Shown: piece after piece, positions 1 through 40,036 of the stretch
Layout of the letters: each line of letters opens with the position of its first letter
How positions within the stretch are numbered: the first letter of the stretch is position 1
Source: a virus
IMG/VR virus record: IMGVR_UViG_3300035180_002108
Location: 1 to 40,036 of that record
Length of the DNA stretch: 40,036 nucleotides
Direction: 5' to 3' (one strand)
Made by a program: the position numbers and the translations under genes
The notes under the pieces: model-generated
The model's input: the letters and a program-made list of their open reading frames with translations, nothing else
What the model was told of the DNA's origin: nothing
Databases searched by the model: none

Positions 1-182
1 GAACGTCGTGTATCCAGTCGAGAAGGGGAATGTCCCAGTCCCCTTCGTGCACATCCCCGTCGCGGTGTTGACCGAGTAGTAGTCAACCACGGCAGTCTCC
101 GTGAGCGTGAAGACCCTAGTTCGGTACACCCCACAAGTCGAACCGAGTTCCTGGAAGTAGCCCACCCCTGCGCCGACAGGCG
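1..182. repeat. Terminal direct repeat, left copy (assembly circularity)
   Basis: Bases 1-182 match 39855-40036 at 181 of 182 positions (C at 55, T at 39909). The repeat lies inside one coding frame and that frame stays open across the join. This fits the overlap produced when a circular or circularly permuted genome is assembled, rather than a functional long terminal repeat. Confidence 0.9.
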
Positions 183-606
183 TGCATCCCGTCGTCACCG
201 GGCTGATGAAGATGCGATTCGTGCAGCTTGGGTCAGTGAAGTAGGCTATGCCGCTAGCACCCGTGTACGGCGGAAGGCATCTGAGCGTGTCGTCGCCCGC
301 CGTGCTGGGTGAACAACTCACGCCCAACTTGCTGTCAAAGTAGCCTGCAAAGGTCTTGACGGTCATGCCATCCGGCGTGGTCGTCGTCTGGTAGCGGAGC
401 TTGATCCTCGACCCGCTCGTCCCCTCAGGGGCGGCCATGGCGTCGGGGACCGGCGACACGAGGGCGTCGAGCACCTCCCCGATCGAGACGTCGCCACCCC
501 CATCGAGCTGCTTCGCCACCTGCTCAGCAGTGGTGGCCGAGCACGCCACGAACACGTACACGACCACGGCCCCCACGAGCGACGACGCGACGCGACGGAT
601 CTGCAT
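1..606 (-). CDS. Secreted Cys-containing lipoprotein, N-terminal part (gene continues across the contig junction)
   Basis: Leftward frame starting at ATG 604-606, with GGGAG 8 bases upstream, running open to base 1 and continuing in the circle at 39854 down to 39792; the joined protein is 222 aa. Residues 1-22 form a lipoprotein signal (RR, hydrophobic stretch, FVAC, lipidated C22). The mature part has two Cys-containing motifs (GYFDSKLGVSCSP and DDTLRCLPPY, then FTDPSCTNRIF). This layout resembles a lipoprotein family I associate with Myxococcota (DUF7481-like, recalled, not searched). Function unknown; a lysogenic-conversion or superinfection-exclusion role is a guess. It lies beyond the hairpin terminator that closes the neighbouring leftward operon, so it probably has its own promoter. 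Confidence 0.75.
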   Translation of the reverse strand, partial: MQIRRVASSLVGAVVVYVFVACSATTAEQVAKQLDGGGDVSIGEVLDALVSPVPDAMAAPEGTSGSRIKLRYQTTTTPDGMTVKTFAGYFDSKLGVSCSPSTAGDDTLRCLPPYTGASGIAYFTDPSCTNRIFISPVTTGCTPVGAGVGYFQELGSTCGVYRTRVFTLTETAVVDYYSVNTATGMCTKGTGTFPFSTGYTTF

Positions 607-685
607 GGTTGGTCTCCCGGTTTGAACGGAGACACGACATCGGAGAGAGGCGGGAGATGCAAGCCTCGGGTGCGTCGGCCGCAGG

Positions 686-703
686 ATCCACCTATCGGCC
701 CGC
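686..703 (+). promoter_or_regulatory. Start-associated element, copy 1 (no gene follows)
   Basis: ATCCACCTATCGGCCCGC matches the 12-copy consensus; the following bases (CATCTTCGAG) also resemble those after the 12392 copy (CATCTACGAG). No rightward gene follows; instead three hairpins lie at 717-733, 743-764 and 770-818. Confidence 0.5.
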
Positions 704-706
704 ATC

Positions 707-818
707 TTCGAGTCGTCGGGGAAGTCTCCCCTCGGCGCCCTTGGCCCGGCAGGCTTCCCGGGCCGCTCCGATCTGGGGGGCGCCGGACCTATGGGCATGG
801 GGTCGGCGCCCCCCGATC
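707..818 (+). ncRNA. Candidate structured RNA (three consecutive hairpins)
   Basis: Downstream of the element at 686-703 are GGGGA/TCCCC (718-722/727-731), GGCCCGG/CCGGGCC (743-749/758-764) and the strong terminator-like stem GGGGGGCGCC/GGCGCCCCCC (775-784/805-814). No coding frame is credible here. If 686-703 is a promoter, a transcript of about 110 nt would end at the last stem. The alternative is that only the last stem matters, as terminator of the leftward gene that stops at 835. Confidence 0.3.
770..818 (-). terminator. Strong stem-loop terminator
   Basis: Ten-base perfect stem GGGGGGCGCC (775-784) with GGCGCCCCCC (805-814), extended by GATC on both outer sides (one-base bulge) and by GACC/GGTC inside the loop. 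It lies just past the stop of the leftward gene 835-2373 and separates that operon from the lipoprotein gene. No U-tract is obvious; it could act in both directions. Confidence 0.6.
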
Positions 819-834
819 ACTTCGAGCATGTCGG

Positions 835-2373
835 TCACGACGCGCGCTTGAGGGCCTCCATCCACGACGACGCCTCCAAGAAGGCGGCCTTCATCGCGTC
901 ACTCACGACCCCGCCGTGGCGGTCCGGGTGGATGTCGAACATGCGCTGGCGAAGGATCTTGCGGGCTCCGTCGATCGTCGTGGCACCGAGACGCGTGAGG
1001 ATTTCGCCCACGGAGATCCCGCTCGACCAGGAGGAGCGCGCCTTCCTCGGGCCCCTGGCCTTCGGCTTGGCCTTCTTCGGCTGGCACTTCGTCCAGGCGG
1101 TCCACATCAGGTGCTTGAGGCGTCCCAGGCCCGGCTGCACGTGCACCTGGTGGAGGCGCGGGTGCAGCCCCACGAAGAACGACTCGACCCAGGCCATGAG
1201 CCTCTCGATCGCGCTGGCGATCGTCACGGGACCGGGGCGGTGCACGGGTGCGGGAGGCGACCGGCGGGCGAGCCCGTGCCGCAACTCACCGAAGCTGTCG
1301 TAGAGGCGCTTGAGGTACGGGGCGGCGAGCCGGCCGGCGAGATCGGTGAGCAGTTCGACGACCTCGCCGAAGGCGTCGTACATGACGCTCGGCTTGAACG
1401 TGGGATCCGGCGTGAGCAGGAAGACGTCGTGCGGGCCGTTGCCCGCGCCGATCGACCGGAGCCAGCCCTCCTCCTCGGCCCACTTCTGGAGACGCTGGCC
1501 CGTGGTCTTCGAGGTGATGCCAGCAGCCCGGTTCAAGTCCGCCGGGGAACACCCGCCGGGGAAGCGCTCCTCCAGGAGGTCGGCGTACGCGCGGGCATCA
1601 CGCCGCATCTGTGCCGCGGTGCGACGCGGGGCACGCTTCGGGGGCTTCGGGGGCTCGGGGGTCGGCTCCGCCACGCTCGGGGGGGCTGCGTCGTTCGGCG
1701 CGTGCTCGGGCTCCTGGACGGCCCTCACGTCGCTCGCCGGGACCTCCTCGACAACCGGGGTCGCCATGGTCGCCAGGACGCGGCGCACCTCCTCGATGCC
1801 CTCGGCATGCGTGGGGGAGTCCTCGTACACCTTCGAGAGGCGCATCATGCGCTTCGCGGACGCGGTCTTCTCCTCCACAGTGCCGGTGTGCCAGGGGCCG
1901 AGGGCCGCCCTGTACAAAACCAGCACCTCGTCCCAGACGCGGACTGCCGCGCGGATCTTCGTCACCGGGATGCCGAGTCGACTAGAGATGTCCGCCGTCA
2001 TCCCTCCCTCCGGCCGTGCTGCCTTCGGGATGCGATCCCAGTACCACTGCGCAGCATTCGCCCCCGCGCCGATCCGGAAGGTCTCGAAGAACCCGAACCC
2101 AGGACGGCCGCGGATGCGCTCGACCGCTTCGAGGTACTCGCGGAGATCCGGGTGCGACGCTCCGACCTTGACCTGGGACGGCTTCGGGGGCTCGGGTTCC
2201 GGTTCCGGTTGCCAGACGAAGCCCTCGAAGGGGACGACGTCCTCGACGTCGTTCGAGGGCGCGGGCGCCACCTCGACGTCCTCGGGCGGCTCGAAGTTGA
2301 GGGCCTCGACGAGCATCTCGTGCGCGTAGGAGAGGTCCTTGGGGTCGATGAAGTAGCGGGTCGTGGGGGTCAT
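835..2373 (-). CDS. Replication-region protein with HTH segments and C-terminal J-domain-like HPD motif
   Basis: 512 aa. In order: acidic N-terminus and Pro/Glu-rich linker (about 35-70); an HTH-like stretch (MTADISSRLGIPVTKIRAAV, about 125-145); a Pro/Ala linker (about 205-250); a winged-helix-like segment (about 255-322); a basic Lys/Arg/Ala linker; and a C-terminal segment with HPD at 482-484 between two helices (GARKILRQRMFDI and MKAAFLEASSWMEAL), the layout of a DnaJ J-domain. By position in the leftward operon downstream of the ATPase gene it could be an initiator or helicase-loading protein that recruits host DnaK; that is inference. The start has no visible Shine-Dalgarno and abuts a hairpin (2374-2389). 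Confidence 0.75.
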   Translation of the reverse strand: MTPTTRYFIDPKDLSYAHEMLVEALNFEPPEDVEVAPAPSNDVEDVVPFEGFVWQPEPEPEPPKPSQVKVGASHPDLREYLEAVERIRGRPGFGFFETFRIGAGANAAQWYWDRIPKAARPEGGMTADISSRLGIPVTKIRAAVRVWDEVLVLYRAALGPWHTGTVEEKTASAKRMMRLSKVYEDSPTHAEGIEEVRRVLATMATPVVEEVPASDVRAVQEPEHAPNDAAPPSVAEPTPEPPKPPKRAPRRTAAQMRRDARAYADLLEERFPGGCSPADLNRAAGITSKTTGQRLQKWAEEEGWLRSIGAGNGPHDVFLLTPDPTFKPSVMYDAFGEVVELLTDLAGRLAAPYLKRLYDSFGELRHGLARRSPPAPVHRPGPVTIASAIERLMAWVESFFVGLHPRLHQVHVQPGLGRLKHLMWTAWTKCQPKKAKPKARGPRKARSSWSSGISVGEILTRLGATTIDGARKILRQRMFDIHPDRHGGVVSDAMKAAFLEASSWMEALKRAS

Positions 2374-2390
2374 GGCACCGGGGGGTGCCA
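2373..2390 (-). promoter_or_regulatory. Hairpin abutting the start codon of the HPD-motif gene
   Basis: On the leftward mRNA, GGCACC CCCC GGTGCC directly precedes ATG (arms 2384-2389 and 2374-2379); the A of ATG can pair with a U on the other side, giving a 7-bp stem. No Shine-Dalgarno is visible upstream. The hairpin could limit translation. Confidence 0.4.
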
Positions 2391-2521
2391 GAGGGGGTTC
2401 GGGGTCCTGGGTCTCGTGGGCTGTCCCTCTGACGCCCTACGTACAGGTCTCGACAGGCGGCGGTCCTGTCCAAACCGGATAAAACCGCATCCGTGCTTTG
2501 TCGGCCCTGGCTAACCCATTG

Positions 2522-2597
2522 ATCTCCAATGAGAACAATCGACACACCGGCGTGATATGTCCGCCCGAAAGGCCAATCGCACCGCGTCATTGGAGAT
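2522..2597. promoter_or_regulatory. 11-bp inverted repeat pair, candidate operator
   Basis: ATCTCCAATGA at 2522-2532 is the exact reverse complement of TCATTGGAGAT at 2587-2597, 54 bases apart. The pair sits in the non-coding stretch 2374-2715, upstream of the leftward gene that starts at 2373. The bases between are relatively AT-rich. It could be a paired operator (looping) or part of a promoter region. I see no gene in 2374-2715. Confidence 0.4.
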
Positions 2598-2649
2598 TTG
2601 ACCACCCATACCTACATCAATGACGGCCCCCGGAACGTGTCTTGGGGGA

Positions 2650-2710
2650 CACGACCCCCAAAGAGAAGGGGCCGCACCTGCGGCCCCTCGGACACGACTT
2701 GGGGGTCGTG
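2650..2710 (-). terminator. Nested stem-loop downstream of the small leftward gene
   Basis: Inner stem AGGGGCCGC (2667-2675) with GCGGCCCCT (2680-2688), 4-base loop; outer arms CACGACCCCCAA (about 2651-2662) and TTGGGGGTCGTG (2699-2710). It lies 6 bases past the stop of the leftward gene 2716-2889. Probably a terminator or attenuator within the leftward operon. Confidence 0.55.
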
Positions 2711-2715
2711 GGGAT

Positions 2716-2889
2716 CTACTGCCCCCGAAGGTGCTCCCAGGCCGTGCGACGCCGGCCCGAGTAGGCCGCCGCAGCCTCCTCGGCGGCCTGTAGTGCCCCC
2801 GATGCCGCCGCGAGGGCCGTGAGGATCTCGGCCACCACCTGCACGTCGATCAGCGGCACGTGCACTTCGTTGGGGCTCTGGGCGGGCAT
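2716..2889 (-). CDS. Small hypothetical protein
   Basis: 57 aa, Ala-rich and helical in the middle (AEILTALAAASGALQAAEEA). I chose ATG 2887-2889 because AAGGA lies about 10 bases upstream; an in-frame ATG at 2916 would overlap the preceding gene and lacks that spacing. It follows the 65-aa gene directly in the leftward operon and is followed by a strong stem-loop. I do not recognise the family. Confidence 0.6.
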   Translation of the reverse strand: MPAQSPNEVHVPLIDVQVVAEILTALAAASGALQAAEEAAAAYSGRRRTAWEHLRGQ

Positions 2890-2912
2890 GGTCGTGTGGT
2901 TCCTTCTTGGGG

Positions 2913-3110
2913 TCACGTGGTTTCGAGCTGAAATCGCAGCCGATCGCGCTCCTTCTCGGCTGCGACACGGGCCTGATGTGCACGGGCAAGTGCACGGCGT
3001 AGGTCGAGGTTCTCTCCGCGGATCTTGATCGCCTGGTCGTGCAACTTGGCGATCTCGGCGTAGAGGACTTCGCGAAGCGGGTCTTGGTCGAGGTCGGGAT
3101 CGAGGGACAT
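2913..3110 (-). CDS. Small coiled-coil protein
   Basis: 65 aa, ATG 3108-3110 with GGAG about 10 bases upstream. The sequence is one long charged helix (EIAKLHDQAIKIRGENLDLR, then RVAAEKERDRLRFQLE) with heptad-like Leu/Ile spacing, so a coiled coil is likely. It lies between the ATPase gene and the 57-aa gene in the leftward early operon. Function unknown; it could be an accessory or regulatory protein for replication, but nothing in the sequence proves that. Confidence 0.65.
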   Translation of the reverse strand: MSLDPDLDQDPLREVLYAEIAKLHDQAIKIRGENLDLRRALARAHQARVAAEKERDRLRFQLETT

Positions 3111-3167
3111 ATCGGTCGTCTCCAGTGCTATGGGGAGATTCGATCCGATCTACATCTGGATATGATC

Positions 3168-3176
3168 TTGGGGGTC
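3168..3176 (-). repeat. TTGGGGGTC spacer repeat
   Basis: One of several copies (2653-2661 inverted, 2699-2707, 3168-3176, 4873-4881, 4938-4946) found only in spacers or at gene ends of the leftward operon. On the leftward mRNA it reads GACCCCCAA and usually lies within about 10 bases after a stop codon. Confidence 0.4.
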
Positions 3177-3183
3177 GAGTCGC

Positions 3184-4821
3184 TCAGACGTCATTCATAA
3201 CGCTGGCGTAGTGATCCTCGGACTCCATGCCAGTCGGCTTCGGCACGTAGGCGTCCTTGAGGGCCGTGTGCACCCGCGCGCCTCTCGCCCCGATCGAGAC
3301 CTTCACGTGATCCGTGTCGACGAGGTGCGCGACGACGCCACGTAGGGCCGAGCGGCTGATGTCCTTCGCCCGATCCTCAATCCCGCTGGCCGACAGCCCG
3401 GGGTTCTTCACGATGATGTCGAGCACCATCGAGCAGTGCGCGACATCCTCCTGCGACTCGGCGGCGCCCTCCGGCACGAGGTCGATGCGCAACCCCCATC
3501 GGAGATCGTCGCCCATGGGGTTCGCGATCGTGGGGTCGCCGACGTCCACGATCTTGTACGCCATCGGGGCGAGCTTCGAGCCGCGGAGACGCTCCTTTTC
3601 GTGCGTGAGGGCCACCACGCCGTCATCACGGCGGTCGGCGACGTAGCACCCCCCGAGGGCGTCGTAGAGGGCCGAGGAGCCTCGGATCATCATGCGCGCC
3701 GAGCCCGCCTGGTCCTTCGTCGGCTTGCGACTGTGATGAATAACGAGCGGGAGGCACCGCTCGCCCGCGACCCGGGAGAGCATGTCGAGGGGCACGCGGG
3801 CCTCGCTGGAGTTCTCCTCGGTCGAGGGTGATGCCGCACGAAACGAGTCGATGATCACGAGGTCGAAGTTCTTGAGGGTCGTGCGGAGCAGGGCCTCGGT
3901 GGCCGGGTCGTCGATCTTCTGCGTCGGGAAGTTCGCGAGCCGAAGGCGGTCCTCGGCGATCAACCTCTGGACGTCGATCCCCATGCCACGACAGAGGCGC
4001 TGGTAGCGCTCACGCGTGAGGTACCCGCCCTGCTCGAAGTCGAGGTGTAGAACTCGCCCCTGCGTGACCTCGTGCAGGCCGAACACGGGCTGGCCCGAGC
4101 AGACGCAGAGGGCCAGGTACTGCGCGAACATCGTCTTGCCGCTGTCGCCGTACCCCGCGAGCATCACCGTGCCGACGAGGGGCGAGAGCCGGAGGCCCTT
4201 GCAGAGCCACGTCGGCAGCGGCAGCGGCTCCAGGATGTCCGCCGCGCTCATCGTGATGATGCTCGACTGCGCCGCCTCCTCGAACGTAGCGAGCTGCTCC
4301 TTGATGAACTTGACGCCGTCGGCCTCGCCCTTGAGGGTCGTCTTCCTCTTGCCATCGACGACCTCAAGCCCCTTGGTGGCGATCGTCTGGAGCTTGCGCC
4401 CCATCACCGCCAACTGGATCTGGCGCTCCGTCGCGCACGCCATGTCGAGGTGGTACTGGAAGTTCGTCCGGATGAGCGGCGAAACCTCTCGGAGGTCCTT
4501 GAGGCGCTCCTCGACCTCGACATCGCCGTTGCACGCCGTGTGGATCGTCGCCGACGACGGCACCTCGTCGTACGTCGCCACGTGCGTCTCGATGATCTTG
4601 AAGATCATCAGGTCGTCGCCACGGCCGATGACCAGGGCCCCCGAGGTCACCGCCGCCGCCAGGCGCTCCCAGTTGAACCGCAGGTTGTCGAGACTGACCT
4701 TCGCCTCGCCCGTGATGTCGGTGTACTCGATCACGGAGCGCAACAGCGCCTTGGCCGATAGACGTCCCTCGTCGGCGTAGTCGGTAGTCGGTTGATTCGC
4801 TTGCTTGATGTAGTTAGACAC
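3184..4821 (-). CDS. RepA/AAA_25-like ATPase, likely replicative helicase
   Basis: 545 aa, GTG start with GAGG about 8 bases upstream. The RecA-type core has Walker A AGYGDSGKT (222-230), Walker B LVIIDSF (321-327), a sensor-like IHHSRK (361-366) and RGSSAL (380-385), the order seen in RepA/AAA_25 hexameric ATPases of plasmids and phages. Residues 1-195 form a helical N-terminal region as in DnaB-like proteins (inference); residues about 460-525 look like a winged helix (LSASGIEDRAKDISRSALRG). It probably unwinds or loads at the phage origin. No primase or polymerase is seen, so replication would rely on the host for those. Upstream gene 4945-5259; a 9-bp stem-loop lies just before this start. 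Confidence 0.85.
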   Translation of the reverse strand: MSNYIKQANQPTTDYADEGRLSAKALLRSVIEYTDITGEAKVSLDNLRFNWERLAAAVTSGALVIGRGDDLMIFKIIETHVATYDEVPSSATIHTACNGDVEVEERLKDLREVSPLIRTNFQYHLDMACATERQIQLAVMGRKLQTIATKGLEVVDGKRKTTLKGEADGVKFIKEQLATFEEAAQSSIITMSAADILEPLPLPTWLCKGLRLSPLVGTVMLAGYGDSGKTMFAQYLALCVCSGQPVFGLHEVTQGRVLHLDFEQGGYLTRERYQRLCRGMGIDVQRLIAEDRLRLANFPTQKIDDPATEALLRTTLKNFDLVIIDSFRAASPSTEENSSEARVPLDMLSRVAGERCLPLVIHHSRKPTKDQAGSARMMIRGSSALYDALGGCYVADRRDDGVVALTHEKERLRGSKLAPMAYKIVDVGDPTIANPMGDDLRWGLRIDLVPEGAAESQEDVAHCSMVLDIIVKNPGLSASGIEDRAKDISRSALRGVVAHLVDTDHVKVSIGARGARVHTALKDAYVPKPTGMESEDHYASVMNDV

Positions 4822-4840
4822 TCTCGACCTCGACCCAGGA

Positions 4841-4866
4841 ACGGCAGCCCCTGATCCGGCTGCCGT
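4841..4866 (-). terminator. Stem-loop between two leftward genes
   Basis: ACGGCAGCC (4841-4849) pairs with GGCTGCCGT (4858-4866), 8-base loop. It lies 20 bases upstream of the ATPase start, in the spacer after the 104-aa gene. It could be an attenuator or a translational control stem; no U-tract follows. Confidence 0.4.
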
Positions 4867-4872
4867 CCCTCA

Positions 4873-4946
4873 TTGGGGGTCGTGCTGCGGGGTCTCCCGC
4901 TTGCGGCGCACGGGGGCCGACTTCTGATTTGATCCCGTTGGGGGTC
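4873..4946 (-). repeat. Two TTGGGGGTC spacer repeats
   Basis: TTGGGGGTC at 4873-4881 and 4938-4946; the second overlaps the stop codon of the 104-aa gene (TGACCCCCAA on the mRNA). Spacer of 123 bases between two leftward genes, no other gene seen. Confidence 0.4.
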
Positions 4947-5259
4947 ACTCGGATGCCTTGGCCTTGGCCTGCTCCTTGGCACGCTCCCGGGCCTGGGTGA
5001 CGGCCGCGTGCCGCGCCTTGCGCCTGGATACCGACGAGGCCCGCAGCTCGGCGATCGAGGCCAACGCCACGCCATCGTCGGCCTTGAACTGCCGCAGCCC
5101 CAGGACCAGGGCCGCCGCCGCGATCCGGTGCTGCGTGCTACCCGGGTGCCGCGACACCAGGTACGCCAACAGGTCCACCAGCTCATTGGTCTTGAGGACC
5201 GATAGGCATCCCCCCACCACCTCGTGCGCAGTCATCAGTGCCGTGTTCGAGTCGTCCAT
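4945..5259 (-). CDS. Hypothetical early protein
   Basis: 104 aa, first gene of the leftward operon. Start ATG 5257-5259 has an excellent Shine-Dalgarno (AGGAGG) 9 bases upstream. The N-terminal two thirds are helical and hydrophobic in patches (ELVDLLAYLV, RIAAAALVLGL); the C-terminus is a basic Ala/Lys/Arg tail (AVTQARERAKEQAKAKASE). Its place right next to the dyad operator and the candidate origin fits a regulator or initiator accessory protein, but I cannot assign a family. Confidence 0.65.
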   Translation of the reverse strand: MDDSNTALMTAHEVVGGCLSVLKTNELVDLLAYLVSRHPGSTQHRIAAAALVLGLRQFKADDGVALASIAELRASSVSRRKARHAAVTQARERAKEQAKAKASE

Positions 5260-5275
5260 TTGCCGTGCCTCCTGT

Positions 5276-5306
5276 CATACGGAATCCGATAAGTAGATTT
5301 CGTATG
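5276..5306. promoter_or_regulatory. Dyad-symmetric candidate operator at the leftward promoter
   Basis: CATACGGAATC (5276-5286) and GATTTCGTATG (5296-5306) are reverse complements at 10 of 11 positions, with 9 bases (CGATAAGTA) between. The right edge of the dyad, as read leftward, ends 16 bases before the start codon of the first leftward gene. On the leftward strand the centre reads TACTTATCG, which includes the TTATCG core of the late start-associated element. Likely a repressor or autoregulator site controlling the early operon. Confidence 0.55.
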
Positions 5307-5429
5307 CAGGCCGGTACACCGGAGGGGACGCCCGATAGGGGCTGGACGAGCACGTTCGACATCGGGAGAGAGATCGACGAGCGATTCCTCCCGAGTCGGG
5401 TATGAGGATGTAGGCAACTAGGGCGTCCC

Positions 5430-5641
5430 AGCTCGCCGGCGAGCTGACCGATTTCGGCGAGGTGGCGGCGAGCTGAATGGCCATTCACCTCGCCGAGGGG
5501 TCGGCGAGGTCAAACGCTTGATTTCTCGCAGCTCGCCAGCTCGCCGCAGCTCGCCGATCCATGTCGGCGAGGTCGGGGGTCACCAGTTCGCCAGCTCGCC
5601 ACCCCCTTTAAGGGTGGCAGCGTCCGGCGAGCTGGCGAGCT
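5430..5641. repeat. Octamer cluster AGCTCGCC / GGCGAGCT
   Basis: Direct AGCTCGCC at 5430, 5530, 5538, 5548 and 5593; inverted GGCGAGCT at 5438, 5467, 5626 and 5634; the variant GGCGAGGT/ACCTCGCC at 5456, 5487, 5503, 5566 (another at 5785); AGTTCGCC at 5585. Several are back-to-back (5430/5438, 5530/5538, 5626/5634). Confidence 0.7.
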
Positions 5642-5660
5642 GGGAGACTGAAGAGAGGAG

Positions 5661-5771
5661 GACCTCAGAGGTCGAGAACCTCAGAAGGGGAGTCCTCGTA
5701 GAACAGCGCCTCAGAAAACCCAGACCTCAGGGAACGCCTCAGAGGACATCTCCAGGGAACAACGCCTCAGA
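5661..5771 (+). repeat. CCTCAGA repeat cluster
   Basis: CCTCAGA at 5663, 5679, 5709, 5737 and 5765 and CCTCAGG at 5725, all in one direction. The first is embedded in the near-perfect palindrome GACCTCAGAGGTC (5661-5673). Confidence 0.65.
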
Positions 5772-5809
5772 GGACAGCTCCCAGACCTCGCCGACGCCTG
5801 GACGCATCC

Positions 5810-5828
5810 GACGCGCCGAAGGCGCGTC
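5810..5828. other. 8-bp stem with GAA loop
   Basis: GACGCGCC (5810-5817), GAA, GGCGCGTC (5821-5828). Perfect stem in the candidate origin; could be a terminator or a single-strand initiation structure. Confidence 0.45.
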
Positions 5829-5857
5829 CCGCGTAGGGGCCGGGGCCGGCGTTCCAC

Positions 5858-5896
5858 GGTCGCGCTGCAAGGTCGCGCTCCATGGTCGTGCTGCCG
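5858..5896 (+). repeat. Three 13-bp tandem repeats
   Basis: GGTCGCGCTGCAA (5858-5870), GGTCGCGCTCCAT (5871-5883), GGTCGTGCTGCCG (5884-5896): exact 13-base period with a shared GGTCGYGCT core. Iteron-like. Confidence 0.55.
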
Positions 5897-5961
5897 GCGT
5901 TTCCTCGCCCCGGCGTGTGGTGCGGCCTGGCGCGCAAGAGCTGGGTGCTTACCCTATCCGG

Positions 5962-6363
5962 ATGTCCAACTCCCCCATGCCTCCCGTAACATTCGATTTT
6001 TCCCGGCAGCCCAAGGCGCAGTTCGAGCGGTTCGCCCTGCAACGCTACGCCGCCAAGTTCGCCGAGGTGGCGAAGCTCACCGCCAAGATCCGCGACCTGG
6101 AGGGGAACGCCGGACATCACCGGAAACACGGCGAGCACGCGCCAGCGACCACGTTCGAGAAGGTCGCCAGCGAGCACCGCCGCAAGCTCGAAGAGGCAAA
6201 GCGCGCCCTGGTGGCGTGGCAGCAGTGCATCGAGCACTTGAACAAGCCCGCCTCACCGCCGGCCCCGAAGCCCGTCGTCTTGCTCCCGCCCTCGTATCTC
6301 AACGCCGGCCAGAAGCTCGCCTGGATGATCGGCGCGCACATGGCGAACACGTTCGGCAAGTAG
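5962..6363 (+). CDS. Hypothetical helical protein
   Basis: 133 aa from ATG 5962; a second possible start is ATG 5977. No Shine-Dalgarno is visible; TACCCT at 5950-5955 is 6 bases before the ATG, so a leaderless transcript is possible. The protein is mostly charged helix (FAEVAKLTAKIRDLEGNAGH, then HRRKLEEAKRALVAWQQCIE), followed by a Pro-rich linker and a short hydrophobic C-terminus. It is the first rightward gene beyond the candidate origin. The frame extends further upstream through the repeats, but that part has no start and is not credible as protein. Family not recognised. Confidence 0.6.
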   Translation: MSNSPMPPVTFDFSRQPKAQFERFALQRYAAKFAEVAKLTAKIRDLEGNAGHHRKHGEHAPATTFEKVASEHRRKLEEAKRALVAWQQCIEHLNKPASPPAPKPVVLLPPSYLNAGQKLAWMIGAHMANTFGK

Positions 6364-6569
6364 CCCTTCGAGCCCCGCCGAGCCGCCGAACCTCACACGC
6401 GGTTTTGGTTGCGCGCGGAACATCTGTTTCACTTATTGCCGACCTACACCCACCCCACGATCCCGACGTGTGGGATAGCCGGCACCCAACCCTGACCCGA
6501 CCCCCGATTGGAGCACACGGCCCGAGGGCCGTTGACTCGTTGACTGAAGCCCCGGACCACCACGGCGCC

Positions 6570-6585
6570 GGACGTGTACACGTCC
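6570..6585. promoter_or_regulatory. Perfect 16-bp palindrome, operator or recombination site
   Basis: GGACGTGTACACGTCC, 11 bases upstream of the -35 hexamer of the recombinase promoter. Confidence 0.45.
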
Positions 6586-6596
6586 CGGTCGGTAGG

Positions 6597-6624
6597 TTGA
6601 CACAACTTCGGCCGTGCCTATTGG
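6597..6624 (+). promoter_or_regulatory. Sigma70-like promoter of the small serine recombinase
   Basis: TTGACA (6597-6602), 16-base spacer, TATTGG (6619-6624). The expected transcription start falls at or beside ATG 6631, and there is no Shine-Dalgarno, so the mRNA may be leaderless. Confidence 0.55.
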
Positions 6625-6630
6625 TTCCCC

Positions 6631-7326
6631 ATGGCTCCGACATCCCGCCCGACCCGTGTGATCGCCTACCTGCGCTGCTCCACCCCCGGTCAGGCCGAGG
6701 ACGGCATCAGCCTGGAGGTCCAGCGGGACCGGATCACGGCCTACGCGGCCCTCTACGGCCTCGACGTGGTGGGCTGGGAGCAGGACGCCGCCTCGGGCAA
6801 GGACCTCGGGCGGCGGGGCCTACGTCGTGCGCTTGAAGCGCTGGACGACGGCCGGGCCGAGGGTCTCGTGGTCGCCAAGCTCGATCGCCTCACGAGGTCG
6901 GTTCGAGACCTCGGCGACCTGATCTCCGATCACTTCGGCGGTGAGGAGGGCTCGGCCCTGTTCTCGGTCGCAGAGCAGATCGACACCCGCAGCGCCTCGG
7001 GCCGGATGGTCTTGAACATCCTCGTCACGGTGGGCCAGTGGGAAAGGGAGACCATCGTGGAGCGCACGACCGAGGCCATGGCCCTGAAGCGGGCCAACAA
7101 CGAACGCCTCGGGCGCAACGTCCCCTACGGCAAGGCGCTGGCCGAGGACGGCGTCCACCTTGTAGACGACCTCTGGGAGGCGTCGATCATCGCCAGGGCC
7201 AAGGCCCTCAAGGGCGAGGGCCTCGGCCTGCGACGCATCACCCAGCGCATCACGGAGGAGGGCTACACGACCCGCAAGGGGACGCCCTTCGCCACGACGC
7301 AGATCGCTCGGATGCTTGCCGACTAG
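6631..7326 (+). CDS. Small serine recombinase (resolvase/invertase type)
   Basis: 231 aa. N-terminal catalytic domain of the serine recombinase family: YLRCST with nucleophile S17, an EVQRDRITAYA helix, GLVVAKLDRLTRS and the long E helix beginning near RMVLNILVTVGQWERE. The C-terminal 70 aa (EASIIARAKALKGEGLGLRR, then KGTPFATTQIARML) look like the helix-turn-helix/start of a recombinase domain, so it is too short to be a full large integrase. It may resolve multimers, invert DNA or assist the large integrase. Convergent with the small minus-strand gene 7343-7636. Confidence 0.85.
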   Translation: MAPTSRPTRVIAYLRCSTPGQAEDGISLEVQRDRITAYAALYGLDVVGWEQDAASGKDLGRRGLRRALEALDDGRAEGLVVAKLDRLTRSVRDLGDLISDHFGGEEGSALFSVAEQIDTRSASGRMVLNILVTVGQWERETIVERTTEAMALKRANNERLGRNVPYGKALAEDGVHLVDDLWEASIIARAKALKGEGLGLRRITQRITEEGYTTRKGTPFATTQIARMLAD

Positions 7327-7342
7327 CAAGAGGGCCGGAAAC

Positions 7343-7636
7343 CTACTCCGTGCGAGCAAGGTCCCCGATCATCTCGAAGTAGTCCCGCATGGCTTCGTGG
7401 GTGATCGCCCCGTTGCGGCACAATTCGCGGAGTTGACCCGTGTAGCTCTCGTAGGCGGCCAACGTCGTCGCGAAGAGAGGCGCAGCCGCACAGGCGTGAG
7501 GCTCGCAGTAGGCGCTGCCGTCATCATCAAGCAGCACCGGACGATTCCGAGCCACGAGTAGGCGCTGCGCCCGGTCACGGCACTGGGGGCAAGGCTTCAG
7601 CGGGTAGGCGAGATCCTTGGCGGGAACGATCTTCAT
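7343..7636 (-). CDS. Small protein with zinc-ribbon-like Cys/His motif
   Basis: 97 aa, leftward, ATG 7634-7636 with GAGG 3-4 bases upstream. N-terminal CPQC followed by CEPHAC suggests a metal-binding site; the C-terminal half is helical (YESYTGQLRELCRNG, MRDYFEMIGDLA). It lies between the two serine recombinases on the opposite strand, where recombination-directionality factors or regulators are often found; that role is only a possibility. Family not recognised. Confidence 0.6.
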   Translation of the reverse strand: MKIVPAKDLAYPLKPCPQCRDRAQRLLVARNRPVLLDDDGSAYCEPHACAAAPLFATTLAAYESYTGQLRELCRNGAITHEAMRDYFEMIGDLARTE

Positions 7637-7673
7637 GCCTCGACCGTACGCCCGCCCCGATGCCCTCGCCTAG

Positions 7674-7693
7674 CCCTCTAATCCATGCGCTAG
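7674..7693 (+). promoter_or_regulatory. Degenerate start-associated element (possible)
   Basis: CCCTCTAATCCATGCGCTAG resembles the 23755 copy (CCCTCTTATCGCAGCGGTAT) but misses the TCG core. It lies about 60 bases upstream of ATG 7736; a stem GCCCCG/CGGGGC follows at about 7715-7732. Confidence 0.25.
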
Positions 7694-7735
7694 GTCACGG
7701 GGCGGCCTGGAATCGCCCCGGTGTAGCGGGGCACC

Positions 7736-7975
7736 ATGGAGACACACGACCTCTACCAACGCACCGAGCGGCTCGGCATCACCGACAACTTCTTGGCCGC
7801 GTATCAGCGCTGGGATCGGGCGATGGGGGTCGTCATCGACACCTTCGGCGCCAAGCAGCGGGCCGGCCGCCTGAACGAGCCGCACGGCGAAGCCGACATC
7901 GCCGCCCTCGACGAGCTGCGGGACTCGACCGCCGCCCTGAGGGCCATGCTCCGCACCGTTCGGGAGCCCGCCTAG
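7736..7975 (+). CDS. Small hypothetical protein
   Basis: 79 aa, ATG 7736. Mostly helical (ITDNFLAAYQRWDRAMGVVI, then ADIAALDELRDSTAALRAML). Its stop is immediately followed by the next start, so it is co-translated with 7976-8239. A stem (GCCCCG/CGGGGC) lies just upstream of the start in place of a Shine-Dalgarno. Lies in the accessory block between the two recombinases. No family recognised. Confidence 0.6.
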   Translation: METHDLYQRTERLGITDNFLAAYQRWDRAMGVVIDTFGAKQRAGRLNEPHGEADIAALDELRDSTAALRAMLRTVREPA

Positions 7976-8239
7976 ATGGCCGCCGCCCGCATCGTGGAGA
8001 TCATCCCCGCCGAGACGGTCCTCCGCCTGCTCGCGCAGGAACTCGCCCGAGATGCCCGAGCCCCCGTCCAGTGGCTCGCGCCGGTCCGGGACACGTACAC
8101 GACGTCCATCCGCTGGACCCCCGAGCTGGCCCTCAAGACGTTGAGGAAGGCCCTCTCGCGCATGAAGGGGGCCACGGTGAAGGTAACCTGGACGGGCGAG
8201 CCCTGGAGCGACGTGAGGGCGTCGTGGGCGGCCCCGTGA
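7976..8239 (+). CDS. Small hypothetical protein
   Basis: 87 aa; its ATG directly follows the TAG of the gene before, so the two form one unit. The sequence has helical segments (AETVLRLLAQELARDA, LALKTLRKALSRMKG) and a short strand-rich C-terminus (ATVKVTWTGEPW). Its stop codon TGA is the first three bases of a 15-bp direct repeat (8237-8251, 8257-8271). Function unknown. Confidence 0.6.
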   Translation: MAAARIVEIIPAETVLRLLAQELARDARAPVQWLAPVRDTYTTSIRWTPELALKTLRKALSRMKGATVKVTWTGEPWSDVRASWAAP

Positions 8240-8271
8240 AAGGTCCTGTAGTGCCCTGAAAGGTCCTGTAG
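8237..8271. repeat. 15-bp tandem-spaced direct repeat
   Basis: TGAAAGGTCCTGTAG at 8237-8251 and 8257-8271, period 20. It lies between two convergent genes, 0.8 kb upstream of the large integrase. Confidence 0.6.
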
Positions 8272-8287
8272 GCGGGAGCCTGGCCGA

Positions 8288-8680
8288 TCACTTCGGCGGC
8301 AGTGCGCCCAGAAGCGCCCCGCGTGGCCCCTCGCCGATCGGCGTCGAGCGCTGGGCCGCCTGGCCCGGGGAGGCGCCTCCGCAGACCTGCACGCAGACCT
8401 GGTAGCCGTCGGAGCAACCGGCGTGGCACTCGGCCTCCCCGTCGCGACGCAGCGGGCACATCCCCTGGCACGTCGTGCGATCGAGATTGCACTCTGAGAT
8501 GCAGAGGGTGCGGTCCATCCCCTTGTCGCCTGCGAGCGTGCTGGCCTGATTCTCAGCGTGCCGCGACCCCACGACGAACCCGCCCAGCATGCTGAGCATG
8601 CCGAACGCCACGAGCTTGGCGACCAGGGGCACCTTCGGGCTCTGCTCGACCGGACGTCCCGCCCTCTCCTGATCACCCAT
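8288..8680 (-). CDS. Membrane-anchored Cys-rich protein
   Basis: 130 aa from ATG 8678-8680; a longer frame from 8767 is possible but overlaps the divergent gene and adds an unremarkable N-terminus. One membrane segment (VAKLVAFGMLSMLGGFVVGS), then a Cys-rich region with paired CxxxC motifs (CISEC, CQGMC, CHAGC, CVQVC), probably outside the cytoplasm and disulphide-bonded. It is transcribed against its neighbours within the lysogeny block, like a lysogenic-conversion gene. Similar Cys-rich repeats occur in myxobacterial secreted proteins, but I cannot name the family. No strong Shine-Dalgarno. Confidence 0.6.
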   Translation of the reverse strand: MGDQERAGRPVEQSPKVPLVAKLVAFGMLSMLGGFVVGSRHAENQASTLAGDKGMDRTLCISECNLDRTTCQGMCPLRRDGEAECHAGCSDGYQVCVQVCGGASPGQAAQRSTPIGEGPRGALLGALPPK

Positions 8681-8752
8681 GAGCGATTGGACGGCCCGGG
8701 CTCCCAGCGATTCAGAAATGGACCGGCGACCCCCTGCCCCCGTACGTAGGCC

Positions 8753-9091
8753 ATGAGCAACGAACATGGGGCGGAAGACGGGCCCGGCGGTGTACTAGCC
8801 GGAATGCCCGCCGGATCGATTGCAAGTCGCAAAAACCAATGCCCTGCTGAAGGCATGCACCGGATCCGTGGTCGAGCCTGCATCCACCTCGACGGGTCGA
8901 TCACGTTGCTCCACGCGGACGGCCTGATCGACATCCCCGCTGCCGATGTCGAGGCCGGTCGCCTGTCGGAGCCCTGGTTCTGGACGGCCCTTCGGCGCCT
9001 CGGGGTCTCCTACGGCGGGCCGAAGCAGCCCAACGCGGCGCACCGTGCCCGCATCGTCCAGGCGCTTGCCCGCCTGCTCGGAGGTGAGTGA
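8753..9091 (+). CDS. Hypothetical protein preceding the large integrase
   Basis: 112 aa, ATG 8753. Its stop TGA (9089-9091) overlaps the integrase ATG (TGATG), so the two are translationally coupled. Contains a strand-rich middle (IRGRACIHLDGSITLLHADG) and a C-terminal helix (AHRARIVQALARLLGGE). Coupling to an integrase suggests a helper such as a recombination directionality factor; this is inference from position only. Confidence 0.55.
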   Translation: MSNEHGAEDGPGGVLAGMPAGSIASRKNQCPAEGMHRIRGRACIHLDGSITLLHADGLIDIPAADVEAGRLSEPWFWTALRRLGVSYGGPKQPNAAHRARIVQALARLLGGE

Positions 9092-10695
9092 TGGCCCGCA
9101 GGAAGAAGGCGCCGGCCCCTGCCCCCCGGGTCGCACCGGAGGGCCCGCTCCGGTGCTTGATCTTCGCGCGCGTCTCCAGCCCCGATCAGCGCGACACCAA
9201 GACGATCGAGAGCCAGCTTCGGGAGCTACCCGAGTACGCGGCCCGCATGGGCTGGATCGTCGTCGGCATCGAGAAGGAGGACGGCGTCTCCGCCGTGTAC
9301 CTCACGTTGGCCGAGCGCGAGATCTTCAAGGCCGTCCTCCAGCGTGGTGAGAAGCACGACTACGACGTCCTCTTGGTGATCGACCTCGATCGCCTCACGA
9401 GGGCCGACGATCGGGTCGAGAGGGCCATCGTCTACGAGCGGCTCCGTCGTGCCGGGATCCTCCTCGCCACCCCGGCGGGCGGCGTCGTCGACCTCGACAA
9501 CCCCGAGAACGCGATGCTCGTGGGGCTCGTCTCCGAGTTCAACGCGTACGAGGCGAAGAAGATCAAGTCCCGGACCCAGCGCGGGAAGCGGCAGGCCAAG
9601 GAGGAAGGCCGTAGGCCGCCGAGCAAGAACCCCTACGGCCTGCGGTGGGTGACGCCGTCCGACGCGGCCCGGAAGTCGATCGGGCAGTTCGTCGAGGTCT
9701 CCGACGAGGCGGAGATCATCCGCCGCATCTACGTCCAGGCGATCGAGGACGGCATCGGGCAGATCGTCGACGACCTCGACCTCGAAGCGGTCCGTACCCG
9801 TGCGGGCTCCCGCTTCGCGGCATCGACGATCACCAAGCTCCTGCGCAGCCCCCTCTACAAGGGCGTGTTCCCAAACCACCCCAAGGTGAAGATCCCGGCC
9901 ATCGTTGACGCCGAGACGTGGGAGGCGGCGCAGAGGGCCATCACGTCGCGCCGGTCGGAGCGCGTGTGGCAGGGGCAGGCGAACTACCTCCTCGCGAACA
10001 TCCTCAAGTGCGGCGTCTGCGGGCGGGCGATGTGGACGTGCAACCCCCGGAGCACGGGTCACCACAAATACGCGTACTACCGCTGCTCGACGACGAACCA
10101 GTACAGGAAGATGGGGCTCGATGGCCCTTGCGGGCAACGTCACCACCGGGTCGACCCCCTCGATGCTGCCGTCTGGTCCCGGCTCGCGGACGTCCTCTCG
10201 GATCCGGTTCTTCTTCGTGAGGCATGCGAGGCGGTCCGCGAGGAGGGCGACCCGGGCATCGACTGGGAGAAGCGGGTCGCCGACTGCGACCGTAGGCTCG
10301 ACCAGCTCACCAAGTCCGTGGCCACGGTCCAGCGCCGCGAGCGTGCCGGGATGATCACCGAGGAGGAGGCGGAGACGACCCTCGACGAGATCGCCAAGGA
10401 GCGGAAGGCGACGGAGAACAACCGGAGGATCGCCACCTCGAACCTCGCCGACATGCAGGTCACCCGCCGGGCCCGGCGGACCATCGAGCAGCAGGCGTCC
10501 CGCCTCGCCGAACGGCTTCGTGACGCCACGTTCGCGGACCGCCGGCAGATCCTCCGGCTCGTGGTGGACCCCTCGGCGGGGGGCCGCCTCATCGTCCGCG
10601 CCGATGGGTCCGTAGAGATGTACGGCGCCATCCCGCTCTCTACGGACGAGGCTGCGGCGGCGTTCGCCCCCCTGGAGCTTCACTTCGGCACGTAG
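9091..10695 (+). CDS. int: Large serine integrase
   Basis: 534 aa from ATG 9091 (GGAGG 7 bases upstream; an alternative GTG 9088 is adjacent). Domains: basic N-terminus; resolvase catalytic domain with FARVSS (nucleophile S29) and VIDLDRLTR; recombinase domain (KNPYGLRW, TITKLLRSPLYKGVF); zinc ribbon with CGVC at 307-310 and partner cysteines to about 347; coiled coil about 385-450 and a C-terminal domain. This is the standard large serine integrase layout and length, so it should integrate the phage at a host attB site. attP cannot be placed from sequence alone. Confidence 0.9.
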   Translation: MARRKKAPAPAPRVAPEGPLRCLIFARVSSPDQRDTKTIESQLRELPEYAARMGWIVVGIEKEDGVSAVYLTLAEREIFKAVLQRGEKHDYDVLLVIDLDRLTRADDRVERAIVYERLRRAGILLATPAGGVVDLDNPENAMLVGLVSEFNAYEAKKIKSRTQRGKRQAKEEGRRPPSKNPYGLRWVTPSDAARKSIGQFVEVSDEAEIIRRIYVQAIEDGIGQIVDDLDLEAVRTRAGSRFAASTITKLLRSPLYKGVFPNHPKVKIPAIVDAETWEAAQRAITSRRSERVWQGQANYLLANILKCGVCGRAMWTCNPRSTGHHKYAYYRCSTTNQYRKMGLDGPCGQRHHRVDPLDAAVWSRLADVLSDPVLLREACEAVREEGDPGIDWEKRVADCDRRLDQLTKSVATVQRRERAGMITEEEAETTLDEIAKERKATENNRRIATSNLADMQVTRRARRTIEQQASRLAERLRDATFADRRQILRLVVDPSAGGRLIVRADGSVEMYGAIPLSTDEAAAAFAPLELHFGT

Positions 10696-10787
10696 CTTTC
10701 CCCTTGTTTTCCCGTGGTATGCGTTCGTTCCCATCCTCAGCAGGATCGCCTCCGTTGGCATACGGCGACGATCCGGGAGACATCCCG

Positions 10788-11642
10788 ATGCCCGCCCTCG
10801 CCCTGATCCTCGCCGTCGTCCTCGCCCTGTTCGGCTGCGGAAGCACCCCGACCCCCACCCAGGACGCCGACCGCTGCCCCCCGGCCTACGTCTGCGGTGA
10901 CGGCTGGAGCTTCCGTCCCCCGGTCCAGCCCCCGACCGTCCTCACCCGGACGACCGACCCCGAGACCGTCACCCTCAAGGGCATCGAGGTCGAGCAGGTC
11001 GCCTACGTCGGGTCGGTCGACGACTACCTCACGTCGTTGGACCCTGAGCACCGCCAGCTCGTCACGACCTCGAAGCGGACGTTTGCCGGGTACCCGGGCG
11101 GCATCGCAGCCCTGGTCGAGCCACTCCGCCGGTACGTCGTGCTCCACGACGGGCTGCTGCTCGTCGTGACGTTCGACGAGCACATGTTCGACTTCGCCAC
11201 GACGGAGACGGCGATCTCGACCCTCATGATCAAGCGGCCGTGCCCCCTGGCGTCGGTTCGGGGGCCGTCGTGGTGCCTCGTGGCGCCCCCCGGGCTGCAC
11301 GAGGTCCGTCGTGATGTCGTGCCCGAGAGGGTCGTCCTCGCGGCTCCCGACGACACGCTCGTCCTGGAGATCGACTCGGGGAGCTACGCCGGAACCCTGG
11401 ACGACTACCGGGGCCACCTCGACCCGACCCCGGGGATCCCGAGCTTCGGCTGGACCTACTCGTGGGAACCCACCCCGGTCTCGGGCACGCCCGGGTACCG
11501 CGTGACGATGCACGGCCCTGATGCGACCTGGGAGCGCTGGGTCGTCGTCACGGGCGGCAAGCTCGTGTTCGTGACGTACCTCGACGCGATCCCCACGGAG
11601 CAGATGCTGGCGTCGATCGTCACGCTGAAGATCGCACGATGA
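10788..11642 (+). CDS. Phage-encoded lipoprotein
   Basis: 284 aa from ATG 10788, with GGGAGA 8-9 bases upstream; this start yields a clean lipoprotein signal (MPALALILAVVLALFGC, lipidated C17), whereas the longer frame from 10704 would bury it. The mature protein has no Cys-rich repeats like the other lipoprotein and is strand-rich (AYVGSVDDYLTSLDPEHRQL, YVVLHDGLLLVVTFDEH). It directly follows the integrase, a common place for genes expressed from a prophage. Possible role: changing the host surface or blocking superinfection (inference). The next gene overlaps it by ATGA. Confidence 0.75.
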   Translation: MPALALILAVVLALFGCGSTPTPTQDADRCPPAYVCGDGWSFRPPVQPPTVLTRTTDPETVTLKGIEVEQVAYVGSVDDYLTSLDPEHRQLVTTSKRTFAGYPGGIAALVEPLRRYVVLHDGLLLVVTFDEHMFDFATTETAISTLMIKRPCPLASVRGPSWCLVAPPGLHEVRRDVVPERVVLAAPDDTLVLEIDSGSYAGTLDDYRGHLDPTPGIPSFGWTYSWEPTPVSGTPGYRVTMHGPDATWERWVVVTGGKLVFVTYLDAIPTEQMLASIVTLKIAR

Positions 11643-11830
11643 GCCCCGAGGCGGCGATCGAGGTCGCGGCGGCCCTCGCAACGGCGGGCACCCGTCATCG
11701 GCTCGACGAGGTCCGGGTGCGGATCGCCCGGCACTACCTCCGGCGGATGCCGGCGATCCACCGGCTCCCTGCCGAGGACCTCGTGCACCGGCTGCTGCTG
11801 GAGACCGGCCTGGGGGCCGTCGCCCGGTGA
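11639..11830 (+). CDS. Small hypothetical protein
   Basis: 63 aa; ATG overlaps the lipoprotein stop (ATGA) and its own stop overlaps the next GTG. Helical, basic in the middle (RLDEVRVRIARHYLRRM). Part of a chain of four tiny coupled genes between 11639 and 12391. Function unknown. Confidence 0.6.
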   Translation: MSPEAAIEVAAALATAGTRHRLDEVRVRIARHYLRRMPAIHRLPAEDLVHRLLLETGLGAVAR

Positions 11831-12036
11831 GCGCCTACCCCCGCGAGGGCATGACGTTCACGATCACGGTGACGGGTGAGCGCGATGCCGGACGCCGGTG
11901 CAGCTTCGAGATCGACTGGCACGACGGCAAGAGGCCCCGGGGCCAGTGCTACTTCGCAGACCCCGACCTCCACGCCCGACGGCTTCGGGCGGACGGGCAC
12001 GTGGTGGTCTTCGGTGTACCGACGCCGTCACGATGA
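11827..12036 (+). CDS. Small hypothetical protein
   Basis: 69 aa, GTG start overlapping the preceding stop (GTGA). Strand-rich: TFTITVTGE, RCSFEIDWHD, RRLRADGHVVVFGV. Could be a small beta-barrel or DNA-binding fold, but there is no clear motif. Its stop overlaps the ATG of 12033-12200. Confidence 0.6.
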   Translation: MSAYPREGMTFTITVTGERDAGRRCSFEIDWHDGKRPRGQCYFADPDLHARRLRADGHVVVFGVPTPSR

Positions 12037-12200
12037 CGGACCTCACCATCGCCATCCACGAGACCAAGCCCGCGGCCGACGAGGCCGACGCCGTCGATCG
12101 GTACCTCGCTGGGAGCCGCGACCCCCAAGACGAGGCGGCCTTCGACGCCTACCTGTTCTCGATCCTCGACGTGTACGCCGACCCGGAGGCCGCAACGTGA
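12033..12200 (+). CDS. Small acidic protein
   Basis: 55 aa, ATG 12033 overlapping the stop of the gene before (ATGA). Strongly acidic (ADEADAVDRYLAG, DEAAFDAYLFSILDVY). Its stop overlaps the GTG of the next gene. Acidic tiny proteins in phage operons are sometimes anti-host factors, but nothing here shows a target. Confidence 0.6.
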   Translation: MTDLTIAIHETKPAADEADAVDRYLAGSRDPQDEAAFDAYLFSILDVYADPEAAT

Positions 12201-12391
12201 GCGACCCCCGCAACAAGTCGAAGCGCACCATGTACTTCCCCCCGGAGATGCTCGAAGCGATCGAGGCCGAGGCCGCTCGCCTCGATCGTTCCTTCTCGTG
12301 GGTCGTGCAGCGTGCGTGGATGTTCGCGCAGGAACACGTGCAGAGCATCCCCGGCGCGGGCGACCCTGCGTTGGGCGAGGAGGATCGTTAG
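12197..12391 (+). CDS. TIGR04563-like small ribbon-helix-helix-type protein
   Basis: 64 aa, GTG start overlapping the preceding stop. KRTMYFPPEMLEAIEAEAAR followed by LDRSFSWVVQRAW matches, from memory, the TIGR04563 family, small proteins known mainly from Myxococcota, with the shape of ribbon-helix-helix DNA-binding proteins (short strand, then two helices). It may be a transcription regulator of the phage or a host-derived regulator. It is the best single clue to the host. The stop is followed at once by the start-associated element of the late region. Confidence 0.7.
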   Translation: MSDPRNKSKRTMYFPPEMLEAIEAEAARLDRSFSWVVQRAWMFAQEHVQSIPGAGDPALGEEDR

Positions 12392-12409
12392 ATCCTCTTG
12401 TCGTCGCGC
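12392..12409 (+). promoter_or_regulatory. Start-associated element, copy 2
   Basis: ATCCTCTTGTCGTCGCGC, immediately after the stop of 12197-12391; its TTG is 21 bases upstream of ATG 12419. First copy of the late region. Confidence 0.6.
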
Positions 12410-12418
12410 ATCTACGAG

Positions 12419-12712
12419 ATGCCGCCGACGCCTGCACCCGCTCCCTCCCCGCCCTACCCGCTGCACCCCGTCCCGGACGCCGACCCCATCGAGGATCTGC
12501 GGGCCGAGGTCGGCGTGCACTTCGACCACCTGCACGCACGGATCGATCGGGTCGAGGAGCGCCAGGGCGCCAACCTCGATCTTGCCGTCGAGGCGATCAA
12601 GACGGCGAACGCCACGCAGTCGAAGAAGACCGCGGCGTGGGTGTCGATCGGCACGGCCCTCATCACGACCCTGGGCGCGATCGTCGTCGCCTACTTCAAG
12701 GTGAGGGGCTGA
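12419..12712 (+). CDS. XhlA/holin-like membrane protein
   Basis: 97 aa. Pro-rich N-terminus, a central amphipathic helix (IEDLRAEVGVHFDHLHARID, continuing RVEERQGANLDLAVEAIK) and one C-terminal membrane segment (AAWVSIGTALITTLGAIVVA) with a basic tail. That order matches XhlA-type holin-associated proteins. It could start lysis, or be a membrane component for another purpose; no endolysin is found nearby. An in-frame TTG at 12398 lies inside the start-associated element and is not likely to be used. Its stop overlaps the small terminase ATG (TGATG). Confidence 0.6.
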   Translation: MPPTPAPAPSPPYPLHPVPDADPIEDLRAEVGVHFDHLHARIDRVEERQGANLDLAVEAIKTANATQSKKTAAWVSIGTALITTLGAIVVAYFKVRG

Positions 12713-13359
12713 TGGCCGGCATCCCTGGACGTGCCCCCGGTAGCCCCGGCAGCACCCACACGAAGCCCATGGAGCCGATGAAGCCGCTCGGTGAGGAGCG
12801 TGAGGTCGGTGACGAGGAGCTGGCCGTCGCGGCAAAGCGCAAGGGCGGCGGCAACAAGATCAGCCCGAACCTCGAACCGATCGTGCTCGAAATGATGCGC
12901 GACGGGTACAGCACGACCGCGATCAGCAACAGGCTCGCCGACGAGCACAAGCTGAACGTGCACCCTGCCACGGTCCGCACGTTCCTCCGCCGCCACCGGG
13001 AAATTAGGGCCCAGGCCGTCGAGGAGGCGATCGCCCAGGCCGTCGCGAAGGATGCGACCGCCGACCTCACCAGGCTGGCGAAGGTCACGGCGCAGCTCGA
13101 AGAGGCGATGGAGTTCCACTACGTCCGGCCTCGTTTCTGGATCAAGCTCGTCGAGCAGTACCGCAAGGTTCTCGACACCAAGCTGCGCTTCACCATCCGC
13201 GGCACGCCGCTCCCCGCAGAAGAAGCCGCGCAGGTCGAGCAGGACCTCAAGAGCGTCCTGGAAGCCAAGCTCGATTCGCTCCCGGTCACGCCGGCCCCCG
13301 CGAACGAAGACGACGACGATCCCGACGACGACACCGGCGATCCGGACGACGCCGCGTAG
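12712..13359 (+). CDS. Probable small terminase subunit
   Basis: 215 aa, ATG 12712 with GAGGGG 6-11 bases upstream. After a Pro/Gly-rich N-terminus there is a clear HTH region (LEMMRDGYSTTAISNRLADE, then HPATVRTFLRRHREIRAQAV), a long helical middle and a very acidic C-terminal tail (EDDDDPDDDTGDPDDAA). HTH plus oligomerising helices immediately before the large terminase fits a small terminase subunit that recognises the packaging site. Sequence family not identified. Confidence 0.7.
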   Translation: MAGIPGRAPGSPGSTHTKPMEPMKPLGEEREVGDEELAVAAKRKGGGNKISPNLEPIVLEMMRDGYSTTAISNRLADEHKLNVHPATVRTFLRRHREIRAQAVEEAIAQAVAKDATADLTRLAKVTAQLEEAMEFHYVRPRFWIKLVEQYRKVLDTKLRFTIRGTPLPAEEAAQVEQDLKSVLEAKLDSLPVTPAPANEDDDDPDDDTGDPDDAA

Positions 13360-13376
13360 CCCTCTTGTCGCCGCGC
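13360..13376 (+). promoter_or_regulatory. Start-associated element, copy 3
   Basis: CCCTCTTGTCGCCGCGC, directly after the small terminase stop; TTG is 21 bases upstream of the GTG start of terL. Confidence 0.6.
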
Positions 13377-13385
13377 ATCCTGTAG

Positions 13386-14720
13386 GTGTCGTCTCGGATC
13401 CCCATCGAGCTGATCGATCGAGTGCGTCGTCTCTCACCAGACGCACGGCGAGCACTCGTACGTGAGCTTCCGGCCGCCCTGGTCGAGGAGCTGCTCTACG
13501 ACTGGAGGCTCACGGCCCGTCCCGAGCAGCTCCCGCCCGATGGGGGTTGGCGGACGTGGCTCTACTTGGCGGGCCGCGGTGCCGGCAAGACGGCGAGCGG
13601 CGCCGGGTGGGTCCGTTCGATCGTGGAGGACGGCTCGGCCCGCATGATCGGGCTCTGCGCCCCGACGATCGCGGACGTCCGCGACATCATCATCAAGGGC
13701 CCCTCCGGCATCCTCAACGCCTTCCCGCCGTCGCAGAGGCCGACGTACCTTCCGTCGAAGCGGCGGATCGAGTTCAGGAACGGTGCCGTGGCCGTGTGCC
13801 TCACGGCCGAGGAGGCCGACTGCCCCCGCGGGCACAACCTCGACGCCGTCTGGTGCGACGAGTTGGCGATGTACCCCAACGGGGGCGACGAAATCTGGTC
13901 GAACCTCCAGCTCGCCCTGCGTGCCGGCCCTCATCCCCGAACGTACGTCTCGACGACCCCGAGGCCGACGAACCTCATCAAGCGGCTCGTGACCGCCGCG
14001 ACCGACGTGAAGTCCGGCACGGTGATCACGCGCGGCAAGACCTTCGACAACAAGGCCAACCTCCCGGCCTCGTTCCTGGAAGCGATCGAACGCGAGTACC
14101 GGGGCACCCGGCTCTGGCGGCAGGAGATCGAGGGCCTCGTGCTCGACGACATCCTGGGCGCGCTCTGGCGCCTCAAGGAGGACATCCACGAGCGCAGGGT
14201 CACCCAGGCCCCGCAGCTCGTACGGATCGTCATCGGCGTCGACCCCGCCGTCACCCAGAACGAGGACAGCGACCTCACCGGGATCATCGTGTGCGGCATC
14301 GACGAGAAGCGGCACGGGTACGTCCTGGAGGACCTCTCGGGCCGCTACTCCCCCGTCGAATGGGCCCGGAAGGTCGTCGACGCCTTCCATCGGTGGCGTG
14401 CCGACCGTGTGATCGTCGAGCGCAACCAGGGCGGCGACCTCGTGACGCAGAACCTCCGGGCCGTCTCGGGGTTCCTTCCGATCACGACGATCCACGCGTC
14501 GAAGGGGAAGTTCTCCAGGGCCGAGCCCGTGGCGACCCTCTACCAGCGCGGCCACGTGCACCACGTGGGGGTCCACGACGAGCTTGAGCTGGAGATGACG
14601 GGCTACAGCCCGCAGGTCGCCCGCAAGAGCCCCGACCGGATGGATGCCCTCGTATATAGCTTGACCGACCTGATGCTGGGCGGCGTGACGACGCGTGACC
14701 TCGGGGGTTACGTCGCGTGA
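13386..14720 (+). CDS. terL: Large terminase subunit
   Basis: 444 aa, GTG start. ATPase: Walker A GRGAGKT (63-69), Walker B AVWCDE (154-159), coupling motif STTPRP (189-194). Nuclease: GVDPA with D286, RVIVERN with E345, and KSPDRMDALVYS with D420, the acidic triad of the RNase H-like fold. The motor cuts and pumps DNA into the prohead through the portal. Full length for the family. Its stop abuts the stop of the minus-strand gene 14721-15038. Confidence 0.95.
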   Translation: MSSRIPIELIDRVRRLSPDARRALVRELPAALVEELLYDWRLTARPEQLPPDGGWRTWLYLAGRGAGKTASGAGWVRSIVEDGSARMIGLCAPTIADVRDIIIKGPSGILNAFPPSQRPTYLPSKRRIEFRNGAVAVCLTAEEADCPRGHNLDAVWCDELAMYPNGGDEIWSNLQLALRAGPHPRTYVSTTPRPTNLIKRLVTAATDVKSGTVITRGKTFDNKANLPASFLEAIEREYRGTRLWRQEIEGLVLDDILGALWRLKEDIHERRVTQAPQLVRIVIGVDPAVTQNEDSDLTGIIVCGIDEKRHGYVLEDLSGRYSPVEWARKVVDAFHRWRADRVIVERNQGGDLVTQNLRAVSGFLPITTIHASKGKFSRAEPVATLYQRGHVHHVGVHDELELEMTGYSPQVARKSPDRMDALVYSLTDLMLGGVTTRDLGGYVA

Positions 14721-15038
14721 CTAGATTCCGTCCTTGATCGTCCCCACCCAGTCGATGTTGAGGTCGCAGAAGGTCGAGTCTGGATTCACCGTCCCGACCC
14801 AGCCCTTCAACTCATATCGAAGGCGCTTGCCCTTGTCGATCAGGTCAAACTTGATCTGAATTTGCGCCGTCTTGGCCTTCTCGAACAGCCAACGACTCAG
14901 CGCGGGGTCGGGCGAAACCACACGGATCTGCGGCGTACCGCGCTCGACTGCGTGAAGCGCGGTATCGACTCCTTGAACGATGAGCGCGTGCCCCACAACT
15001 CCAGACGAGTCCTCGAACCGAAACGGGAGCTTCGACAT
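14721..15038 (-). CDS. Minus-strand insert gene between terminase and portal, unknown
   Basis: 105 aa, ATG 15036-15038, GGCGGA just upstream. The stop lies one base after the terL stop, so the gene fits exactly between late genes that point the other way. Its DNA looks less GC-rich than its neighbours. The protein has a helical N-terminal half (ALSRWLFEKAKTA) and a strand-rich C-terminus (IQIKFDLIDKGKRLRYELKG, then FCDLNIDWVGTI). No family recognised. Opposite strand and different composition fit a moron, a recently acquired gene with its own promoter. Confidence 0.65.
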   Translation of the reverse strand: MSKLPFRFEDSSGVVGHALIVQGVDTALHAVERGTPQIRVVSPDPALSRWLFEKAKTAQIQIKFDLIDKGKRLRYELKGWVGTVNPDSTFCDLNIDWVGTIKDGI

Positions 15039-15085
15039 TCCGCCAAGTTGGGCGATCTCAACGCGTCAGGCAAGCGACCGGCCGA

Positions 15086-15103
15086 ATCCACCTATCGCCC
15101 ACC
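15086..15103 (+). promoter_or_regulatory. Start-associated element, copy 4
   Basis: AATCCACCTATCGCCCACC (CTATCG core); 18 bases from the core to the GTG start of the portal gene. It lies after the minus-strand insert, where rightward transcription would need a new start. Confidence 0.55.
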
Positions 15104-15109
15104 ACGATC

Positions 15110-16732
15110 GTGGGCATCCCGTACAAGGTCATTTCCGCGCCGTCCCCCGAGTACCGGGGCGACATCTACTGCGAGCTGCGGACTCTCTACAGCGGCGGAT
15201 ACGAGGTCGAGGCCAACGCAGCCCGGTTCCTCCCTCGCGCCGTCAACGAGCCGCAGATGCGGTACCAAGAGCGGCTCCGGAGCTGCGGGTACATCAACTA
15301 CCTCGCGGAGATCACCGACAGCTTCGTCTCGGAGGTGTTCACCAGCCCGCTGGCCCTGCTCCCTGCGGCAGACGCCGACGACGCCTCGACCCCCGGCACG
15401 CTCCCGTCGGATGAGGGCTACTATCGGGCGCTCCAGGCCGATGCCGACCTTACCGGGACGGCCCTCTCGACGTGCCTGCAACGGCAGCTCACCGAGGCCC
15501 TGGTCCTCGGTCGCAGCTACCTGCTCGTGGACTTCCCAGCCCTCGATGGCCAGCCGGTGCCGGCCACCCTCTTGGAGGAGGACGCCCTCGGGGCGTCGCG
15601 CGCGTACTGCGTCCAGCTCCCGACCGACGCCCTCATCTCCTGGCGCAAGGACGACCACGACGCCTTCATCTGGGCGATCGTGAAGAAGGTCGTGCCGGTG
15701 CGTGAAGGGCCCTTCGACCCGCCCGGCATGATCCGGGAGGAGTTCAAGGTCTGGGTGCGTGAGGAGAGCGGGCTCGTGACCTGGAAGGTCTTCGCCACGC
15801 CGCCTCACCCCGTGAGCAAGCCGCCGAAGCCGAACGACGACGTCCCCCTGGTCGAGGAGGGCACGACGTCGTTCGACTCGATCCCGGTGCTGGAGCTGGT
15901 CGTGCCGCCAGGTCTCTGGGTCGGCAACAAGATCGGCCCCCTCGTCCGCGAGCACTACCAGCGCCGATCGGCTCTGGTCTCGGCGCAGAACAAGAGCCTC
16001 TTCGCCCTGCCGGTTGCGTACCTGGGGCCGGAGATGTCGGCGTCCGGCGACGCCCTCCCGGCCGAGGTGCAGCAGAACCCCAACAGGGTCGGCAACGGCC
16101 CGGCGGCCTCGATGAAGGCGTCCGGGTTCATGGTGATGGGCAAGGACGACAAGATCGCCTTCGAGGAGCCGAGTGGGCAGAGCTACGAGATCGTCGCGAC
16201 GCAGCTCAAGGAACTCGTGGACGAGGTGCACCGCACGGTGAGCCAGATGGCCGCCTCCGTATCCTCCACCGCCAACGCGGTCGGCAGGTCGGGGGACTCC
16301 AAGGCGCTCGACCGGGCCTCGACGGAGATCGTCGTCGATGCCCTCGCCGGGCTCGTGAAGGGCTACGCGAAGAAGGTGTTCGACTTCGTTTCCCGTGCAC
16401 GTGGGGAGTCGATCGTCTGGCAGGCCGTGGGGCTCGATCGCACCGACTACCCGGACCGGGCCCAGCTCCTCCAGGAGGCGCTCGCCGTCGAGTCGATCCC
16501 GATCCCGAGCCCGACGTTCATCAAGACCTACAAGACCAAGCTCGCCTTGGCGTTGATCCCCAAGATCGACCCGATGACGTCGAACGTCATCCGGGACGAG
16601 ATCTCCGACGCGATCGACGCGATGCCGGATCCCCACCCCGAGCCCGATGGCGACGAGAAGCCCGACGACAAGGACGAGAAGAAGCCGGAGGACGGCAACC
16701 CCAAGGGCAAGGCAGACGTCGGGGGTGAGTGA
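15110..16732 (+). CDS. Portal protein
   Basis: 540 aa, GTG start. N-terminal region (YCELRTLYSGGYEVEANAAR, RYQERLRSCGYINYLAEITD) and position between terminase and MuF-like gene fit a portal of the DUF4055/SPP1-like kind. The long helix-rich C-terminal half (QLKELVDEVHRTVSQMAASV) resembles the stem and wing, and the acidic C-terminal tail (EPDGDEKPDDKDEKKPEDG) is common in portals. Forms the dodecameric ring for DNA entry. TGATG overlap with the next gene. Confidence 0.85.
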   Translation: MGIPYKVISAPSPEYRGDIYCELRTLYSGGYEVEANAARFLPRAVNEPQMRYQERLRSCGYINYLAEITDSFVSEVFTSPLALLPAADADDASTPGTLPSDEGYYRALQADADLTGTALSTCLQRQLTEALVLGRSYLLVDFPALDGQPVPATLLEEDALGASRAYCVQLPTDALISWRKDDHDAFIWAIVKKVVPVREGPFDPPGMIREEFKVWVREESGLVTWKVFATPPHPVSKPPKPNDDVPLVEEGTTSFDSIPVLELVVPPGLWVGNKIGPLVREHYQRRSALVSAQNKSLFALPVAYLGPEMSASGDALPAEVQQNPNRVGNGPAASMKASGFMVMGKDDKIAFEEPSGQSYEIVATQLKELVDEVHRTVSQMAASVSSTANAVGRSGDSKALDRASTEIVVDALAGLVKGYAKKVFDFVSRARGESIVWQAVGLDRTDYPDRAQLLQEALAVESIPIPSPTFIKTYKTKLALALIPKIDPMTSNVIRDEISDAIDAMPDPHPEPDGDEKPDDKDEKKPEDGNPKGKADVGGE

Positions 16733-17358
16733 TGTCCCGCGTGGACCTCACCCCCAAGGAGCAGAAGGCCCTCGCCCTCCGCCTCCGTGAGATCACGAGG
16801 GCTGAGGGCCGTTCGGCCGACGACCTCACCGCCATCGTGCGTGGGATCCTCGCCGCGTGGGACCAGCCGTTCTCGGTCACGAGCTTGGCGCACCGGGTCG
16901 AGCTGGTGCTCCGTGAGGCACATCACCAGGGCGAGGAGCTAGCTCGGAAGCACCTCCGGGCCGACCTCGAAGCCATGCTCCCGGTGCAGGCCAGGAAGCA
17001 CGACCCCTGGATGCTCCTGCTCGCCAGCTCGGCGGCCTACCTGGCGTCGTACGTCGGCCGGGAGGTAGCTCGGGCACGTCTCGGCGGTGGTGCCCCCGAT
17101 CCTCGTCTCGCCCAGGGCTCGGTCGCCCGTGCCGTGAAGGGCGCGATCTTCGGCGGCTACAACGGCACCGTGGCGGCGGCGCCGAAGCCCTCGAACGGGA
17201 AGACCTTCGGCCTGAGGTGGGACGCGACGCTCGATCGCCTCACCTGTTCCCGGTGTCGGGCCCTCAACGGCACCGTGCGCAAGGTCTGGGAGAGCCCCCC
17301 GCCGCTGCACAACAATTGCTGCTGCGTACTCCACGTGGTCGAGATGCCCACGCACTGA
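16732..17358 (+). CDS. Mu F-like minor head protein
   Basis: 208 aa, ATG 16732 (GTG 16729 is adjacent); GGGGGTGAG upstream. The C-terminus has the MuF signature: W-D-LD-L-C-CRALNGTV, then PPLHNNCCCVL, with probable metal-binding Cys/His. The N-terminal half is helical. MuF-type proteins bind the portal and are packaged in the capsid. Located directly after the portal as usual. Confidence 0.85.
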   Translation: MSRVDLTPKEQKALALRLREITRAEGRSADDLTAIVRGILAAWDQPFSVTSLAHRVELVLREAHHQGEELARKHLRADLEAMLPVQARKHDPWMLLLASSAAYLASYVGREVARARLGGGAPDPRLAQGSVARAVKGAIFGGYNGTVAAAPKPSNGKTFGLRWDATLDRLTCSRCRALNGTVRKVWESPPPLHNNCCCVLHVVEMPTH

Positions 17359-17376
17359 TCCATTTGTGACGCCGCG
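17358..17376 (+). promoter_or_regulatory. Start-associated element, copy 5 (variant)
   Basis: ATCCATTTGTGACGCCGCG: like copy 6 it has TTGTGACG with an extra base. Overlaps the MuF stop. The next start (17416) is 52 bases away, with a GAGG Shine-Dalgarno, so here the motif does not lie close to the codon. Confidence 0.5.
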
Positions 17377-17415
17377 ATCCGTGACGGCTCCCGACTCGGG
17401 AGCTGCACGAGGATC

Positions 17416-18063
17416 ATGGCCGAACAGTCCAAGACCGCGAACGCCAACGGGAGCGACATCCCGCACGGCGGCACCGAAGGTGCCGAGCCGACCCCCACGT
17501 ACGTCACCTCTGCGCAGCTCAACGCCGCGATCACCGCGCGCTTCAAGTCCTTCGAGTCGAAACTCGACGAGACCCTCTCGAAGCTCTCGGCCCCGCGCGA
17601 GGAGCAGCAGACCAAGAACGACAAGCCTGCCGACGAGACGACCCGCAGGATCGCGGCTCTCGAAAGGCAGCTCGACGCGTCCCGCAAGGATGCTGAGACG
17701 GCCAAGCAGCGCCACCTCGATACGACCCTCCGAACGAAGGTCGCCGAGGAGCTGAGCAAGGTCGGGGTCGCCTCACCCAAGCACGCTCTCGCGCTCCTCG
17801 TGGACGCAGAGAAGCGCATCGCCTGGGGCGAGGACGATCGCCTCGTCTGGAAGGGTGACGACGGCATCGAGTCCGACCTCTCGGCCGGCCTCAAGTCGTG
17901 GGCGAAGACCCCCGATGCACGTCCGCTGATGGCCCCTCGCGGGACCGTCGGCAGCGGCGATCGAGGTGCGCCTGCGGTCAACGGCTCCACCCCCAAGTCC
18001 CTCACCAAGGCCGACGCCGCTCGGATGCTCGTTGCCGCCCACACGGGCGGCGAGACCGAGTGA
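17416..18063 (+). CDS. Scaffolding protein
   Basis: 215 aa, ATG 17416 with CGAGGAT just upstream. Layout typical of capsid scaffolds: a low-complexity N-terminus, a long charged coiled coil (about 45-115: FKSFESKLDETLSKLS, RIAALERQLDASRKDAET), and a small C-terminal domain that would contact the capsid protein. Directly upstream of the major capsid gene. Confidence 0.85.
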   Translation: MAEQSKTANANGSDIPHGGTEGAEPTPTYVTSAQLNAAITARFKSFESKLDETLSKLSAPREEQQTKNDKPADETTRRIAALERQLDASRKDAETAKQRHLDTTLRTKVAEELSKVGVASPKHALALLVDAEKRIAWGEDDRLVWKGDDGIESDLSAGLKSWAKTPDARPLMAPRGTVGSGDRGAPAVNGSTPKSLTKADAARMLVAAHTGGETE

Positions 18064-18083
18064 CGGCCCTCAGGTAACACTCA

Positions 18084-19121
18084 ATGGCACTCTCGAACCT
18101 CGCGACCTTCGCAAACGCACTCTCGCAGCTCTACGCGCCCGACATCCAGGCGCAGTACAACCGTCAGGCCGTCACCACGAGCCTGCTTCCCGTGCGCCCC
18201 GGGCGCGGCAAGAACGTCGCGTGGGACGTGACGTTCAGCAACGCGGCTGCTGCGTCGTACGCAGAAGGCGCCGACGTCGCGTCGGGCGAGTACACGACCG
18301 ACAAGAAGATCCCGGCCTCGCTCTCTTGGGGTCTCTACCGCGCCGCCTTCCAGCTCTCGGAGACCGCCGTGGACGCAGCCGCGTCCTCGATGGGTACGCC
18401 CGAGGAGCTGATGGACCTCGTGGGAGACGCCCTCACGGACGTGAGCCGCAAGCTCATCTCGGTGATCAACAACGACGTGATCAACGGCACCGGCGTCGAC
18501 GGGTCGTCGAACCCCACGTTCGTCGGGCTGCTCGGCGGCTCGCTCGCGGCCTCGGGTACGTACGCAGGCATCGCGCGTGCGACCTACGCCGAATGGGCCG
18601 GCAACGTGCTAGCTAACGGCGGCACCCCGCGTGCCCTCACCGTCGACCTCATGGATAACCTCGACCAGGTCATCTACGCGGCGGCCGGCTACAAGTACGA
18701 CCTGATCCTTTGCGATCCGCGCACGTTCAGGAAGTACAAGGGCCTGTTCCAGTCGAGCGTCGTGCAGCAGATCGTCCCCGGCGGGCCGGTCTCGGCGTAC
18801 GGCATCGGCAGCGACACCCTCACGTACAACGACGTGAGGATCATCCGCGACAAGGACATCCCCGCGGGCAACATGCTCTTCCTCAGCTCGCAGGATCTGG
18901 AGATCCAGTTCCTCCCGTTCGCGGGCGCCGGTGACGGCGTTCTCTCGCGCGAGATGAGCGGCGAGGGCAGCAACGGCAAGGGCTCGACCCCCACGGGCGT
19001 TCCCTTCCGCGTCGTGCCGCTCGCGAAGACCGGCGACAGCTACAAGTTCCTGCTCCGCGCACAGGCGCAGCTCAAGGTGAAGCGCCCGAACGCGTTCGGG
19101 ATCATCACCGACCTGAGCTGA
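18084..19121 (+). CDS. Major capsid protein (HK97 fold)
   Basis: 345 aa, ATG 18084, weak Shine-Dalgarno (CAGGTAA). The N-terminal arm (LSQLYAPDIQAQYNRQAV), E-loop/P-domain segments and the DLILCDPRTFRKYKG region fit an HK97-type capsid protein; follows the scaffold. Two stem-loops follow, so this is probably the most strongly expressed gene of its unit. Confidence 0.85.
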   Translation: MALSNLATFANALSQLYAPDIQAQYNRQAVTTSLLPVRPGRGKNVAWDVTFSNAAAASYAEGADVASGEYTTDKKIPASLSWGLYRAAFQLSETAVDAAASSMGTPEELMDLVGDALTDVSRKLISVINNDVINGTGVDGSSNPTFVGLLGGSLAASGTYAGIARATYAEWAGNVLANGGTPRALTVDLMDNLDQVIYAAAGYKYDLILCDPRTFRKYKGLFQSSVVQQIVPGGPVSAYGIGSDTLTYNDVRIIRDKDIPAGNMLFLSSQDLEIQFLPFAGAGDGVLSREMSGEGSNGKGSTPTGVPFRVVPLAKTGDSYKFLLRAQAQLKVKRPNAFGIITDLS

Positions 19122-19132
19122 TCAAGCTCGTG

Positions 19133-19157
19133 GGGATCACGCGACAGTCGTGATCCC
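19133..19157 (+). terminator. Stem-loop after the capsid gene
   Basis: GGGATCACG (19133-19141) pairs with CGTGATCCC (19149-19157), 7-base loop, 12 bases after the capsid stop. Confidence 0.55.
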
Positions 19158-19167
19158 TGCACCAATT

Positions 19168-19229
19168 CCGGGGCTCGGCGGCATCTCCCTTTCCTCCTCT
19201 TCGAGCCGTCGAGCCCCGGTCTCTCTTTC
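19168..19229 (+). terminator. Second stem-loop with T-rich tail after the capsid gene
   Basis: CCGGGGCTCG (19168-19177) pairs with CGAGCCCCGG (19210-19219), followed by TCTCTCTTT. A partial terminator that would reduce expression of later genes is plausible. Confidence 0.6.
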
Positions 19230-19246
19230 ACGGAGACGAGATCCCC

Positions 19247-19498
19247 ATGGCATTCGAGACCGAGACCACCTGGTTCAACCCCACCGACGTCGACGTCACC
19301 TTCAAGCTGCTCGATGACGTAGGCGCGTTCGTCGACGTGAAGATCCCCTCCAAGTCGGAGATGAAGATCCCCACCAAGTTCGACCTCGCCGTCCGCGAGG
19401 ACCGCGACGGCACGATCCTCGGGCTCGCCCCGCAGCTCGTGAAGGGCGGCAAGCCCATCGAGCAGCCGACCCCCAAGAAGCCTGAGAAGGCGTCGTGA
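19247..19498 (+). CDS. Small head protein (possible decoration or head-fibre protein)
   Basis: 83 aa, ATG 19247 with GGAG about 12 bases upstream. Strand-rich (TTWFNPTDVDVTFKLLDDVG, FVDVKIPSKSEMKIPTKFD) and a Pro/Lys tail (KPIEQPTPKKPEKAS). Position right after the capsid suggests a capsid-associated protein. Its stop overlaps the next ATG (TGATG). Confidence 0.65.
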   Translation: MAFETETTWFNPTDVDVTFKLLDDVGAFVDVKIPSKSEMKIPTKFDLAVREDRDGTILGLAPQLVKGGKPIEQPTPKKPEKAS

Positions 19499-19608
19499 TG
19501 TTCGTCGAGGCCCTCGTGCACGTGGTCGCCGGTGCCGTTGGGGCCTCGGCGTTCCTCCTCATCTTCAAGGCGGTCGAAGCATGGCGTGGGTCGAAGCAGA
19601 TCGGGTGA
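19498..19608 (+). CDS. 36-aa single-pass membrane peptide
   Basis: ATG 19498 overlaps the stop of the gene before. The peptide is one membrane segment (VHVVAGAVGASAFLLIF) with a basic C-terminus (AWRGSKQIG). It overlaps the next gene by 28 bases. Good coupling at both ends supports it as real. It could help lysis or be a minor virion component; unknown. Confidence 0.5.
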   Translation: MFVEALVHVVAGAVGASAFLLIFKAVEAWRGSKQIG

Positions 19609-19985
19609 GCCTGCGTGACGCGATGGGGGCCTCGGCCCTCTACACGTACCAGTACCCCCGCCTCGAAAACGCGATCAACTCCGTGCAGAGCATCGCGGAC
19701 GGCGGCAGCCGCCCCGACAACAGCACGGAGACGGCGATCCGCGGGTACCTCGCGGACCTCACGACGATCCGCGCCCGCATCAAGGCCATGTGGTCGCAGG
19801 TGCAGGTCGGCGACGCCAAGGGCATCTCCCTCGACGCCGTGCGCGGCATCGCCTTCCTCCGGGGAGAAGGGCGCCGGTTGATCCACCAGATCGCCGCAGC
19901 CCTCAGCATCCATCCCCTGCGTGACGTGTTCGGCCCGTCGCAGCTCGACTCCGGCGACGGCGATCTCCCGGACGTCTACGGCTGA
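19581..19985 (+). CDS. Head-tail connector protein
   Basis: 134 aa, ATG 19581 inside the end of the membrane peptide gene. Helical (RLENAINSVQSIADGG, IRGYLADLTTIRARIKAMWS), acidic C-terminus. Position between capsid and sheath, size, and helical content fit an adaptor/connector. TGATG overlap with the next gene. Confidence 0.65.
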   Translation: MAWVEADRVSLRDAMGASALYTYQYPRLENAINSVQSIADGGSRPDNSTETAIRGYLADLTTIRARIKAMWSQVQVGDAKGISLDAVRGIAFLRGEGRRLIHQIAAALSIHPLRDVFGPSQLDSGDGDLPDVYG

Positions 19986-20458
19986 TGTCTCTCGTCGACG
20001 ACCTCCTCCCCGTGTTCGGGACCGTGCGATCCATCCCCGGATCGCTCGGGTTGAACCCGTTCACCCTGGAGGTCGTCGTACGCACGTGGACGGGCGGCAG
20101 GCCGGGCGTCGGTACCGTCACCGAGACGGCCACGACGATCCTCGAACGCGGCCAGAACCCCGATGTCGAGCAGGTCTCGACGCGGGAGATCATCGCGTCC
20201 GCGGGGCTCTACCGCGACCAGGACCTACGCGTGGGCCCCCTCACGCCTCCCTGGACCGACCCCGTCGATTCCTCGACCGGGGGCACGGCCCTCACGACAC
20301 TCGACCCGGCCCCCCCGGCGGGCGCGTCGATGTTCTACCGGCTGCACGGGCCCGGCCTCCCGAGCGGCGGCGCACTCTACAAGAAGGTCGAGCTGCACGT
20401 CACCGACCCCACGGGCTACCTGCTTGTGCTGCGGAAGACGGGCGAGGGTCCGGCATGA
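19985..20458 (+). CDS. Head-completion / neck protein
   Basis: 157 aa, ATG 19985. Strand-rich (FTLEVVVRTWTGG, TETATTILERGQNPDVEQVS, YKKVELHVTDPTGYLLVLRK), the look of small neck or stopper proteins. ATGA overlap with the next gene. Family not identified; assigned from position. Confidence 0.6.
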   Translation: MSLVDDLLPVFGTVRSIPGSLGLNPFTLEVVVRTWTGGRPGVGTVTETATTILERGQNPDVEQVSTREIIASAGLYRDQDLRVGPLTPPWTDPVDSSTGGTALTTLDPAPPAGASMFYRLHGPGLPSGGALYKKVELHVTDPTGYLLVLRKTGEGPA

Positions 20459-20916
20459 CCTCCGTCGAGATGTCGGCCGACACGAGCCCCCTCCGGGCCG
20501 CTCTGCGGGCCATGGCGGAGAAGCTCCCCGGAGCCGTCCAGCAAGGGCTGGCCGCCACGGGTGCAGCCGCCGAAGCCTCCGTGCGGGCTTCCACGAGGTT
20601 CCACGACAAGACGGGCACCCTGCGCTCGACGACGCGCGCGCACGTCGAGGCAAGGCCCTTCACGCGTTCAATCTCTTCACCCCCGACCTACGCAAAGTTC
20701 GTCCAATGGGGGAACCGCCCGGGCGGCACCGGCGACCGCATCTATCCGAGGCGGGCGAAGTTCCTCCGGTTCGAGCTGAACGGCCAGATCGTCTACCGCC
20801 GTTCCGTGAAGGCGCACGGCCCGCTGCCCTACATGACGGACGCCCGTGACGTGATCGCGGCGCAGCTCCCGGGCAACCTCGCCGTCTACGTCGGGCGCGT
20901 TCTTGGGGGTCCGTGA
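20455..20916 (+). CDS. HK97 gp10-like tail completion protein
   Basis: 153 aa, ATG 20455 overlapping the preceding stop. N-terminal helix (AALRAMAEKLPGAVQQGLAA), then FHDKTGTLRSTTRAHVE and the YAKFVQWGNRPGG segment, the typical hallmark of HK97 gp10-like neck proteins. TGATG overlap with the next gene. Confidence 0.75.
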   Translation: MTSVEMSADTSPLRAALRAMAEKLPGAVQQGLAATGAAAEASVRASTRFHDKTGTLRSTTRAHVEARPFTRSISSPPTYAKFVQWGNRPGGTGDRIYPRRAKFLRFELNGQIVYRRSVKAHGPLPYMTDARDVIAAQLPGNLAVYVGRVLGGP

Positions 20917-21632
20917 TGGCGCTGGAGCGGTACACCTTCGGCTTCGCAGGCAACGTCTATCCCGCGGCCACCGGCACGGGGAACTCGACCCTCAAGGACC
21001 TCGATCGCGTCGTCTACGAGCTGCTCGACTTCTACGCCTTCACGTTGGCGAACTACCTGGGAGCGCGGTGGACGGAGGCGGCCACGGCTGCCCAGCTCCC
21101 GGCGTCGGCCCTCTCGTCGATCGTCGCGTACAAGACGCCCTACGACCCGCGGGAGCACCTCACGGAGGACGGCGCCCCCTTCCCGGCCCTCTCGGTCTAC
21201 CGGGTCTCGGAACGGTTCTCGCGCGAGACCTCGGCCTGGACGATGTCGAGGGTCACGATGGGGATCGACTGGAGCCTCCCGCCGCTCACCTCGGCGCAGA
21301 TGGAGCAGATCGGCCCGTTCCTGAGCGCCGTTGGCAAGGTGCTCTACCAGGGCACAGAGATCGGTCGGCACCCGAACTACCAGGGCGGTGCCGACGTCTA
21401 CGCCCACGCCGGGCTCCAGGACGTGACGATCTCGGACGCGACGTACGGCTCGTTGATCAACCAGGCCAACGTCGTCTTCCCCTCGGTGCACCTCGTGCTC
21501 ACCGTCACCGAACGCCTGATGCCGATCGCCGGAGCCTACGACCCGGTTGGTGGCGTTGACCTAGCCCTCGACGCCAAGGCGAGCGACGGCACGACCGTGG
21601 CCGACGTGGTGGATCTCACCGTCGCTCCCTGA
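20916..21632 (+). CDS. Tail terminator / completion protein
   Basis: 238 aa, ATG 20916 (GTG 20913 also possible). Contains the strand/loop pattern FPALSVYRVSERFSRETSAW followed by long mixed segments; assignment rests on position between gp10-like and sheath genes. Longer than usual tail terminators (about 130-150 aa), so it may carry an extra domain. Confidence 0.55.
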   Translation: MALERYTFGFAGNVYPAATGTGNSTLKDLDRVVYELLDFYAFTLANYLGARWTEAATAAQLPASALSSIVAYKTPYDPREHLTEDGAPFPALSVYRVSERFSRETSAWTMSRVTMGIDWSLPPLTSAQMEQIGPFLSAVGKVLYQGTEIGRHPNYQGGADVYAHAGLQDVTISDATYGSLINQANVVFPSVHLVLTVTERLMPIAGAYDPVGGVDLALDAKASDGTTVADVVDLTVAP

Positions 21633-21638
21633 GGTGCG

Positions 21639-21656
21639 TTTCCTCTTGTGACGCGG
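21639..21656 (+). promoter_or_regulatory. Start-associated element, copy 6 (variant)
   Basis: TTCCTCTTGTGACGCGGG; TTG is 19 bases upstream of ATG 21665. Opens the sheath block. Confidence 0.5.
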
Positions 21657-21664
21657 GGATCGTG

Positions 21665-21877
21665 ATGACTCCCCCGCTCAAGGTCCGAGCCACGGGCTCG
21701 AACCTCGTCCCCGTCTACGAGGCGCTCAACGCCAACCCCCGCCGCTTCGTCGGCCGTCGGTTCGATCCCGCGACCTCGCAGTGGATCGCCGACGGCGTGG
21801 CCGAGGTGCCGGACAACCATGAATACAGGGCAGCGATCGCCGTTGGTGACCTCGCGCTCGTCGAGGAGGCCGTCTGA
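21665..21877 (+). CDS. Mu gp38-like (DUF2635-type) small tail protein
   Basis: 70 aa from ATG 21665 (GTG 21662 adjacent). A short protein directly before the sheath gene with LKVRATGSNLVPVYEALNAN and RFVGRRFDPATSQWIADGVA, resembling the short DUF2635 protein that precedes the sheath in Mu-like phages. Stop overlaps the sheath ATG. Confidence 0.65.
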   Translation: MTPPLKVRATGSNLVPVYEALNANPRRFVGRRFDPATSQWIADGVAEVPDNHEYRAAIAVGDLALVEEAV

Positions 21878-23376
21878 TGGCCGAGATCAACGTCACGGGC
21901 CTCGCGGCCACCGATCCGATCCCCGGGCTCTACGAAGAGGTGAACTTCGCGGCGGGGTCGGCCAACGCCGGCACGTCCTCGAAGCAGGCGATCCTCTTGG
22001 GGAACAAGCTCTCCACGGGGTCGGCGACGGTCGAGACCGTCTACGGGCCGTCCGACTTCAGCACCGAAGCCGACGTCATCGGCCTGTTCGGCAGCGGTTC
22101 CGAGCTGCACATGCAGTGGGTCCGTTTCGTCTTCGTGAACAAGGTCACGCCGCTCTACATGATCGCCGTCGCGGAATCCGCGGGTGCTCAGGCGACCGGC
22201 ACGATCACCATCACGGGTACGGCGAGCGCCAACGGCGCCATCCGCGTCTGGGTTGGGGATCGCTCGATGGACGTCTCCGTCACCTCGGGTGACCTCCAGA
22301 CGGCGATCGCCACGAACATCGCCGCTGCGGTCAACACGCAGTCGAAGTGGCCCGTCACGGCCTCGGTCGCGACCAACGTGGTGACGATCACGGCACGCCA
22401 GAAGGGTCCGAGGGGCAACTCCCTCCGCATCTCCGCCCAGGCGATCGGCTCGTTCACCACGACGGTGAGCCCGACGATCCCCACGGCCCTCACGGGCGGC
22501 ACCACGGCGGACGTGGCGACCAACGCCCTCGCGGCCATCACCGCCAAGCGCTTCTACTACCAGGCGCTTGCGTTCGAGGACGCGACGAACATCGGCCTCG
22601 TCGTCACGCAGGCGACCGCGAACGCAGCCCCGACGATCGGCATCCGCCAGAGGGTCTTCGCGGGTGCGAACGACACGACGGGCTCGTCTGCGATCACGCT
22701 GGCAACCGGCGTGAACATGAACGCCGTGAGGGCCGAGCTGGTGTGGCAGGCCGACAGCGACCTCACCCCGGCCGAGATCGCCGCGCACATGGCGGGCATC
22801 TACGCCCTCTACGAGGCGCAGCCCCGTCCGCGCCTGAACTTCAACTTCTACGGCGACGCCTCGTCGGAGTCGTGGGCCATCCGTGCGCCCCGCAAGGGCA
22901 CGGCCCCTACCCGCCCGCAGATCCTCGCGGCCCTCCAGAACGGCGTCACGCCGATCGCAAGCCGTAGCAACGGCTCCGCCTACCTGGTGAAGCGCATCAC
23001 GTCCCGGAGCCTCAACGGGGCGACCCAGGACTACAGGATCCGCGACAGCCACAAGGTCACGGTGATGGACAATTACGCAGACGATCTCGCTGCGAAGGTT
23101 GCCCCGCTCCTCGTGGACGCGGCCATCGGCGACGACCCCGGGCCGAACGACCTACCGGCACCCGGCGTCGTCACGCCCCGGCAGATCAAGGCCGCCGCGA
23201 GCCAGCTCGTGGGCGTCTACGACGACAACGGCCTCGTGCAGAACGCCGCCGTGATCAAGGCGTCCATCGTCGTGCAGCGGTCCCTCGTGGCCCGCACCCG
23301 CATGACCGGCCGCATCCCCATCCAGACCATCGACGTGCTCGATCAGGTCGGCCTCGAACTGGACCAGGTGGCGTGA
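21877..23376 (+). CDS. Tail sheath protein (Mu gpL-like)
   Basis: 499 aa, ATG 21877, with GAGGAGG upstream. N-terminal VTGLAATDPIPGLYEEVNFA and NAGTSSKQAILLGNK, and C-terminal LVARTRMTGRIPIQTIDVLD, match Mu-type sheath proteins. A sheath gene shows that the tail is contractile. Confidence 0.9.
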   Translation: MAEINVTGLAATDPIPGLYEEVNFAAGSANAGTSSKQAILLGNKLSTGSATVETVYGPSDFSTEADVIGLFGSGSELHMQWVRFVFVNKVTPLYMIAVAESAGAQATGTITITGTASANGAIRVWVGDRSMDVSVTSGDLQTAIATNIAAAVNTQSKWPVTASVATNVVTITARQKGPRGNSLRISAQAIGSFTTTVSPTIPTALTGGTTADVATNALAAITAKRFYYQALAFEDATNIGLVVTQATANAAPTIGIRQRVFAGANDTTGSSAITLATGVNMNAVRAELVWQADSDLTPAEIAAHMAGIYALYEAQPRPRLNFNFYGDASSESWAIRAPRKGTAPTRPQILAALQNGVTPIASRSNGSAYLVKRITSRSLNGATQDYRIRDSHKVTVMDNYADDLAAKVAPLLVDAAIGDDPGPNDLPAPGVVTPRQIKAAASQLVGVYDDNGLVQNAAVIKASIVVQRSLVARTRMTGRIPIQTIDVLDQVGLELDQVA

Positions 23377-23377
23377 A

Positions 23378-23752
23378 ATGGCCCTCAAGATCTACACCAA
23401 CGCCACCGTCTACCTCCGCGGCAAGTGCCTCGCCGAGGCCGCCACCGTGAAGGTCGATCGCAAGACGAACGCCCAGATGGTCTCCACCCTCGGGTGGGGG
23501 TTCGCTGGCGTCACGCCCGGCGCCGCCGTCATGGAGATCAGCATCGAGAGCAAGGTGCCCTCGGCCGACTTCGAGCTGGATGCAGGGCAGTTCTTCGTCG
23601 ACGCCCTGGTCCCCGTGGACCTCACGATCTTCGCGGCGGGGCGCACGCTCTCGACGTCGGCGATCATCCACGAGGACAACTTCTCCGCCGGTGTGAACCA
23701 GGATAGCGGCGTCACCGCGAGCGCATGGGCTCGCATGTCGAACTGGGAGTAG
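23378..23752 (+). CDS. Tail tube protein
   Basis: 124 aa, ATG 23378, two bases after the sheath stop. Small, strand-rich (TNATVYLRGKCLAEAATVKV, AAVMEISIESKVPSADFELD), ends in ARMSNWE. Position directly after the sheath fits the tube subunit of Mu-like phages. Confidence 0.8.
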   Translation: MALKIYTNATVYLRGKCLAEAATVKVDRKTNAQMVSTLGWGFAGVTPGAAVMEISIESKVPSADFELDAGQFFVDALVPVDLTIFAAGRTLSTSAIIHEDNFSAGVNQDSGVTASAWARMSNWE

Positions 23753-23754
23753 CT

Positions 23755-23772
23755 AACCCTCTTATCGCAGCG
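23755..23772 (+). promoter_or_regulatory. Start-associated element, copy 7
   Basis: AACCCTCTTATCGCAGCG; the TTA is 18 bases upstream of the homing endonuclease ATG. Together with 24474-24490 it forms a direct repeat flanking that gene. Confidence 0.6.
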
Positions 23773-23779
23773 GTATGGC

Positions 23780-24475
23780 ATGGAACGCCATGCCGCTGTG
23801 TACCTCATTCTCAACACCGTCAACGGGAAGTTCTACGTCGGGAAGTCAGTCAACCCTGACGCTCGATGGAAGCGGCATCGACACGTCGCTAGACGTGGGC
23901 CAGATCACCGGGAGTTCAAAGTCCTACACGCCGCGATGCGGAAGTACGGGATCGAGAACTTCCGGTTTGACGTTTTGGAGTGGTTCGACTCAGAGGGAGA
24001 AGCGTACTGGTTCGAGGAGTGGTGGGTGGACTATCTCCGTTCGGACCTCCCGGGATACGGGTACAACCTTAGGGAGGGTGGACGGGGAGGATGGACGTTG
24101 CCCCCCGAGACCCGCGAACGGATCGCTGCCAAACTCCGAGGGCGCAAACACACTCCCGAGCGTGCCGCAAAGGTGGCCGCAGCTCACCGCGGGAAGGTTA
24201 TCTCCCCAGAGCACAGAGCCAAGTTGAGCATGGCCCTCAAGGGCCGCCCACGCCCTGCCGAGGTCCGGGAGAAGATCGCCGCCGCACATCGTGGGGTCAA
24301 GCTCTCTCCCGAACACGTCGAGAAGATGCGTGAACGCGGGAAGGTGCAGGGGTTCTCGCCGCAGGCACGTGAGGCCCAGATACGCGCAAACACGGGACGC
24401 AAGGCACGCCCGGAGAGCATCGCGAAAGGTCGAGCTACACGCCTCGCCAAGCGCGAACGAGAGACCAGCAACTAA
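23780..24475 (+). CDS. GIY-YIG homing endonuclease with NUMOD3 repeats
   Basis: 231 aa, ATG 23780. N-terminal GIY-YIG domain: AAVYLILNTVNGKFYVGKS at the start, conserved Arg in DARWKRHRH, and later EAYWFEEWWVDYLRS with catalytic Glu. The C-terminal half has repeated NUMOD3-like DNA-binding segments (TPERAAKVAAAHRGK, SPEHRAKLSMALKGR, PAEVREKIAAAHRGV, SPEHVEKMRERGK). This is a free-standing (SegF-type) homing endonuclease placed between the tail tube and the chaperone genes. It is flanked by two copies of the start-associated element. Probably a selfish gene that spreads between related phages. Confidence 0.9.
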   Translation: MERHAAVYLILNTVNGKFYVGKSVNPDARWKRHRHVARRGPDHREFKVLHAAMRKYGIENFRFDVLEWFDSEGEAYWFEEWWVDYLRSDLPGYGYNLREGGRGGWTLPPETRERIAAKLRGRKHTPERAAKVAAAHRGKVISPEHRAKLSMALKGRPRPAEVREKIAAAHRGVKLSPEHVEKMRERGKVQGFSPQAREAQIRANTGRKARPESIAKGRATRLAKRERETSN

Positions 24476-24490
24476 CCCTCTTGTCGAAGC
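24474..24490 (+). promoter_or_regulatory. Start-associated element, copy 8
   Basis: AACCCTCTTGTCGAAGC overlapping the homing endonuclease stop; TTG is 18 bases upstream of GTG 24499. Confidence 0.6.
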
Positions 24491-24498
24491 AGTAGAGC

Positions 24499-25191
24499 GT
24501 GAGCCTACCGACCGACATCACGTCCGAGCAACTCTGGGCCGAGATCACCTCGGCCCCGCGTCCGCATCGGCTCGTTCCGTTCCCGCGCAAGCGGGCCGGA
24601 TCGGACGAGCCGATCTGCGACGTGGCGATGTGCGTCCTCACCCAGGCGGAGGTCGTGGCTGCTGCTGCCGCCGCCGAACGGGAGACCCGACGCCTACTGC
24701 GGGACGACCCCAAGAAGGGCAGCGAACGGCCCGAGCTGTACGCCACCTCGAAGGGCGCCTCCGACCTGCACAACAACTGCGCCTCCGTCGAGATCCTCTC
24801 GCGCTCGGCCCGCATGGCGAACGACATCACGAAGCCGTTCTTCCGCGCGCGCGAGGACATCACCCGCCACCTCACCGTCGATGAGGTCGGCGTGATGATG
24901 GGCGAGTACCTCATGGTGCAAGCCGACCTCGGCCCGGTGATCCACGACCTCTCCGAAGAGGAAGTAGACGCTTGGATCGAGAAGCTCACGACGGGCGGGA
25001 AAAAGTTCCTCCTCCCTTTTCTCTCTTGGGGGGCAGTGAGCACCCTAATCACTTCTTTGGCACGTCGGGCTCTCAGCTCACCGACTGCCAACTCCTCGCC
25101 CACCTCGCAGCCAGACGATGGGTCGCAGAGCAGCGAGACGGAGATGGAGATGGAGACGACGGAGAGCAGCCCATACGGCGAGGCGATCTGA
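24499..25191 (+). CDS. Tail assembly chaperone (gpG-like)
   Basis: 230 aa, GTG start. N-terminal and middle helical segments; position between tube and tape measure; a -1 frameshift site lies in its last quarter, so this is the shorter chaperone form. The in-frame tail after the slip site is Ser/Thr/Glu-rich (SSETEMEMETTESSPYGEA). It would coat the tape measure during tail assembly and leave the virion. Confidence 0.75.
   Translation: MSLPTDITSEQLWAEITSAPRPHRLVPFPRKRAGSDEPICDVAMCVLTQAEVVAAAAAAERETRRLLRDDPKKGSERPELYATSKGASDLHNNCASVEILSRSARMANDITKPFFRAREDITRHLTVDEVGVMMGEYLMVQADLGPVIHDLSEEEVDAWIEKLTTGGKKFLLPFLSWGAVSTLITSLARRALSSPTANSSPTSQPDDGSQSSETEMEMETTESSPYGEAI
25014..25020 (+). other. Probable programmed -1 frameshift site
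   Basis: C CCT TTT fits the X XXY YYZ heptamer (CCC/TTT) in the chaperone frame. Slipping back one base enters a frame open to 25256, ending four bases past the tape measure's GTG. An upstream A-rich run (GAAAAAG, 24999-25005) is a second, less ideal candidate. Confidence 0.6.
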
Positions 25192-25256
25192 TTCCGGTCT
25201 CTGCCAACGCCCCCGACTACATCCGCTATCCCGCCGTACGTAAGGATCGTCCGTGA
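25020..25256 (+). CDS. Frameshift extension of the tail chaperone (gpGT-like)
   Basis: 78 aa read in the -1 frame after the slippery heptamer; the fused protein would be about 252 aa. The extension begins SLLGGSEHPN and ends DYIRYPAVRKDRP. It has no credible start of its own upstream of the tape measure, which is what is expected for the T part of a G/GT pair. Confidence 0.6.
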   Translation, partial: SLLGGSEHPNHFFGTSGSQLTDCQLLAHLAARRWVAEQRDGDGDGDDGEQPIRRGDLIPVSANAPDYIRYPAVRKDRP

Positions 25257-27352
25257 GTGAGTACACTCTCCCGCCCGTCAACGTCGTATTTGGCGCTCAG
25301 GGCGTGAGCGATGTCCTCGACGCGTTCAGCACGATCGAACGTCGTGCCGCCGACCTGGAGAAGCGCCTCGCCCGGATGAAGGGGGGCCTGGGCGGCCGTG
25401 GGGGCAAGACCGAGGACGAGAAGGCCGCCGATCGTGCCTCCAGGGCCGCGGAGAAGGCCGCCCAGGCGAAGGAGAAGGCCGACGCCAGGGCGGCGAAGTC
25501 CGCCGAGAAGGCGGCCGACCAGAGGGTCAAGGCCGAGCAGAGGGCCAACACCAAGGCCGAGAAGGACGCGGAAAGATCGGCCAAGCGCAAGGCCGACGCC
25601 GAGATCCGAGAGGGTCGTCGTGCAGCTCGTGAACACCAGCAGCATCAGCAGCGATTGAACCGATCGATCGGTTCGGCGTTCGGCGGATCTGCGGGCGGCG
25701 AGTTCATGGGGGGTCTCCGTGGTGGTGCCGGCTTCGGCGCAGCCATGGGCGGCGTCATGGTTCTCAAGGGGGCCATCGACATGGCGGCCGACGCCTTGAA
25801 GCAGTTCGGTTCGTGGGTCCTCCACGAGGTCATCCGGCCCGAGCTGGCCCTCCAGACGCGCGCGCAGCAGATGTCGAACAAGACCGGCGGCGAGAAGAGC
25901 GGCGCCGAGATCCAGGGGGCGAACAGGGCCATGGCCCTCCAGTTCGGGATGGACCCCACCGAGACGATGGCGGTGCTCAGCAACGCGATCGACAAGTTCG
26001 GCGACATCACGAAGGCCATGCAGGTGACGAAGATGTCGCTGGGCCTGAGCAAGGCGTACGGCGTGCCCGCCGACGTGGCGTCGAGCTTCTTGGGGTTGGA
26101 GCGGTCCAAGCTCTCCGGCCTCGACGATCGGACGTTCGAGGGGCTCGTGAACGCCTACGCCGGGAAGATCCTGGGGAAGCAGTCCGGGATCAGCTTCGGC
26201 GCCCTTGCAAACCTCCAGGGCGAGGCCACCTCCTCCGCCGAGCTACTTGGGGGGGATAAGGCCCAGGCCCACCTCGCGTCTGTTGGTCTGTTGGCGTATG
26301 GGTCCAAGTTCGCCGCGTCGCCCGCTGAGGCGGCAGTCGGCATGAGGACACTATTCGAGGATCTCCGCAAGCACGATAGGGCCAAGTCGGTCGACGCGGC
26401 CACCGACCAGATCAAGAGCCCTGATACCGTGTTGGCGTCGTTCGTCACCCGGATGGGCGGTAGCTCCCAGCGCCTCAAGGCCATGGAGTTCTCCGACCCG
26501 GCTACGCGCTTCCTTGAGCCCATGATGAACATGTGGCGCGAGGCCGAGGCCGCCAAGAAGGGCTCCGGCGAGAAGACCGTCCAGGACTTCGTGAAGGGGC
26601 TGATCACGCCCGAGGCCGGAGCCTCCCGCAGCATCATCGACGAGGGGGCCAACCGCACGTCGCAGACCCCCGAGCAGCAGCTCAACATGGCCGTGGCGAA
26701 GCTCAAGGACTCGCTGCTCCCGCTCGTGCCCGCGGCCGAGAAAGTGATCGCTGCGCTTGTCGCTCTGGAGCCCGAGATCGAGACCCTCATCGACGACTAC
26801 ATCCTCCCGTGGGGCGACTCCCTCGGGGAGAGCACGGGGCTGCTCGACCTCATCGTCCCCAGCATCCGTGCGGTGATCGTGATCTTCGACGTCCTCAAGG
26901 CGTACGCCGCCCTGTTGATCTCGCCGTTCTCGCTGCTCGCCTACGGCATCGCCAAGGTCCTGGCGATGATCCCGGGCACCGGCGTCACCGACGCGGACGC
27001 CGACAAGGTCTGGGACACGCTCATCGCGCACCCGCTCAAGGCGCCCGTCGAGGACGTCGACAAGTGGGCCCGGGCCAGCGCCGAGAAGGACGCGGGCGTC
27101 CCCGCGCACATGCGGCACGCCCGCCTGGCTCACGAGGTCGGCAACGGCGTCCGGCTCAACCCGATCATCTCGGGCGCGAAGCCCACGCCCACGAGCGACA
27201 CGATGCCGGCGAACCCCGCAGCCCTTCAGGGGTTCCTCGACGCCGACGCCGCGGCCGGCCGCTTCGCCAAAAAGCTCGACAATTTCGACATCACCAAGGA
27301 CCCCCTGCCCCGGAACACGCCCTACTCCGACCCCTACCGGGTGACGCCATGA
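25253..27352 (+). CDS. Tape measure protein
   Basis: 699 aa, GTG start overlapping the end of the frameshift frame. N-terminal Lys/Ala/Glu-rich coiled coil (about 40-130), Gly-rich and hydrophobic segments (FMGGLRGGAGFGAAMGGVMV; VPSIRAVIVIFDVLKAYAAL and following), few Cys. Its length sets the tail length; from its size a tail of about 100 nm is expected (rule of thumb, inference). ATGA overlap with the next gene. Confidence 0.85.
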   Translation: MSEYTLPPVNVVFGAQGVSDVLDAFSTIERRAADLEKRLARMKGGLGGRGGKTEDEKAADRASRAAEKAAQAKEKADARAAKSAEKAADQRVKAEQRANTKAEKDAERSAKRKADAEIREGRRAAREHQQHQQRLNRSIGSAFGGSAGGEFMGGLRGGAGFGAAMGGVMVLKGAIDMAADALKQFGSWVLHEVIRPELALQTRAQQMSNKTGGEKSGAEIQGANRAMALQFGMDPTETMAVLSNAIDKFGDITKAMQVTKMSLGLSKAYGVPADVASSFLGLERSKLSGLDDRTFEGLVNAYAGKILGKQSGISFGALANLQGEATSSAELLGGDKAQAHLASVGLLAYGSKFAASPAEAAVGMRTLFEDLRKHDRAKSVDAATDQIKSPDTVLASFVTRMGGSSQRLKAMEFSDPATRFLEPMMNMWREAEAAKKGSGEKTVQDFVKGLITPEAGASRSIIDEGANRTSQTPEQQLNMAVAKLKDSLLPLVPAAEKVIAALVALEPEIETLIDDYILPWGDSLGESTGLLDLIVPSIRAVIVIFDVLKAYAALLISPFSLLAYGIAKVLAMIPGTGVTDADADKVWDTLIAHPLKAPVEDVDKWARASAEKDAGVPAHMRHARLAHEVGNGVRLNPIISGAKPTPTSDTMPANPAALQGFLDADAAAGRFAKKLDNFDITKDPLPRNTPYSDPYRVTP

Positions 27353-28266
27353 GCGACGACCTCAGCAAGCTCCTCCCGATGTCGTGGCGCGGGATCAGCT
27401 TCCCGACCTCGAACGTGACGTTCGAGTTCAGCCACGATTTGCCGGTGCACAAGAGCCCCGACGTGGACGGCGGCAACCCCGAGGGCACCGGCCGCAACCC
27501 CCTCGTCATCACGGCCAAGGCCCTCTTCCGCAACAACATCTACCCGGGCCCGGCCGAGAAGTGGCAGGCGGGCACGCTCTACCCGCAGGCGTTCCGGTCG
27601 TTCGTGCGGGCGTGCGCCGATCGATCGACCGGCGACCTCGTGCACCCGAGCCTCGGCTCCGTGAGGGCCAAGGTCCAATCGTGCAAGAGCACCCTCGCGG
27701 CCACGGCTCGTGACGGCGAGGACCTCGATCTCTCTTGGACGGTGGCGAACGACGACCAGGACCCGCTCACCCAGGCGGCCCCGGTCTCGGCGATGACGGC
27801 GGCGGCGAAGGGGCTCGACAAGAGCCTGGCGACCGTCGAATTGGAGCAGCGGCTCAAGGCCGGTTCGTTGACCCCCAAGGCGGGCACCCTCACCGATCTC
27901 GTCGGCTCGATCACCGCCGTGGCCGACACAGCGGGCCTGGTGGCGGCGCAGACCTCGGCGAAGTTCACCCGGGTATTCGCGTCGATCCAGCAGGTGCGTG
28001 ACTCCCTCAGCCGCATGACCTCGACCTCCAGGGCGAACGCGATGATCGCGGCGAACCGCCTCGAATCCGCCGTGCGTGACGTGCAGGCCACCCTGCTCAC
28101 GAAGCGGATCGTGCGGTTCTACGTAGTTCCCCGTACGACGACCCTCTCGGCGCTGACGATGCAGCTACGGACGCCGATCACCGACCTCGTGCGATTGAAC
28201 TCCGAGCTGGTGAAGCAGCCGACGATCCCCGAGCGGACGGCCGTGCGGTACTACGCCGCCGCCTGA
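27349..28266 (+). CDS. DNA circularisation protein (Mu gpN-like, baseplate)
   Basis: 305 aa, ATG 27349 overlapping the tape measure stop. N-terminal MSWRGISFPTSNVTFEFSHD matches the DNA_circ_N family of Mu gpN; C-terminal part (VRFYVVPRTTTLSALTMQLR) looks like a LysM-type ending. In Mu-like phages this protein belongs to the baseplate or tail tip region. Confidence 0.8.
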   Translation: MSDDLSKLLPMSWRGISFPTSNVTFEFSHDLPVHKSPDVDGGNPEGTGRNPLVITAKALFRNNIYPGPAEKWQAGTLYPQAFRSFVRACADRSTGDLVHPSLGSVRAKVQSCKSTLAATARDGEDLDLSWTVANDDQDPLTQAAPVSAMTAAAKGLDKSLATVELEQRLKAGSLTPKAGTLTDLVGSITAVADTAGLVAAQTSAKFTRVFASIQQVRDSLSRMTSTSRANAMIAANRLESAVRDVQATLLTKRIVRFYVVPRTTTLSALTMQLRTPITDLVRLNSELVKQPTIPERTAVRYYAAA

Positions 28267-28283
28267 TCCTCTTGTCGCCGCGC
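28266..28283 (+). promoter_or_regulatory. Start-associated element, copy 9
   Basis: ATCCTCTTGTCGCCGCGC, overlapping the gpN-like stop; TTG is 19 bases upstream of GTG 28291. Exact consensus copy. Confidence 0.6.
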
Positions 28284-28290
28284 CTATGTC

Positions 28291-29646
28291 GTGGCGGCCC
28301 TCCTCGACGGCATCAGCGTCGATAGCGACGACGTAGAGCTACTGCTCCTCGATACAGGCGAGACCCTCCGGGGCTGGCTCTCGTACTCGATCACGTCCTC
28401 GTTCACGACGCCGACCGACGAATGGACGGTCGTGCTCGGGGGCGAAGGGGTGGAGCTGCTCCCCGCCGACAAGCTGCTCCCCGGCACCAAGATCCGCATC
28501 TTCGTGGCGGGGTGCCCCCAGCTCACCGGCTACATCGACCGCACGTCGGTACGCACGTCGAGGGACGGCGGCACGGTCCTCCAGGTGCAGGGCCGCGACA
28601 CGCTCGCCCCCGCGGTCGACGGCTGCGTCGACCCCAAGATCCGCATCGTCCCCTCGATGACGTGCCTCGACCTCGTGGCCGTGGTGCTCGGCCCGTACGG
28701 GTTCGTGAAGTTCACCGGCAGCGACGACGCCAACCGGAACATCCAGAGCGGGATCAACAAGGACCGCGCCCGGCAGTCCTCGAAGGTCGTCGAGGTCGCC
28801 TCCTACAAGTTCAGCGTCCTCAAGACGACGATCGAGTCGACCCCCACGATGACGTCGAGCACCGTCACGGAGCTGGTCGATCCGACGGCCCCGGGGCTCC
28901 ACGCGCTCCAGCTCACGGAGATGCAGCCCCATTTTGGCGAGGGGGCCGTGGAGTTCTGCCTCCGGGTCATCAAGCGGCTCGGGCTCACGTTGAGGGTCGA
29001 TGCCCTCGGCGACACGGTGATCGTCTCCGGGCCGAACTGGAACAGCACTCCGACGCACCGCCTCGTGCACACGAGGAACGGCGTGTGCTCCTACACGGAG
29101 GCGTCGATCCAGCGATCGACGGTCCACCAACCGAGCATCATCATCGCCCAGGGCTCGGGCGGCGGCGGCATCTTCGCCCGTGGCCGGATGAAGGTCGCCG
29201 CGATCAACGAGCTGACCGGGCTCGATGAACTCGGGCAGCTCCTCCCCTCGGTCGCCGATGCCCTCGGCAGGTGGCCCGAGGCACAGCTCCTCCCCCTCCG
29301 GCAGCAGCTAATTGCGCTGGCGAAGCCCCCCCGCCACGGCCTCTGCACGGCCCTCTACCTCGTGGACGACGAGAGCCGCACGCTGGCGCAGCTCCAGTCC
29401 TACGTGCGCAGGGAACTCGCCAACAGGCAGAAGACGAGCACGAGCGTCACCGCGACGGTCTACGGCCACACCCAGGCCGGAGCCCCCTACGCGGTCGGCA
29501 CCCTCATCGACTTCGAGGACGACGTGCTCGGCCTGCACGAGCCGATGTGGGTCCTCGAACGGACCTTCGCCAAGAGCCGGGGGACCGGCACCACGACGTC
29601 ATTGAACCTGATCCGGCGCTGGACGCTGGACCTAACGGGGAGCTGA
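28291..29646 (+). CDS. Baseplate hub protein (Mu gpP-like)
   Basis: 451 aa, GTG start; an ATG at 28286 lies in another frame. Strand-rich N-terminal barrel-like region (DDVELLLLDTGETLRGWLSY, IRIFVAGCPQLTGYIDRTSV) and GTVLQVQGRDTLAPAVDGCV match the T4 gp27/Mu gpP-type hub family. It would connect the tube to the spike. Confidence 0.8.
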   Translation: MAALLDGISVDSDDVELLLLDTGETLRGWLSYSITSSFTTPTDEWTVVLGGEGVELLPADKLLPGTKIRIFVAGCPQLTGYIDRTSVRTSRDGGTVLQVQGRDTLAPAVDGCVDPKIRIVPSMTCLDLVAVVLGPYGFVKFTGSDDANRNIQSGINKDRARQSSKVVEVASYKFSVLKTTIESTPTMTSSTVTELVDPTAPGLHALQLTEMQPHFGEGAVEFCLRVIKRLGLTLRVDALGDTVIVSGPNWNSTPTHRLVHTRNGVCSYTEASIQRSTVHQPSIIIAQGSGGGGIFARGRMKVAAINELTGLDELGQLLPSVADALGRWPEAQLLPLRQQLIALAKPPRHGLCTALYLVDDESRTLAQLQSYVRRELANRQKTSTSVTATVYGHTQAGAPYAVGTLIDFEDDVLGLHEPMWVLERTFAKSRGTGTTTSLNLIRRWTLDLTGS

Positions 29647-29648
29647 GC

Positions 29649-29846
29649 ATGCCCAAGAAGCGCACGACGAAGGTGAAGATCATGGGGTCCGACGGCCACG
29701 AGCGGACCATCTACGAGACCGCCGACGGCCGCGACCAGCGGACGATCCCCGACGAGGAGGTGAAGCCGACCAAGATCGCGCTCGGCCCGGCATCGTTCGA
29801 GGTCCGCACGGCGGACGGTCGGACCTACCGCATGGGGCCCCGCTGA
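29649..29846 (+). CDS. Small basic baseplate-region protein
   Basis: 65 aa, ATG 29649, two bases after the hub stop. Basic N-terminus (MPKKRTTKVKIMGSDGHERT) and short strands (FEVRTADGRTYRMG). Its stop overlaps the next ATG. No family recognised; lies between hub and spike genes. Confidence 0.6.
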   Translation: MPKKRTTKVKIMGSDGHERTIYETADGRDQRTIPDEEVKPTKIALGPASFEVRTADGRTYRMGPR

Positions 29847-30559
29847 TGGTCGCCCCTCTACGAGGTTCCGAGATCGACGTGGGGATCGACGTGCTCGGCA
29901 CGACCCTCGCCGACAACGGGGCGATCCTCGCGCAGACCGGCGACGTCATCACGGGCGATGTCGAGGGCACCGACGGCGAGTGGATGCAGCACGTGGGCTT
30001 CGCGAGCCGCCCGCCGAAGGCCCAGCCCGGCGTGGCCGCAGCCCAGGCCCTCACCCTGAACCGCTCCGATCGCCGCGTCGTCTACTCGTCGAGGGACCTG
30101 CGATCGACCGACATTTACGGCCTTCTTGGTGACGGCGAGACGGCCCTCTACGCGGCCGGTGCCAACGGCACGAGCCAAGGCCGGGTAGTCGTGAAGTCGG
30201 ATGGAAGCATTACGAGCTACACCACTGCCGACAACACCTCCGACGGTGCGGGTGTATACACCAGAATCGGACCCGACGGCTATCAGGTAGTCACGCCGTA
30301 TGGCCTGGTAGACATCAACAGCCATACGTTGACCCTCCGACATCCGGGCGGGGCGATGATGATCATGGGGGTCATTAGCGGACTCCCTGATCCCCTCGGA
30401 GGAACCAAGTCGTTCATCCGATTCCAGGCGGACGTCATCGAGCAGTCGGCGGCCTCCGTTAAGATCGGCGCGGGCGCCGCGCACCTCCCCGCGGCCGTGC
30501 AGCCCTCGCCTACTCCGGCGTTCGCGGGCGGGTCCACGTGCGTCCTTATCGCTCCGTGA
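29846..30559 (+). CDS. Baseplate spike protein (Mu gp45-like)
   Basis: 237 aa, ATG 29846. Contains WMQHVGFASRPPKAQPG and RRVVYSSRDLRSTDIYGLLG with DGETALYAA, the pattern of Mu gp45-type spike proteins, then a beta-helical/strand-rich C-terminus (GRVVVKSDGSITSYTTADN; HTLTLRHPGG). It pierces the outer membrane during tail contraction, consistent with a Gram-negative host. Confidence 0.75.
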   Translation: MVAPLRGSEIDVGIDVLGTTLADNGAILAQTGDVITGDVEGTDGEWMQHVGFASRPPKAQPGVAAAQALTLNRSDRRVVYSSRDLRSTDIYGLLGDGETALYAAGANGTSQGRVVVKSDGSITSYTTADNTSDGAGVYTRIGPDGYQVVTPYGLVDINSHTLTLRHPGGAMMIMGVISGLPDPLGGTKSFIRFQADVIEQSAASVKIGAGAAHLPAAVQPSPTPAFAGGSTCVLIAP

Positions 30560-30567
30560 GGTGAGAG

Positions 30568-30732
30568 ATGCCGATCCCCAGCCGCTGCACCTTCAGCCTT
30601 CCGCCGCTGCCGACCCCGCCGATCCCGATCCCGCTCCCGCCTGGCGTTTCGACGGTGATCGCCGCCGCGATCAAGGCGGCCATCGACGCCGTAGCGAACG
30701 TCCCCCTCGTCCCGAAGTGCCCCCTGGATTGA
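30568..30732 (+). CDS. Small Pro-rich baseplate-region protein
   Basis: 54 aa, ATG 30568 with GAGGTGAG just upstream. Pro-rich N-terminal half (LPPLPTPPIPIPLPPG), then a helix (STVIAAAIKAAIDAVA) and a Cys near the end (PKCPLD). Lies between spike and wedge genes; could cap or join the spike. Family not known. Confidence 0.65.
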   Translation: MPIPSRCTFSLPPLPTPPIPIPLPPGVSTVIAAAIKAAIDAVANVPLVPKCPLD

Positions 30733-30733
30733 C

Positions 30734-31207
30734 ATGAGCACCCCCACCCTCGGCGCCGGTCTCGCTCCTGCTGGTCTCAGCCCGGCAGGCTTCGGCACGC
30801 CCGCCACGGGCGACGCCGTGGCCCCCGGCACGCCCCTGCGGCAGGCCGACGGCACCGGCGGCCAGTCCCGCTACATCGACGCCAAGACCCGCGACTACGC
30901 GGTCAACGGTGAGGGCCGTCTCCAGGGGATCGGCGGCGTGCAGGGGCGCGTGCAGCTCGCCCTCACGACGACGCTCGGGAGCAGCATCCTCCAGACGCTC
31001 GGGCTCACCGCCTGGCCGGGGGTCATCACCGACGCCATCACCGAACAGGTGGGGGACGCCGTTCGCCGGGCCCTGAAGAAGCTCACCGACGCGGGCGAGG
31101 TCTCGATCGCCGCCATCGAGGTCACGAGGCCGACCGCTAATCGTCTCGTCACGCGGGTGAGATGGACGGACCTCACGACCGGGGCCGACCACACGAGCAC
31201 CCTCTGA
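30734..31207 (+). CDS. Baseplate wedge protein (Mu gp46 / gp25-like)
   Basis: 157 aa, ATG 30734, overlapping the previous stop by position only (1 base spacing). Gly/Pro-rich N-terminus, then DYAVNGEGRLQGIGGVQGRV and TEQVGDAVRRALKKLTDAGE with VTRVRWTDLTTG, the layout of gp25-like wedge proteins. TGATG overlap with gpJ-like gene. Confidence 0.75.
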   Translation: MSTPTLGAGLAPAGLSPAGFGTPATGDAVAPGTPLRQADGTGGQSRYIDAKTRDYAVNGEGRLQGIGGVQGRVQLALTTTLGSSILQTLGLTAWPGVITDAITEQVGDAVRRALKKLTDAGEVSIAAIEVTRPTANRLVTRVRWTDLTTGADHTSTL

Positions 31208-32697
31208 TGGCCGAGAACATCCCGTACAAGTCCGCCGAGGATTCCCGTGATGACGTCCTCCGGACGATCCGCAACGGCCTGATCTCCCGTGGGGTCGCGA
31301 ACCCCGACGTGGGCGACGGCTCCGACTACTACCTCACGGCCTCGGGACTCGGCGTCGAGCTGGAATCCCTGAGGGCTGCTGCCGTCGGCAACGCCGAGGC
31401 GGGCATGGACGACAGCGCCACGGGCGAGGACCTCGATCGCCGCCTCGCCCTCCGGGGCATGAAGCGCCGCCCTGCCGGAGCCTCGAACGGCCCGATCATC
31501 TTCACCACCTCGACGCCGACCCTCGTGGCGACCGGGGCCCAGCTCAAGAGCCCCTCCGGCGTCACGGTCTACGTGACGGTCGGCGGCACCTACTCGAACG
31601 GGGCCCAGATCCCCGTGCAGAGCCTCTCGACCGGCACGGGGGCGAACCTCACGGCGGGCACGAGCCTGCGATGGCTCTCCCCGCCCGCCTACGCCTCCAG
31701 CACGGCCGTCGTCGCCTCCCCGGGCATCACCGGCGGGGTCGATGTCGAGGACGACGAGACGGCCCGTGCACGGCTCCTGGACCGCATCGCCAACCCTCCC
31801 GGGGGCGGCAACGCCTCGCAGATCGCCTCGTGGGCCGAGCGGGTGCCCGAGATCCAGAAGGCGTTCCCCTACCCCGCCTGCAACGGGCCGAGCACCGTTC
31901 ATGTGGCCCTCGTCGCCTACGCCACGGCGACGCCCGGCCGCACGCGGGTGATCTCGGACGCCGGGCTTGCTGCTGCGACCGCCGAGATCGTTGGAGAGCT
32001 ACCCGAGTTCGCGGAAGTCGTCGTCACCAAGGTGCAGGAGGTCCCGGCGGACGCCGGGTTCTCCATCGTGATCCCCTCGGCGGTCGGCACGTCCTCGACC
32101 GGGAACGGCTGGCTCGATGCGGCCCCCTGGCCAACCCCCAAGACGACCACGGTGAGCATCTCCAGCGGCGTCTGCGCCGTCACGACCGTCACGAACACGA
32201 CGGCGATCACGGCGCAGGCTGCGGCCCTCCCGGTCTCGACGTCGGGGTTCTCGATCGCCTGGGTGAGCCCCACGGATTTCAGCCTGCGGACGGCGAAGGT
32301 TCTGAGCTGGACCAGCTCCGGCACCGGCCCCTTCCTCGTGTCGCTCGTCCTCGACACGCCCTTCGTGGGGATCACCACGGGGTGCGTGATCTTCCCGGCG
32401 GCGGTGAACACGAGCATCTACGTGGCGTCGGTGCTGGCCTCGTTCGCGAGCCTGGGCCCGGGCGAGAAGACGAACGCCGCGGGCGTGCTCCCGAGGGCCC
32501 TGCGGCGCCCCTACGCCTACCAGAGCTGGCCCTCGACTCTTGGGGCCTCGTTCCTCAAGGCGCTCGTCGACAGCAGCACGGAGGTGCTCGACGCCTCGTG
32601 GCTCTCGCCCGCCCCGATGATGCCGTACCCGACCCTGATTTCTCAGGCCCCGTACATCTACGTCCCGAGGAACATCGGGCTCTACCAGGTGCAGTGA
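31207..32697 (+). CDS. Baseplate J-like protein (Mu gp47-like)
   Basis: 496 aa, ATG 31207. N-terminal helical region (SAEDSRDDVLRTIRNGLISR), GEDLDRRLALRGMKRRPAGA and DDETARARLLDRIANPPGGG NASQI are the classical signature of the baseplate J/gp47 family. Forms the wedge with the gp46-like and gp48-like proteins. Confidence 0.9.
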   Translation: MAENIPYKSAEDSRDDVLRTIRNGLISRGVANPDVGDGSDYYLTASGLGVELESLRAAAVGNAEAGMDDSATGEDLDRRLALRGMKRRPAGASNGPIIFTTSTPTLVATGAQLKSPSGVTVYVTVGGTYSNGAQIPVQSLSTGTGANLTAGTSLRWLSPPAYASSTAVVASPGITGGVDVEDDETARARLLDRIANPPGGGNASQIASWAERVPEIQKAFPYPACNGPSTVHVALVAYATATPGRTRVISDAGLAAATAEIVGELPEFAEVVVTKVQEVPADAGFSIVIPSAVGTSSTGNGWLDAAPWPTPKTTTVSISSGVCAVTTVTNTTAITAQAAALPVSTSGFSIAWVSPTDFSLRTAKVLSWTSSGTGPFLVSLVLDTPFVGITTGCVIFPAAVNTSIYVASVLASFASLGPGEKTNAAGVLPRALRRPYAYQSWPSTLGASFLKALVDSSTEVLDASWLSPAPMMPYPTLISQAPYIYVPRNIGLYQVQ

Positions 32698-32698
32698 G

Positions 32699-33172
32699 AT
32701 GACCCTCCCCGCGATCGACGACCTCAACGCCGTGGGCGGCATCATCACCGATTACCGCACGCCGCCCGACCCCACAGTCGAGCGCAACGCCTCGAACGAC
32801 AACCAGATCGCTGCCGACGCCACCATGGCGACGAGAACGATCACCCGAGGCTTCGTGGCGTGGCAGGCGGGCACGACCCCCACCGTGATGGCTCACGAGG
32901 CCCTCTGGGGCAACGGCTCGCCCGTCGCCCCGGTCGTCGTGCACGTGAGCACCGGCGTCTACACGATCACCTGGCCCGCCAACGTGACGGACGGCCTCGG
33001 GGTCGTGCAGGCGCTGAACCTCCGCCGGGGCTGGGGCGCCGTCGCGCTCGGCACCGTCGGGATCGTGCAGGTCTACCGCACCGGCCCGAACGTCGTGCAG
33101 GTCTCAACCTTCAACCCGGCGGGCACGGCGAACGACCTCGCGGGCGCCTACGTCGACGTCTACGTGGTCTGA
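32699..33172 (+). CDS. Baseplate/tail structural protein
   Basis: 157 aa, ATG 32699, overlapping the previous stop region. Strand-rich (TVMAHEALWGNGSPVAPVVV; GVYTITWPANVTDGLGVVQA; NVVQVSTFNPAGTANDLAGA). Lies between the gp47- and gp48-like genes, where some phages encode a fibre-linked adaptor. Family not identified. Confidence 0.65.
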   Translation: MTLPAIDDLNAVGGIITDYRTPPDPTVERNASNDNQIAADATMATRTITRGFVAWQAGTTPTVMAHEALWGNGSPVAPVVVHVSTGVYTITWPANVTDGLGVVQALNLRRGWGAVALGTVGIVQVYRTGPNVVQVSTFNPAGTANDLAGAYVDVYVV

Positions 33173-33175
33173 ACC

Positions 33176-33856
33176 ATGTCCTGGTCGTCCCTCAAGATCA
33201 CCGAAACGACGATCCTCGACGGCCTCCTGGCCGCCCGTGGGGACGCCTACACACACGACGTCGACTCCGTCGTGGGGATCGAGACGTGGGCGCACGCCCG
33301 TGAGATCGCCTCGGCCTGGGACGACCTCCGACGCATCAAGAACGAGCAGGATCCCGGCCGGTGCATCGCCTGGATGCCGCGGTGGGAGCGCATCTACGGC
33401 CTGCGCCCCGACCCCTCGGCCACCCCGGTCGAGAGACGGTCGGCCCTCTCGGCCGCGTGCCTCGCCGAAGGTGCATCCCCTCGCCCGTCAACGCTCCAGG
33501 ATGCGCTTCGAGCTGCCGCCCCAGCTCTGAACCCCACGATCATCAACGGGACGAGCGGCACCGCCACGACGCACATCAAGGCGGGCGCGACGATCGCGGG
33601 CGGCATCACCGTCTCGGCCGAGCCGTCGGGCTCCCAGCTCACGTGGACCAGCTCCATCGCCTACGTCTGCGTGCTCTGCGTGCAGCCCTCGTGGATGGAT
33701 CGAGCGACGTACGACCGGCAGCAGGCCACCCTCGATCGGCTGCTGGAGAAGGCGCTCCCCGCCACCTCGACGTTCGGCACCGTGAAGGACGGGCCCTCGG
33801 GCCCCGGGTTCTTCTGCGACCAGGTGGGGAACCTCGACAACCAGAGACTCCGGTAG
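33176..33856 (+). CDS. Mu gp48-like (DUF2313-type) tail protein
   Basis: 226 aa, ATG 33176. Contains PGRCIAWMPRWERIYGLRPD and VERRSALSAACLAEGASPRP, typical of the gp48/YmfQ family that links baseplate wedge to fibres. C-terminal Cys/strand region (AYVCVLCVQPSWMDRATYDR) and FFCDQVGNLDNQRLR. Confidence 0.8.
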   Translation: MSWSSLKITETTILDGLLAARGDAYTHDVDSVVGIETWAHAREIASAWDDLRRIKNEQDPGRCIAWMPRWERIYGLRPDPSATPVERRSALSAACLAEGASPRPSTLQDALRAAAPALNPTIINGTSGTATTHIKAGATIAGGITVSAEPSGSQLTWTSSIAYVCVLCVQPSWMDRATYDRQQATLDRLLEKALPATSTFGTVKDGPSGPGFFCDQVGNLDNQRLR

Positions 33857-33859
33857 GGG

Positions 33860-33877
33860 ATCCTCTTGTCGCTCGTG
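33860..33877 (+). promoter_or_regulatory. Start-associated element, copy 10
   Basis: ATCCTCTTGTCGCTCGTG; TTG is 19 bases upstream of ATG 33885. Opens the fibre block. Confidence 0.55.
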
Positions 33878-33884
33878 CTGATCG

Positions 33885-34841
33885 ATGTCGATCACACGCG
33901 TCAAGGGCACCGGCTGGGCACTGAACGAAGAGATCACCTCGGCGCAGATCAGCGCCGTCGACGTGAACACGGCCAGGGCCATCGACAAGACGACGGCGGG
34001 CGACACCGTCGCGGGCCCCCTCGTGTTCTCCGGCGGGTCGGCCTCGTGCTCGTTCGCGACCGGCACGACTCTCACGATGGGGTCGGGCTCAACGTGCGCC
34101 CTGGCGTCGGCCTCGATGACGATCGACGCGGCCAGCACCGTCACGATGAGCGGCACGACGACGATCCCTTACCCGGGGATCCTCCAGACCTCGGGCGGCG
34201 GTGGCGGCGGCGGGATCATCAAGATCACCGGCGCGAACGCTGCGCTCGTCACCCAGAGCGGCGGCCGAATCGTCCTCACCGACAACGACTACCCGGTGCT
34301 CGGAGGCGGCCACACCGGCGCCACGAGGACCGTGCTGATCCCCATGAGCGCCCTGATCGGCGTCGAGACGTCCGGGTTCGACCAGACCTCGAACCACCGC
34401 TGGTGGACCACCACAGCCACGTCCGGGGTCGTGGTGGTCGCCCTCCCGCGCCTGGCCCAGGGCTCGACCCTCACGGCCGTCGATGCCCTTTTCAGGGTCA
34501 ACGGCTCGCACTCAGGCTACCCGACGTCCGGCACCGGCGTGCCGAACCTTGCTCTCACCCGATCGAGCTACCCGGTCGGCAGCGTCACCCCCGTAGAGGA
34601 GAACCTCTCCTCTACGGCAAACCAGTATTACAGCCCCCTGCCAGCGTCCCAGTCGGGCTGGATCGACTCCTCGAACACCAAGCGGCTCGTCTACACCTGC
34701 AACCAGAACAACGCCGTCGATCTCTCGACGTACGCCTACTACCTCACGATCCGCGACGAATCCGGCACCGGGTCGTTTGCGGGCAACCAGTACCTGGGGC
34801 TCGTCCTCCACTACACGATCGCCGACCTCCGGCCCGCTTGA
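33885..34841 (+). CDS. Tail fibre protein
   Basis: 318 aa, ATG 33885. N-terminal segment (ITRVKGTGWALNEEITSAQI) looks like a fibre base; then Thr/Ser-rich strands (TTLTMGSGSTCALASASMTI), a Gly linker (SGGGGGGGIIK) and a C-terminal globular domain (YAYYLTIRDESGTGSFAGNQ). Lies in the fibre block; likely part of the adsorption apparatus. An unusual perfect palindrome lies inside the gene (34591-34617). Confidence 0.7.
   Translation: MSITRVKGTGWALNEEITSAQISAVDVNTARAIDKTTAGDTVAGPLVFSGGSASCSFATGTTLTMGSGSTCALASASMTIDAASTVTMSGTTTIPYPGILQTSGGGGGGGIIKITGANAALVTQSGGRIVLTDNDYPVLGGGHTGATRTVLIPMSALIGVETSGFDQTSNHRWWTTTATSGVVVVALPRLAQGSTLTAVDALFRVNGSHSGYPTSGTGVPNLALTRSSYPVGSVTPVEENLSSTANQYYSPLPASQSGWIDSSNTKRLVYTCNQNNAVDLSTYAYYLTIRDESGTGSFAGNQYLGLVLHYTIADLRPA
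34591..34617. repeat. Perfect 12-bp inverted repeat inside the fibre gene
   Basis: CCGTAGAGGAGA (34591-34602), ACC, TCTCCTCTACGG (34606-34617). Confidence 0.7.
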
Positions 34842-34857
34842 TCCATTTGTCGCCGGG
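34841..34857 (+). promoter_or_regulatory. Start-associated element, copy 11
   Basis: ATCCATTTGTCGCCGGG; TTG is 19 bases upstream of ATG 34866. Overlaps the fibre gene's stop. Confidence 0.55.
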
Positions 34858-34865
34858 CTGTGGTG

Positions 34866-35459
34866 ATGGCGACCACCGTAATGTTCGCGCAGCTACCCTC
34901 TGGGCAGCTCGCACCCGTCACGATCAGCACCGACGGCAAGCTCGTCGTAGACGGCAGCGTCCGCTACACGGCGACCAGGCCGACGCTCACCGACGGCACA
35001 GGCACCACGCTCCAGGCCAACACGCGCGGTGACCTCGCCGTGCAGGAGCAGTACGGACCTCAGTACGAGGACAACAGCAACCAGGTGGCGGCCACGAGCC
35101 GCCGGTTCTGCGCCACGGGGGCCTACAGCCCCAGCCTCTTGGTGAAGGACTTCGGCGCCACGATCACCAAGAACGCCAAGGCCACGGCCGGCGTGGTGAC
35201 GGCACTGATCGGCGACAACGGCAACGCCGCCGTCCGCTACCTCCAGCTCCACGACACGGCCACCACGCCCTCGGCTGCCGCGGTTCCGGCCATGTCGTTC
35301 AGGGTCCCGGCGACGAGCGCGATCTTCATCGGCGAGGACATCTTGTCGGAGAACGGCTGGAAGTTCGTGAACGGCTGCGCCTACGCGTGGAGCACCACGG
35401 CGGGCACGTACACGGCTGCGACCGTCACCGACCACAACACCCAGGTTTACGGGGTCTGA
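34866..35459 (+). CDS. Virion structural protein (fibre region)
   Basis: 197 aa from ATG 34866 (two GTGs just upstream). Contains a strand-rich N-terminus (TVMFAQLPSGQLAPVTISTD) and a domain with VRYLQLHDTATTPSAAAVPA, FRVPATSAIFIGEDIL and YAWSTTAGTYTAATVTDHNT, a combination seen in structural proteins of several phage groups (recalled, not searched). Probably part of the fibre or its attachment. Confidence 0.65.
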   Translation: MATTVMFAQLPSGQLAPVTISTDGKLVVDGSVRYTATRPTLTDGTGTTLQANTRGDLAVQEQYGPQYEDNSNQVAATSRRFCATGAYSPSLLVKDFGATITKNAKATAGVVTALIGDNGNAAVRYLQLHDTATTPSAAAVPAMSFRVPATSAIFIGEDILSENGWKFVNGCAYAWSTTAGTYTAATVTDHNTQVYGV

Positions 35460-35460
35460 A

Positions 35461-35751
35461 ATGGCGATCTTCAACATCACCTCGATCGTCGCCTCGACCA
35501 TCAACGACGTGCAGAAGCTCGCAGTCGGCGGCGTCCCCGTCTGGTTCGTGACCTTCGACGTCACGACGTCGGCGAAGAGCGTGTTCACCGGCCACGTCTA
35601 CGAGTTCCCTGCGGCCAACGCCACGGCCCTCAAGGCCCTCGTGCAGGCTGTCGCCGACCACGACGAGGCCGAGGAACTGGCCCGGCTGGAGGCGACCCCC
35701 AAGTCGGACGCACCAGCAGCGGTCGATCCTCTCTCGGTCTTCGGGGCCTGA
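35461..35751 (+). CDS. Small hypothetical fibre-region protein
   Basis: 96 aa, ATG 35461, right after the previous stop. Strand-rich N-terminal half (VPVWFVTFDVTTSAKSVFTG) and helical C-terminal half (LKALVQAVADHDEAEELARL). Could be a chaperone or linker for the large fibre protein that follows. Not recognised. Confidence 0.6.
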   Translation: MAIFNITSIVASTINDVQKLAVGGVPVWFVTFDVTTSAKSVFTGHVYEFPAANATALKALVQAVADHDEAEELARLEATPKSDAPAAVDPLSVFGA

Positions 35752-35754
35752 TCC

Positions 35755-38583
35755 GTGGCCCGTCGCAATGGGCATCTCGGAGGGAGCCTCGCCCTTCCGA
35801 CCACCACGTCGATCGCGTCGACGACCGGCGCGGCACTCGCGCCGCGCACCGGCTCGTGGTCCGTCGCGTGGTGGCAGTCGTGCCGGTCAATCGGCACCAA
35901 GTGGGTCGTCGGAAGCGTTCCGGGCGGGTACGTCACGATCGGGTGGGGCATCCTCCAGTTGAACGACGGGCTCTACCTGTACTGCCGCGGAGCCGGGCCG
36001 AAGTTCACGGTCGCGAACGCGTTCCGCGTAGGCTCGTTCGACCGCTTCGTGGCGACCTTCGACGCGGCGACGGGGACGATTTCGGCCTACCGGAACGGCG
36101 TGCTCCTGGCCGCGTCGGGCGCGGCCACCTTCAGCGGAGACGTCAGTGACGCTGGCTTCAGCGTCGGCAACGACGCAGGGAGCGGCGACGTCGGCTCGGT
36201 CGCCGACGCGGTCCTCGACGTGGGCCACGCGTGGACCGCCGCGCAGGTCGCCTCGGACTACTTCGACGCCGGCACGCCCGGCAGCTACACGCACCGCTGG
36301 CCCTTTGACGACGGAGCCGGGACGACCGCACGGGCCACGCGGGGCGGCCTTCCGCTCACGCTCGCTAGCGGAGCCGCGTTCTCCAGCGACTCGCCGATGC
36401 TCGCCCGCGGCGCGGTGAGGAACTACGTCCAGGACTCCAATCAGGTCGCCAGCTCGGCCAACTGGGTCAACGTCGGACTCGGGACGACTACCGTATACGG
36501 TGGCTCGCTCCCCGCCGGGTTCACCTCGGCAACCCTTCTCGCGAACGACGGCTCGACCGGCAGTCACCAGACGCGGGCGAACGGCGGCCTCGTCGCCGCC
36601 ATCCCCATCGGCCGGAAGGTCTTCGTTCAGGCCATCGTCAAGAGGGTCTCGGGGAACGACTGGGTCGCGCTCGGCGGAAACGCCGGAGGTGCGGCCAAGT
36701 ACCTCCGGTTCAGCACCGGGGCTCTCGGCGTCGGAGGCGGCAACGCGATCGACAGCGGCATCGACGACCTCGGCGGCGGATGGTTCCGCCTCTGGTTCAG
36801 CTACATCACGACCACGACCCCGTGGCCGTCGATCTACATGTCCGATGCGGACGGGTCCGTTTCCTACACGCACGCGGCGAACGCCGATCAGGTTGCGTGT
36901 GCCGGAGTGCAGCTCGAAGAGGCGATGCCTGGGCAAACGTCCCCTTCGCCATTTGTCATCACTGGCGTTGCACCCCTCTCGGTCTACGGCCTCCGCGACA
37001 GGCGCCAGAACCACCTCGCCTACTCGGACGACCTCACGAAGTGGCTCGTTCAGAACGGCTCGGCGAGCATCTCCGCGGGAGTCATCTCGGGCGCCACGGC
37101 GAACCTGCTGCTCCGGCAGCTCGCGCCCGTCGGCGTCGGAACTCTTGTCGGGTCCGTCTTTCGGTACGAGCTGGACGTGATGGCGGACGCCGCCTGCACG
37201 GTGCCGATCACGCTCGCCGACGCGTCGGACGGCACGCCGACCCTCCAGAGCAACCTTCCGATCACGACCTCCTGGGTCCGCTGGTCTCTGTCGATGACCA
37301 CCGCGTCGCCCAACGCTGGAGCGATCGGGGTCTACATCGGCGATGGCGCCACGTTCCCTACCGGCCGCACGGTCTACGTCCGTCGGGCGTCGCTCACCCA
37401 GAGCACCAGCTCGTCGGAGTTCGTCGCCACCAACGGGGCATCGGCCAATTCCAGCGGGGCTCCCCGGCAGCTTGCAGGGCGCGGCACCGTCACCAACTAC
37501 ACGCTCCAGACGAACGACGTCACGGCCTCGCCGTGGATCGTGGATACGCTCACGACCGCCGCCTACGGCGGCCCTTTCCCCGCGGGCGGCCCGCAGGCGA
37601 TGCGTGTGATCACCGACACCGCGGCGGTGAGCGTGCATCGCTGCTACCAGTCGCGCTCCGGCATCATCCCGGTCGGCACCCCGGTGGTCGCGTCCTTCTA
37701 CTTCGTGCGCACGGCCGGGGCCAACGCGGTCCTTCTCGCCTGCAACGGCGCCGCGTTCTACCTCGCCGTCGACCCGTCCACGGGGACCTTCAGCGCGCTC
37801 TCAACGGCGGTCGGCACCGGGGGCGTCCTCGCCCGCAACGTCGAGAGCCTCGGCGGCGGCCTGTACCGGGCCAGCGTCCTCTACACGACGAACGCGAACG
37901 ACGCGTTCCTCCAGCTCTACATGAACAACGGCGTCTCCGTGACCTACGGGAACGGAGGCAGCCCGACGTCGATCGCCGTCGGCGGCCTGATGCTGGAGAT
38001 CGCCGCCCCCTGCCAGACGACGTGTTCACCGTACATCGCGAGCGGCGCGACCCCCGGCGTCGGCCTTCGCGACACCCGCCAGAACATGCTCAAGGGCTCT
38101 GACAGCCCGAGCTTCTCCTTCTTCTCGCCCTCAACCGGCGACAGCATCGCGACCGGCATCACCGACCCCGACGGCGGCTCAACGGCTATCGCATACACGT
38201 ACGGAACGGCCACCGCGTCCTACGCCTATCTCTCGCAGACGGTGACGGGTCTCGACGCCTCGAAGGTCTGGACCCTTTCGATGTGGTTGCGAGTCGCCAG
38301 CGGAACGAAGGCCCTTTCGCTCTGCCTCTCGAACCTGACGGTCGCCACGGTCTACAAGGCGATCACCGTGACGACGACCTGGCAGCGCTTCTCGTTCACG
38401 CTCACCGAGAAGCAGCTCGCCGCGACGGCCAGCGGCCTGGGTGTTGGGTTGGCGGGAGCCGCACCGGGGGACGTGTTCCAGATGTGCCGCCTCCAGCTCG
38501 AACAGGCCAACGCCCCCGGGCTGTACGTCAAGACGACCTCGGCGCCCTTCAACCCCAACGGCGCCCCCCGCGTCCTCGTCTGA
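35755..38583 (+). CDS. Large modular adhesin / tail fibre protein
   Basis: 942 aa, GTG start. N-terminal LamG/concanavalin-like domain (SVAWWQSC..., FDRFVATFDAATGTISAYRN GVLLAA), then at least four tandem beta-sandwich modules. Modules start with RN-Y-Q-SN, RQNHLAYSDD, TNYTLQTND and RQNMLKGSD and end in QLEEAMPGQ, LTQSTSS, MLEIAAPCQ and QLEQANAPG; modules 1 and 3 are most alike, as are 2 and 4 at their starts. Such modules often bind sugars. Likely the main host-recognition protein; module gain or swap would alter host range (inference). Confidence 0.75.
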   Translation: MARRNGHLGGSLALPTTTSIASTTGAALAPRTGSWSVAWWQSCRSIGTKWVVGSVPGGYVTIGWGILQLNDGLYLYCRGAGPKFTVANAFRVGSFDRFVATFDAATGTISAYRNGVLLAASGAATFSGDVSDAGFSVGNDAGSGDVGSVADAVLDVGHAWTAAQVASDYFDAGTPGSYTHRWPFDDGAGTTARATRGGLPLTLASGAAFSSDSPMLARGAVRNYVQDSNQVASSANWVNVGLGTTTVYGGSLPAGFTSATLLANDGSTGSHQTRANGGLVAAIPIGRKVFVQAIVKRVSGNDWVALGGNAGGAAKYLRFSTGALGVGGGNAIDSGIDDLGGGWFRLWFSYITTTTPWPSIYMSDADGSVSYTHAANADQVACAGVQLEEAMPGQTSPSPFVITGVAPLSVYGLRDRRQNHLAYSDDLTKWLVQNGSASISAGVISGATANLLLRQLAPVGVGTLVGSVFRYELDVMADAACTVPITLADASDGTPTLQSNLPITTSWVRWSLSMTTASPNAGAIGVYIGDGATFPTGRTVYVRRASLTQSTSSSEFVATNGASANSSGAPRQLAGRGTVTNYTLQTNDVTASPWIVDTLTTAAYGGPFPAGGPQAMRVITDTAAVSVHRCYQSRSGIIPVGTPVVASFYFVRTAGANAVLLACNGAAFYLAVDPSTGTFSALSTAVGTGGVLARNVESLGGGLYRASVLYTTNANDAFLQLYMNNGVSVTYGNGGSPTSIAVGGLMLEIAAPCQTTCSPYIASGATPGVGLRDTRQNMLKGSDSPSFSFFSPSTGDSIATGITDPDGGSTAIAYTYGTATASYAYLSQTVTGLDASKVWTLSMWLRVASGTKALSLCLSNLTVATVYKAITVTTTWQRFSFTLTEKQLAATASGLGVGLAGAAPGDVFQMCRLQLEQANAPGLYVKTTSAPFNPNGAPRVLV

Positions 38584-38600
38584 TCCTCCTATCGCCGCGC
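38583..38600 (+). promoter_or_regulatory. Start-associated element, copy 12
   Basis: ATCCTCCTATCGCCGCGC, overlapping the stop of the large adhesin; core is 19 bases upstream of ATG 38608. Confidence 0.6.
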
Positions 38601-38607
38601 TCATGCG

Positions 38608-39519
38608 ATGGCGAGCCCTCTCTGCACTGCGTACGGCGGCACCCCGACGATCAACGGCGTCAACGTCCCGAACGGCGACACCGTCGACGTGGCCCTGGCC
38701 GATCACGCGGGCGTCCGCACGTGGACGCTCCAGGTGATCGGCACCTCCGCGGGCGTGTCGGTCTACGACCTCTCGGTCAACGCCGTCGCCAAGACGGCAA
38801 CCTTCACGAGCCCCGATCCCTCCGGCACGGTCATCCTCAAGAGCACCATCAACGGCGGGTACGGCCCCGATGGGCAGCTCGACCCGAGCCTCTCCTGCAC
38901 GTTCGGGATCTACGTCCTGTCGAGCGGGACAACGCGCCTGCTGGCGGTGAACGAGACGACCGAGGGCAACGCCGCCTACGGCTGGACCGCCTCGATCAAC
39001 GCGGGCCTCGCCCTCGCGGGCAACGCCGTCCAGTACGGCGGCGACATCGGGGGCACGCTCGTCACCCCGAGGCTCGTCGCGATCAACGCCCACTACTTCA
39101 CGACGAACGCCGACGTGGTCCGGGGCGACGGCTCGATGGGCGCCGTGCCCTCGGCCGCGCTCCCCCTCGCCGCCGCAGGCGCGCGGGGCGGGGTCAGCCT
39201 GCCCTCGACCCCGACGGGCCTGTTCCTGCGCGACGACGGCGGCTGGGGCCCCCAGGGGCTCGCGACGGTCGCCATCGCCAACGCCGACACGACCCTCTCG
39301 GCGGGCCAGGCGGCGTGCGGGATCCTCGTCTTCACCGGCGCCCTCACCGCCTACCGCTACGTCACGCTCCCGCTCACCGCGGGGCGCGCGTGGTGGGTGA
39401 TCAACACGTGCTCCGGCGCCTTCGGCCTGAACTTCCGCGGGCCGACCGGGGGCTACTGCACGATCAACAACGCCGCCCGCGGGATGATCGTCACCGACGG
39501 CACCGCCTTCTTCGCGTGA
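38608..39519 (+). CDS. Second tail fibre / receptor-binding protein
   Basis: 303 aa, ATG 38608. N-terminal Ig-like strands (TINGVNVPNGDTVDVALADH, TWTLQVIGTSAGVSVYDLSV), a central linker with DIGGTLVTPRLVAINAHYFT and a Gly/Ala-rich collar (LPLAAAGARGGVSLPSTPTG), then a C-terminal domain (RYVTLPLTAGRAWWVINTCS). Typical arrangement of a short fibre or tip. GTGA overlap with the last gene. Confidence 0.7.
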   Translation: MASPLCTAYGGTPTINGVNVPNGDTVDVALADHAGVRTWTLQVIGTSAGVSVYDLSVNAVAKTATFTSPDPSGTVILKSTINGGYGPDGQLDPSLSCTFGIYVLSSGTTRLLAVNETTEGNAAYGWTASINAGLALAGNAVQYGGDIGGTLVTPRLVAINAHYFTTNADVVRGDGSMGAVPSAALPLAAAGARGGVSLPSTPTGLFLRDDGGWGPQGLATVAIANADTTLSAGQAACGILVFTGALTAYRYVTLPLTAGRAWWVINTCSGAFGLNFRGPTGGYCTINNAARGMIVTDGTAFFA

Positions 39520-39788
39520 GCGCCCTCAGCCGGGCGAACCGAGACGCCTACTTCCGCTCGACGAAGCCCACGACGTGCACGGCCGTCCTTGGGGATCGCG
39601 TGGGCTACAGCAGGTATTTCCTGCTCTGCATCGGTCTGCCCCCGACCGACCCCGACTGGAGGCGCATGGGGGTCGTCGTCGAGCTGGTCGGAGAACGGCT
39701 CGTCCGGGTCACCTGGGACGACGGAGAGAGCGTTCTCGTGGCCCGCACGGCCATCGCCAAGCCGGGGTCCCTTAGCTGGGCGGAGTAG
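39516..39788 (+). CDS. Small hypothetical protein, last rightward gene
   Basis: 90 aa, GTG overlapping the fibre stop. N-terminal Arg/Tyr-rich part, then strands that could form a small SH3/KOW-like barrel (MGVVVELVGERLVRVTWDDG, ESVLVARTAIAKPG). It converges with the lipoprotein gene. Function unknown. Confidence 0.6.
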   Translation: MSALSRANRDAYFRSTKPTTCTAVLGDRVGYSRYFLLCIGLPPTDPDWRRMGVVVELVGERLVRVTWDDGESVLVARTAIAKPGSLSWAE

Positions 39789-39791
39789 CCC

Positions 39792-40036
39792 CTACTGGTT
39801 CGAGTAGGTCTGCGTCATCGGGGAGAAGTCCGTCGCGGGACGCTCGACGCCCAAGAACGTCGTGTATCCAGTCGAGAAGGGGAATGTCCCAGTCCCCTTC
39901 GTGCACATTCCCGTCGCGGTGTTGACCGAGTAGTAGTCAACCACGGCAGTCTCCGTGAGCGTGAAGACCCTAGTTCGGTACACCCCACAAGTCGAACCGA
40001 GTTCCTGGAAGTAGCCCACCCCTGCGCCGACAGGCG
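39792..40036 (-). CDS. Secreted Cys-containing lipoprotein, C-terminal part (same gene as 1-606)
   Basis: This is the 3' end of the lipoprotein that starts at base 606; bases 39855-40036 repeat bases 1-182, so the reading frame is continuous in the circular molecule. It ends at TAG (39792-39794) just after the stop of the rightward gene 39516-39788, with which it converges. The segment contains further Cys residues (STCGVYRTR, GMCTKGTG) and ends in a Ser/Thr-rich tail (FSPMTQTYSNQ). As a separate 75-aa frame it would be an artefact of where the circle was cut. Confidence 0.75.
   Translation of the reverse strand, partial: PVGAGVGYFQELGSTCGVYRTRVFTLTETAVVDYYSVNTATGMCTKGTGTFPFSTGYTTFLGVERPATDFSPMTQTYSNQ
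39855..40036. repeat. Terminal direct repeat, right copy
   Basis: Second copy of bases 1-182, one mismatch (39909). The unique genome length is therefore 39,854 bases. Confidence 0.9.

Follow-up and report, generated by a model that had tools for sequence, protein, structure and literature searches.

A CdbA-family ribbon-helix-helix protein encoded by a temperate contractile phage with a probable myxobacterial host

What is encoded by the short open reading frame (ORF) that lies just before the packaging genes of this virus, and what could a phage gain from it? The window, that is, the whole stretch of DNA analysed here, is an IMG/VR virus record of 40,036 nucleotides, and the ORF occupies positions 12197-12391 of its + strand. 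It starts with GTG, ends with TAG and encodes a protein of 64 amino acids (VSDPRNKSKRTMYFPPEMLEAIEAEAARLDRSFSWVVQRAWMFAQEHVQSIPGAGDPALGEEDR) carrying YFPPEMLEAIEAEAARLDRS and FSWVVQRAW. The initial annotation had described the product as TIGR04563-like, and a profile search confirmed this with a score of 71.1 bits (E 5e-20). The score exceeds the curated NCBIfam cut-off of 65 bits, so that the family match is not a chance one. It is the only TIGR04563 match in the 40-kb record, and the codon-position GC content of the gene (0.67/0.47/0.86) resembles that of the adjacent genes. When a profile built from 14 TIGR04563 members was searched against PDB sequences, a single protein was matched, CdbA of Myxococcus xanthus (6SBW, E 2e-32), and TIGR04563 can be equated with the CdbA family at this level of comparison. 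The AlphaFold model of the phage protein has a mean pLDDT of 76.8, with core blocks at 84-97, and a pTM of 0.56; as a monomer it has two helices (16-29 and 33-48), placed as in CdbA, and no assigned strand. Foldseek searches with this model ranked the CdbA chains 6sbx_A, 6sbx_C and 6sbw first to third in the PDB (probability 1.00, E 1.4e-3 to 3.3e-3, 52-54% identity over 48-52 columns), with Arc and CopG following at ranks 4 and 8. By sequence membership, we assign the ORF as a phage-encoded CdbA paralogue.

CdbA of M. xanthus (MXAN_4361) is an abundant nucleoid-associated protein (NAP) of the ribbon-helix-helix (RHH) fold and a c-di-GMP receptor with solved structures (6SBW/6SBX), which bends DNA and binds it with moderate specificity, its site being a GC-rich direct repeat whose two copies stand 4 bp apart (PMC7156744). 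Its loss is lethal and its depletion changes transcription only slightly (PMC7156744). It was also reported as the first RHH protein with a ligand bound through the RHH domain (PMC7156744, PMC10313047). Mapped onto CdbA numbering with a one-residue offset, the phage protein retains K6, K8, Y12, R27, D29, R30, S31 and W34. Three of the four residues required for binding DNA and c-di-GMP are thereby kept (K8, R27 and R30), whereas S10 is conservatively replaced by threonine. Alanine variants of CdbA at the K8/S10 and R27/R30 pairs lose both DNA and c-di-GMP binding, and S10 was reported to be 100% conserved among CdbA homologues (PMC7156744). The substitution falls in the β-strand KRTMYFP (12221-12241, + strand; K8-P14 of CdbA), where K9, T11 and Y13 lie on the predicted DNA/c-di-GMP face, and it is accompanied by Q9R and L11M. 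All 46 other compared sequences read K-Q-S-L-Y in this strand, followed by F, I or L and then P, and the Q9R/S10T/L11M combination occurs in none of them; DNA or c-di-GMP binding may therefore be altered. The tail involved in tetramer formation differs from that of CdbA as well (F50I, V53A, N54G, V56P). The phage protein likely still binds DNA, and the changed strand and tail suggest a shift in DNA preference or specificity, in oligomerisation or tetramer packing, or in the response to c-di-GMP.

The record carries a 182-nt terminal direct repeat (1-182 and 39855-40036, with one C/T mismatch at position 55), indicating a circular or complete genome. Downstream of the CdbA-like gene, on the + strand, lie a gene for a holin-like protein with weak similarity to XhlA (12398-12712; phrog_7090 8e-5, PF10779 below cut-off), a probable small terminase (12712-13359), so called for its position before the large terminase and a weak HTH_32 match, and the large terminase itself (13386-14720, Terminase_6N/6C). 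These are followed by the portal (15110-16732), the capsid (18084-19121), the tail sheath (21877-23376, + strand; phrog_165 2.8e-58), which is our main host marker, and baseplate J (31162-32697). Upstream, a large serine integrase is encoded at 9088-10695 (+ strand; phrog_95 E 5e-84, with Resolvase, Recombinase and Zn_ribbon_recom Pfam domains). Judged by gene content, the record represents a contractile phage that is temperate on account of this integrase, in agreement with what had been supposed beforehand. A second serine recombinase of 231 amino acids (6631-7326, + strand) has a resolvase domain and only a partial recombinase domain, and could be a truncated integrase remnant or a small invertase. 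Megablast of the first 25 kb of the window against INPHARED gave no matches.

The CdbA-like gene is preceded by a series of closely packed genes on the same strand. The first is a 112-aa ORF (8753-9091) overlapping the integrase start. After the integrase come a predicted lipoprotein with the lipobox ...ALFGC (10704-11642; no Pfam match) and three small ORFs (11639-11830, 11827-12036 and 12033-12200), each of which starts within the end of the preceding gene, the series leading into the CdbA-like gene. The three small ORFs gave no family matches in NCBIfam and Pfam profile searches. Since the gene ends overlap or nearly touch from 8753-9091 up to the CdbA-like gene, a single operon is likely, and the layout makes the CdbA-like gene the likely last member of this predicted integrase operon. 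A hairpin with the stem GAGGATC-GTTA-GATCCTC (12372-12412, + strand) spans its stop codon and separates the gene from the late genes. At -20.1 kcal/mol (z -3.9) it is more stable than all 200 shuffled sequences, and it resembles a terminator, though its U-tract is poor. The first copy of a repeated element, CTCTTGTCGCC (consensus GATCCTCTTGTCGCCGCGC), begins inside this hairpin. Copies are present on the + strand at 12395, 13362, 23759, 24478, 28269, 33863, 34844 and 38586, mostly directly behind the stop codon of the preceding gene. The element stands ~21-24 nt 5' of the start codon at 7 of the 28 late starts, against ~2% of random positions, and may serve as a late promoter or, in place of a Shine-Dalgarno sequence, as a signal for translation initiation.

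Several lines of evidence bear on the host. TIGR04563 scored above its cut-off in 92 of the 237 sampled Myxococcota genomes and in none of the 14 control genomes that formed the negative set. The best 80 of 489 GTDB loci bear titles that are either myxobacterial or ambiguous ('Deltaproteobacteria/Proteobacteria/bacterium'). Two contractile prophages, one in Polyangium sp. 15x6 (G006:C198:170000-197000; L111, L112) and one in G311 (C27; L128, L129), are collinear with the window from the terminase to the baseplate/fibre region with ~17 proteins each, so that the late module is the same gene for gene. We know of no description of these prophages. Both genomes fall in the order of G005, Polyangiales, which holds Polyangium. 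The window sheath is 49-50% identical to the two prophage sheaths (50% for that of Polyangium), compared with 27% for the best INPHARED phage. A tyrosine integrase gene, and not one for a serine integrase as in the window, marks the border of the Polyangium prophage, with a host-type HIT-domain gene beyond. Also unlike the window, both prophages lack the repeated element, and their terminase gene is not preceded by a CdbA-like gene. At the DNA level, segment 12213-12329 is 79% identical to the chromosomal cdbA of G002, whereas the best structural-gene matches reach 67-68%; the closest relatives of the phage cdbA are those of G002 and G005 (79-81% over 95-117 nt). Tetranucleotide usage of the window is, phages aside, nearest to that of L044, L030, L038 and L032. 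No CdbA homologue has been reported outside Myxococcales (PMC7156744).

Taken together, the distribution of TIGR04563, the syntenic prophages, sheath identity, tetranucleotide usage and cdbA similarity place the host in Myxococcota with high probability and in Polyangiales with good probability; it is very probably a Polyangium-like myxobacterium. By the shared late module, the phage is assigned to a group lysogenising such bacteria, and a phage group of which few members have been described gains a candidate host (Polyangiales). The myxobacterial host suggested in the initial annotation is supported by the protein family and, independently of the gene, by the two prophages from the order of Polyangium. 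Its second argument, a lipoprotein gene across the contig ends, held in part: a DUF7481-like lipoprotein gene does span the record ends, but it is weak evidence for the host, being just above the cut-off (26.9 bits versus 26.1) and matched in 3 of 141 Myxococcota genomes. The large terminase was abandoned as a host marker in favour of the sheath, because its best relatives are from phages of Microcystis, Brevundimonas, Roseobacter and others, and several Myxococcota matches came without further synteny. Spacer-like DNA matches (32-41 nt at 88-94%) were discounted as chance background of GC-rich genomes.

The window is not the only viral record with such a gene. A pattern scan of IMG/VR yielded 23 loci, and 20 records were retested with TIGR04563. 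The cut-off was passed by 19 of the 20, one of which (L021) is a fragment of the same phage, leaving 18 others. Most of these homologues (the L006-L027 set) keep KQSLYFP and score 75-112 bits; they belong to the same family as the window copy, but mostly to other types of phages. We regard the virus nature as firm for G404, G405, G406, G397 and G409, and as uncertain for the 363-529-kb records and some others. The records G404 (L018), G405 (L019) and G406 (L020), of 194-200 kb, encode gp23 capsids (E 1e-70 or better), and in all three the CdbA gene is 51-54 kb away from gp23. They probably represent a jumbo-phage lineage infecting myxobacteria. In G397 there are genes for a Mu-type portal (6.5e-49) and for a sheath that shares 45% identity with that of the window; the CdbA domain of this phage immediately precedes the packaging genes, an arrangement also seen in the window. 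This domain is the last part of a long open frame (L140:2557-4239) whose HTH-like matches are weak, and which may be an HTH-CdbA fusion or a chance read-through in DNA of 71% GC. In G409, which has a sheath gene, the CdbA gene (L136:10880-11041) is flanked on one side by a GH108 endolysin gene and on the other by holin/spanin-like ORFs, that is, it is inside a predicted lysis cassette. By such structural genes (capsid, portal or sheath), CdbA homologues can be placed in no fewer than three additional phage lineages, with sizes of ~34 to 200 kb. In a tree of phage and other copies (58 columns), one inner branch is well supported and the phage copies are ungrouped. It can be said that they do not clearly form one clade, and that a single origin is compatible with this poorly resolved tree, which is too poor for captures to be counted. 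Searches of INPHARED by tblastn with the phage protein or a myxobacterial CdbA gave no match, those of plasmids gave only noise at E >= 1, and no report of a phage-encoded CdbA was found in the literature searched.

What, then, might the protein do? Our preferred reading, in which we place about even confidence, is that the phage CdbA paralogue acts in a NAP-like manner on host and phage DNA. The protein would be made together with the integrase operon, dimerise or tetramerise, and bend GC-rich DNA with moderate specificity. It would act in trans on the host chromosome and on phage DNA, either alone or in mixed oligomers with the host CdbA, like CdbB of M. xanthus. The likely gain for the phage would be control over the state of the host nucleoid at establishment or induction. 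The recurrence of homologues in unrelated phages and the 51-54 kb spacing to gp23 in the three ~200-kb records argue for a maintained function. Evidence to the contrary includes S10T, the diverged tetramer tail, the scores of the model (pLDDT 76.8, pTM 0.56) and the nearest syntenic prophages, which do without the gene.

One possible consequence of NAP-like action concerns cell death, and the two readings overlap. The lethality of CdbA loss is mediated by CsdK1/CsdK2 together with CdbS, a PilZ protein, and resembles regulated cell death; the role of this pathway was termed an open question by its discoverers, who think that it is not antiphage (PMC10313047). By analogy with M. xanthus, the phage protein could replace or reinforce the host CdbA, so that csdK1/csdK2 would be repressed, CdbS would remain low and the infected or lysogenic cell would not kill itself. 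A weakened release by c-di-GMP would possibly help to keep csdK1/csdK2 repressed. We consider this account rather unlikely, and the same holds for a related form, in which host c-di-GMP, read through the CdbA-like protein, would guide the phage's choice of lysis or lysogeny.

The initial annotation had proposed that the protein could be the late regulator, which would bind CTCTTGTCGCC and switch the late genes on. As had been claimed, the gene is immediately followed by the first copy of the element, and the frequency of the element at late starts is well above that at random positions. Further, the two related prophages with no such gene at the equivalent position have no element either, and the G397 homologue likewise just precedes the packaging genes. 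However, the element was not found upstream of the late starts of G397 in spite of its CdbA gene, nor is the GC-rich direct repeat with the 4-bp gap bound by CdbA visible in the element (PMC7156744). Depletion of CdbA barely alters transcription (PMC7156744), the phage gene belongs to the upstream operon with a hairpin between it and the late genes, and the related prophages, which share the late module, do without the gene. The constant spacing between element and start codon equally fits a translation or leader signal or a promoter. Regulation of the late genes thus found no support and we deem it improbable.

The position at the end of an overlapping run that contains the integrase, and the DNA bending by CdbA (PMC7156744), would also accord with an architectural role in the integrase operon, in which the protein would bend DNA to assist or direct integration or excision. 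Against this, the G409 gene is away from any integrase in the stretch read, and the att sites of the phage were not identified. To our knowledge, large serine integrases generally require no host bending factor, and there is little likelihood, in our judgement, that this is the role of the protein. It is quite improbable that the gene is a captured host gene drifting as a passenger with no selected role: its long branch and altered conserved positions would fit, but neither the core residues nor the open frame have been lost, and homologues persist across several unrelated phage lineages, at a roughly constant location in one. There is a very slight chance that, like many small RHH proteins, it is the antitoxin of a toxin-antitoxin pair, to which the fold and a BrnA-antitoxin match far below cut-off point, since the adjacent ORFs match no toxin family (NCBIfam, Pfam) and the chromosomal homologues at the loci viewed have no conserved toxin partner; with no partner gene in the phage or in these chromosomes, we rejected this role.

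With CdbA genes present in several phage lineages, the cell-death pathway of CdbA becomes testable from the phage side. Three questions come within reach: do phages interfere with the organisation of the nucleoid or with c-di-GMP signalling in myxobacteria, has the CdbS pathway a bearing on infection, and is CdbA usable as a marker for the hosts of uncultured jumbo phages? Should protection through CdbS prove true, the death pathway would gain a part in phage infection.

Among known systems, the Arc and CopG repressors of phages and plasmids share the RHH fold and the reading of DNA through a β-sheet with the CdbA family. They differ in that the phage protein has no sequence-level family match above cut-off (Pfam RHH_1, PF01402: 16.6 bits versus a gathering cut-off of 20.5), and CdbA binds DNA more weakly and broadly than they do. 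CdbA of M. xanthus has the same family and fold as the phage protein, with ~48% identity over the RHH core, but the phage copy is phage-borne, belongs to a predicted integrase operon and has an altered strand and tetramer tail. Chromosomal copies vary in arrangement: an Archangium genome has a tandem cdbA-cdbB-like pair (L082:5989-6404), as does M. xanthus, and Polyangiaceae copies appeared single at the loci viewed. The M. xanthus paralogue CdbB (MXAN_4362) is non-essential, interacts with CdbA and can stand in for it in part (PMC7156744). Unlike the phage copy, it is chromosomal, adjoins cdbA and is 86 aa long; as an extra CdbA paralogue too, it is a model for what a second copy can do.
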